The notes under the pieces were generated by a model that was given only the letters and a program-made list of their open reading frames with translations, ran no database searches and was not told where the DNA came from. A stretch of 41,923 bases of DNA from Deltaproteobacteria bacterium. Its GTDB lineage: Bacteria > Desulfobacterota > Binatia > UBA9968. Made by a program: the position numbers and the translations under genes. The stretch lies in the NCBI GenBank assembly GCA_016874755.1, contig VGTH01000048.1, positions 1 to 41,923 of the forward strand, written 5' to 3'. Shown piece after piece: positions 1 to 41,923 of the stretch (position 1 is the first letter of the stretch; every line of letters starts with the position of its first letter).

Positions 1-3
1 AAG

Positions 4-25
4 AAAAAACTCGCCCAATGGGCGA
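4..25 (-). terminator. Intrinsic terminator of the epimerase gene
   Basis: Read on the minus strand, a short inverted repeat (TCGCCCA / TGGGCGA, one base between the arms, so in practice about 5 pairs plus a small loop) is followed directly by six T residues. It lies about 70 bases after the stop of the epimerase gene, so it probably ends that transcript. Confidence 0.6.
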
Positions 26-92
26 ATCCCAATACCCCAAAACTTCCTGAAAACCCTACAGTTTCTGAAACCCGCGTGGGCTTAGAGCGGAG

Positions 93-935
93 TTATGGCT
101 TTTTGGCCGCTGCGCGCTTCGAGCCATCCTCGACAATCTCGACACGCAGCGCCGGGAAGATCTTTCGAACTGAAAGAACCAGTTCATCGAATGTCGTGAC
201 ATGACCTGTTCCAACATTGAATACCGTTACAGGCGGCATTGGTACGGTCATGGCCTGCTCCACCGCGCGCCCAACGTCCTTGGCATAGATGCGCTCCAAA
301 GGACTTGTCTGACTGAGATCGATGTTCGCGACGTCGCCGCGCCTGCCACTTGTCAGCAGAGTGTGAGTGATTGCGCCGCTCGCCGCGCCTCCCAGGAAAT
401 GCCCCAAACCAAAGACGTGGGCCAGCCGTACCACTAGCAGATCGAAACCATATTGGCGCTGGTAGGCTTCGAGCACCAACTCTTGAACGGCTTTGGAATA
501 TCCATAGGGCGTGGTCTCCCCCCTTGGGGAGTCCTCCGCCACCGTGAGAGTCCGCTCGAAGCGACGATCGTAAACACTGAGTGTGCTGACATGTACGACT
601 CGCCTCACTCCGGTAAGTCGAGCGGCCTCGGCAACATTAATTGTTCCCTGAATGTTAACCGTAAACGCCCAGTGCGGATTCGCAGCGACCCGCCCAGCAA
701 TAATGGCCGCCGTGTGTAGCACCTTATCGATCTTGTGTTCCTGAATCGTTTGCGTCAAGCAGGGTAAGTCTAGGATATCGCCCCGAACCGACAAATAGTC
801 CACGGCGCCGAGTTTGTCCTTCAAGAACCGTTCTCGGGGCTCGAAATCGAAGAACACCAGACGTTCACCGCGCTGGGCCGCAAATTCCCCGAAGGAAGTG
901 CCGATCAGTCCGCTTCCTGTTATCAGCGTCGTCAT
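93..935 (-). CDS. NAD-dependent epimerase/dehydratase (extended SDR family)
   Basis: This 280-residue protein has the N-terminal Rossmann nucleotide motif TGSGLIG at residues 6-12 and the SDR catalytic pair in PYGYSK (Tyr-x-x-x-Lys) near residue 145, with a conserved STLSVY serine region before it. These mark an extended short-chain dehydrogenase acting on a nucleotide sugar or similar substrate in the cytoplasm. The substrate cannot be read from the sequence. It is slightly shorter than the usual 300-330 residues and ends in a Lys/Ala-rich tail. It starts with ATG but has no strong Shine-Dalgarno sequence. It is separated from phoH by a 491-base gap and followed by a terminator, so it is probably a single-gene unit. 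Confidence 0.85.
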   Translation of the reverse strand: MTTLITGSGLIGTSFGEFAAQRGERLVFFDFEPRERFLKDKLGAVDYLSVRGDILDLPCLTQTIQEHKIDKVLHTAAIIAGRVAANPHWAFTVNIQGTINVAEAARLTGVRRVVHVSTLSVYDRRFERTLTVAEDSPRGETTPYGYSKAVQELVLEAYQRQYGFDLLVVRLAHVFGLGHFLGGAASGAITHTLLTSGRRGDVANIDLSQTSPLERIYAKDVGRAVEQAMTVPMPPVTVFNVGTGHVTTFDELVLSVRKIFPALRVEIVEDGSKRAAAKKP

Positions 936-1426
936 AGGGAGTTGAACTCAGTCCACAAGCAGAGGCCGTACATCCGACCGTAGCCTCTTCTCCGGTCCAA
1001 GATCAACGCCCTTGCACCCGCACGATGGGTTTCACGACCGTTCGTTCGTTGGAAGGCCATACGGCGCGGACTGGAAACTGACTGGAGCAATTCGGGGGGT
1101 GGTGCTTCCTAGCTTGACTTATTCGCCTTCGGCCCAGCCACGCTTGATATAACAAATAGGGTCGCTTTACCTTTGCGTTTCAGACCAGCAGCGACCAGTT
1201 ACGGCAGCGGTTCGGCTCTGAGGAGTTGCTTAGCTAACCCTCAAGAGACTGTGTCGTATCGCGAAAAAACAAACATTGTCATTCCGCGGTCTTCCGAGGA
1301 GTCTCGCCTTTTCAGCCACATGCGAAGGAGAGATTTCTCGCCTCTTGCTTGAAATGACAACTGCGACAAAGTCTCTAGGGGAGAGGGACCTAAAGCTCGT
1401 CGGCGCAAAGAGTGCAAAGATGGAAC
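936..1426. other. Non-coding gap containing a degenerate palindromic repeat
   Basis: The 491 bases between phoH and the epimerase gene hold no convincing reading frame. The only structure seen is the imperfect inverted repeat at 1277-1359, listed separately. A short open frame that crosses the repeat into phoH looks accidental. Confidence 0.6.
1277..1359. repeat. Degenerate palindromic intergenic repeat (TGTCATT ... AATGACA)
   Basis: The element is bounded by TGTCATT and its complement AATGACA, with degenerate internal complementarity such as GAGTCTCGCC against GAGATTTCTC. It resembles the family of short non-coding palindromes often scattered through such genomes. A related but different copy is at 31421-31494. 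Confidence 0.5.
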
Positions 1427-2452
1427 TTAGGTTCTTTGTAATAGCTCGCGCGCTGCTATTTGGTTGTCGTCGCGCTCATAGGCGGCGATGATAGCTTGGA
1501 CCAAATGGTGGCGCGCGACGTCTTTTTCCGTGAAGTGCACGAAGCTGATGCCGTGCACGCCTTTCAAAATTCTCGCGGCTTCTTTCAAGCCAGAGGGTTT
1601 TCCTGCCGGTAGATCGACCTGCGTGGCGTCGCCGGTGATGACCGCCTTCGAGCCATAACCTAACCTCGTTAGAAACATCTTCATTTGCTCTGGTGTGGTG
1701 TTCTGCGCTTCGTCGAGAATGACGAACGAGTCATTCAACGTGCGGCCGCGCATGAACGCCAGCGGTGCCACTTCGATGGTGCCGCGCTCGACCATTTTGC
1801 GGGCGCGGTCGAAGTCGACCATGTCGTGCAAGGCGTCGTAGAGTGGGCGTAAATACGGATTCACTTTTTCCGCCAAGTCGCCCGGGAGAAATCCTAGTTT
1901 CTCGCCGGCCTCTACAGCGGGGCGCGTGAGAATAATTCTTACATAGTTATTCTTCATCAACTCCGCCACCGCCATGGCCATCGCCAAATAAGTTTTACCG
2001 GTGCCAGCAGGGCCGATGCCGAAGACGATGTCGTAGCGGCGAATCGCTTCGATGTAGGCTTTCTGTGCGATACTTTTCGGTGTGATCGTGCGCTTGTGCG
2101 CAGAGATGTAGATCGTATCGAGAAAAATATCTTGCAGGCGGGCGCGGCTGTCGCCGCTCAAGATTCGGATCGCGTAGTCGACGTCGCTGGCGTAAACCGG
2201 ATAGCCTTTTTCCAGCAAGTTGTAGAGTTGGCGCAAGATTTGGCTGACAAGCTCGACCTGCGGCGGGTCGCCTTCGACCTCGATGGACGAGCCGCGGGCG
2301 CGGATTTTTACGCCTAGGGTGTGCTGCAAGATTTTGATGTGTTGATCGTGCTGCCCCAGTAAATCGCGAAACAGACGGGGATCGTTAAAATCGAGCTGAT
2401 TGACGCCGATCTCGGTGACGCCTTCGCCAAAAAGTCTTTTCTCGTCTTTCAC
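1427..2452 (-). CDS. phoH: PhoH family P-loop ATPase
   Basis: This 341-residue cytoplasmic protein has the Walker A motif GPAGTGKT at about residues 147-154 and the Walker B-like segment FVILDEAQNT. The first 110 residues form the KH-like N-terminal domain usual in PhoH/YbeZ proteins. The family is linked to RNA metabolism and is often encoded beside ybeY; no ybeY is seen here. The start is GTG at 2452, whose GTGA overlaps the yjbQ stop, indicating translational coupling. It is the last gene of the long minus-strand run. Function beyond ATP binding is known only at family level. Confidence 0.93.
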   Translation of the reverse strand: MKDEKRLFGEGVTEIGVNQLDFNDPRLFRDLLGQHDQHIKILQHTLGVKIRARGSSIEVEGDPPQVELVSQILRQLYNLLEKGYPVYASDVDYAIRILSGDSRARLQDIFLDTIYISAHKRTITPKSIAQKAYIEAIRRYDIVFGIGPAGTGKTYLAMAMAVAELMKNNYVRIILTRPAVEAGEKLGFLPGDLAEKVNPYLRPLYDALHDMVDFDRARKMVERGTIEVAPLAFMRGRTLNDSFVILDEAQNTTPEQMKMFLTRLGYGSKAVITGDATQVDLPAGKPSGLKEAARILKGVHGISFVHFTEKDVARHHLVQAIIAAYERDDNQIAARELLQRT

Positions 2453-2871
2453 TCGGTTTCTCCTATGAGCTGGAGGACGATTTCACGGTTGCGCGCGCGG
2501 TTATCGAAATCGATCAGAATGACCTGCTGCCATGTGCCGAGCATGGGCCGGCCATTTCGCACCGGGATCGAGACCGACGGGCCAAAGAGCGACGCGCGCA
2601 GATGCGAGAAGCCGTTGTCGTCGCCCCAGCGGTCGTCATGATGATATTTTCGATTGGACGGAATCAGCTTTTCGACGAACTCTTTGAGGTCCTGCACGAG
2701 GCCGGGCTCGTATTCAATGGTCGTCAGCGCCGCGGTGGAGCCGGTGACAAACAGCGTGATCAGGCCGTTTTGCAGACGGGATTTTTTCAGCGAGTCGCGA
2801 ACCTTCGCGGTGAGATCGACGATGTCACAGAAGCCGGAAGTATTTTCGGTGATCTTCTCGGTGTGAATCAT
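2449..2871 (-). CDS. yjbQ: YjbQ / secondary thiamine-phosphate synthase family protein
   Basis: This 140-residue protein belongs to the COG0432/UPF0047 family. It contains the family pattern NGFSHLRASLFG, then a stretch ending GTWQQVILIDFD, near residues 90-125. Members form trimers, and some complement thiamine-phosphate synthase in vivo, but the physiological reaction is unsettled. The ATG start overlaps the alaS stop (ATGA) and its own stop overlaps the phoH GTG, so alaS-yjbQ-phoH are translationally coupled. The length is normal for the family. Confidence 0.9.
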   Translation of the reverse strand: MIHTEKITENTSGFCDIVDLTAKVRDSLKKSRLQNGLITLFVTGSTAALTTIEYEPGLVQDLKEFVEKLIPSNRKYHHDDRWGDDNGFSHLRASLFGPSVSIPVRNGRPMLGTWQQVILIDFDNRARNREIVLQLIGETE

Positions 2872-5504
2872 TGCGCCTGGCGAATTAGCTCCTCGGCTCG
2901 CTTTAACGCTTCGTTGAGCTTTGTCGGGTCTTTGCCGCCGGCCTGAGCGAAATCGGGCCGCCCGCCACCGCCGCCGCCGACGATGCGCGCCAGCTCTTTG
3001 ATGATGTTGCCGGCGTGAAATTTTTTCGTCAGTTCTTTGGAGACAGAGGAAACCAGGCTCACGGTGTCGCCGCTGGCGGCCGCTAGCACGACCACTCCCG
3101 CCCCGAGCTTATCTTTCAACTGATCGGAAATGTCGCGCAGCTGTTTGGCGTCGGTGCCTTCCAGCGCGGCGATCAGAACGTTGGCGCCGTTGATCGATTG
3201 CTTTTTCGCCAGCAGTTCGGGGATCTGATCTTTTTCCAATTGACCGCGCAGCTTCTCGATTTCGCGCTCCAACTCTTTTTGGCGGTCGAGGAGCCGCTTC
3301 ACTTTGTCGATGGCGTCGTCGGCGCTACCGCGGACGAGGTTGCCGATTTCCGTCAGGCGCGCTTCGTAGGCGCGGATCAATTCCAGCGCGCCCTCGCCGG
3401 TGAAGGCCTCGACGCGGCGCACGCCGGCAGCGACGCCGCCCTCGGAGTGCAACTTGAACAGACCGATCTCGCCGGAGCGGCCGACATGGGTGCCGCCGCA
3501 CAGCTCGGTGGAGAAGTCGCCGATCTTCACGACGCGCACGCGGTCGCCGTATTTGTCGCCGAAAAAAGCCAGTGCGCCGCGCTTGATCGCTTCGGCGTAG
3601 GCCAACTCGTCTATATTAACACCGGCGTCCTCACGAATATGGCTATTGACCTGGTTTTCGATCGCCGCCAGCTTTTCATCCGCGATGGCGCCGGTGTGAT
3701 TGAAATCGAAACGCAGCCGGTCCGGCGTCACCAGCGAACCGGCCTGGCGCACATGTTGGCCCAACTCGCGGCGCAGCACGGCGTGCAAAATATGGGTGGC
3801 CGAATGATTCAGCTTGGTGCGCTGGCGCTGTTTGCGGTCGACCGTGAGTTGAACTTTATCACCGACTTGCACGCGGCCTTTTTTCACACGCCCGCGATGC
3901 GCTGTGAGCTGGGGCGTCGGATGGTGGGTATCGATGACCTCGACGAGATCGCCGCGCGCAGTGGCAATTGCGCCGCGGTCGCCGACCTGGCCGCCGGACT
4001 CACCGTAGAAAGGGGTCTCGGCGGTTAACAATTCGATCTCGTCGCCCTCGCCGGCCTCCTGAATACCACCGTTGTTTGAATAAATCGCCAACACCTGCGA
4101 CTCGCCTTCCAAGCGATCGTAGCCGATGAAGCAGACCGGGCGGTCGAGCTGGATCTTGGCTTCCATGCTGACGGTTTCGCGCGCCTCGCGGCCGCGGGCG
4201 CGCTGCTCTTCCATCAGTTTTTCAAAGCCGGCTTGATCGACGCTCATGCCTTCGCCGCGCAGAATGTCTTCCGTCAAATCGAGCGGAAAGCCATAGGTGT
4301 CGTAGAGGCGGAAGGCGACGTCGCCGGACAGAACGTTTTTCCTGTCGCCCTTGAGCTTGGCGGTCGCGTCGTCGAGCAGCACCAAGCCTTTTTCTAGAGT
4401 CTCGCCGAAACGTTCCTCTTCGATGCGAATCACTTCGCCGATGCGCTGCTGCTCGCTACGTAATTCCGGATAGGCATCGCCCATCACTTGAATCACCGTG
4501 CCGGCCACTTGATAGAGGAAGGGGTCTTTCAAACCGATCAAGCGGCCGTGGCGCGCGGCACGACGCAAGAGCCGGCGCAAGACGTAGCCGCGGCCTTCGT
4601 TGCTCGGCGTGACGCCGTCGGCGATCAAGAAGCTCACGGCGCGGGCATGGTCGTCGATGACGCGATAGGAAATATCGGCAACCGGATCGACCCCATATTT
4701 TTTGCCGGTGAGGCGCTCGGTGGTGGCGGTCAACTGGCGCATGGAGTCGATGTCGTAATTGGACAGAACCTTCTGCAGCACGGCGGTGATACGCTCCATG
4801 CCCATGCCGGTGTCGACATGTTTCGACGGCAGTTCTTCCAGCTCGCGATTTTCTTTGCGGTTGTATTGAATGAAAACCAGATTCCACAATTCGATATAAC
4901 GAGCGCAGTCACCGTTGACGCGGCACTCGTGCCCCGCCGGGCCTTGCCAGTCGCAGGCGGCCGGGCCGCGGTCTAGGTGAATCTCGCTGCATGGGCCGCA
5001 GGGGCCGGTCTCGCCCATCTCCCAGAAGTTTTCTTTTTCGCCGAAGCGGCTGACGCGTTCCTTGGGCAGACCGCTGATCTTGAACCAAAGCTGCTCGGCA
5101 GCGTCGTCGTTTAAGTAAACCGTCGCGTAAAGCTTGTCCTTGGGCAGACCCCATTCGTCGGTCAAGAGTTTCCAGGCCCACTCGATCGCTTCGGCCTTGT
5201 AGTAATCGCCGAAGGACCAGTTGCCGAGCATTTCAAAAAACGTGTGGTGATAAGTGTCGCGGCCGACCGCTTCCAAATCGTTGTGCTTGCCGCTGATGCG
5301 CAGACATTTTTGCGAGCTGGCGGCGCGCACGTAGGGCAGCCGCTCTTGGCCGAGAAAAACGTTCTTGAACTGCACCATGCCGGCGTTGGTGAAGAGCAGC
5401 GTCGGATCTTTCTCCGGCACGAGAGATGAGCTGCGCACCACGGTGTGGCCCTGCTTGACGAAATAGTCGAGAAACGATTTGCGTATTGCTGCGGCAGTGA
5501 TCAT
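2868..5504 (-). CDS. alaS: Alanine--tRNA ligase
   Basis: This 878-residue class II synthetase charges tRNA-Ala in the cytoplasm and has the length normal for bacterial AlaRS. Visible parts in order are the N-terminal catalytic core (KQGHTVVRSSSLVPEKDPTL, then the WNLVFIQYNR region); the editing domain with the zinc-site motifs HSATHILH near residue 575 and CGGTHVGRSGEIG near 680; and the C-terminal DHHA1-type domain with a six-glycine run followed by RPDFAQAGG. It starts with ATG three bases after the recX stop. Position between recX and yjbQ matches the conserved recA-recX-alaS order. Confidence 0.98.
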   Translation of the reverse strand: MITAAAIRKSFLDYFVKQGHTVVRSSSLVPEKDPTLLFTNAGMVQFKNVFLGQERLPYVRAASSQKCLRISGKHNDLEAVGRDTYHHTFFEMLGNWSFGDYYKAEAIEWAWKLLTDEWGLPKDKLYATVYLNDDAAEQLWFKISGLPKERVSRFGEKENFWEMGETGPCGPCSEIHLDRGPAACDWQGPAGHECRVNGDCARYIELWNLVFIQYNRKENRELEELPSKHVDTGMGMERITAVLQKVLSNYDIDSMRQLTATTERLTGKKYGVDPVADISYRVIDDHARAVSFLIADGVTPSNEGRGYVLRRLLRRAARHGRLIGLKDPFLYQVAGTVIQVMGDAYPELRSEQQRIGEVIRIEEERFGETLEKGLVLLDDATAKLKGDRKNVLSGDVAFRLYDTYGFPLDLTEDILRGEGMSVDQAGFEKLMEEQRARGREARETVSMEAKIQLDRPVCFIGYDRLEGESQVLAIYSNNGGIQEAGEGDEIELLTAETPFYGESGGQVGDRGAIATARGDLVEVIDTHHPTPQLTAHRGRVKKGRVQVGDKVQLTVDRKQRQRTKLNHSATHILHAVLRRELGQHVRQAGSLVTPDRLRFDFNHTGAIADEKLAAIENQVNSHIREDAGVNIDELAYAEAIKRGALAFFGDKYGDRVRVVKIGDFSTELCGGTHVGRSGEIGLFKLHSEGGVAAGVRRVEAFTGEGALELIRAYEARLTEIGNLVRGSADDAIDKVKRLLDRQKELEREIEKLRGQLEKDQIPELLAKKQSINGANVLIAALEGTDAKQLRDISDQLKDKLGAGVVVLAAASGDTVSLVSSVSKELTKKFHAGNIIKELARIVGGGGGGRPDFAQAGGKDPTKLNEALKRAEELIRQAQ

Positions 5505-5507
5505 TTA

Positions 5508-6005
5508 TTAATCCGCTTCCAGCGAAAATTTCAGCACTTCGTAAATCACTTGGCTGCTGTAGCCGCGCCGCAGCAAAAACGCGGCGGCGCGCTGCAGCTG
5601 TTTGGCATCCTTCAAATCGAGATTGCGGTAATGGCGCGCGATCAGCCGCTTGGCGTTGCGCTTTTCTTCGCCGGCGCTGAAGGCTTCGACGACCGCGTCG
5701 CGGATCACTGCCGGCTTGATGCCTTTAGTGCGCAGCTCGTTCTCGATGCGTTTGGGGCCATAGCCGCGCGAGGTGACTTTCGCCGCCGTCCAACTGCGCG
5801 CGAAGTTGCCGTCATTCAAATAGTTCAACTCACGCAGCCGCGCGACGCTCCGGTCGATGGCGTGGTCGTCGTAGCCCCTCTGGCGCAGATGGCTACGCAG
5901 CTCCGCTTCGCTGCGCGGCCGGTGGCCGAGATAGCGCAGCGCCCGTTGAAAAGCGTCCTGCGCTGGTGGTTGGGAAGGTGAACTCGGCGATCGAGCGGCG
6001 ATCAA
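5508..6005 (-). CDS. recX: Regulatory protein RecX
   Basis: This 165-residue protein has the three-helix RecX repeats, with the pattern ALRYLGHRPRSEAELRSHL followed by RGYGPKRIENELRTKGI and a final RRGYSSQVIYEVLK. RecX binds RecA filaments and limits their growth. The start is probably TTG at 6005, because AAGGAAAG lies about six bases before it and no ATG exists upstream in frame. It lies ten bases after the recA stop, the usual partner. Confidence in the family is high; the exact start is less sure. Confidence 0.92.
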   Translation of the reverse strand: MIAARSPSSPSQPPAQDAFQRALRYLGHRPRSEAELRSHLRQRGYDDHAIDRSVARLRELNYLNDGNFARSWTAAKVTSRGYGPKRIENELRTKGIKPAVIRDAVVEAFSAGEEKRNAKRLIARHYRNLDLKDAKQLQRAAAFLLRRGYSSQVIYEVLKFSLEAD

Positions 6006-6015
6006 AACGCTTTCC

Positions 6016-7077
6016 TTACTTGGCCTTTACCTTTTCCTTTTTGTCCGCTGGCGCCGCAGCTTCGGACGTCGACGAGGTTTCCGGCCGCTTGATGCCGAGC
6101 TTGTCGAGGGCTTTGTTCATGATATCCACTGCGGTGTCGGGATGGTCTCGGAGAAACTGCTTGGCGGCTTCGCGTCCCTGGCCGATGCGCTCACTGCCAT
6201 AAGAGTACCACGCGCCGCTCTTTTCGACGATGCCCATTTCGCTGCCCAGGTCGACGATCTCGCCGTCGCGGGAAATGCCGGTGCCGTAGAGAATGTCGAA
6301 CTCCGCTTCTTTGAACGGCGGTGCCATTTTGTTCTTGACGACTTTGACGCGGGTGCGGCCGCCGATCACGTTGTCGCCATCTTTCAAAGCGCCGGTGCGG
6401 CGAATGTCCATTCTCACCGAGGCGTAAAATTTTAACGCATTGCCGCCGGTGGTGGTCTCCGGGTTGCCGAACATGACGCCGATCTTCATGCGAATCTGGT
6501 TGATGAAAATAACCACGGTATTCGAGCGCGAAATCGTGCCGGTCAATTTGCGCAGCGCCTGCGACATGAGGCGCGCTTGCAGGCCCATGTGGGCGTCGCC
6601 CATCTCGCCCTCGATTTCCGCCTTCGGTACCAGGGCCGCGACCGAGTCGATGACCAACACGTCGATGGCGCCGCTGCGCACCAGGGTCTCGGCGATTTCC
6701 AGCGCCTGCTCGCCATGGTCGGGCTGGGAGATCAAAAGATCGTCGGTCTTGACGCCAAGCTTCTTGGCGTAGACCAGGTCGAGGGCATGCTCGGCGTCGA
6801 TGTACGCCCCCATGCCGCCTTTCTTTTGCGCTTCGGCGACGATGTGCAAAGCCAAGGTCGTCTTACCGGAGGACTCTGGGCCGTAGATTTCGACCACCCG
6901 GCCGCACGGGACGCCGCCGATGCCCAAGGCGATATCGAGGCCAAGAGAGCCGGTGGAAATCACGGCCTGGTCTTTGGCTATGCCGCCTTCGCCCAGCTTC
7001 ATGATCGCGCCCTTGCCGAACTGTCTTTCGATTTGGCTGACAGCGAGGTCGATCGCCTTTTCTCGATTTGCGTCCAT
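6016..7077 (-). CDS. recA: Recombinase RecA
   Basis: This 353-residue RecA has the Walker A motif GPESSGKT at residues 66-73, the Walker B segment [13 protein letters not shown], and the L2-region stretch [22 protein letters not shown]. It catalyses ATP-dependent strand exchange and activates the SOS response. The ATG at 7077 is preferred over a TTG one codon upstream because AAGGAG sits seven bases before the ATG. The C-terminus is Lys/Glu/Ala-rich, as is common. The thpR stop overlaps the ribosome-binding region, so recA is probably read on from pgpA-cinA-thpR; no separate LexA box was recognised by eye. Confidence 0.98.
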
Positions 7078-7088
7078 CAATGCACTCC

Positions 7089-7670
7089 TTAAGGTTGCGA
7101 GCCGAGCTGTATGACTTTTAACTTACGATACTCGGCGCCCTGCGGCTTTAAGATACTTTGAAACAGAACTATTTCATTCACTTCGGACTGGCCGAAATCT
7201 ACGCTGCGCCAGTTGGCCAATGCGACCGGTAAATCTTTTGGCGCGCGATCCGATTGGCGCCAACGACCGATGGTCAGGTGGGGTGTGAAGCTTCGTTTCT
7301 CAGGCTCAAAGCCGAGCGGCAACAAGCATGCTTGAACCTTAGCGGCCAATGCTACCAGCGCGTCGCTTGCCAGTCCCACCCAAATGATACGCGGCCGTTT
7401 TACATCCAGAAATACCCCTAAACCTTTAGCATTAATGGTGCAACGCGGAAAGGGGCGAACGACGGGCGTCAGAGCGGCCACCAGGTCGTCCACTTGGCTC
7501 TCCGGGATATCGCCCAAAAATTTCACTGTCAAATGAATATTGCCCGGCGCGACCCAGCGGACGTTGGTGAGACGCGGGCGGAGCCGGTCGATGGCAGCAT
7601 CAATGTTTTGAATGATAGAGGGGGCGAGCTCGACGGCGATGAAGGCGCGAATCACAACGGCATCGTTCAT
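7089..7670 (-). CDS. thpR: RNA 2',3'-cyclic phosphodiesterase (LigT/ThpR family)
   Basis: This 193-residue 2H phosphoesterase has the two catalytic His-x-Thr motifs HLTVKFLG (His46) and HLTIGRW (His131). The family hydrolyses 2',3'-cyclic phosphate RNA ends in the cytoplasm. The ATG at 7670 is chosen because its ATGA overlaps the cinA stop and the protein then begins at the normal domain boundary; a longer GTG-initiated frame into cinA exists but adds non-homologous residues. The cinA-thpR-recA order is conserved in many bacteria. Confidence 0.93.
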
Positions 7671-8905
7671 CCGAGCAAGGTCGTGCGCAGCCAGTTCAAT
7701 GCCGCTTGGGATGTGCCCTGAATGATGCGCTCGCGGTCGCCGGTGAATTGAAAGGTGCGGGCATCGTGGAAGTTGCCCATCGAGATGCTCATCCACACCG
7801 TGCCGACCGGTTTGTCCGGTGTGCCACCGCTGGGGCCGGCGATGCCGGTGACGCTGAGCGCAATGCTGGCGCCGGTTTGCTCGCGGATGCCCTGGGACAT
7901 TTCCAGCGCGGTTTCGCGGCTGACGGCGCCGTGCTTATCCAGGGTCTCCGGTTGCACGCCTAGGAAGCGCTTTTTAGCGTCGTTGGCATAGGTCACGGCG
8001 CCGCCGAAATAGTAGTTTGAGCTACCCGGCACGCTGGTGATGCGATGGCTGATGTAGCCCCCTGTGCAGGATTCCGCCAGGGCAAGCGTCTGGCGGGTTT
8101 CCATCAGCAGCTGGCCGACCACTTCTTCGAGCGGGGTGTCACCCTCGGCGTAGATGTAACCGCCCAGCAGATTGAGAATCTGGTCGTGTAGTCGGACAAA
8201 ATTCAGACCGCGATGTTCGCCGCTGGTTACGGCCAAGCGCAGGGAGAGGTCGGGATAGTGGGCGCGAAACGACAGTTTGGCTTCGTTGCCGAGATTGACC
8301 GAGTGGAGCAGATCGTCGAGCTTAGATTCGGTCAAACCGTAAAGCTTGAAGGTACAGGCGAGTGCCTGGTGCTGGGCGGTTTGCTGCTGGCGAATCCATG
8401 GCAGGATAGTCTCGGTCATCATGGCGCTCATTTCGCGAGGCACACCCGATAGCCAGACAAGCTGTTTGCCGCCGCCGATATCGACGCGAAAGCCCGGCGC
8501 GGTGCCGGCCGGATTGGGAATAATCGTCGACCCTTCCGGGAAGAGTGCCTGCTTAAGATTGTTTTCGGTCCAGTCAATTTTGCGCGAGGCGAAACGTTGT
8601 CTAAGCCCGTCGGCGGCGGCGGTGTCCTCTTTCAGTTTGCGGCCGATGAACTGGGCGACAATCTCCGTCGTGAGGTCGTCGGCCGTGGGGCCGAGGCCCC
8701 CGGTGCCAATGACTAGGTCGCCCAGGTCGCGCGCCGTGCGCAGCGCCCAGAGCAATCTCTCGCGGTCGTCGCCGACTTTGAGCACAGCAGGCACGCTAAT
8801 GCCAAGGGCGGCCAGCCGGCTCGCAATGGCGGTCGAATTTGTGTCAACGACGCGGCCCGTCATCAATTCGTCGCCCGTGCTGAGCACCACCACCCGTTCG
8901 ATCAT
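7667..8905 (-). CDS. cinA: CinA family protein (nicotinamide-nucleotide amidohydrolase)
   Basis: This 412-residue protein has the two domains of full-length CinA. The N-terminal molybdopterin-binding-like domain contains STGDELMTGRVVDTNS and GTGGLGPTADD. The C-terminal amidase domain contains LALAESCTGGYISHRIT and SVTGIAGPSGGTPDKPVG. CinA acts in NAD salvage (NMN deamidation and ADP-ribose hydrolysis). The ATG at 8905 overlaps the pgpA stop (ATGA), so it is preferred to a TTG four codons upstream. It is coupled to thpR by another 4-nt overlap. Confidence 0.95.
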   Translation of the reverse strand: MIERVVVLSTGDELMTGRVVDTNSTAIASRLAALGISVPAVLKVGDDRERLLWALRTARDLGDLVIGTGGLGPTADDLTTEIVAQFIGRKLKEDTAAADGLRQRFASRKIDWTENNLKQALFPEGSTIIPNPAGTAPGFRVDIGGGKQLVWLSGVPREMSAMMTETILPWIRQQQTAQHQALACTFKLYGLTESKLDDLLHSVNLGNEAKLSFRAHYPDLSLRLAVTSGEHRGLNFVRLHDQILNLLGGYIYAEGDTPLEEVVGQLLMETRQTLALAESCTGGYISHRITSVPGSSNYYFGGAVTYANDAKKRFLGVQPETLDKHGAVSRETALEMSQGIREQTGASIALSVTGIAGPSGGTPDKPVGTVWMSISMGNFHDARTFQFTGDRERIIQGTSQAALNWLRTTLLG

Positions 8906-9381
8906 AGGATTTCCCAATACAGCAACAAACGCAGAGCGACATACGTGTAGATACCGGCCATGACATCGTCCAGGATAATGCCCGTGCCGCCCGGCAGTTT
9001 CTCCAAATGGCTTATGGGCACTATCTTAACGATGTCAAAGAAGCGAAACAACAACAACGCTACGATCAAGACCGGAAGGGTCAGCGGTGCCGCGAAGTTA
9101 GCGACTAGAAATCCCAGGATCTCGTCGATGACAATCGCGCCGGGGTCTTTGGCTTTGAGAAAATGTGCCCCCCTTGTCGCCAGTGGAATAGCAGCGGCTA
9201 TGGCGAGCAAGAGCAGGAGTCCAGCAAAGAATGGCGCAGAGCCAGCCAGGTGATTGAGTCCCAGGGAAGGGAGTAAGGCAAGGAGCGTCCCCACCGTACC
9301 GGGCATCCAGCGCGCATAGCCAACGCCCGCGCCGGTGACCACGAAAATAGTTAGTTTCCGTTCAAGCTCAACGAGTCGCAA
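8902..9381 (-). CDS. pgpA: Phosphatidylglycerophosphatase A
   Basis: This 159-residue integral membrane phosphatase removes the phosphate of phosphatidylglycerophosphate to give phosphatidylglycerol. It shows the PgpA motifs MPGTVGTLLAL near the N-terminus, KDPGAIVIDEILG near residue 85 and ILDDVMAGIYT near residue 140, with about four hydrophobic segments. No suitable ATG exists in frame before the conserved region, so a TTG start at 9381 is likely; its Shine-Dalgarno is weak. The stop overlaps the cinA ATG. Confidence 0.93.
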   Translation of the reverse strand: MRLVELERKLTIFVVTGAGVGYARWMPGTVGTLLALLPSLGLNHLAGSAPFFAGLLLLLAIAAAIPLATRGAHFLKAKDPGAIVIDEILGFLVANFAAPLTLPVLIVALLLFRFFDIVKIVPISHLEKLPGGTGIILDDVMAGIYTYVALRLLLYWEIL

Positions 9382-9443
9382 AGGCGGCGATCTTTCTTAC
9401 GAAGATGGCCGAGGTTCTATAGTGCTAGGGTCGAAAAAGGGAA

Positions 9444-10859
9444 CTAGGATCGCGGCCCCGAGGATAGTTCCACAAGAAAGGTGCGGGTCTGGCTTTCGAA
9501 TAGCTTGCGCAGGCCGGGTTCGATCTGTTCGTCGGCTGGGAAGTGGACGCCGAGCGGATCGACGTATTGGTTGTCCTTATAAAGTTCGAAGTGCAGATGC
9601 GGACCGGTGCTCCGGCCGGTCGAACCGACAAAGCCAATGACCTGGCCTTTTGTAACGGTCGTGCCAACCGTGACTCCGTCGGCGAAACTATCGAGGTGAG
9701 CATAACGGCTCATGTAAACGGGGTCGTGCTTGAGGTCGATGGTTTTGCCGTAGCCACCGTTCCATCCTGCCTCGGCAATGACTCCATCGCCGATTGCACG
9801 CACGGGCGTGCCACGGGCGGCGGCGAAGTCAACCCCGGTATGCGCCGTATTCACGCGCAGCAAGGGATTGAAGCGGTTGTCGGAAAAATGCGAGGTGATG
9901 CTGGCGAACTCCAACGGGAAGCGGAGAAATGAACGGGCCAGGCTCCGTCCCTCCAAATTGAAGTAGTTCCCCTGGCCTTTGGCGCGCTCAAAATAGATAG
10001 CGGTGAACTTTTGACCGGCATTGATCAGCTCTGCCGCCATGATACGGAGCGACGCTTTTGCATCTTGGCCTTTGCGGCTACGCTTTTCGTATAGTATCCT
10101 AAAACTGTCGCCGCTGCGCACTTCTTTTTCCAGGTCAACATCCCAGGTGAAGATATCGGTTAGTTGGGACAAGAGGGTCGGGTGAATTCCGGCCCTTCTG
10201 CCGTCTTCCATGATGGAGGTACTCACCGTTGCACTGGCGGTCTTTAGCTCCACATCAAAAGGCTTCTCGCGCCGTTGGAAGAGGACGCCGCGGATGCCCC
10301 GTTCCCAGGTCATCGTGGCCGATTCGTTCAAATCGACTTCCATGGCTTTAAGCTGCCGGTGGTTGGCGCGGGTGAATTGCGGCGAGAAGAAAAGATGGAC
10401 CTCGCGGCCCGCGGGGATGCGGTGGACCCCGAAGTTCTGCTGAATGGAGCGATTCCAGAACAGCCGTTCGCTCGGGTGCAGGTTGTAGCGGCCGAGCACC
10501 TCTATGAGGGTTTCGCTTCCTTGGGTTGTATACAACACTCGCTCGCGGCGCTCGCTCAAGTCGATGGGCGGCAAGTTCGGCTGGCGGAGTAGAGCGGAGC
10601 GGGCCTGGACCCTGGTGAGCCGCTTTACGGGAGAGGCGACCGCGGTCGGCGCCGCCGGCTTTGCCTTTGCCGTTGGTGTCGGGGCTTCCTTGCGCAAGGG
10701 CTTCTGCTTGGCGGCGTTGCTATCGGCCGGTTTGGCAGCAAACATGGCGCTGATCAGCCACAGCCAAACCAAGCTCAGGAAAAGCTTCGACAACGCCGAT
10801 TGGCGCCTGATGGCGGCCACGGCGTTTCGCCGAATCTTTTGGTCGATTTGTGACTGCAT
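9444..10859 (-). CDS. M23 family metallopeptidase (LytM type, membrane-anchored)
   Basis: This 471-residue protein has one N-terminal membrane segment (about residues 26-42), a Pro/Ala/Lys-rich linker (45-80), an OapA/LysM-like middle domain with ETLIEVLGRYNLHP (about 110-165), and a C-terminal M23 zinc peptidase. The zinc and catalytic residues are visible: HTGVD (His340, Asp344), YAHLD (His388) and PHLHFE (His421, His423). All are present, so it should be an active periplasmic peptidoglycan endopeptidase rather than an EnvC-type activator. It lies 62 bases before pgpA and 106 bases after the VWA cluster. Confidence 0.92.
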   Translation of the reverse strand: MQSQIDQKIRRNAVAAIRRQSALSKLFLSLVWLWLISAMFAAKPADSNAAKQKPLRKEAPTPTAKAKPAAPTAVASPVKRLTRVQARSALLRQPNLPPIDLSERRERVLYTTQGSETLIEVLGRYNLHPSERLFWNRSIQQNFGVHRIPAGREVHLFFSPQFTRANHRQLKAMEVDLNESATMTWERGIRGVLFQRREKPFDVELKTASATVSTSIMEDGRRAGIHPTLLSQLTDIFTWDVDLEKEVRSGDSFRILYEKRSRKGQDAKASLRIMAAELINAGQKFTAIYFERAKGQGNYFNLEGRSLARSFLRFPLEFASITSHFSDNRFNPLLRVNTAHTGVDFAAARGTPVRAIGDGVIAEAGWNGGYGKTIDLKHDPVYMSRYAHLDSFADGVTVGTTVTKGQVIGFVGSTGRSTGPHLHFELYKDNQYVDPLGVHFPADEQIEPGLRKLFESQTRTFLVELSSGPRS

Positions 10860-10965
10860 AGTAAAGAAATCTTACAACCAATAGACCGCTTCACCCCATC
10901 TGTCAACCGAAAAATTGAAAAAACACGAATCAATGCGCCCAGTTGGCAACTGAAGCCAGGATTTG

Positions 10966-13521
10966 TCAGTTGTCGTCGTATACGAGAAGCTTTCTGACGG
11001 CAATTTCCAGGAAGAAGAGTAGGAAGGCTAACATGATCAGGGGTTGGCGCACCGGTGTGAAGCTCTTGCTTTCTTGGCTGCGAGCGGCCACATCGGCAGC
11101 TTGCGGGTTCATCTTGCCGCCGGTTGCCTCGGCAAGGCGAGTCAAGAGATCGACATTGGCGTCGGCCCGCGGGCGCTCGCTGGCTAGATCGTAAGGCTGG
11201 CTATAGCTTAGGGCAGGGTATGCGATTTGGCGCGCGTTACGATTTTCCGTGACATCGATGCGGTATTCTCCCGGCGTAGTGATCGGTAACGCTGCTTGGT
11301 AGTGGCCGGTCGCCAGTCGTACCAATACACCTTCCTGCCTACCGCCTTTGCCCGACAGGGTGAAACGAAATTGACTGTCGGCGCTGGCTTCTTCGAAAAC
11401 CAGAAGGTCTAAGACCGCTTGGCTCGCGAGCAAACTCACCCGCGCCTCATGCTGCGGCACAGGCTCTTCATTGGGCAACGGCCTCAGCCACTCGAACACC
11501 CGCTCCCAGAAACTGGTCAAGCCACCCCAAGCTATCCAACCCCGGGTCCAACGGCCTTCCATATCGGTGGTCAGGGCGACAGAGCGGCCCCGACCATAGC
11601 GCCAGGAGGCGAGCAGCGGAGCGCGGCGGTCGTCCCGCGGAATCAGCAGATCGAGCTGAGCGCCGGATTTCAGTTCGGTCTCCATGTAACCCAAGACCGC
11701 TGGATAGGCTCTGGCACCGAGCGGGCCGAGCAATTCTGAATTGCGGTTTGCCACCGGGTTGAAACTGCCCGGACCGACAGGATCGTCGCGGGTGTTTTCC
11801 TGGAGCTGCTGCAAGACGATCTGCGGCAGGCTCGTCGGGTCAAGGGTGTGGTGAAAGGCACCGCCGCCGTATTGGGCGATCCGTTTCATGATCCGAATGT
11901 CGGCTTCAGCGCCGATGGCGACGGCGGAAACGGTCACTTTCATCTCGCCTTTCATGACGTTGACCAGGTCGACGAGCTCGCCCTGGCTGCCCCGGGTCTC
12001 ACCGTCGCTGATGAGGATAATGTGACGCCGACCGACGTTGGCCCGCTCAATCTGCCGTTTGGCCTCTAGGAGGGCGGGATAGAAATAGGTCTGCCCGCCG
12101 GGATTCAGCCGGTCGATCTGACCTTCGAAAACCCGGCGCACCCGGCCGACCGTGTCGACCGGGGTGACTACGAAGGCACTGACATCGAAGCCGACGACAC
12201 CGACCAGGTCATTGTCCTTGAGTTGGCGGACCACCGCTTTGGCGGCTTCGCGGGCATAAAGAATGCGGTTCTCCTCGCGCATGCTGCCCGATTTGTCGAT
12301 GACTAAAATGACCGCGCGGTTCTTCTCTTCTCGTTTAGGCTCCTTCGGTTCCACCGGCAGCATCGCCTCGATAGGCGTGCGCCGGTAGCTGTTGGGCGAA
12401 AAGCTCGCTTCGGAGCCGACCATGAGAAAACCGTTGCCGTCGGCGGTGTGGCGCTCGACGGCGGCCAGGTAGTTGGCCGAGAAGCGGTCGCGCTCGACGT
12501 TATTAAAGATAACCGCCTTGTAGCCGGCCGGCGCCGGCGCGCCGTCGGGCGCGCGCGAGGTGACATCGAAGCCGCGGCGCTTGAGAATTTCTTCTAGATA
12601 GCGTCCGCCGCCAGCATGACCGTTGATGAGCAGGACCTTAGCTTTATTGCGGATCGTCACCGAGGCGACGGCCTGATTATCTTGCGGAAAGCGATCCGCT
12701 TCGCTCGGACGGGCCGTGAAGCTGGCCCGGTAGGAGGCTAACGTCCCCTCCGGCAGGGTCGCCTGGTAGGTAAACATCTGGCTGCCTGGTGCTAGTCTCA
12801 ACTGCTCGGTCCGAAATGTCTGTCCGTCGCGTGTCAAGGTCAACGTCCCTTCAACCGGGCGGTCATTGTGATTTTCCAAAACTACCTTGAGGTTGAGCGC
12901 TTCGGCGGCGTTGCCGAAGCTCGGGGCGATGAGCTTGCTCACCGAGACGTTTTCGATGGCGGCGCGTTGGGCGCGGACCACCGGCAAAATCTTGATGCCT
13001 GCGGCGGCCGCTGCCGGTAGGAGCCGCTGCACATCGCCCTGGGTCTCCCAGCCATCGGTAAATAAGTATAAGCTGCGCGGCGCCGCCGGCAGGGCGATCA
13101 GGCGGCTCAGCAAATTTTCGAGATTAGTCTTGTCCGGCTGTGCGGCGTTTGCAGTGGCGCTGTCGTTAATGGCTTCGCGCCAATTACCCGCTTCTTTGAC
13201 ATCGCCGCCGAGCAGAAAAACCCGTTCGTTGCTTTTGGGTGCAAAGTCTTTCTCGGCAGTCTCGACCATCCAGCGCCGGGTGCTGGCCGGAATGCTGCGC
13301 GAGACGTCAAAGGCGAAGACGCGCTCCTCCCGGGTCGAGCTGCGGCTGACCGACTGCGGGTCGGCCAGGGTCAGCACGACTAAAATCAAAATAATGCTGC
13401 GCCACAGCACGACCCAGAAGCGCTGCTGGCGAAAGCGCAGCCAGACGAGCGGCAAGGCGAGCAAGAGCCAAAAGTAAAAGGGCTTGGCGAAAATCAGGTT
13501 ATCGTAAAATTGTGCAAACAT
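10966..13521 (-). CDS. Membrane protein with two VWA domains flanking a glutamine-amidotransferase-like domain
   Basis: This 851-residue protein begins with two hydrophobic segments (about 13-29 and 36-53). A first VWA-like domain follows, with a MIDAS motif DVSRS at 72-76 and TDGWET near 156. Next come a beta-rich segment (about 200-290), a DUF1355/GATase1-like fold (about 294-390), and a second VWA domain with the canonical MIDAS DKSGS at 409-413 and ISDGE near 505. A single membrane helix is near the C-terminus. Such proteins are the last members of MoxR-DUF58-VWA operons and bind divalent metal and partner proteins in the periplasm. It starts four bases after the BatA-like gene. Substrate or client unknown. 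Confidence 0.88.
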   Translation of the reverse strand: MFAQFYDNLIFAKPFYFWLLLALPLVWLRFRQQRFWVVLWRSIILILVVLTLADPQSVSRSSTREERVFAFDVSRSIPASTRRWMVETAEKDFAPKSNERVFLLGGDVKEAGNWREAINDSATANAAQPDKTNLENLLSRLIALPAAPRSLYLFTDGWETQGDVQRLLPAAAAAGIKILPVVRAQRAAIENVSVSKLIAPSFGNAAEALNLKVVLENHNDRPVEGTLTLTRDGQTFRTEQLRLAPGSQMFTYQATLPEGTLASYRASFTARPSEADRFPQDNQAVASVTIRNKAKVLLINGHAGGGRYLEEILKRRGFDVTSRAPDGAPAPAGYKAVIFNNVERDRFSANYLAAVERHTADGNGFLMVGSEASFSPNSYRRTPIEAMLPVEPKEPKREEKNRAVILVIDKSGSMREENRILYAREAAKAVVRQLKDNDLVGVVGFDVSAFVVTPVDTVGRVRRVFEGQIDRLNPGGQTYFYPALLEAKRQIERANVGRRHIILISDGETRGSQGELVDLVNVMKGEMKVTVSAVAIGAEADIRIMKRIAQYGGGAFHHTLDPTSLPQIVLQQLQENTRDDPVGPGSFNPVANRNSELLGPLGARAYPAVLGYMETELKSGAQLDLLIPRDDRRAPLLASWRYGRGRSVALTTDMEGRWTRGWIAWGGLTSFWERVFEWLRPLPNEEPVPQHEARVSLLASQAVLDLLVFEEASADSQFRFTLSGKGGRQEGVLVRLATGHYQAALPITTPGEYRIDVTENRNARQIAYPALSYSQPYDLASERPRADANVDLLTRLAEATGGKMNPQAADVAARSQESKSFTPVRQPLIMLAFLLFFLEIAVRKLLVYDDN

Positions 13522-13525
13522 GACG

Positions 13526-15313
13526 CTAGCGCAGCTTGAGCCGCGGGTTGATAAACCATTCTAGCAATAAAAGCGCGAGCGCCGCGAGCAGCAGATAGGG
13601 CCAATAGGAAGAAAGCGCCGGCAAGCGAGCGTTGTCTTGCTCAGCGCCGGCAATGTCGATAACCGCCGGCGAGCGCAGGTCGGATTCGCCGCTATCCTGC
13701 AAGTTAACCGCGATCATTTCCTGCTCGCTGCCGCGCGCGACCCGGTAAATGCCCTGGTAGTAGGTCTGGGTAAAGACGGCCTGCTCTCTTCCGGTCAAAG
13801 TTTGTTTGCCTTTGGGCGTGACGATGGTTTTGGCATCGCCGCTGGTGCCGAGCGTGAGAGATTCGCCGGTGGCGCGGCCGTCGGCGCCGCCTTCTTTAAA
13901 AAACCAGTCGATCAGATTCAAAGTGAAAATCGACATTGGCAGGTTGTCGCGCCCCAAATAAGGGAAGGGATCGAAACCGAGAATCAACTGGCGCGTGCTG
14001 GTGCGATCGATCGCCAGGGCGATGGGGCCCTGGGAGATTTCCACCACCGGATTGGCCGGGGTCTTGGGCTTTAACGGGCGCGCATAGGCCGGCCGGAACA
14101 GAGCAAAATTGACATAGCGGGTCAATACATGGGGCTCGCGCCAACCGGAGATGGTGGGGCGCGTCACGGAGGATTGTTGCTCCACCAGGCTGTTGGCGTC
14201 GGGGGGCAAGATAAGCAGCGCCGGCGTGCGCGGCAGGGTCGCCGGCGCGGCGAAGTGAAAAATTTCCAGCCCGTAGCCGATGCGTGCGGTTTTTTCGTAA
14301 TCCGCCGGCGCGATGATATCGAGACTCACCCCGGGAATATTGCGCAAGCTGGCGAACTCCTCGGGCCGCGGCGTTACCGCGAGCATACGCAAAGCCGTCG
14401 CGGCGTTGCCGGCGGCGAAACGGCGGTTATCGAGCGCCAGCGCGTCGCGATTTTCAATTTCGGCTTCGTAGTAGGCATGGGCCGGCAAACCAGCGATGCT
14501 CGCCGAGGCGGTGGCGCCGGCGCCGACCACCAGGTCGCGCTGGCCGACCACTTTGCCGGCGGCGCGCACGACCACTTTGAGGCGCTCTTCTTTGGGCGAA
14601 AAATTGCTGACTTCAATATTCGCAGAGGTGCTGGCGTTGGCCAACGCGGTGCGGCGCACGCCGAAGGACGTCAAGGCGAAATTGTTCTTATTATTAGAGG
14701 ACCCGACGCTGGCCACCCGCACGATGCTGTTTTGGCCGCGCGACGGATGGTCGCTGACCAGGTAGACCCGCTGGTATTTGTTTTCTTGAGCGAGCCGGCC
14801 GAGGACAGTCTTATAGTCGATTGGCGGGTCGCCAAGATCGTACGGTTCCAGGGCGGTGATCAGCGCGGCGGCTTCGCTGGGCGCGAGCGGATTGGCGCGC
14901 ACGCGCTGGAGCCTTGGCGTGGTGAGATAAACGTCAACCTGGCCGTCGTTGGCAACCTCGCCGAGCAACGCCCGCGCTTTGGCCTGGGCCAGGGTGAAGC
15001 GGGTGGTTTCGCCTTCGCGCGTCTGCATGCTCGCCGAGTTATCGATGACGATCGCGACATTGCTGGGCAAACTGGTGAACACTGGCTCCGCCAAAGCCAG
15101 AATCAGCAGCGTGAGCAGCAGCAGTTGGAGAAAAAACACCGGCGGCAAACGCAAGCGGCCCCAGGGTTTGATGTTGGGAGAGGCCGCCGACTCGCTGATC
15201 AACAATAAACTGGAAAACAGCACGCGCCGGGGCTTGCGCCGGATCAAATAGGGCACCAGCAAGAGCGGCAGCGCCAAGAGACCGTAGAGAGCAACTGGGT
15301 TGAGAAACTCCAT
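13526..15313 (-). CDS. BatA/VWA-domain membrane protein (aerotolerance-regulator N-terminal type)
   Basis: This 595-residue protein has the BatA N-terminal signature MEFLNPVALYGLLALPLLLV with membrane helices at about 5-23 and 60-77. A VWA domain carries the MIDAS motif DNSAS at 91-95, and a long periplasmic region leads to a final helix at about 570-587. VWA proteins bind Mg2+ and protein partners; in Bat-type operons they work with a MoxR ATPase. The gene lies four bases after the DUF58 gene and four bases before the double-VWA gene, so the three form one unit. Confidence 0.9.
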   Translation of the reverse strand: MEFLNPVALYGLLALPLLLVPYLIRRKPRRVLFSSLLLISESAASPNIKPWGRLRLPPVFFLQLLLLTLLILALAEPVFTSLPSNVAIVIDNSASMQTREGETTRFTLAQAKARALLGEVANDGQVDVYLTTPRLQRVRANPLAPSEAAALITALEPYDLGDPPIDYKTVLGRLAQENKYQRVYLVSDHPSRGQNSIVRVASVGSSNNKNNFALTSFGVRRTALANASTSANIEVSNFSPKEERLKVVVRAAGKVVGQRDLVVGAGATASASIAGLPAHAYYEAEIENRDALALDNRRFAAGNAATALRMLAVTPRPEEFASLRNIPGVSLDIIAPADYEKTARIGYGLEIFHFAAPATLPRTPALLILPPDANSLVEQQSSVTRPTISGWREPHVLTRYVNFALFRPAYARPLKPKTPANPVVEISQGPIALAIDRTSTRQLILGFDPFPYLGRDNLPMSIFTLNLIDWFFKEGGADGRATGESLTLGTSGDAKTIVTPKGKQTLTGREQAVFTQTYYQGIYRVARGSEQEMIAVNLQDSGESDLRSPAVIDIAGAEQDNARLPALSSYWPYLLLAALALLLLEWFINPRLKLR

Positions 15314-15317
15314 GGCG

Positions 15318-16211
15318 CTATTTGAAAAGGCCGATCTTGGGCAGGGTCGCTAACACAAAGTCACCCAGGTCTCTGTCAGTAACGTACAGTGAGTAATGAA
15401 TGCCGCTCTGATGGCAGAAGCTGCGGATCTCCGAGTTATGGTGCGCCAGGCGCTCTTGATAATTTTTGCTGCGCTTACTGTCCCATTGCTGGCGCAGGGT
15501 TGCGCCGCTTTCGCTGTCGACCAATTCCAACGTGCCGCTCCCGAAGTTCGGTGCCAGCTCCTGGCGCGACAACACTTGAATCGCGGCGATGTCGAGATTG
15601 AATGCGCGCAACAGATTCAGACCGCTTTGATAGGCCGACGGTGGCATTAAGAAATCCGACACTAAGATCGCTTTGCCGGGACGGTGGATGCGCTGCAGGT
15701 GCGCCCCCAACGATCCCGCTAAATCCAACGTCCCGCTCGGCGCCGCTTGGCTGGCAAACTGGACGCAATCGGCCATGCGCCGCCGGCCGCGATAGAAGGG
15801 CGACGCATGGGCGGCGGAGTTTCCTTGCAGCAGATGCAGCTTAACGTGATCGTGATTGGCCAGGACGACGTAGGAGAGCGCTGCCGCGATGTGGCTGGCG
15901 GGGCGAAATTTTTGTGCGACGGAAGGAAAGCTCATCGACGCGCTGGCGTCGATGAAAACATAGGCGAACAGGTCGACTTCTTCGCGGAACACCTTGACGT
16001 AAAGCCGATCGCTGCGCGCATAGATACCCCAATCGAGATAACGCAAATCGTCGCCTGGGGCGTAGCGGCGATAGTCGGCAAATTCCAAACTGGTGCCGCG
16101 CCGCGGCGAAGAGTAGCTGCCCGGATGGCTGCCGAGAAACTCCTTGCGCGTGCGCAGGCGCAGGGCTTCGAGCTGGGCCAAGAATTTCGTGGTGAAGGGC
16201 TCGGGAAGCAT
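15318..16211 (-). CDS. DUF58 domain-containing protein
   Basis: This 297-residue soluble protein has the DUF58 hallmark segment RRGTSLEFADYRRYAPGDD, followed by RYLDWGIYARSD, at residues 37-68. A VWA-like motif FIDASASM follows with the MIDAS residues at 88-92. Family members normally accompany a MoxR AAA+ ATPase and VWA membrane proteins. Here the gene upstream is queC, six bases away, and no MoxR gene is in the window. ATG start; stop four bases before the BatA-like gene. Confidence 0.93.
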   Translation of the reverse strand: MLPEPFTTKFLAQLEALRLRTRKEFLGSHPGSYSSPRRGTSLEFADYRRYAPGDDLRYLDWGIYARSDRLYVKVFREEVDLFAYVFIDASASMSFPSVAQKFRPASHIAAALSYVVLANHDHVKLHLLQGNSAAHASPFYRGRRRMADCVQFASQAAPSGTLDLAGSLGAHLQRIHRPGKAILVSDFLMPPSAYQSGLNLLRAFNLDIAAIQVLSRQELAPNFGSGTLELVDSESGATLRQQWDSKRSKNYQERLAHHNSEIRSFCHQSGIHYSLYVTDRDLGDFVLATLPKIGLFK

Positions 16212-16217
16212 GAATGA

Positions 16218-16919
16218 TTAGACGTCCGAGACGGCGTATTGGATCGGATCGCGCAAACCGGCGGCTTGGAAGCCTTTTATGCGCAGCTGACAGCTATCAC
16301 AGCGGCCGCAGGCGCGCGCGTCAGCTTGCGGGTCGTAGCAGCTCCAGGTGAGAGCGTAGTCGACGCCGAGCGCTGCGCCGGCGCGAATGATCTCGGCTTT
16401 GCTCATATGCAAAAGCGGCGCGTGAATGCGCAGCTTAGTTTTTCCCTCGACGCCGGCTTTGGTGGCGAGGTTGGCCATCTTTTCGAAGGCGCGGATATAT
16501 TCCTCGCGACAATCGGGGTAGCCGCTGTAGTCGAGCTGATTGGCGCCGAAAAAAATATCCTGCGCTTCAACGCGCTCTGCCAGCGCCAGCGCGAACGAGA
16601 GAAAAATCGTGTTACGCGCCGGCACGTAGGTTGATGGAATGCCTTGGGAGATTTCCTGGTGCGATCTGTCTTTGGGCACGGCGATCTCATCGGTGAGCGC
16701 CGAGCCGCCGATCGCGCGCAGATCGAAGTCGATGACCACGTGATTTTGGATGCCGAAGAAAGCGGTTACTTTATTCGCCGCTTCGAGCTCGCGCACATGA
16801 CGCTGGCCGTAGCGAAAGCTCAGGGCGTGGAGCGCGAAGCCCTGCTGTTTGGCCATGGCTGCCACCGTGGCTGAGTCAAGGCCGCCGCTCAGTAAGATAA
16901 CGGCGTCTTTGCCCATCAT
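16218..16919 (-). CDS. queC: 7-cyano-7-deazaguanine synthase QueC
   Basis: This 233-residue protein has the PP-loop [16 protein letters not shown] at residues 9-24 and the C-terminal zinc ligands in the pattern [17 protein letters not shown]. QueC converts 7-carboxy-7-deazaguanine, with ATP and ammonia, to preQ0 in the queuosine pathway. Length is normal. The start is one of two adjacent ATG codons, three bases after the rhodanese stop, without a clear Shine-Dalgarno, so coupling to the rhodanese gene is likely. No queD, queE or queF is nearby. Confidence 0.97.
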
Positions 16920-16922
16920 GAA

Positions 16923-17396
16923 TTAAGATTTGGGAACTTTGGTGCCTTCCATGGGGTAGCGTTTTTGGTACCAGCCGACGATTCCTTCGTCGAGCACTTT
17001 CATGTTGCGGTAGCCTTTTTCGTGAAGCATGCCATAGGCCAAACTGGCCAGGTGATGGGGGCAAGCTCAATACAAGACCAGCGGCCGATCTTTGGGCATG
17101 CTGGCCAGATAATAGTTGAACTCGCCGATGGGCGCTGAGACCGCGCCCAGGATATGCACTTCGCGAAACTCTTCTGCGCTGCGCACATCGATGATCACCG
17201 GTTTCTTGCCGGCTTTGATATCGGCCACTAGCTCGTCGACGGAGATAAACTCCGCCTTGATTTCGTCGGGCAATTTTTGCTGGACGTACTCCGGATACTT
17301 TGACGGATCGGCGGCGCTGAACGACGGCGACAACGCACACGCCGCGAGCGCGGCGAACGTCAGGAGAAAGAGATGTAGGCGGCCTGCCATCATCAC
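16923..17396 (-). CDS. Selenocysteine-containing rhodanese (UGA at the active-site cysteine)
   Basis: One frame of 158 codons is interrupted only by TGA at 17067-17069 (codon 110). Before it lies a rhodanese domain (KPVIIDVRSAEEF, residues 65-77) preceded by a signal peptide with a possible lipobox LAAC (Cys20). After it the frame continues for 47 residues, starting ACPHHLASLAYGML and including NMKVLDEGIVGWYQ, as in intact rhodaneses. The TGA falls where the family has its catalytic Cys (...LVLY-C-ACP...). A hairpin directly downstream fits the bacterial SECIS pattern, so selenocysteine is the best reading; 157 residues result. Start is GTG 17396 or ATG 17393, both overlapping the VKOR-thioredoxin stop. 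Predicted to be an exported sulfur-transfer or thiol-redox protein. Standard calling would give a 109-residue stub. Confidence 0.82.
17027..17066 (-). promoter_or_regulatory. Candidate bacterial SECIS hairpin inside the rhodanese gene
   Basis: Counting from the base after UGA, bases 18-22 (GGCCA) pair with 26-30 (TGGCC), leaving a three-base apical loop GUU that begins 22 bases after UGA. A lower stem pairs bases 1-7 (GCUUGCC) with 34-40 (GGCAUGC), with one U-U mismatch. An unpaired U lies just below the upper stem. Loop G in first position, loop distance and stem length fit the general bacterial SECIS pattern, and the unpaired U and loop GU recall the SelB contacts in E. coli fdhF. Folding was done by eye. 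Confidence 0.72.
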
Positions 17397-18271
17397 CGAG
17401 TTTCGGTAAATTTGTACTCGCTATTCTGTGCCAGCGTCTCCAGCGCGATGGTGCCGGTCATGCGCTGGCCTTTGATCACCCAGGTCGGATAGCTCTGCAC
17501 ACCGGCGGTCTTGCACGCTTCGGCGACGGGTCCCTTCGGTCCTGCCGGGCTGCACTCCACGTAGGGCAGGCGCTTGGCCGATGCGCCGAACATTTCTTTT
17601 TGGTCTTTACAGTGCGGGCACCACGAGGCGCCGTAAAATTTTGCTTCGATCTTGGTCAAATGGTCGGCGAGGCCGCGGATCCAGGGATCTTCGATGGTCG
17701 GTGCCTTGCCCCAATAGCCGGCAAAGTGCAGATGCAAAGCAACGATGGCAACGAGCGCGACGCCGGCGGTTTTGCCGAGCCATGGGCCCCAGCTGGAATC
17801 GCGCATGCGCTCGGGCTTCTGCATGGTGACAACGACGAAGATCGCCGCCATCAGACCGAGCGAAGCTAAACAATAGGGGCAGGCTGCTCTTAGTTGGAAG
17901 AACGAGATGAAAGTCAGATAGAGGCTAAAGAGCAAGCCGAAAAACGCTAGCGCCCAGGAAATCTGCCACTGCGATTGAGTGCGCTTGTTCCAGGCGACGG
18001 CGGCGATCAGCGCGTAGGTCAAGAAGCCCCACAGCGACGTCGGTATTCCAAACAATCTGGACCACTCGCTGTTCAACACGACGTCGCAATCGCTGCCAGC
18101 GGTGCAAAATGCCACGAGCTTTTCTTGCCACGCCGAGTAGGTGAGATAGGCGCTCAACGCCATGCCGACACAAGCGAGACCGAAGACAAGCCAATTGGGC
18201 CCATCCTTCACCGCGTTGACCGCGGGCGCCGATCGGGCGTTGGCGTTTTTGCTTTTGGCTGGTTGAGCCAT
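17393..18271 (-). CDS. VKOR-thioredoxin fusion membrane protein
   Basis: This 292-residue protein fuses a four- to five-helix vitamin K epoxide reductase domain (helices about 28-48, 76-94, 104-126, 134-150, 168-184) to a C-terminal thioredoxin-like domain. Visible redox sites are the loop cysteines Cys56 and Cys62, the quinone-side CPYC at 131-134, and the thioredoxin motif WCPHC with Cys218 and Cys221. Such fusions oxidise periplasmic dithiols and pass electrons to quinone, replacing DsbB (with DsbA in the same chain). TTAAGGAGCGG before the ATG is a good ribosome site. Its stop overlaps the rhodanese start. Confidence 0.93.
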   Translation of the reverse strand: MAQPAKSKNANARSAPAVNAVKDGPNWLVFGLACVGMALSAYLTYSAWQEKLVAFCTAGSDCDVVLNSEWSRLFGIPTSLWGFLTYALIAAVAWNKRTQSQWQISWALAFFGLLFSLYLTFISFFQLRAACPYCLASLGLMAAIFVVVTMQKPERMRDSSWGPWLGKTAGVALVAIVALHLHFAGYWGKAPTIEDPWIRGLADHLTKIEAKFYGASWCPHCKDQKEMFGASAKRLPYVECSPAGPKGPVAEACKTAGVQSYPTWVIKGQRMTGTIALETLAQNSEYKFTETR

Positions 18272-18409
18272 GGAATCCGCTCCTTAAAATCTCAATCGTT
18301 GGTCGCTATCAGGCTGCGAAATCCAGAGTTTAGCGATTAATTTGTGATTTGTGTAGAGGCGAGACGTCGGACAAGCTCGGGTTGGCCTGCGAACTTTGGC
18401 GGTGTCGGG

Positions 18410-19063
18410 TTACTCCTTTACCAGCGCGCGTAGATCTTGTTTCAATCGCAGCAGGGCATCCGGCTCGCGGCTATCGTAGTAGCCACGGATCGTCGCCGTG
18501 CTATCAACCAGAACAAAGCGCGGGCTGTGGAGAATAACCGTATCGGTGCCGTCTTGCTTCAACGGCGCCGCGCTCAAGCGAAAGCCGCCTTGAACCAGAT
18601 TGGATATCTGCTCTTTGTCCCCCGTGAGAAATAGCCAGCGTTCGGCGTCGGCTTTGAAGCGCGCTGCGTAGGCCTGCAGCACCGCCGGTGTGTCCTTGGT
18701 CGGATCGACGGAGAAAGAGACCAGTCGGAGGTTGGTCACGTCGGCAAGCTCCGATTGCAGCTTGGCCATCTCTGCGCTTTGCAGCGGACAGGTGTCGGTG
18801 CAAGTGGTGTAGATAAAATCGGCGATCCAAACTTTGCCCTGCAGGTTAGCGAGCGCGATTGGCTTGCCGCTGCGCTCGGTGAGGGTGAAGTCGGGTACGA
18901 CGTTGTGGCGATTCAACCCCTCAAGCGGTTGTTGACCGGGCAGTTGATTCCAGCCGGCGACGCGCTTGGGCGCGAAGTTAAGCCACAGGAGGGTCCCCAG
19001 CCCGATCGCTAGCGTCGTCACGAAGAACCCCAATAGTAAGAGGCGCGTTTTAGATAGAGGCAT
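18410..19063 (-). CDS. SCO1/SenC-family copper and thiol-redox protein
   Basis: This 217-residue protein has an N-terminal membrane anchor (about residues 7-27) and a thioredoxin-like SCO domain. The copper ligand set is complete: CTDTC (Cys88, Cys92) and a distal histidine in VILHSPRF (His179). SCO proteins deliver copper to the CuA site of cytochrome oxidase or act as periplasmic thiol oxidoreductases. No oxidase genes are nearby; the VKOR-thioredoxin and rhodanese genes follow 138 bases downstream on the same strand, which favours a redox role. It faces the plus-strand radical SAM gene across a 212-base gap. Confidence 0.93.
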   Translation of the reverse strand: MPLSKTRLLLLGFFVTTLAIGLGTLLWLNFAPKRVAGWNQLPGQQPLEGLNRHNVVPDFTLTERSGKPIALANLQGKVWIADFIYTTCTDTCPLQSAEMAKLQSELADVTNLRLVSFSVDPTKDTPAVLQAYAARFKADAERWLFLTGDKEQISNLVQGGFRLSAAPLKQDGTDTVILHSPRFVLVDSTATIRGYYDSREPDALLRLKQDLRALVKE

Positions 19064-19275
19064 GGCTATGACTCGAAAATATTAGCGGCAAATGCGGGCT
19101 TTGTGTAGAGGGCTCGTGGGCAAAGGATAATGGAGTCATTTACCGCTGCGTTGTGCATTGGACGCGGACGGCGGTGGGGGCGCGAGGATTATTCGGCAAG
19201 GTGAAAATCCGATATCTTGGCAGCGCTCGTAGAGGGAAAGAGGATCACGGCTCTAAACTATTTCTTGGAGGGGCG

Positions 19276-20703
19276 ATGGCGGATTTCCTGAGCGCAAAGG
19301 AAATTTTCGATTGGCAGCCCTACAATCTGCCCGGCAATAGCGCCGCGCAGATGGCGCGGGCGCGCCAGCGCATGATCGACCAGGGGCAATGGCACGACGG
19401 CCAAATCCTTGGCCGACGCGGCGCTGTGGGCTGTGTGTCTTTAGAAATCACCCAGCGCTGCAATCTCGATTGCACTTACTGCTATCTCTCGGAGACTTCG
19501 GAAGCGCTCAAAGATATTCCGCTTGAGGAAGTGTTTCGCCGCATCGATCTGATTCGCACCCACTATGGCGAAAACACCGACGTGCAAATCTCCGGAGGCG
19601 ATCCCACAGTGCGCAAGCGCGAAGAACTGGCGGCGATCGTGCGCTACGCGCGCGCAAGCGGGTTGCGGCCGTCGCTATTTACTAACGGCATTCGTGCCTC
19701 GCGCGAGTTGCTGTCGCAATTGTGTGACGCCGGGCTGATCGACGTCGCCTTTCACGTCGACCTCACCCAGGAACGCAAAGGCTATACAACCGAAAGGAGT
19801 CTCAACGCGGTGCGTAAGGAATATGTCGATCGCGCCCGCGGCTTGCCCTTGTCGGTGTTTTTCAACACCACGGTCTATCCTGGCAATTTTCACGAAGTGC
19901 CGGAGTTGGTGCAGTTTTTTGTCGCGCACAGCGACGTGGTTCGGTTGTGCTCCTTCCAGGTCGGAGCAGATACCGGGCGTGGCTTAGAGCGCGAGCGGGT
20001 GACCGTCAACCCCTACACAGTCATGCAAGCGATTCAAATGGGTGCTGGATGTGCGCTAAATTTTGGCGCAGTCAGCGCCGGCCACGCGCGCTGCAATCGT
20101 GTCGCCTACGGTTTGGTGATCAACGGTAAAGTCTTCGACTTTCTCGCCGACGGCGAATCCGCCGGCAAAGTGATCGCCAATACCGCTCACGTGGTGTTCG
20201 ATCGGCAAGACAAAGCCAAAACGGTTTGGCGCATGACGCGGGCCATCGCAGCGCGCCCAGACTTGGCGGCGGGCTTCCTTCATCGTGCCGTCTCGTTTGC
20301 CTGGAAGGCGGGCGCCGATTTGATCGCCGCCCGCGGCCGCATCGGTAAGCTGACATTTTTTATTCACAATTTCATGGACGCAGACCGGCTCGAGCGGGAG
20401 CGCTGCGAGGCCTGTTCGTTTATGGTGATGACGCCCGACGGTCCCATGTCGATGTGCGTGCACAACGCCAAGCGCGATCGCTATCTATTGGTCGCCGCGC
20501 AAGTGAAGCGGGGCGACAAGACCGTGTACTGGAATCCTGTCACCGGCCAGACCCAAGAGCACAGGCCAGGGCACCTCGATGTGTCGTTGAGCCGGAAGAA
20601 CGCCCGCGGGCGGGCGAAAAAATTTGTCGAACCAGTCAGGATTGCCGGCGAAGCCGGCCAATCTCGCGCAAAAAGCGCAGACGCCGCAGAAGATACTCTA
20701 TGA
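19276..20703 (+). CDS. Radical SAM enzyme, Tes/MJ0619-like
   Basis: This 475-residue protein has the radical SAM cluster motif CNLDCTYC at residues 62-69 and the SAM-binding QISGGDPTVR near 108. The C-terminal part has FMDADRLERERCEAC, then a Pro-Asp-Gly stretch ending SMCVHN. That FMD...R..C...PDG...C arrangement, with an earlier HARC...Y...G segment, resembles the COG1964/MJ0619 family, which includes archaeal tetraether synthase (Tes). A membrane-lipid or other C-C bond reaction is therefore possible but unproven. The ATG at 19276 is chosen because GGAG lies five bases upstream; a longer frame adds 41 unrelated residues. Its stop overlaps the next gene (ATGA). Confidence 0.85.
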   Translation: MADFLSAKEIFDWQPYNLPGNSAAQMARARQRMIDQGQWHDGQILGRRGAVGCVSLEITQRCNLDCTYCYLSETSEALKDIPLEEVFRRIDLIRTHYGENTDVQISGGDPTVRKREELAAIVRYARASGLRPSLFTNGIRASRELLSQLCDAGLIDVAFHVDLTQERKGYTTERSLNAVRKEYVDRARGLPLSVFFNTTVYPGNFHEVPELVQFFVAHSDVVRLCSFQVGADTGRGLERERVTVNPYTVMQAIQMGAGCALNFGAVSAGHARCNRVAYGLVINGKVFDFLADGESAGKVIANTAHVVFDRQDKAKTVWRMTRAIAARPDLAAGFLHRAVSFAWKAGADLIAARGRIGKLTFFIHNFMDADRLERERCEACSFMVMTPDGPMSMCVHNAKRDRYLLVAAQVKRGDKTVYWNPVTGQTQEHRPGHLDVSLSRKNARGRAKKFVEPVRIAGEAGQSRAKSADAAEDTL

Positions 20704-21470
20704 CGAAGATTTTTTTGAGCTGGGGCTTTTTGTTTCTTGTCGGTTGTGCCGCCGTGCCGCGGCCCAGTTTGGTCGAACCCGCGGCTGGCGATCCGCCTTA
20801 TTCGGCTTGGCAGCGCGTCTTGGAGCGGCACGTTGACAACCAGGGGCGGGTTAACTTCGCCGCGGTGGCGCGTGAGCGCGCGGAGCTCGACCGCTTCGTG
20901 GCCTGGGTGTACGACAACGGGCCGAACAATCGGCTGGAAAAATTTCCAACGAAGAATCACGTGTTGGCGTACCACTTGAATGCGTACAACGCGCTGGCGA
21001 TGCATAAGGTCATTGAGAAGGGCATACCAGAAACTTTGGCGGGGCTGCGCAAAATCGCCTTTTTCTTTTTCGGAAAGGTGCAGGTGGGCGGTGAGCCGAT
21101 GAGCCTGTACGCCTATGAAAGAGATATCATCCGGCCGTTGGGCGATCCGCGTATCCATGTCGCTTTGAACTGCATGTCGGTGGGCTGCCCGCGGTTGCCG
21201 CGCGAGCCGTTTTTGCCCGAGCGCCTCGAGGAGCAGCTCGAGCGCGAAGCCAAACTTTTCTTCAACGAGGCGCGCAACGTGCAGGTGGACGACAGCCAGC
21301 GAACCGCGAAATATTCTGAGATCCTCGATTTTTACACGGTCGACTTTCTCCTCAAGGCGCCGTCGTTGACCGCCTACGTCAATCGCTACCGCGACACTCC
21401 CGTACCGGAAAATTACGCGGTTGGCTTTGTCCCCTACGATTGGACGATCAACCGGCAGCCGGGAAATTAA
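20700..21470 (+). CDS. DUF547 lipoprotein
   Basis: This 256-residue protein begins with a lipoprotein signal peptide (lipobox LVGC, Cys16) and contains a DUF547 domain with the typical YHLNAYNALAMHKVI, then VHVALNCMSVGCP-like residues (HVALNCMSVGCPRLPREPF). DUF547 function is unknown; its Cys-containing ALNCMSVGCP segment suggests a thiol or metal site. The ATG overlaps the radical SAM stop by four bases, so the two are coupled. A longer frame into the radical SAM gene is a shadow. Confidence 0.9.
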   Translation: MTKIFLSWGFLFLVGCAAVPRPSLVEPAAGDPPYSAWQRVLERHVDNQGRVNFAAVARERAELDRFVAWVYDNGPNNRLEKFPTKNHVLAYHLNAYNALAMHKVIEKGIPETLAGLRKIAFFFFGKVQVGGEPMSLYAYERDIIRPLGDPRIHVALNCMSVGCPRLPREPFLPERLEEQLEREAKLFFNEARNVQVDDSQRTAKYSEILDFYTVDFLLKAPSLTAYVNRYRDTPVPENYAVGFVPYDWTINRQPGN

Positions 21471-21529
21471 ATCATCGATCGCGGCTTGAAGTTTTAAAGT
21501 CGACCCAGCCGAAGTCGGTCAAGACCACG

Positions 21530-21940
21530 ATGCGCTCGGTGCTGCGGCTCTTTTTTGTTGCACTTTTGGCTGCGTCCGCGCTTGGCAAGTTGCTCGATAT
21601 GCCGGGCTTCTACGCCATCGTGGGCAGCTATCAAGCATTGCCAGAAGAATGGACTCCTTTCGCGGCGTGGGCGTTGACCCTCGTCGAGCTCGCTTTGGCG
21701 CTCTGGTTACTCAGCGAAAAATCGCTGCGCCGAGCGGCGCTGGCGACCTGCGCCATCCATGCATTCTATTTCGTTTGGTTGTCGGTAACGTTGCTGCGGG
21801 GATTGGATTTGCCGAACTGCGGATGTTTCGGCGTGTACTGGGCGCGGCCGCTGCGCTGGCACACGCCGCTTGAGGACTTGGTGCTGTTTGTTCTGGCGTT
21901 CTTACTCTTGCGCCGAACAGCTGACCGAGAAAATAGTTAG
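21530..21940 (+). CDS. MauE/DoxX-like membrane protein
   Basis: This 136-residue protein has about four membrane helices, with an N-terminal stretch RLFFVALLAASALGKLLDMP and a conserved cysteine motif LPNCGCFG near residue 95. This layout matches the MauE family, small membrane proteins related to DoxX that help form disulfides in partner proteins; MauE itself is needed for methylamine dehydrogenase maturation. No mau genes are present. It lies 59 bases after the DUF547 gene and may belong with the radical SAM-DUF547 pair. The ATG at 21530 begins the hydrophobic domain; an upstream frame adds 30 unlikely residues. Confidence 0.83.
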   Translation: MRSVLRLFFVALLAASALGKLLDMPGFYAIVGSYQALPEEWTPFAAWALTLVELALALWLLSEKSLRRAALATCAIHAFYFVWLSVTLLRGLDLPNCGCFGVYWARPLRWHTPLEDLVLFVLAFLLLRRTADRENS

Positions 21941-21947
21941 TGCCTTT

Positions 21948-22358
21948 TTAACGAAATTTCTGCTGACTCAAGGTCGGCTCGTAAAGTAACTGGATGACGA
22001 CGCCATCCGGGTCGGCGCAGTAGAAAGACGCGCTGCCGTCGCGGTGAATCTTGAAGGGGTGGACGATCTTGACACCGTGGGCGATGAAGTCTTTTTCTAG
22101 CTCTTTGACCCGCTCGATGCTCTCGACGACAAAGCCGATGTGATCGAGCTGCCTTTCGGCGGCGTTCTCCGCATAGTCAGCAGTGACCTCATGAATCGCG
22201 ATGTTGTCGCAGCCAGAGGACAAGTAAACGTTCTGCGGGTCGGGCTCCCAAACGATCTCCATGCCGAATAGTTCCCGATAAAAACGCTTCGAGCGCGCCA
22301 CGTCCTTTACTTTGAGAGCGACGTGACGCATTCCCTGAATACCGGCGATCTTGGTCAT
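21948..22358 (-). CDS. VOC family (glyoxalase-like) protein
   Basis: This 136-residue protein has the two beta-alpha-beta-beta-beta modules of the vicinal oxygen chelate fold. The first begins MRHVALKVKDVARSKRFYRE and the second contains LDHIGFVVESIERVKELE. Likely metal ligands are the His in each module start and the Glu in IQLLYEP. The reaction (glyoxalase, dioxygenase or resistance) cannot be told. The ATG at 22358 is chosen; a longer frame runs backwards into the divergent radical SAM gene. It converges on the MauE-like gene, seven bases between stops. Confidence 0.87.
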   Translation of the reverse strand: MTKIAGIQGMRHVALKVKDVARSKRFYRELFGMEIVWEPDPQNVYLSSGCDNIAIHEVTADYAENAAERQLDHIGFVVESIERVKELEKDFIAHGVKIVHPFKIHRDGSASFYCADPDGVVIQLLYEPTLSQQKFR

Positions 22359-22415
22359 AGGGCGATTATACTGCCGCTCTTGCGTCGAGAAAACATAAGC
22401 GGGATAGTTTTTTTC

Positions 22416-23471
22416 ATGAAAGAAGCCCTTTGGTGGCACGCCGACACGGACGGCAAGATTCTGTGCACGCTTTGCCCGCGCTTTTGCCGCCTGGGCGAGG
22501 GCCAAGCGGGCTTTTGTTATATTCGCAAGAACGTTGGCGGCAAGCTCTATTCTCTCGGTTACGGCACTGCCACCGGCTTTGCGGTCGATCCCATCGAGAA
22601 AAAGCCGCTCAATCATTTCCTGCCTGGCAGTGAGATTCTCAGTTTCGGCACGGCCGGCTGCAACCTCGGTTGCCGCTTTTGTCAGAACTGGAACATCAGC
22701 AAGGCCAAGCTCGATGAAGCCGAGAGTCGAGCGGTAACGCCTGAGATTGTCGTTCAGTTGGCGCAGAGAAATCGCGTGCCGAGCATTGCCTTTACTTATA
22801 ACGATCCAGTCATCTGGGGTGAGTTTGTCATCGACATTTCACGGTTAGCGCGAGAAACCGGCCTGAAGAGCGTCATGGTGACGGCAGGCTACATTACGCC
22901 GGAAGCCCGCCCAGACGTGTTTCGCTATGTCGATGCGGCGAACGTCGATCTGAAAGCTTTCACCGAGCGTTTCTACCGTAAGGTAACGTTTTCCCACCTC
23001 GATCCGGTGCTCGATACGCTCAAGTGGTTGAAAAACGAAACGGATATTTGGTTTGAGATTACCAATTTGCTGATTCCCGGCGAAAACGACGATGTCGATG
23101 AAACCAAACGGTTATGCGATTGGGTGGTGGAGAATCTAGGCGATTCGGTGCCGCTTCACTTCACGGCGTTTCATCCCGACTTCAAACTCACCGACCGGCC
23201 GCGCACCCCGGCGGCAACACTGACATGCGCGCGGCGAATTGCCCAAGCGGCGGGCGTTCGTTATAGCTACGTCGGTAATGTCCATGACGACGAAGGACAG
23301 ACAACCTATTGTCCCTCTTGCCGGCGCGCTTTGATTCGCCGCTTGTGGCACGATCTGCTTGAGTATCACCTCGCCGGCAATCGCTGCCCTTGTGGCGCGG
23401 CGATTGCCGGTCGGTTTTCTGTGGATACTGCGGCTCTCGCTCGTTCGGTGCGCAGGCCGCGCCGAGTCTGA
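22416..23471 (+). CDS. amrS: AmmeMemoRadiSam system radical SAM enzyme
   Basis: This 351-residue protein has an N-terminal Cys cluster (CTLCPRFCRLGEGQAGFC, Cys17-Cys34) typical of the pyruvate-formate-lyase-activating-like AmrS family. The radical SAM motif CNLGCRFC is at 82-89, and a C-terminal zinc-ribbon-like region has YCPSC and CPCG. The family is usually encoded with AMMECR1 and Memo proteins and its substrate is not known. Neither partner is visible here. ATG at 22416 follows a weak ribosome site; the 57-base gap to the divergent VOC gene must hold both promoters. Confidence 0.92.
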   Translation: MKEALWWHADTDGKILCTLCPRFCRLGEGQAGFCYIRKNVGGKLYSLGYGTATGFAVDPIEKKPLNHFLPGSEILSFGTAGCNLGCRFCQNWNISKAKLDEAESRAVTPEIVVQLAQRNRVPSIAFTYNDPVIWGEFVIDISRLARETGLKSVMVTAGYITPEARPDVFRYVDAANVDLKAFTERFYRKVTFSHLDPVLDTLKWLKNETDIWFEITNLLIPGENDDVDETKRLCDWVVENLGDSVPLHFTAFHPDFKLTDRPRTPAATLTCARRIAQAAGVRYSYVGNVHDDEGQTTYCPSCRRALIRRLWHDLLEYHLAGNRCPCGAAIAGRFSVDTAALARSVRRPRRV

Positions 23472-23582
23472 CCGTAAACGTTCACTGATCTGCCCGTTCG
23501 TTTCGCTCCCCATTCTCTAGCGAAATCGCTGTTTTTGTGTTTAATAAGAAATTCCACATCATTTCGTAGAAGTTCCGGATTC

Positions 23583-25988
23583 ATGGCCAAAGCGAAAAAG
23601 ACCAGCGGTAATAGCGCCCATCCGCATCTGACTATCCTTGAGGATATCAGCACGCTGATTACGCATTCGCAGGACCTGCAGGAGACCCTCGATAGTATTG
23701 TCGCCACGGTCGCCGATCGGATGCAGACCGAGGTCTGTTCGCTGTATATCTACGACGCGCAGAAAAAACGGCTGACGCTGTGGGCCACGCGAGGCCTCGA
23801 TGAGGAATCGATCGGCAAAGTAACCATGGGCACGGGCGAGGGTCTGACCGGTCTTGTCATCGAGCACATGAAACCGGTGGCGGTGATCGATGCCCTGAAG
23901 CACCCGCGCTACAAATATTTTCCGGAAACCCACGAAGAGCACTTCCATTCGTTTTTGGGCGTGCCGCTTTTCGAGCAAAAAAAACCAATCGGGGTTTTGG
24001 TCGTGCAGACTTCGCGACGGCGCAAGTTTGCGCAGGATGAAATTCGCTTGTTGACAACGATCTCGGCGCAGGTGTCGAGCATCATCGTGCAGGCGCGGCT
24101 CGCGGACTCGCTCAAGACCAAGGAACAGGAGCGCAAGGAGTACCAAAAGCGCATGGTCGACGCCATGCGTCGGCTGCGCTCCTACGAGGGCCGGCGCAGA
24201 GAGAAGAAGCCGTCGAAGACGCAGCAGGGCTGGCGCGGCCGTTTGATGGGGCTGGCGGCGTCGCCGGGCTTTGGCCGTGGGCCAGCGTACGTGCTTGAGC
24301 CGCGCATGGAGCTGAGCGCGATTCCGAAAAGAAAAGCGAAGGATAGCGAGCGCGAGATGGAGCGCTTTCGCGCGGCGGTGGAACGGGGCATCGAGCATAT
24401 CAACGTCGTCAAGAACCGCATGGCCAATTTGATCTCTAAAGAAGAGGGCGCGATCTTCGACGTTTATCGTCTGATCTTGGAAGACCCGGCGATCATTCAA
24501 GGCATCGAAGCGCAGATTCGCAAAGAAGGGCACACAGCTGAGTATGCCGTGCGCGTCGTTTTCGAAGGTTATCTGCAAACGATTGCCAAGATCGACGACG
24601 ATTATCTGCGCGAACGCACCATCGACGTGAAAGACGCGGCGCAACGCCTATTGGAAAATCTTTCGGGTACGGCGCCCGGCTCGATTGATGTTCCAGATTA
24701 CGCGGTGCTGGTGGCTCAGGATCTCTCGCCGGCGGATCTGAGCATGCTGGAAGGCGACAAGTTCAAAGGCATTGTTTTGGCCACGGGTGGCGTCACTTCA
24801 CATGCGTCGATCTTGGCCAAGTCGTTCGAGATCCCCAGCGTGGTCGCCATCGATGGCTTGATGGAGTCGGTGCATCAGGGCGATTTGCTGATCGTCGATG
24901 GCAACTCGGGCGGCGTTTATGTCAATCCCGGTCAGGAAGTGATCCGCGAATACGATCGTCTGGAACGCGATTACGAAAAGCTCAACCGCGAACTGGGGGA
25001 GCTGAAGGACTTGCCGGCGGAAACGTCGGACGGCCGCCGCGTTTCACTTTACGCCAACGTCGGGCTGCTGAGCGATGTTGCCTTTGCCGCATTACACGGC
25101 GCCCAGGGCGTCGGCCTCTATCGCACGGAGATACCGTTTCTCGCGCATCGCGATTTCCCCAGCGAAGAAGAGCAATACTTGCTCTACAAGCGGGTGGTCG
25201 AGGGCATGGGCGACCGGCCGGTGACCATTCGCACATTGGATATCGGAGCTGACAAATATCCGACCTACATGCGCAGCATCGGAACCGAGCCCAATCCGTT
25301 TTTGGGTTGGCGGTCGATTCGCATTTCGCTCGAGGTCGAAGAGATTTTCAAAACCCAACTGCGGGCGATTCTACGCGTCGGCGACTTGGGGCGGGTGCGC
25401 TTGCTAATTCCAATGATCTCGAGCCTCGAAGAGATCACCAAAGTCAAAGAACTCCTGAACGAAGCCAAAGACGAGTTGAGCCGCGAAGGGACACCGTTCG
25501 ACCGGCAAATGGAGATCGGCGTCATGGTGGAAGTTCCCTCCGCTGTGCAGCTAGCGGACCGGTTCCTCCGCGAAGTCGATTTTTTGAGCATCGGCACCAA
25601 CGATCTGATCCAATACATCCTGGCTGTCGACCGGAGCAATCGCAAAGTCGCCGATCTTTACGAGCCGCTGCATCCGGCGGTGCTGGCAGCGTTGAAATCG
25701 ACGATTGATGCCGGGCGGCGCGAAGGCAAGCGCGTCGGCATGTGCGGCGAAATGGCCGGCGATCCGATGTGTGCGATTTTGCTCCTCGGCATGGGCTTGG
25801 AAGAGTTCAGCATGGGCTCCCTTTATATTCCGGTTATCAAGCGGGCGATCCGCTCGATATCCTACCAGGCCGCTAAATCCGCAGCTTCCATCGTCCTGCA
25901 AATGGACACCGTCGGTGAGATAAAGCGCTATCTTTTCGAGCAGATGCGTGAGCTGGGCATGGTCGAGTTGCTGGAAATGTACCATTAG
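23583..25988 (+). CDS. ptsP: Phosphoenolpyruvate-protein phosphotransferase with GAF domain (PtsP, EI-Ntr)
   Basis: This 801-residue enzyme starts with a GAF domain (about 18-175), then a charged helical linker and the enzyme I part. The phosphorylated histidine is His407 in TGGVTSHASILA, and the PEP-binding TIM barrel has RTEIPFL, GANKYPTYMR-like GADKYPTYMR and GMCGEMAGDP. It transfers phosphate from PEP to a nitrogen-PTS HPr (NPr), a regulatory rather than a transport role. PtsO and PtsN are not in the window. The ATG at 23583 begins MAKAKK; an upstream GTG would add 16 residues. Confidence 0.95.
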   Translation: MAKAKKTSGNSAHPHLTILEDISTLITHSQDLQETLDSIVATVADRMQTEVCSLYIYDAQKKRLTLWATRGLDEESIGKVTMGTGEGLTGLVIEHMKPVAVIDALKHPRYKYFPETHEEHFHSFLGVPLFEQKKPIGVLVVQTSRRRKFAQDEIRLLTTISAQVSSIIVQARLADSLKTKEQERKEYQKRMVDAMRRLRSYEGRRREKKPSKTQQGWRGRLMGLAASPGFGRGPAYVLEPRMELSAIPKRKAKDSEREMERFRAAVERGIEHINVVKNRMANLISKEEGAIFDVYRLILEDPAIIQGIEAQIRKEGHTAEYAVRVVFEGYLQTIAKIDDDYLRERTIDVKDAAQRLLENLSGTAPGSIDVPDYAVLVAQDLSPADLSMLEGDKFKGIVLATGGVTSHASILAKSFEIPSVVAIDGLMESVHQGDLLIVDGNSGGVYVNPGQEVIREYDRLERDYEKLNRELGELKDLPAETSDGRRVSLYANVGLLSDVAFAALHGAQGVGLYRTEIPFLAHRDFPSEEEQYLLYKRVVEGMGDRPVTIRTLDIGADKYPTYMRSIGTEPNPFLGWRSIRISLEVEEIFKTQLRAILRVGDLGRVRLLIPMISSLEEITKVKELLNEAKDELSREGTPFDRQMEIGVMVEVPSAVQLADRFLREVDFLSIGTNDLIQYILAVDRSNRKVADLYEPLHPAVLAALKSTIDAGRREGKRVGMCGEMAGDPMCAILLLGMGLEEFSMGSLYIPVIKRAIRSISYQAAKSAASIVLQMDTVGEIKRYLFEQMRELGMVELLEMYH

Positions 25989-26002
25989 TATTTGGGTCGA
26001 GA

Positions 26003-26031
26003 TTGACATCAGAAGCTCGAGCGGTTATAAG
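26003..26031 (+). promoter_or_regulatory. Sigma-70 type promoter of the di-iron oxygenase operon
   Basis: A consensus -35 box TTGACA (26003-26008) and a -10 box TATAAG (26026-26031) are separated by exactly 17 bases. The distance to the downstream ATG is about 60 bases. It is the best-looking promoter in the window, and a perfect palindrome lies over the expected start point. Confidence 0.72.
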
Positions 26032-26038
26032 TCTAGTA

Positions 26039-26052
26039 CGAACGATCGTTCG
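26039..26052. promoter_or_regulatory. Palindromic operator candidate (TetR-like)
   Basis: CGAACGATCGTTCG is a perfect 14-bp palindrome placed 7 bases after the -10 box, covering the expected transcription start. The style of the site (CGAACG / CGTTCG arms) is like operators of TetR-family regulators of aromatic or acyl-CoA catabolism. No regulator gene is next to it, so the binding protein is unknown. Confidence 0.6.
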
Positions 26053-26090
26053 AAAAACTGCACCGAGAATCTTTTGAAAGGACTTTGCAC

Positions 26091-27197
26091 ATGAAAAAAA
26101 TCTCGACATTTGAAGATTGGGTTGACTATTTCCACAGCTGGCAGAAGGACATCGGCTACGATCAGGCGCTTTTGGGCGACTATAAGTTTGAGACTAAACT
26201 GAGCGACCTGCACTCCAACGAAATCGAGTTTGGCGATTTCAAGGGGCAGCAGAAATGGCAGCGCATCACGCAGATTCCCAATCAGTCGATCCGCGATGCG
26301 CTGATGAACTTGATCATCTACCAGGGCGATACGGAATTTGCCTCCGTCGAACAGCAGAAAAATCTCCTCGACACCGCACCGACGGAGTACGACAAGAAAG
26401 CGCTGACTCGCGTCAACAGCGAGGAAATGCGCCATGGCTGGCAGATGTGCTACCTGCTGGTCAATTATTTCGGCGACTCTGGCAAGCTCGAAGCGCGAAA
26501 ACTGCTGGAGCGGCGCGCCTTTCGTGGCGACCGGCTGCTCGGCTCGTTCAATGCGCCCGTGAACAACTGGCTCGACTTTTTCACCTACACCGAGTTCGTC
26601 GACCGCGACGGCAAGTATCAGCTCACCATGCTGAGCCATTCCTCATTCGCGCCCCTGGCGCAGAGCGTGATCGCGATGCTCAAAGAAGAACATTTTCATA
26701 TGTTCACCGGCCACACGGGGCTCACGCGCATTCTGCGCGCGCAGAAAATCCCGGTGCCGATCGTGCAGAAATATTTCAACAAATGGCTGTCGACGGCTTA
26801 CGATCTTTTCGGCACTGACCATTCCTCCTCGGCGCACTGGGCCTACACTTGGGGATTGAAAGGCCGCTATAACGAGCACGAAGCCGGCGTCGATGCAGAC
26901 AAAGCCAAGCTCAACGATCTGTCGCGCGAGCTTTACATGAAAGAGTCGCAGCAGCTGATCGATCAGTTGAATCAGCTCGTGCCCGCGGGGCAGGCGAAGA
27001 TTAAAACGCCCGACCTGAAGTTCAATCGCTCCATCGGCGAGCATGTCGGCAAGACCTACAGCGTCACGGGTGAGCTATTGTCGCCCGAGGACTACAAAAA
27101 GCACCGCGAAGAAACGCTGCCCACCGCTGAGGATGAAAAGGTTCTCGCGGATATCATGAAGAACAAGGATTGGGTGGCGCAGATTCAACTGAACTAA
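26091..27197 (+). CDS. Di-iron oxygenase, BoxB/PaaA-like (benzoyl-CoA or phenylacetyl-CoA epoxidase family)
   Basis: This 368-residue helical protein has a four-helix-bundle carboxylate di-iron pattern: Glu82, EMRH (Glu112, His115), Glu168 or Asp171, and EHFH (Glu200, His203). The spacing Glu-30-ExxH ... Asp-29-ExxH agrees with that recalled for BoxB, the benzoyl-CoA epoxidase, and is close to PaaA. It is shorter than BoxB (about 470) and longer than PaaA (about 310), so the substrate is uncertain, probably an acyl-CoA. The ATG at 26091 follows GAAAGGA. Downstream genes encode a 2Fe-2S protein and a NuoF-like flavoprotein, likely electron donors. A promoter and operator lie directly upstream. 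Confidence 0.82.
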   Translation: MKKISTFEDWVDYFHSWQKDIGYDQALLGDYKFETKLSDLHSNEIEFGDFKGQQKWQRITQIPNQSIRDALMNLIIYQGDTEFASVEQQKNLLDTAPTEYDKKALTRVNSEEMRHGWQMCYLLVNYFGDSGKLEARKLLERRAFRGDRLLGSFNAPVNNWLDFFTYTEFVDRDGKYQLTMLSHSSFAPLAQSVIAMLKEEHFHMFTGHTGLTRILRAQKIPVPIVQKYFNKWLSTAYDLFGTDHSSSAHWAYTWGLKGRYNEHEAGVDADKAKLNDLSRELYMKESQQLIDQLNQLVPAGQAKIKTPDLKFNRSIGEHVGKTYSVTGELLSPEDYKKHREETLPTAEDEKVLADIMKNKDWVAQIQLN

Positions 27198-27253
27198 CAT
27201 CGAGTTTGTGCTTGTCGCCCAGGAGTTTCTGGGCTAGAGATAGGGTTCAAGCA

Positions 27254-27332
27254 GTTCCAGCCGTTCAAGCCGTATCGGACGTTCCAATCGTAATCAGCTC
27301 GCAACGGCCCAACGGCTTGAACAGTTGGAAAC
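27254..27332. repeat. Intergenic inverted repeat
   Basis: GTTCAAGCCGT (27263-27273) is perfectly complementary to ACGGCTTGAAC (27312-27322), and the flanks TTCCAGCC and AGTTGGAA extend the match imperfectly. The element occupies most of the gap between the oxygenase and the 2Fe-2S gene, so it may fold in the mRNA between them. Confidence 0.55.
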
Positions 27333-27351
27333 TGTTTCTAAGGAGTGAGCG

Positions 27352-27675
27352 GTGAAGCAGACTTGTCTTGTCTGTCTGAATATCGATTGTAAGTCGCGCG
27401 GTGCTGAAGGGTTGATGAAAGAGCTCGAAAGTCGCATCAAAGCCAAAGGCCTCAATGATGTCGAGGTGAAACAGTACATGTGTTTTGGCGCCTGCCAGGA
27501 AGGGCCGAACGTGGTCGTTTATCCGGAAAAAAGTTGGTATGCCCACGTCAAGACCGAAGACTTGGACGACATCGTCGCGCACCTGGCTGGCGGACCGCAT
27601 GTGCAGCGGCTCGACACCATAGACTCGTCTCTCAAGGATTTGATTTATCAGCTTCTCGACACGGGAGTGTTCTAA
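27352..27675 (+). CDS. Thioredoxin-like [2Fe-2S] ferredoxin (NuoE C-terminal type)
   Basis: This 107-residue protein has the cysteine pattern CLVCLNIDC in its first ten residues and MCFGAC near 44-49, matching the thioredoxin-fold 2Fe-2S domain of NuoE and related small ferredoxins. It lacks the helical N-terminal part of full NuoE. The start is GTG at 27352 with AAGGAGTGAGC upstream. The NuoF-like gene follows three bases after its stop, so the two products probably form one NADH-oxidising complex. Confidence 0.88.
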   Translation: MKQTCLVCLNIDCKSRGAEGLMKELESRIKAKGLNDVEVKQYMCFGACQEGPNVVVYPEKSWYAHVKTEDLDDIVAHLAGGPHVQRLDTIDSSLKDLIYQLLDTGVF

Positions 27676-27678
27676 GCG

Positions 27679-28926
27679 ATGGAAGGGATCCTCTTTCCCA
27701 AAGGCGTGCCCGAAGGGCGCGAATCGTTACAGCAGTACCGCAGCCGCGGCGGCTACGAAGCGCTGGTGAAAGCTGTCAAAGGAGCCCCCGAGGATGTCGT
27801 CAAGATCGTTGCCGATTCCGGTCTACGCGGCCACGGCGGCGCCGGTTTTCCGGCGGGGAAAAAGTGGCAATTCACTCGCGACGCACCGGAGCAGCCGCGT
27901 TATCTGGTGATGAATGGCGGCGAGGACGAGCCCGGCAGCCGCAAAGATCGTATCCTTTTAGAAAACGTTCCCCATCTCGTTATCGAAGGCGCGGTGCTCG
28001 GCGCCTTCGCGATTGGCGCATCCAAGGCTTATCTCTACATCAACGCCAAGTACGAAGCGGCGACGCAAATCGTCAAAGAAGCGTTAGCCGAAGCGAAAGC
28101 GGCCGGTTATTGGGGCGAGAAAATTTGCGGCAGCAACTTTAGCTGTGACATCGAGTTGGTCGCCGCGCCGCACAACTACGTTGCCGGTGAAGACACCGCA
28201 GTCATCGAAGTCATCGAGGGCAAACAACCCAAGCCGCGGCAAAAACCGCCGTTCCCGGTCACCGTTGGTTTGTTCGGCAAGCCGACTTCGGTGAACAACG
28301 TCGAGACCCTCGCCAACGTGCCGCGCATTCTCTTGAAAGGCGCTGCGTGGTACCGCGGCTTTGGCACCGCCGACTGCCCCGGCACCATGTTGTTCTCGTT
28401 GAACGAAACTGAAGAAGTTAATAAGCCAGGCATCTATGAGCTGCCGTTTGGCACGCCGCTACGATATTTGATCGAAGAATGCGGCGGCGGCATGAAAGCC
28501 GGGCACAAGATCAAAGCGATCATGCCGGCGTCGCCGTCGTCGGCCTATCTCAAGCCCGACAAACTCGATACGCCGCTCGAACCCAACGCTATGCGCGACG
28601 CCGGCTCGGCGCTCGGCTGCGGCGTCGTGCATATCGTGCGCGAGGGAACTTCGATCGTTGACGAGCTAGTGCGCGTCACAGATTTCTTTGCTGTCGAGTC
28701 CTGCGGTCAGTGCCCCGCGTGCCAGATGGAAACCAAAAGCCTCGCCATGCTGATGAAAAAAGTGCAACAGGGCCAAGGCAACGCCGCCATGCTCGAACAG
28801 TTCGGCAAGCTGATCGCCTTCAACAAAGGCAAAGGCTTTTGTAATTTGATCGGCATGCCGGGTCCGCCGATCGAGAGCGCGTTGAAACTCTTCCCGGAAG
28901 ATTTCCAGGCGCGCATGGCTTCCTAA
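27679..28926 (+). CDS. NuoF-like NADH-binding flavoprotein
   Basis: This 415-residue protein resembles NuoF/HoxF. It has the NADH-binding GHGGAGFPAGKKWQF near residue 54, the FMN-site segment NGGEDEPGSRKDR near 80, an SLBB-like middle region, and a 4Fe-4S site ESCGQCPAC near 340 with a later FCNLIG. It should take electrons from NADH through FMN to Fe-S centres. Standing apart from any other complex I gene and beside a di-iron oxygenase, it more likely feeds that enzyme than a respiratory chain. A terminator follows 27 bases after the stop. Confidence 0.92.
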   Translation: MEGILFPKGVPEGRESLQQYRSRGGYEALVKAVKGAPEDVVKIVADSGLRGHGGAGFPAGKKWQFTRDAPEQPRYLVMNGGEDEPGSRKDRILLENVPHLVIEGAVLGAFAIGASKAYLYINAKYEAATQIVKEALAEAKAAGYWGEKICGSNFSCDIELVAAPHNYVAGEDTAVIEVIEGKQPKPRQKPPFPVTVGLFGKPTSVNNVETLANVPRILLKGAAWYRGFGTADCPGTMLFSLNETEEVNKPGIYELPFGTPLRYLIEECGGGMKAGHKIKAIMPASPSSAYLKPDKLDTPLEPNAMRDAGSALGCGVVHIVREGTSIVDELVRVTDFFAVESCGQCPACQMETKSLAMLMKKVQQGQGNAAMLEQFGKLIAFNKGKGFCNLIGMPGPPIESALKLFPEDFQARMAS

Positions 28927-28953
28927 CCCATTCTTCCTGAGGGCGTAAAGAAG

Positions 28954-28985
28954 GGGATGTCGCAAAACGGCATCCCTTTTTGTTT
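28954..28985 (+). terminator. Intrinsic terminator after the NuoF-like gene
   Basis: GGGATGTCG (28954-28962) pairs with CGGCATCCC (28968-28976) around a CAAAA loop, with one G-U pair, and is followed by TTTTTGTTT. This is a classical Rho-independent terminator ending the oxygenase operon. Confidence 0.88.
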
Positions 28986-29069
28986 CTAGGGCGTGGTTCC
29001 ATGCTACCGTTTGACCCTTTCGTGCAGCGCTTGATAGTATCCGCTCGTCTTGCGCATGAGGGAGCCATC

Positions 29070-30071
29070 ATGAAGCGATTTGTTGCGATCGTAGTTTGCC
29101 TATTTCTTGGCACGTCGCTAGCCACTGCGAACAATCACGATGCGTTCATGGAAGGCGCCAAGAAGGAGCGTGAGCTGACGCTCTATACTTCGATGACCGT
29201 CGACCAGGCGCAGCGCCTCAACAACGCCTTTACCGCCAAGTATCCCTTCCTGCAAATCAACATGTTTCGCGCCGTGGGCGAGCGCCTGCTGACGAAAATT
29301 ATGACCGAGGCGCAAGCGGGACGATTCGGATTCGACGTCGTGCAATCGGCGGAGACCCAGGGTTACTTTCTGAAAAAGCGCGGCCTTTTGGGGCGCTACC
29401 AATCCCCCGAAGTAAAAAATCTGCAAAAGGGTTTTGCCGATCCAGAGGGCTACTGGGCGGCGATCTACATGATGCCCAACGTGATCGCCTACAACACGCG
29501 CATGGTGAAGCGCAACGAAGTCCCGGTGTCCGACGACGATCTGTTGAATCCCAAATGGCGCGGCAAGATCGGCATGGACGGCACCAAGCCCGAATGGTTT
29601 TCTTGGAAGCTGCGGCGCATGGGACAAGAAAAAGGGCTGGCGTATATGAAGAAACTCGGCGCGCAGGAGTTTCGCCTATACTCCGGTTTGACCATCATCA
29701 CCGGATTGCTTGCTGCCGGCGAATTTCCGCTGGTGCTGAACACGTACGTGCACAATGCCGAAGACGCCAAGCGCAAAGGCGCGCCGGTCGAATGGGTGGC
29801 ACAGGATCCCGTATTTACCAAATTCCAACCCATCGGCGTCGGCTCAAAAGCGCCCCATCCGAACGCAGCCAAGTTGTTTGTCGATTTCATGCTGAGCGAC
29901 GAAGGGCAAAAGATCATTGCTTCCTTCGGCCGCGTGCCGACGCGGCGCGGCGTGCCGACCACCGTGCAAGGTCTAGAGAAATTGAATTTCGTCATTGACG
30001 AGTTCAGCGCCGGTGACGATTTCAACAAGAGCTATGAGCAGTTCCGCAATATCTTCGGCACTGCGAAATAG
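29070..30071 (+). CDS. Extracellular solute-binding protein, family 1 (iron/thiamine-type)
   Basis: This 333-residue protein has a signal peptide (KRFVAIVVCLFLGTSLATA) and a periplasmic-binding fold of the AfuA/FbpA kind. It contains the family pattern LTLYTSMTVDQAQRLNNAF, then VQSAETQGYF, and the segment LLNPKWRGKIGMDGT typical of these proteins. It should bind a small ligand for an ABC importer, but no permease or ATPase gene is near. The ATG at 29070 follows GAGGGAG. It follows the terminator and is probably transcribed alone. Confidence 0.88.
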   Translation: MKRFVAIVVCLFLGTSLATANNHDAFMEGAKKERELTLYTSMTVDQAQRLNNAFTAKYPFLQINMFRAVGERLLTKIMTEAQAGRFGFDVVQSAETQGYFLKKRGLLGRYQSPEVKNLQKGFADPEGYWAAIYMMPNVIAYNTRMVKRNEVPVSDDDLLNPKWRGKIGMDGTKPEWFSWKLRRMGQEKGLAYMKKLGAQEFRLYSGLTIITGLLAAGEFPLVLNTYVHNAEDAKRKGAPVEWVAQDPVFTKFQPIGVGSKAPHPNAAKLFVDFMLSDEGQKIIASFGRVPTRRGVPTTVQGLEKLNFVIDEFSAGDDFNKSYEQFRNIFGTAK

Positions 30072-30105
30072 TAGAAGTACCGGCGATCGCATAAGTCAAA
30101 GAATG

Positions 30106-30182
30106 CTTCGACAAGCTCAGCATGAACGGATTGTTTTTGAGCGATTTTAGACTTAGTTCCGTTTGTCCTTAGCTTGTCGAAG
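30106..30182. repeat. Inverted repeat CTTCGACAAGCT ... AGCTTGTCGAAG
   Basis: A perfect 12-bp inverted repeat (30106-30117 and 30171-30182) encloses further complementary bases (AACGGA / TCCGTT). It is a familiar type of dispersed palindromic repeat (TTCGACAAGCTCAG form) found between genes. It lies between the binding-protein gene and the hydrolase gene and may also act as a terminator. Confidence 0.7.
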
Positions 30183-30231
30183 GACTCCGAAATTGCCTTC
30201 GCACGACACCAAGTTGGTGGGAGAAATAACA

Positions 30232-31413
30232 ATGTCACCAGCAGGAATCACACAGAGCTATCTCGACGGGCTCAAGTCTAACGATCTGCTTCTCAAGTTC
30301 ACCTGGGAAGAGTGGCTGGCGATCGCGCCGCCCTACAGCGACGGCAAATGTACCAGCAAAGATGTTGTCGCGCGCTATCAACGCAACGGTTACGAGTGGG
30401 ACATGCACGGCACGCTGTTTACGCCGGAGAAAGAAACCGACGCGAAGCGTGCTTTCGTTTTCTTCCACGGCGGCGCGGGCAGTGAAAAAATCATGGACCT
30501 GACACCCGACGGACGACCGGGACTGGCGCGAGCGCTGGCAGCGCAGGGATTCAAGGTATTGACCCTCACCTATCCCGGCCACTATCCGCCCGGCGGCGTG
30601 TGGCAAGTGCCGATTCCCGAGCGCATGCCGATCTACTTGATGGACCGTCAACTGAGCAGCGAAGAGATCGCCGACCGCAATCTCAAATGCACTTTTAACG
30701 TGATTCTCCAAGGGGCAGGCGCGTTGACCGATGAGCATTTAGCGGGTCGTGATATCATCGCTTTCGGCCATTCCACCGGCGGCCCGATGGCCGCGCATCT
30801 CACGCGCTTCAGCAAGAAGACCAAAGTCATCGGCATCGTCGGCTTCGGCAGCGGCGGGCCAGACGGCTGGCGCAAAGAGTGGCGCGACACAACTGGCGCG
30901 GAAAAATATCGCGAAATCCCCATCGACCACATATCGCGGCGCTCGCCGGACTCGTTTAAAAATTCCGGCTACGTCGATCCCGAAGATTTGACGCCGTGGG
31001 GCGGCGCCGACGACTACATTCGGCTGGTCAGCCCACTGCGCTCGCAGATGAAAACGAGTCTCTGCGATAACCAGCACAACGCCGCAGTCGGCATTCTCGA
31101 AGAGTATTCCAAGCGCACGGGGCTTCCGCGTGACGAATACTTCGATCACTTACAAGAACCTGATGCCAATTGGCTAAAATCAATTCGCGTCTTACTTGTC
31201 GTCGGTGAAGATGACAAAGGCCATTGGGTTTGCGGCGGCGCGCCGTTGGAAAACAAGCGTGAGATTTTCATGGGGCGCAAGTATGCCGCAACCACGCGCG
31301 GCGCCCATGTCGTGCTCCTGCCGCGCTACGGGCATGTCGGCTACGCGGAACTTCATAACGAGAAGATCGCTTATCTTTGGTTGTGGGCGTTTAAAAACAA
31401 TTACTTTGATTGA
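30232..31413 (+). CDS. Alpha/beta hydrolase
   Basis: This 393-residue protein has the nucleophile elbow GHSTGG near residue 180 and FFHGGAGSEK as an oxyanion-hole segment near residue 80. An acid candidate lies in VVGEDDKGHW and the likely catalytic His in YGHVGYAELH near the C-terminus. No signal peptide is seen, so it is cytoplasmic. The substrate is unknown; the nearby amidohydrolase and binding proteins suggest catabolism of an imported ester or amide. The ATG at 30232 follows GGTGGGAG. Confidence 0.85.
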   Translation: MSPAGITQSYLDGLKSNDLLLKFTWEEWLAIAPPYSDGKCTSKDVVARYQRNGYEWDMHGTLFTPEKETDAKRAFVFFHGGAGSEKIMDLTPDGRPGLARALAAQGFKVLTLTYPGHYPPGGVWQVPIPERMPIYLMDRQLSSEEIADRNLKCTFNVILQGAGALTDEHLAGRDIIAFGHSTGGPMAAHLTRFSKKTKVIGIVGFGSGGPDGWRKEWRDTTGAEKYREIPIDHISRRSPDSFKNSGYVDPEDLTPWGGADDYIRLVSPLRSQMKTSLCDNQHNAAVGILEEYSKRTGLPRDEYFDHLQEPDANWLKSIRVLLVVGEDDKGHWVCGGAPLENKREIFMGRKYAATTRGAHVVLLPRYGHVGYAELHNEKIAYLWLWAFKNNYFD

Positions 31414-31420
31414 AACAGGA

Positions 31421-31494
31421 TCTCATGCTGAGCAAAGCGAAGCATCTGCTTTTGTCGCGTAGAGCAGATTCTTCGCCTTCAGCTAAGAATGACA
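31421..31494. repeat. Palindromic intergenic repeat (TCATGCTGAGC ... AAGAATGACA)
   Basis: GCGAAG and ATCTGC in the left half are matched by GCAGAT and CTTCGC in the right half, giving a hairpin of two stems. It is of the dispersed CTGAGC/GAATGACA kind and starts eight bases after the hydrolase stop. Confidence 0.6.
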
Positions 31495-31528
31495 ATGGCG
31501 AGATAGCCTTCAAGCAGGAGAATTCACC

Positions 31529-31668
31529 ATGCATTCAAATTAACAGTGGCGTTGGCGGCATTCGTGTTAGCGTTGCCACTTCGGTCGTCTTTTGCCGCTC
31601 AAGCCAAGCCGATGTCGCAAGTTGTTTATCCGCAAGCGCTAAGCGAACAGATTGGGTCGACGATATGA
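31529..31668 (+). pseudogene. Signal-peptide stub of a binding protein, frameshifted at codon 2
   Basis: An ATG at 31529 with AGGAG upstream runs into TAA after four codons. One frame over, from 31534, the sequence encodes a clear signal peptide, KLTVALAAFVLALPLRSSFA, and continues to TGA at 31666. A small indel at codon 2-3 has separated the start from the signal peptide. The remainder of the gene is missing. It is best read as the front end of a dead solute-binding protein. Confidence 0.65.
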
Positions 31669-31889
31669 GTCTGCGGCGCAAGTTAGAGCTACAACTGGTT
31701 TTTGCGCTGGTGATTCCCAATCTGCTATTCGCTGCGCAGCCAACCGCCAAATCGAGCAGGCCGCTAGCAAAAGCCCGTGTCAGCCAATCGGCGATCAGCA
31801 GCCGCTCGGCCGTGCTTTGGATTGCCCACGAGCAGGGCATCTTCGCCAAGCACGGCGTCGACGTCGAACGATTTATTTATGCGAAGTAG
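31665..31889 (+). pseudogene. Truncated NMT1/THI5-like solute-binding protein (N-terminal fragment)
   Basis: A 74-residue frame encodes a signal peptide (LVFALVIPNLLFA) and the start of an NMT1-type binding domain with SSRSAVLWIAHEQGIFAKHG. The intact relative at 35964-36974 has the matching stretch SPLWIAREKGFFTKHG. The frame stops at TAG where about 260 residues should follow, and the amidohydrolase begins 45 bases later, so a deletion probably joined them. Confidence 0.8.
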
Positions 31890-31934
31890 CTCGTTCGGGT
31901 TCTCGGTCGACAACCGCCCGGCAAGGAGATGACT

Positions 31935-33080
31935 ATGGAAGAGCCGAGATTCTTCTCTGCCGATTCCCACGTCAACGAACCGCCTGAATGCTGGGAGCGG
32001 ATTCCCAAGGGCCTGCGCAGCCATGGGCCGCACTTCGTCAAGGACCCGCAGGGAAAAAAGGGCTTGTACATGGTCTTTGACGGCCATGAGCCCGATCCCG
32101 TCGGTATGACTTTCACCGCCGGCCTCAACAAAGAAGCTGGCGGCGTGCGCCGAGTGATCGAGAACTTTACCTGGGAAAGTTGGCGCGGGCCTTGGGATCC
32201 GGTGGCGCGTTTGCGAGACATGGATATCGACGGCGTTAAAATCGAAGTGCTCTACCCGAGCATGGCGCGCAATTTTTATAGCTTAAAGGGCGAAGAAACG
32301 CCGCTGCAAAAAGCTGGACTGCAAGCTTACAACGACTGGATGACCGACTACTGCAAGACGGCGCCCAAGCGCTTGATCGGCCTCGGTTTGCTTTCTGCGC
32401 TCGACGTCGAGTGGTCCATGGCGGAAATGAAACGCTGTGCCAAGCTCGGCCTCAAGGGTATTGTGCTACCGTCCGGTCTGCCCGAAGGCCTGTGCTATGG
32501 CGATGAAGCCTATGATCCACTCTGGCAGCTCGCTCAGGACATGAATTATCCGATCCACTTTCACATCAATATTCTCCAAGGCCGCGATCGCATGGCGGCG
32601 CGCTTGAAAGTGATCTCCAAGCTGCAACAGGGGCGCAACGCCTTGCGGCGGACGATCCTCGAACCGTTGAATCTACTCACCGACCTCGTCTTCGGCGGTG
32701 TGCTCAATCGTTTTCCCAAGCTGCCCTTCGTGTTGGCGGAATACGATCTTGCCTGGATTCAACCTTTCATTAATAAAATGGACGGCTCGTTGATCCGCGC
32801 GCGCTCGGAGTCGCCCGATTCGCCGACGATTGAATCGCTGCCGAGCGAATCTGTGCGGCGGCAAGTCTATGTGACGTTCCAAGACGACCGCGCCGGCGTC
32901 CTGGCGGCGGACACGCTCCGCATGCTCGACAACTACATGTGGGCGAGCGACTACCCGCACGGCGGCGCCACCTGGCCGCACTCGAAGGAGATCAATAAAG
33001 CGCAGTTTCAGGGCCTCGCGCCGGATGTCGAAGACAAACTCGTCTGGGGCAACGCGGCGAAGTTTTACGGTGTGGCTTAG
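31935..33080 (+). CDS. Amidohydrolase family 2 protein (metal-dependent hydrolase or decarboxylase)
   Basis: This 381-residue TIM-barrel protein has the N-terminal metal motif DSHVNEP (Asp-x-His), an internal IHFHIN near residue 208 and the terminal WASDYPHGGATWPHS with the metal-binding Asp. It matches the PF04909 group, which includes ACMSD-like decarboxylases and lactone hydrolases. The substrate is unknown. The second ATG (31935) is chosen because AAGGAG abuts the first ATG at 31929 but is six bases from the second. Confidence 0.87.
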   Translation: MEEPRFFSADSHVNEPPECWERIPKGLRSHGPHFVKDPQGKKGLYMVFDGHEPDPVGMTFTAGLNKEAGGVRRVIENFTWESWRGPWDPVARLRDMDIDGVKIEVLYPSMARNFYSLKGEETPLQKAGLQAYNDWMTDYCKTAPKRLIGLGLLSALDVEWSMAEMKRCAKLGLKGIVLPSGLPEGLCYGDEAYDPLWQLAQDMNYPIHFHINILQGRDRMAARLKVISKLQQGRNALRRTILEPLNLLTDLVFGGVLNRFPKLPFVLAEYDLAWIQPFINKMDGSLIRARSESPDSPTIESLPSESVRRQVYVTFQDDRAGVLAADTLRMLDNYMWASDYPHGGATWPHSKEINKAQFQGLAPDVEDKLVWGNAAKFYGVA

Positions 33081-33160
33081 GAATTCGGAGTGTCTCGCGC
33101 AAAGCATGTCCTGAGCAACGTCGAAGGGGCGCAAGGGGCGCAAAGTTGGGAGTAAGATGA

Positions 33161-33239
33161 TTCACCACGAAGACACGAAGTTCGGAAAAAGATAATTTAT
33201 CTTCTTATCCTACCTTCGTGCTCTTCGTGTCGTGGTGAA
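33161..33239. repeat. Inverted repeat TTCACCACGAAGACACGAAG type
   Basis: The left arm (33161-33180) begins TTCACCACGAAG and the right arm (33214-33239) ends with CGTGTCGTGGTGAA, giving an imperfect hairpin; AGATAATTTATCT in the middle is itself palindromic. It lies between the amidohydrolase and SDR genes and resembles a widely dispersed repeat. Confidence 0.65.
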
Positions 33240-33281
33240 ATAGTATTTGTGCTGCTACGGTAAATCATCGCGGAGGAAGAA

Positions 33282-34226
33282 ATGGCTTCAACAGTTCTCA
33301 TCACCGGTGCCAACGGTTTCATTGGGTCACACGTCACGTTGTTACTGGAATTCCTCGGCCACAAAATTGTTCCCATCGATGTCATGCCGCGCTCGCCGGA
33401 TCTTTCGCTGCTTGGCATCAAATCGGCCAGTCATATCATGAACGTGACCGATACAGGGGCATTTCGCGCACTGTGCGAGAAAGAGCGGCCGACCCATGTT
33501 TTTCATGCCGCTCATCCGCCGCGCGACGAGACGCCGACGGTGTTGGATTATTGCTATAAGGCGATGACCAATATTTTGGAGGCAGCGAAGGATCTAAAGT
33601 TTCAGCGCGTCGTCTATTCCAGCTCGGCATCGATCTATGGCCAACTGCAAAAGCCCGACGGTAGCCTGGTCAAAGAAGATGACGCGGTGACGATTTATCC
33701 GACTTACTTCTATCGCGCCGCTAAGACCGTCTCCGAATGGATGGGCAACTTCTACAAAGAAAAATACGGCGTCGACTTCGTCGCGCTGCGCTACTCATCG
33801 GTCTACGGCCCCGGCCTGTACCGCAGCATTCCTTTGGAATTGAAGCGAGGTATCTTCGGTCAAACCTGTCGGCCGTTTCTGACCCGGCCGGTCGACGATC
33901 TGATTTATGTCGACGACGTTGCCGATGGTGTAAGCCGCGCGCTGTTTACTGCCGGCCCGCTGAGCAAGGCCTACAATATCGGCCTCGACAAAGCCTACGT
34001 CAGCGAAGATTTGAAAAAGGCGATTCAAAAGGCGTTGCCTAACCTCGAATTCGAAATCGGCGCGCATCCCAACGCGGCCGAAGTGGCGCCGCACCGGCTG
34101 CGCAATCCATTGGATATCTCGCTGGCACGAAAAGAGCTCGGCTGGCAGCCGAAAATCTATCTGGAAGAAGGTATCGCGAAACTGGCCAAGTGGCTGGTCG
34201 ATCACAAACCGCAACTGCGTTTGTGA
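33282..34226 (+). CDS. NAD-dependent epimerase/dehydratase (extended SDR)
   Basis: This 314-residue protein has the Rossmann motif TGANGFIGSH near residue 8 and the catalytic YFYRAAK (Tyr-x-x-x-Lys) near residue 148, with YSSSASIYG before it. It belongs to the GalE/RfbB-like extended SDRs. The substrate is unknown; it is a different subfamily from the epimerase at 93-935. GGAGGAAGAA provides the ribosome site. It converges with the TfoX-domain gene, nine bases between stops. Confidence 0.9.
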   Translation: MASTVLITGANGFIGSHVTLLLEFLGHKIVPIDVMPRSPDLSLLGIKSASHIMNVTDTGAFRALCEKERPTHVFHAAHPPRDETPTVLDYCYKAMTNILEAAKDLKFQRVVYSSSASIYGQLQKPDGSLVKEDDAVTIYPTYFYRAAKTVSEWMGNFYKEKYGVDFVALRYSSVYGPGLYRSIPLELKRGIFGQTCRPFLTRPVDDLIYVDDVADGVSRALFTAGPLSKAYNIGLDKAYVSEDLKKAIQKALPNLEFEIGAHPNAAEVAPHRLRNPLDISLARKELGWQPKIYLEEGIAKLAKWLVDHKPQLRL

Positions 34227-34235
34227 GAAGATTCA

Positions 34236-34622
34236 CTATTTTTTCTTGGCCGCTTTCTTCTTCGCTTTGGTCTTTGCGGGTTTGGCGGGAAGCTTCTGGA
34301 CTTCGGCGAACGTTGCGGCAAAAAACCCCGAAAGTTTCTCGGTGTCGCCAGGGATCGCCGGTGGAATGATCCACCAATCTTTCATCCCTTTGCCGGTCCC
34401 CATCGGATCGAAGGTATTCGCTGACCGGAGATCGCTGAACTGGTTCTTTAGATCGCCCGGCAAACGAATCACGACGTTGTCCTCGTGCAGCCCAACAAAG
34501 AAATTGCCCTTGACGAAGCAACATGGGTAGCCGAAAATTTTTCGCGGTTGCGCGTCGGTATGTTGCGGCAAGGCCAACGTAAATCTCTCGACTAAGTCTG
34601 GAGATGATTTTTCCCAAGCCAT
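34236..34622 (-). CDS. TfoX N-terminal domain protein
   Basis: This 128-residue protein matches the TfoX N-terminal domain family: MAWEKSSPDLVERFTLAL, then MFGYP-like KIFGYPCCFVKGNFFVGLH and VVIRLPGD. Small stand-alone members are common in bacteria and their role is unclear; they are not the competence regulator itself. The C-terminal 15 residues are almost all Lys, Ala and Pro. The ATG at 34622 is set by GGAGGGGG just before it; longer frames run into the divergent gene. Confidence 0.85.
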   Translation of the reverse strand: MAWEKSSPDLVERFTLALPQHTDAQPRKIFGYPCCFVKGNFFVGLHEDNVVIRLPGDLKNQFSDLRSANTFDPMGTGKGMKDWWIIPPAIPGDTEKLSGFFAATFAEVQKLPAKPAKTKAKKKAAKKK

Positions 34623-34793
34623 ACCCCCCTCCAGCGAGTCAGGTGAGCACGTAACCGCATCAAAATCCGTCTTCACTTTTCTTTCCCACCCACTCCCGCG
34701 TCCAGCTGGTTTCGATTTGCGATTGTGGTTGACAAGTGCTCCTGCTCGCCAATAGCATCGGCTACCATAAAACCGATTGGGAGGACAATCACG

Positions 34794-35864
34794 GTGAATC
34801 TCAGAGTGCTGGTTGTGACCGCGTGCTCGATGCTGTTCGGTTTCCTTAGCGCTGTGCCTTTGCAGGCTGCCAGTGCGCCCATGACAACCGCTCAGCTCGC
34901 CCTCTACCAGGGTGCTGATCGCGAGAAGATCCTGATCGAGGGCGCCAGGAAGGAAGGGGCTTTCACTCTCTACGGCTCGCATAGCTGGTATCGCACGATG
35001 GCGAAGGAGTTCGAGAAAAAGTATCCGTTCTTGAAGATCACCGAGTACCGAACGGACGGACGCAATTTAATCAAGCGTGCCGTCGAGGAAGCCAAAGCCG
35101 GACAGTACCTCGCTGACGTCATCGCCACCACCGGTGAACAGATGGATGTGATGAGACGCGACGGGCTTTTTCTTGAACATTGGACGCCCGACGCGCGCTT
35201 CTATCCCGACGACGTCAAAACTAAAAGCAAAAACGGCTTTCACTACGTGGGACATTACGAGACCTACGCCAGTTTGGGATTCAACACAACGGTGATTTCG
35301 CCTGCCGAAGCGCCCAAGACCATGCAAGATTTGTTGAATCCCAAATGGAAAGGCAAAATGTCCATCGTCAACACGACAACGGGCACCCGTTGGATCGGCA
35401 ACACGGTGGAGAATTTCGGGCGAGAGTTTCTCGAAAAACTCGCTGAGCAAGATATCAAAGTGCAGAACATGGCGGGTGCGGCCCTGGCAGGCCTGGTGGT
35501 TTCTGGCGAAGTGCCAATGTCACCAACGATCTTTGACGCCAACGTCACCCAAGCCAAACAAAAAGGCGCGCCGGTCGACTGGCGTGGGTTAGAACCGGTG
35601 GTCACCACCGTCGCGTACTCAGGTTTGATGATCAAGGCACCGCACCCGCACGCGGCACTGCTCTTCATCGATTGGATTCACTCGAAGGAAGGTCAGCAGA
35701 TAATGATGAAGGGTGGGCTTTGGTCACCGCGCGAGGACATCGGGTCGGTCACGCAGAAGTTTAAGAAATCCTACATCGATGAAAAGTACGGCGTCGAAGA
35801 AGCGGAAAAGAAGTATGCGGAGTGGGATGGGTTGATGCAGAAACTGTTCATGAGAAAGCGCTAG
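34794..35864 (+). CDS. Extracellular solute-binding protein, family 1
   Basis: This 356-residue protein has a signal peptide (LVVTACSMLFGFLSAVPLQA) and the family pattern GAFTLYGSHSWYRTMAKEF, then LLNPKWKGKM, like the one at 29070-30071 but clearly diverged. It is probably a periplasmic ligand-binding protein; no transporter genes are near. The start is GTG at 34794, with GGGAGGA upstream. Its C-terminal segment GGLWSPREDIGSVTQKF is the closest match in the window to the remnant at 40441-40577. Confidence 0.87.
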   Translation: MNLRVLVVTACSMLFGFLSAVPLQAASAPMTTAQLALYQGADREKILIEGARKEGAFTLYGSHSWYRTMAKEFEKKYPFLKITEYRTDGRNLIKRAVEEAKAGQYLADVIATTGEQMDVMRRDGLFLEHWTPDARFYPDDVKTKSKNGFHYVGHYETYASLGFNTTVISPAEAPKTMQDLLNPKWKGKMSIVNTTTGTRWIGNTVENFGREFLEKLAEQDIKVQNMAGAALAGLVVSGEVPMSPTIFDANVTQAKQKGAPVDWRGLEPVVTTVAYSGLMIKAPHPHAALLFIDWIHSKEGQQIMMKGGLWSPREDIGSVTQKFKKSYIDEKYGVEEAEKKYAEWDGLMQKLFMRKR

Positions 35865-35884
35865 GGGCGACCGGCCGGTCGCCC
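35865..35884. terminator. Perfect 20-bp palindrome just after the binding-protein stop
   Basis: GGGCGACCGG is followed with no gap by CCGGTCGCCC, directly after the TAG stop. It can form a strong hairpin and probably ends or protects the transcript, but it lacks a T-run, so it may not be a standard intrinsic terminator. Confidence 0.55.
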
Positions 35885-35963
35885 GCTTTGGATCGACGAG
35901 CATCCAACGGCCAAGGAACAGATACAACATGTAATAGTTTAAGCTTCACCCGCGGAGGATCGC

Positions 35964-36974
35964 ATGAGCAGCAAATACCACTGGTTGATTGCTTGGGTTG
36001 TTTGCATCTTGGTTGTTCCGAGCCCGGTTCGCGCCGCCCAGGAGGTGACCCTCGGCTACGCCAACATCAGTGCACGCGTGAGCCCGCTCTGGATCGCCCG
36101 GGAGAAAGGCTTCTTCACCAAGCACGGCGTACCGCTACAAGCGGTCTTCTTGCCGCACGCCTCTGCACTGTTCGCCACTCTGGCCGCTGGACAGGTTCAA
36201 GTCGCCAACAGCGGTGGCAGCACGGCCTTGGGCGCCGTCGCCGGCGGTCTCGATTTGAAAGTCATCGGCACGTTCACCAGCCGCATTCCGTTTGACATTG
36301 TGGCCCGCCCGACGATCAAAGAAGCGAAAGACCTGCGCGGCAAGCGATTGGGCATTCAAGGCATTGGCGGAACCATCTGGATGGCCGGCCTGCTGGGCTT
36401 GGAATACTTGGGGCTCGACCCAGGCCTCGATCAGGTCCAAGTCGTTGCCGCCGGCGAACAAACTTTGCTCACCCAAGCCCTCGAAAAAAACACAGTTGAC
36501 GCCATCGTCGTTGACAGTGCCTTTAGCAACATGCTCAAAGGGCGCGGCTATTCGGTGCTCGTCGAGCTTTCCAAAACCAACATTCCATTCGTCAGCAACG
36601 GCATCATCACCCGGGGCAGTTATCTACAGCAACAGCCCGACGCTGTGAGAAACATCGTGAAAGGCTGGATGGAAGGTGTCGCCTTCGCGCTGAGTCCCAA
36701 AACCAAGCCCGCCGTGATCGCCACCATCATGCGCTATTTGAAAATCAACGACCCCGAACTCGCCGAGCGCGGTTATCAAGACTTACAGCAGGCCACCGAC
36801 CGCAAGCCCTTCCCCTCCCTCGAAGGTCTACGCAACGTGCAGCGCCTGATGGCGCAGCGTAACCCGGCGGTCGGCAATTTGAAAATCGAAAACCTGATCG
36901 ACGCCAGAATTATGCGCGAGCTCGATGAAAGCGGCTTCATCGATCAGCTCTACGCGGCCTATGGAGTGAAGTAG
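35964..36974 (+). CDS. NMT1/THI5-like ABC substrate-binding protein
   Basis: This 336-residue protein has a signal peptide (about residues 1-25, ending VRAA) and the SsuA/TauA/NMT1 fold with VSPLWIAREKGFFTKHGV near residue 36 and the GQVQVANSGGSTAL loop near 80. Such proteins bind sulfonates, nitrate, pyrimidines or aromatic acids for ABC import. The ligand is unknown and no permease is nearby. The ATG follows GCGGAGGA. It starts 99 bases after the previous binding-protein gene. Confidence 0.88.
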   Translation: MSSKYHWLIAWVVCILVVPSPVRAAQEVTLGYANISARVSPLWIAREKGFFTKHGVPLQAVFLPHASALFATLAAGQVQVANSGGSTALGAVAGGLDLKVIGTFTSRIPFDIVARPTIKEAKDLRGKRLGIQGIGGTIWMAGLLGLEYLGLDPGLDQVQVVAAGEQTLLTQALEKNTVDAIVVDSAFSNMLKGRGYSVLVELSKTNIPFVSNGIITRGSYLQQQPDAVRNIVKGWMEGVAFALSPKTKPAVIATIMRYLKINDPELAERGYQDLQQATDRKPFPSLEGLRNVQRLMAQRNPAVGNLKIENLIDARIMRELDESGFIDQLYAAYGVK

Positions 36975-37084
36975 GCGAACGCACGCGCCCCGCCGATGTG
37001 AGGTCTTTGCCGATGGGAGGCTTCGCCACTCCCGCGGTTGCACGGCTGCAAGCCAACGTCCCTGCGCGAGACTTTTTTGCTCAT

Positions 37085-37124
37085 TTGAGAGTTTAGCTTC
37101 TGTGTAGTACACTTTCGTATTACG
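37085..37124 (+). promoter_or_regulatory. Promoter with twin GTANTAC operator of the toxin-antitoxin pair
   Basis: A -35 box TTGAGA (37085-37090) and a -10 box TACACT (37108-37113) are 17 bases apart. Two palindromes overlap the -10 and start region: GTGTAGTACAC (37102-37112) and CGTATTACG (37116-37124). Both contain GTA-N-TAC and their centres are 13 bp apart, as expected for two dimers of a ribbon-helix-helix antitoxin that represses its own promoter. Confidence 0.65.
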
Positions 37125-37139
37125 TATCAGGGAGCGTTT

Positions 37140-37406
37140 ATGGCTTTAAGTGTGCGGTTGGATGACAAAACGGAATCGTTGATCGGGCGTCTTGCGAGAA
37201 AGAGGCGGCAAACCAAATCGGAGGTCATTCGCGACGCCGTCGGGGTTCTCGCCAAGCAAGAAGAAAGAGGCTCGGAACGGACACGTCCCTACGATCGCGT
37301 AGCCCACCTGATAGGCTGTGTCAAAGGCGGACCGCGGGACCTATCGGTGCGCAGCGGCGACAAGTTTCGCGAACTGCTTCTCGATCGGCGCCGGAGCCGG
37401 CGATGA
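37140..37406 (+). CDS. Ribbon-helix-helix antitoxin (VapB-like)
   Basis: This 88-residue protein begins with a ribbon-helix-helix domain (MALSVRLDDKTESLIGRLAR, then a TKSEVIRDAV helix). A charged C-terminal tail follows, suited to binding the toxin. It should bind the twin palindromes upstream. Its stop overlaps the toxin start by four bases (ATGA), the usual toxin-antitoxin arrangement. The C-terminal part is longer than in many RHH antitoxins. Confidence 0.88.
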   Translation: MALSVRLDDKTESLIGRLARKRRQTKSEVIRDAVGVLAKQEERGSERTRPYDRVAHLIGCVKGGPRDLSVRSGDKFRELLLDRRRSRR

Positions 37407-37816
37407 TCCTCGTGGATACCGGACCGCTGGTTGCGTTAATTCACCAAGATGATGATCATCACGAAATCTGTAAGAAAACGTTCACCTTATTAAACGATTC
37501 GCTTGGCACCGTCTGGCCGGTGATCACAGAAGCGATGCACCTCCTCAGCTTCTCACGCACGGGGCAAATCGCTCTCTGGGACATGATCGAATCTGGAGCG
37601 GTTGAGCTTTTATCCCTTGGCACCGAGGACATCGCCCGGATGAAAGAATTGATGCATAAGTATCGCGACCTGCCGATGGACTTGGCCGACGCGGCGCTGG
37701 TGCGTGTTGCCGAGCGCGAGAGACTGCGTCGCGTTTTTACCATCGACCGCCGCGATTTCCTGATCTATCGCCCATCGCGAATCGGGCGGTTCACTATTTT
37801 ACCGTCGCGTCCGTAG
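37403..37816 (+). CDS. vapC: PIN-domain ribonuclease toxin (VapC-like)
   Basis: This 137-residue protein has the PIN acidic residues Asp5 (MILVDTGPLVAL), Glu43 (VITEAMHLL), Asp93 or Asp96 (MDLADAAL) and Asp115 (FTIDRRDF). PIN toxins cleave tRNA or other RNA when freed from the antitoxin. All acidic residues are present, so it appears functional. It is coupled to the RHH gene and converges on a Bug-type gene. Confidence 0.9.
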   Translation: MILVDTGPLVALIHQDDDHHEICKKTFTLLNDSLGTVWPVITEAMHLLSFSRTGQIALWDMIESGAVELLSLGTEDIARMKELMHKYRDLPMDLADAALVRVAERERLRRVFTIDRRDFLIYRPSRIGRFTILPSRP

Positions 37817-37879
37817 GCCAACCGCGGTTCAACACCGGCACAGGCCGGGCTGTCCATTTTCGTGGAGTTAGAACTTGCC

Positions 37880-38908
37880 CTAACCGCCCAACAGTTTCAT
37901 CATGCGCTCGACCACGTCCGGCGGCTGGGAGATAACTTCTTTGGCGAGCTTTGCCAGCTCCTCGCCGCTGATCGCGTCGACCGTCCAGCGGCGTTTTTTC
38001 AGATCTTGCAACAATGCGGGATCTTTAAGGGAGCGGTTATAAGCATCGCGTAGCATTTCCACGCGGTCGGGCGGTATGCCCGGTGTGCCAACCAGCGGCC
38101 GGCCGAAGACCGCCGGCGCGAGCAGCACGTTGGCGACCCGCCGCGTTGCCTCGGGGGTCTTGAGTTGGTCCATCAGCTCGTAGATCGACGGCACATCGGG
38201 GACCAGAGGGTCGCGCTTCTTGCCGGTTTGCAGAATCGGCCGGACAACGCTTTTTTTGTGCCAGGTTAGAAACGGCTCGCGGGCGAAGTAGGTGCTGATG
38301 GTCAGGTTGCGGCAATGCAGCTCGCCGCGCTCGATGCCGAGGTCGATCTCGCCGCCGCCGGGATAGCCGGCAACGATGTTAAACTTGATCCCCAGACCAT
38401 CGTCGAGAAACTTCGGCATGTAATAGCCGGAAGTGCTGGTTCCGGTGGCGCCGCACTTGGGCGGCTGCGCTGCTTTGCGCACGTCCTCGATGGTTTGATA
38501 GGGCGTGTCGGTGCGCATGATGAGGATAAACTCGGTCTGCTCCGGCGTGCCGAGCCAGGTGAACTTGGACCAGTCAAACTTCACTTCGGGGCGCCGGGCC
38601 AGCTGGTCGAAGTACATCGACGGGCCGAAGGTGCCAAGGGTCAAACCATCCGGCTTCGCCACGGAATAGACGTAGTTGGCTGCGATGACTCCTCCCGCGC
38701 CGGTCATGTTCTGTACGATGAAGTTGGGATTGCCCGGGATGTACTTGCCCATGTGCTGGGCGAAGATGCGCGCCCAAAGATCGTAAGCATCGCCGGCCAG
38801 ATTGCCGACGATGATCCGGATCGTCTTCCCTTGATAAAAGGGCGCCTGAGCTTGCAGGGTCGTTGCCGACACGAGCAGAAGCAACAAAGTAAAGACGCAG
38901 CGTTTCAT
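37880..38908 (-). CDS. Bug-family (tripartite tricarboxylate transporter) substrate-binding protein
   Basis: This 342-residue protein has a signal peptide (RCVFTLLLLLVSATTLQA) and the TctC/Bug pattern APFYQGKTIRIIVG, then GNPNFIVQNMTGAGG near residue 62 and later PPDRVEMLRDAYNRSLKDP. Bug proteins bind dicarboxylates, aromatic acids or similar ligands; many are orphans without TctA/TctB. None are near here. The ATG at 38908 follows GGAGG. It is divergent from the second Bug gene across a 423-base gap. Confidence 0.87.
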   Translation of the reverse strand: MKRCVFTLLLLLVSATTLQAQAPFYQGKTIRIIVGNLAGDAYDLWARIFAQHMGKYIPGNPNFIVQNMTGAGGVIAANYVYSVAKPDGLTLGTFGPSMYFDQLARRPEVKFDWSKFTWLGTPEQTEFILIMRTDTPYQTIEDVRKAAQPPKCGATGTSTSGYYMPKFLDDGLGIKFNIVAGYPGGGEIDLGIERGELHCRNLTISTYFAREPFLTWHKKSVVRPILQTGKKRDPLVPDVPSIYELMDQLKTPEATRRVANVLLAPAVFGRPLVGTPGIPPDRVEMLRDAYNRSLKDPALLQDLKKRRWTVDAISGEELAKLAKEVISQPPDVVERMMKLLGG

Positions 38909-39331
38909 GACAACCTCCAAGCTTCCAGCGAACCGTTACGGTTAGTTAGCTCATTAAAAGCAATTGATCGCTGAGAAGTCAAAGAGTCTCTGTGCAAAGA
39001 CCTCGTCGGAGCGAAAATGATCACCTAAACAGGACCTCCCAGAGCGTCATTCCGGCATGGATTGCCGGAATCCAGGTTCCCATGGACGGCATCCGGAGAC
39101 AATCCATGTCGACCTGGATTCCAGCACTGGAATGACGACGGAGGACAGCGTGTTCTACTTTTCATCTTGTGTGGCGCGCGTAGGCTCATGAATCACTGCG
39201 TTGGGAGTCTGGGAACCGGTTATGATGGTTTTTATTGACAGCAGATGGCAGAGATGTTACTCGGGGCTGGCGAGTCATCTGACTGTCCCGGAGCGTGGCG
39301 AAACCGGAGTTCTTCTGTGACCGAGGGGCGT
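38909..39331. other. Non-coding gap with an inverted repeat
   Basis: The 423 bases between the two divergent Bug-family genes contain the repeat at 39045-39137 and presumably both promoters. No reading frame with credible coding signal is seen. Confidence 0.5.
39045..39137. repeat. Inverted repeat CGTCATTCC ... GGAATGACG
   Basis: CGTCATTCC (39045-39053) matches GGAATGACG (39129-39137), and inside it AATCCAGGT (39069-39077) matches ACCTGGATT (39112-39120). The two nested stems form a MITE-like dispersed repeat of the TCATTCCGGAATCCAGG type. Confidence 0.7.
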
Positions 39332-40402
39332 ATGGCTTGGCATAAAATATCGTGTTTCCCGCGAATCGGCTTTTGTGCGTTGCTGCTGGTGGCGGCCATG
39401 AGCAGTGTCGCTTCCGCGCAGTCTTCCTTTTATCAAGGCAAAACCATCATCATCCTCGAGAGCAGCGCGCCCGGCGGGGTTGGCAGCATGCGCACCAAGG
39501 CGCTGGTGCCTTTTCTGCAAAAATACATCCCGGGAAATCCTACGGTCGTGATGCAGCATATGGACGGCGCCGGCGGGAAAAGGGCGGCGAACCATTTATT
39601 TAAGTCGGTGAAACCGGATGGCCTCACCATCGGCCGGATGTCGACGCCGTTCGTGATGCAGCCGATCCTCGGTGAGAGCGGCATTCTCTACGACATCGAT
39701 AAAGTCAGCTATCTGGGCACGAGCTATAGCGGCGGCTATCACGTGTTTTTTACCCGCAAGGAGTCGGGCCTCGACAGCCTGGAGAAACTGCGTGCGGCGT
39801 CGGGTTTGAGAATCGGTTCTCAATCGGTGGGACATCTGATCTATATTTCAGGCCGAATGTTTGCGTATCTGATCGGTTTGAAGCAGCCGCGCTTCGTCAC
39901 CGGCTACACTTCACCGGAGCTGGACGTCGCCATCGAGCAGGGCGAGCTCGATACGCGCTCGACGGTGGCCGACGCGCTGCTGCACGAAAAACCTGAATGG
40001 GTCGACAAGAATCTCATGAATTTTCACAGCATTATCGAAGTGCCGAAGGGACGAAAGCACAGTCACGCGCGGTTCACTGAGCTGCCTGACATTGAGAGCT
40101 TCGCCAAGGTGGCGATGGACAGGAAAATCGTCACGATGTACCGCGCCTTCATCGGCAGCGGTAATCCGTTTATCTTGCCTCCTGGAACGCCGAAAGACCG
40201 GGTGCAGATTTTGCAAGACGCAATGCGCAAGATTTATCGCGACGCCGAGTTCCACAAAGAATACACGAAACTCACGGGCCTCAAAGCCGAACCGCAGATG
40301 CCGGAGGAGCTGGAGAAAACGGTCAAAGAAATGCCGCGCGATCGCGAAGCGGTGGACCTGTTCAAAAAGCTCACCGGGCCCGATCCGTTGCCGCAGAGAT
40401 AG
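39332..40402 (+). CDS. Bug-like (TctC-type) substrate-binding protein
   Basis: This 356-residue protein has a signal peptide (about residues 1-28, ending ASA) and the TctC pattern QSSFYQGKTIIILESSAPGG, then GNPTVVMQHMDGAGG and a C-terminal PPGTPKDRVQILQDAMRKIY. It is similar in plan to the protein at 37880-38908 but only distantly alike in sequence. No TctAB genes are present. ATG at 39332 is chosen at the signal-peptide boundary; GAGGGGCG precedes it. Confidence 0.85.
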   Translation: MAWHKISCFPRIGFCALLLVAAMSSVASAQSSFYQGKTIIILESSAPGGVGSMRTKALVPFLQKYIPGNPTVVMQHMDGAGGKRAANHLFKSVKPDGLTIGRMSTPFVMQPILGESGILYDIDKVSYLGTSYSGGYHVFFTRKESGLDSLEKLRAASGLRIGSQSVGHLIYISGRMFAYLIGLKQPRFVTGYTSPELDVAIEQGELDTRSTVADALLHEKPEWVDKNLMNFHSIIEVPKGRKHSHARFTELPDIESFAKVAMDRKIVTMYRAFIGSGNPFILPPGTPKDRVQILQDAMRKIYRDAEFHKEYTKLTGLKAEPQMPEELEKTVKEMPRDREAVDLFKKLTGPDPLPQR

Positions 40403-40440
40403 CAGCAGACGGCGGTGCGCATCACCCCCCTCGCCGGCAA

Positions 40441-40577
40441 TTGGGGCACTTGCAAGAAGGCCGGTAGTTGATCATGAAAGGCAGCCATTGGTCACCGCGC
40501 GACGAAATTGGCTCGCTCACGCAGAAATTTGAGACGTCCTACGTTGCCGAGAAGTACAGCGATAGACAAGCCTGCGG
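40441..40577 (+). pseudogene. C-terminal remnant of a family-1 solute-binding protein
   Basis: From 40474 the frame reads MKGSHWSPRDEIGSLTQKF, matching the C-terminus of the intact protein at 34794-35864 (MKGGLWSPREDIGSVTQKF). Just before it, EGR-stop-LIMKG matches EGQQIMMKG, with TAG where the intact gene has CAG. The rest of the gene is gone. It is a decayed copy. Confidence 0.8.
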
Positions 40578-40590
40578 GGATTGCCCTACT

Positions 40591-41361
40591 CTATTTTCTC
40601 TTCTGATAATGCTGTTCTACGACAAACAACAGACCTAGTACAAAAAATATGGCCGCCCGAGGTTCCGGCACTGTTGTGGGAGCCGGCTCCAACGATTGCG
40701 CAAGTCCTGCGCTGTCGAGAAAAATCGAAACCACCCGCACGGCAGATGGGGTAAGGCTAAGTGTTGCCGAAAATGAACCGGCGTTGCTGCCGGTTCGATT
40801 GGGCGGACTATCCAGAGACACGTCAAGTGGCGTGGCAACCAAATTTCCATCGACGACGTAATTGATCCCAACCCTGGCAAGCGCGGAATCGCTTGTAGGA
40901 TCGCTTGCCGATGTATCCATCATCCAAGAAAAGTTAATCGCGATTGGCACGACGACTGTGCTGGTTCCACTATTCACGAGTATAAACCCTCCGGCGTCGT
41001 TAGCCTGCGAAAAAGCCGAAACCGCCGCTGTTCCCACCAGACCAACAGAGTTTCCGTTCGTCGAAAGTATTCCCTGCACTCTATTCGCCGCGGGAAAACT
41101 TAAGGCCGAGGCGGTCATGGCCGTACTCCCCGAACTGCCGAACGGATCAACGAAAGCGAAAGTGGTGAAAGGATCACTATCGCTATCTTCGACTGAGGCC
41201 AACAGTTGCAATGATGCACCTGCTGGCGAAGACACTATAAGCGTAGCGTCGAGCGATGTATTGTACATTGCGCCAGCAATAGCTTGCAAAGATATGGCGA
41301 CTGCAAGTACACATAGAAAACCTGCTATCCGAACACATTCCCATCGTGCTGATTGTCTCAT
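40591..41361 (-). CDS. PEP-CTERM sorting domain protein
   Basis: This 256-residue protein has a signal peptide (RIAGFLCVLAVAISLQAIAG), a Ser/Thr/Ala-rich, low-charge body, and a C-terminal VPEP motif followed by a hydrophobic stretch (AAIFFVLGLLFVV) and HYQKRK. This is the PEP-CTERM signal for exosortase-mediated sorting in EPS-producing Gram-negative bacteria. The body has no recognisable domain. No exosortase gene is in the window. The ATG at 41361 is chosen; another ATG 11 codons upstream at 41394 is also open and lies directly after the leader hairpin. Confidence 0.85.
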   Translation of the reverse strand: MRQSARWECVRIAGFLCVLAVAISLQAIAGAMYNTSLDATLIVSSPAGASLQLLASVEDSDSDPFTTFAFVDPFGSSGSTAMTASALSFPAANRVQGILSTNGNSVGLVGTAAVSAFSQANDAGGFILVNSGTSTVVVPIAINFSWMMDTSASDPTSDSALARVGINYVVDGNLVATPLDVSLDSPPNRTGSNAGSFSATLSLTPSAVRVVSIFLDSAGLAQSLEPAPTTVPEPRAAIFFVLGLLFVVEQHYQKRK

Positions 41362-41399
41362 GTTCTGCAACCTTCCCTTAACTACGAAATCCATGGCGG

Positions 41400-41467
41400 T
41401 ACAGGTGGCATGTCCCTATGGCGCGGGGCATGGTCTCAGGACTGCGCCATGCGTTCCTCCACCTGTA
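41400..41467 (-). promoter_or_regulatory. Hairpin-rich leader of the PEP-CTERM gene
   Basis: Two nested inverted repeats are seen: TACAGGTGG (41400-41408) with CCACCTGTA (41459-41467), and ATGGCGC (41418-41424) with GCGCCAT (41444-41450). The structure ends six bases before an in-frame upstream ATG of the gene, so it could form a 5' leader that affects translation, or a dispersed palindrome. It fits no riboswitch class that I recognise. Confidence 0.5.
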
Positions 41468-41834
41468 GACAACTGCCACGTTGCCCTAGTTGCCGCGGAG
41501 TTCACGGAAAAATTCTGGACGAACTGATTAAGGAATTGTGCATCGGTTACCTTTTCTGGATTCGTTAAAGGAGACTTGATGCATTGAGAAAAATAATTTT
41601 GAGGCGTTGCGAGCGCGGTGTAGCGCCAGAAAGAACGTCCGTTAACGATTCTAATGTCGTCAAGACGTTCCCCGGATGAGCCTGTTTGCGATAACTGTGC
41701 GATCGACCCGCTAGTACCGGAGCTAAGGTTATTCGAGTAATAAACGCTTGGTGGCGAGGATGGTCAAGTCGTTGAAACCAAACTCCATACAACCGTGAGC
41801 TATGATCAAAGCGTGTGGAAATAGGAAATAGGTA
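41468..41834. other. Gap with no recognised feature
   Basis: No credible gene was found in this stretch. A 117-residue minus-strand frame covering most of it and the edge RNA has no family resemblance and looks accidental. Confidence 0.4.
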
Positions 41835-41900
41835 GGCGTACCCTTTCGCGAATCTAAAAACGAAAGGCTGCCTGTTGGCGCAGGCAGGAAAGGATACGCC
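41835..41900 (+). promoter_or_regulatory. Structured RNA with two alternative folds over a ribosome site
   Basis: Fold 1 pairs GGCGTACCCTTTC (41835-41847) with GAAAGGATACGCC (41888-41900), 12 of 13 pairs, burying the likely ribosome site GAAAGGA. Fold 2 pairs CCTTTCG (41842-41848) with CGAAAGG (41861-41867), which frees that site. A separate 7-bp hairpin (41868-41887, arms CTGCCTG / CAGGCAG) is compatible with both. An ATG follows at 41902. This is the arrangement of a translational switch, but no known class was matched. Confidence 0.5.
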
Positions 41901-41901
41901 G

Positions 41902-41923
41902 ATGAGAGAAAAGCACACTGAGG
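41902..41923 (+). CDS. Possible start of a gene cut by the window edge
   Basis: ATG at 41902 lies eight bases after GAAAGGA and begins a frame of seven codons (MREKHTE) before the window ends. The only support is the ribosome site and the structured RNA directly upstream. Nothing can be said about its product. Confidence 0.25.

Follow-up and report, generated by a model that had tools for sequence, protein, structure and literature searches.

Rhodanese selenoproteins as such are known. They were predicted in Sargasso Sea and GOS metagenomic data (PMC1088965, PMC2398784), as the preliminary description of the present locus had rightly stated, at least as far as the accessible portions of those papers go. 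The part of a 2026 review available to us lists five forms, with the motifs UxxS, UxxG, CxU, UxxG and UxxxxU (PMC13188914). There, UxC labels two other proteins, one thioredoxin-like and the other an SO_0444 transporter; the UGC motif of a TlpA-type protein also fits that pattern. Here we analyze a stretch of 41,923 nucleotides (the window; contig VGTH01000048.1 of assembly GCA_016874755.1, Deltaproteobacteria bacterium) that encodes a candidate UxC rhodanese. Such a protein is not among the five forms in the available text of the review, and we found no report of one in our searches of open-access literature, a scope outside which many journals lie. Since Sec at the first loop residue is already listed there (UxxS, UxxG), the novelty would lie in the motif UxC, in the operon setting of the gene and in the apparent export of its product. 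The view of the UxC rhodanese as a further form of a known kind of protein is well supported.

Among the described groups, NF041203 (rhodanese_LYCAU; form 3, CxU) resembles the window protein in being a small rhodanese whose loop, of the CxC type, carries Sec at one residue. However, its Sec is the third loop residue and that of the window protein the first, the window protein scores 63.9 bits, under the 115-bit cut-off for membership, and the two groups are separate in our tree with moderate support. In forms 1, 2 and 4 (UxxS, UxxG and UxxG; PMC13188914, available text), compared by motif only, Sec would be the first loop residue as in the window, but the listed motifs name no Cys at +2, whereas the window protein reads U-A-C-P. 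TsoB, a rhodanese/DsbD fusion-like selenoprotein (NF045694; form 5, UxxxxU), has a rhodanese domain tied by name to disulfide exchange; it is a fusion with two Sec residues, whereas the window protein has one and, at 21 bits against a cut-off of 805, falls outside the group. Finally, cysteine rhodaneses of Myxococcota, Halobacteria, WOR-3 and two families of the same class share the C-x-C-P-H loop, the D-x-R motif and the rhodanese frame at 32-44% identity over 21 rows, but carry Cys where the window has Sec. In the four bacterial cases scanned with Pfam (loci L077, at 5410-6546, L129, L130 and L134), the rhodanese stands behind two cytochrome c domains; this does not hold for the WOR-3 relative L076, whose ORF showed neither a cytochrome c part nor a clear signal sequence by eye.

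Results

A rhodanese frame with one in-frame TGA

With TGA translated as U, positions 17396..16923 of the reverse strand form a single open frame of 157 residues that reads MMAGRL...LVLY-U-ACPHHLASLAYGML...PKS, with one U at residue 110 in the context LVLY-U-ACPHHL, 47 residues behind it and a TAA stop (Table 1). This reading agrees with the preliminary description, which had placed a single TGA at the active-site cysteine of an otherwise intact frame. The strand of the gene is absent from that description. Translation probably begins at the ATG at 17393, which shares bases with the TGA that ends the VKOR gene upstream, rather than at the GTG at 17396. The Pfam Rhodanese profile (PF00581) spans the UGA, matching residues 53-144 with profile positions 2-101 of 102 at 60.7 bits (curated cut-off 22.2), which places the protein in this family. 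An AlphaFold model (mean pLDDT 84.6) places residue 110 directly after a strand (106-109) and before a helix (115-126), and its best structural matches are solved rhodanese-like structures; fold and loop position, as modeled, are of the rhodanese type. Two residues on from Sec110 lies Cys112, so that the loop reads U-A-C-P-H-H where the cysteine relatives have C-A-C-P-H-H. The mechanical ORF list ends the protein at residue 109, in line with the earlier expectation that automatic annotation would break the gene.

Table 1. Coordinates of the gene, its recoding elements and its neighbors in the window.
Feature	Position	Strand	Basis or remark
Sec-rhodanese CDS (predicted)	17393..16923	(-)	156 aa from ATG 17393; 157 aa with GTG 17396 start; TAA stop 16925..16923
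In-frame TGA, read as Sec, active-site position 110	17069..17067	(-)	frame reading and orthologues
Putative upper SECIS hairpin, GGCCA-GUU-UGGCC (stem, loop, stem)	17037..17049	(-)	comparison and published model; UGA-to-loop 22 nt
Putative extended hairpin, lower stem UGCC/GGCA and GAGC/GCUU	17025..17068	(-)	minimum-energy fold
VKOR domain followed by thioredoxin-like part (CPHC)	17393..18271	(-)	Pfam match for VKOR; motif plus weak glutaredoxin/PDI matches for the thioredoxin-like part
SCO1/SenC family protein (TCTDTCP), next gene upstream of the VKOR gene	18410..19063	(-)	family assignment and synteny
QueC, next downstream gene	16218..16919	(-)	starts 3 nt past the rhodanese stop

Conservation of the TGA and of the sequence behind it

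A search of 25 genomes of the same family returned 16 strong orthologues, the window gene among them (E <= 7.3e-44; 53-74% identity for the others), all of which carry the TGA. Codon-by-codon reading found the frame open behind it, except that L046 leaves the frame about 15 codons past the TGA, apparently at an assembly join into the next gene; L035 was also flagged with a TAA, which is the gene's own end. Because all 16 share the TGA and read on, a chance TGA is excluded, and the close homologues stopping at this codon that the preliminary description had named as a possible refutation did not turn up. Across the class (148 genomes, E 1e-18 or better), 47 places matched: 23 with the TGA (the 16 of the family, one in family f108 and six in f109), eight near relatives without a stop in families f117 and f7, and 16 weaker places (E above 1e-25), also without a stop. 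Six of the seven TGA places outside the family were read at the codon, and all are U-x-C-P; seven of the eight near relatives read C-x-C-P, and the eighth, L133, was matched by the C-x-C-P pattern. A draw of 395 genomes from the phylum added three matches, namely L062, from another family and with the TGA, and two without a stop. Codon-level reading left out L063 and L064 of this draw as well as the 16 weaker class matches; in all 23 loci read (16 in the family, L062 and six outside the family), the predicted Sec is the first loop residue.

Genomes of named species contributed 39 loci. The TGA is present in 12, labeled Deltaproteobacteria, Candidatus Binatia and one 'Syntrophobacter' MAG; at least 11 of these are apparently the same contigs as loci of the family genomes and were not counted twice. 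The other 27 carry TGC or TGT and are labeled WOR-3, Myxococcales, Kofleriaceae, Labilithrix, Deltaproteobacteria, Proteobacteria and haloarchaea. In an alignment of the window with 33 of the 39 named loci (A3), Y-[U/C]-A-C-P-H-H-L is invariant across all 34 rows; a separate alignment (A1) took in 13 of the 16 family orthologues. Over codons +1 to +40 behind the UGA, pN/pS is 0.17 (15 of the 16 family rows, L046 left out), and by this measure the region evolves as protein. pN itself is 0.09 there, compared with 0.25 for the 60 codons before the UGA. The locus thus shows two marks of a selenoprotein gene: coding sequence that is conserved both before and after an in-frame UGA, and alignment of this UGA with a conserved Cys (TGC/TGT in 27 of the 39 named loci, and Cys in all eight f117 and f7 relatives).

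A candidate SECIS hairpin behind the UGA

The SECIS-like hairpin noted earlier directly after the UGA is backed by near-frozen codons, a consensus fold and paired stems among the orthologues. In 15 of the 16 family rows (L046 left out), synonymous diversity is 0.13 at codons +5 to +12, compared with 0.52 at 49 other informative codons (Mann-Whitney p 4e-5, a value that is not blind, as these codons were picked after the alignment had been seen). At the corresponding places in the 27 cysteine relatives, the codons for His, Leu and Ser are variable, with diversities of 0.40, 0.43 and 0.59. The consensus fold of 14 rows reached -13.4 kcal/mol for the segment starting at the UGA and 0 for segments starting 30-150 nt upstream. 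Stem pairing was assessed in 20 of the 23 loci, as L046 and L138 repeat other rows and L041, whose hairpin is intact when read, was lost to a position filter. In this set, 99% of stem cells are paired; the changes comprise two from G-C to G-U, one from A-U to G-U and a single pair that is broken, with no two-sided compensatory change among the 20 sequences. A shuffle control was uninformative for this stem, because its columns hardly vary. The lower stem of the extended hairpin is less conserved than the upper one.

The bacterial SECIS model, as given in the available text of the review (PMC13188914), specifies a loop of 3-9 nt, a stem of 4-16 bp, a G in the first two loop bases, a distance of 16-37 nt from the UGA and an energy of at most -7.5 kcal/mol. 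Compared by hand, the window hairpin lies within these limits (a 3-nt loop that opens with G, a 5-bp stem, a spacing of 22 nt, and -15.5 kcal/mol in a 47-nt trim); the shortest trim, which cuts the stem, gave -6.5 kcal/mol. Relative to shuffled sequences, the best z value among four trims was -1.5, the other three ranging from -0.2 to +0.5. Rfam returned no match at gathering scores on the whole window, and two matches far below gathering scores for the 101-base stretch around the UGA. The case for the putative hairpin rests on comparison, the energy of the single sequence being unremarkable.

Selenocysteine machinery of the host and its relatives

The genome that holds the window spans 5.56 Mb in 101 contigs and encodes SelA (601 bits, cut-off 268) adjoining SelB (411 bits, cut-off 242), SelD (382 bits, cut-off 125) and a tRNA-Sec (75.9 bits, gathering score 47; next match 44.2). 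ARAGORN classed this best match as tRNA-SeC (anticodon tca) and the two that follow it as tRNA-Ser. SelA, SelB, SelD and tRNA-Sec are thus all encoded by the host, so the absence of selB or selC, which the preliminary description had named as grounds for rejection, does not apply. The selD gene (L028, contig C16, beside selB and selA) also contains a TGA in frame (KAAG-U-AAKLG), by which SelD is itself a selenoprotein. Two of the 11 rhodanese matches in this genome contain an internal TGA, the window gene and one other, and none of its nine molybdopterin oxidoreductase matches contains an internal stop.

SelB scored above its cut-off in 12 of the 16 family carriers (E at most 1e-70), and tRNA-Sec was found in 11 of the 16 (E at most 1e-9). 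The SelA search was confined to the five SelB-less genomes of the family, four of them carriers; among these four, SelA was found in genomes G013 and G023. tRNA-Sec is present in G022 and G023. At least one of SelB, tRNA-Sec and SelA was found in 15 of the 16 carriers, and none of the three in G010 (93% complete, 670 contigs). We count the missing parts as misses, although we read them as assembly gaps. In G024, also of this family, two tRNA-Sec matches of equal score lie on contigs C84 and C261, which may reflect a duplicated contig in this 750-contig assembly.

Gene neighborhood and apparent export

The gene directly upstream of the rhodanese carries a VKOR domain (Pfam, 92.9 bits). The earlier remark on linkage to a VKOR-thioredoxin gene extends well beyond the window: VKOR adjoins the rhodanese in 14 of the 16 family loci and in all five f109 loci, and SCO1 accompanies it in 13 of 16 and three of five, respectively. 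Flank comparison found no VKOR neighbor at L043, L044, L132 and L062, so the association does not hold throughout. In the available flanks of the 27 named Cys loci and the eight Cys loci of the class, nothing matched the SCO1 or VKOR of the window. QueC, downstream, is probably unrelated in function. Hydrophobic N-terminal stretches, seen by eye in the orthologues, make the UxC rhodanese an apparently exported protein. These stretches, the SCO1 and VKOR-thioredoxin neighbors and the cytochrome c fusions of the cysteine relatives together suggest redox work outside the cytoplasm, and we infer a sulfur or thiol redox role there. Two family genomes that carry the UxC form also contain rhodanese paralogues that look exported (L055 at G010:C68 and L056 at G008:C128); their loops read CACPPGG and CDCKPY, and they lack the TGA.

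Sister rhodaneses with Sec at the other loop residue

On another contig of the window's genome lies the second TGA rhodanese (L011, also recorded as L104; 1414-1806, (+)), which reads FVFY-C-A-U-PDEF. It scores 159 bits against the NF041203 cut-off of 115 and is a member of that group, with Sec at the other CxC residue. Across the family, NF041203 matched eight places in seven of the 25 genomes (E 1e-15 or better), each with one TGA, and only the place in the window's genome exceeds the cut-off. Seven of the eight read C-[A/S]-U-P, L110 being the one without a readable CxU motif. At L058/L105, L106 and L111, rhodanese domains read C-S-U-P; the UGA encodes the third residue of the loop, and a hairpin comes after it. 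L105 has a VTT (DedA-type) membrane domain ahead of its rhodanese domain. At L107 and L109, C-A-U-P rhodanese domains form the C-terminal end of a sodium/hydrogen exchanger (Pfam PF00999). Four genomes (G000, G005, G012 and G015) carry both the UxC and the CxU form, as read at the codon level.

The CxU form has a hairpin of its own at a like place, which is 100% paired in seven sequences and fits the loop, stem, G and spacing limits of the bacterial SECIS model. One base pair shows a two-sided change, from C-G to U-A, that falls on synonymous positions of the codons; the covariation score was reached by 25 of 500 shuffles, so this support is modest. In a tree of 66 rows, built without L062, L046, L110 and four of the five out-group rhodaneses, the UxC sequences form one group (support 62/92) and the CxU sequences another (88/20). 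This separation makes it likely that Sec was placed separately at the two loop positions, with moderate support, as the columns are few and long branches meet.

Discussion

The locus almost certainly encodes a single-domain, apparently exported rhodanese whose catalytic Sec is predicted to be inserted at the UGA by SelB, tRNA-Sec and the downstream hairpin. Under one rival account, the gene is an ordinary cysteine rhodanese in which the TGA arose by misassembly or by mutation into a pseudogene; the TGC and TGT codons of the cysteine relatives are one base from TGA. Yet the TGA recurs in 24 genomes of four families, with both the frame and purifying selection going on behind it; orthologue conservation rules out a pseudogene and, indirectly, a sequencing error, which leaves this account a vanishing probability. 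An open frame alone does not tell which residue is inserted, and the UGA could in principle be read without selenium, either as a reassigned codon (for example, Trp) or by plain read-through of a stop. We hold this to be extremely improbable, given that the VKOR gene just upstream and six of the 15 orthologues shown end in TGA, that the aligned residue is cysteine in the relatives read and that the genome has the tRNA-Sec with its tca anticodon along with SelA, SelB and SelD; a code change is rejected on the orthologue evidence. The UGA might also serve as a switch that yields, at low selenium, a 109-residue protein without the catalytic loop but with a role of its own. The 109-aa open frame before the UGA is indeed conserved among the orthologues, but conservation is stronger still after the UGA, indicating that the full-length protein is what selection keeps, and a functional short form appears highly improbable.

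In rhodaneses, the residue at this loop place is the sulfur-carrying nucleophile. Most likely, Sec110 would take up sulfane sulfur or react with a thiol outside the cytoplasm. Cys112 would then resolve it as a selenenylsulfide, with release of sulfide or onward transfer of the disulfide; the presence of a second thiol two residues from Sec suggests such an intermediate, by analogy with other U/C pairs. The neighboring VKOR-thioredoxin protein would be the partner in the exchange of redox equivalents, perhaps in the service of the SCO1 copper protein. Overall, we consider the explanation very probable, with Sec at the active site its firmest part and the sulfur/thiol mechanism a tentative one. 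A different use of the same selenoprotein would be metal binding by UxC and the His-His pair (for example, of copper with SCO1), or peroxide detoxification, in place of sulfur transfer. The usual rhodanese loop is poorer in possible metal ligands than Y-[U/C]-A-C-P-H-H-L, which is invariant in the 34 aligned rows, and a SCO1/SenC gene lies nearby. However, the fold is that of a rhodanese, the loop sits where rhodaneses have it, and His-His is not universal, being replaced by R-H in f108 and f109, H-E in L134-L136 and H-F in L062. We therefore regard a metal or peroxide function as unlikely, though as a serious alternative to sulfur transfer.

For the sulfur/thiol chemistry of the Sec-rhodanese, a relay with the VKOR-thioredoxin protein, perhaps serving SCO1, is a plausible but tentative extension that could well prove wrong. 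More doubtful is a wider picture, in which SCO1, the VKOR-thioredoxin protein and the UxC rhodanese would form a selenium-dependent sulfur/disulfide relay outside the cytoplasm and Sec would have arisen independently at either CxC partner, the CxU paralogues included, so that nucleophile and resolving residue each became Sec in sister proteins.

A plain gene caller would likely end this gene at residue 109 and thereby hide the catalytic loop. The UxC rhodanese would become a sixth form beside the rhodanese selenoproteins listed in the available text of the 2026 review (PMC13188914). Candidate redox partners are suggested by its operon and by the cytochrome c fusions. Together, the UxC and CxU forms within the same genomes and their CxC relatives make up a natural set for asking which of two neighboring thiols gains most from selenium.
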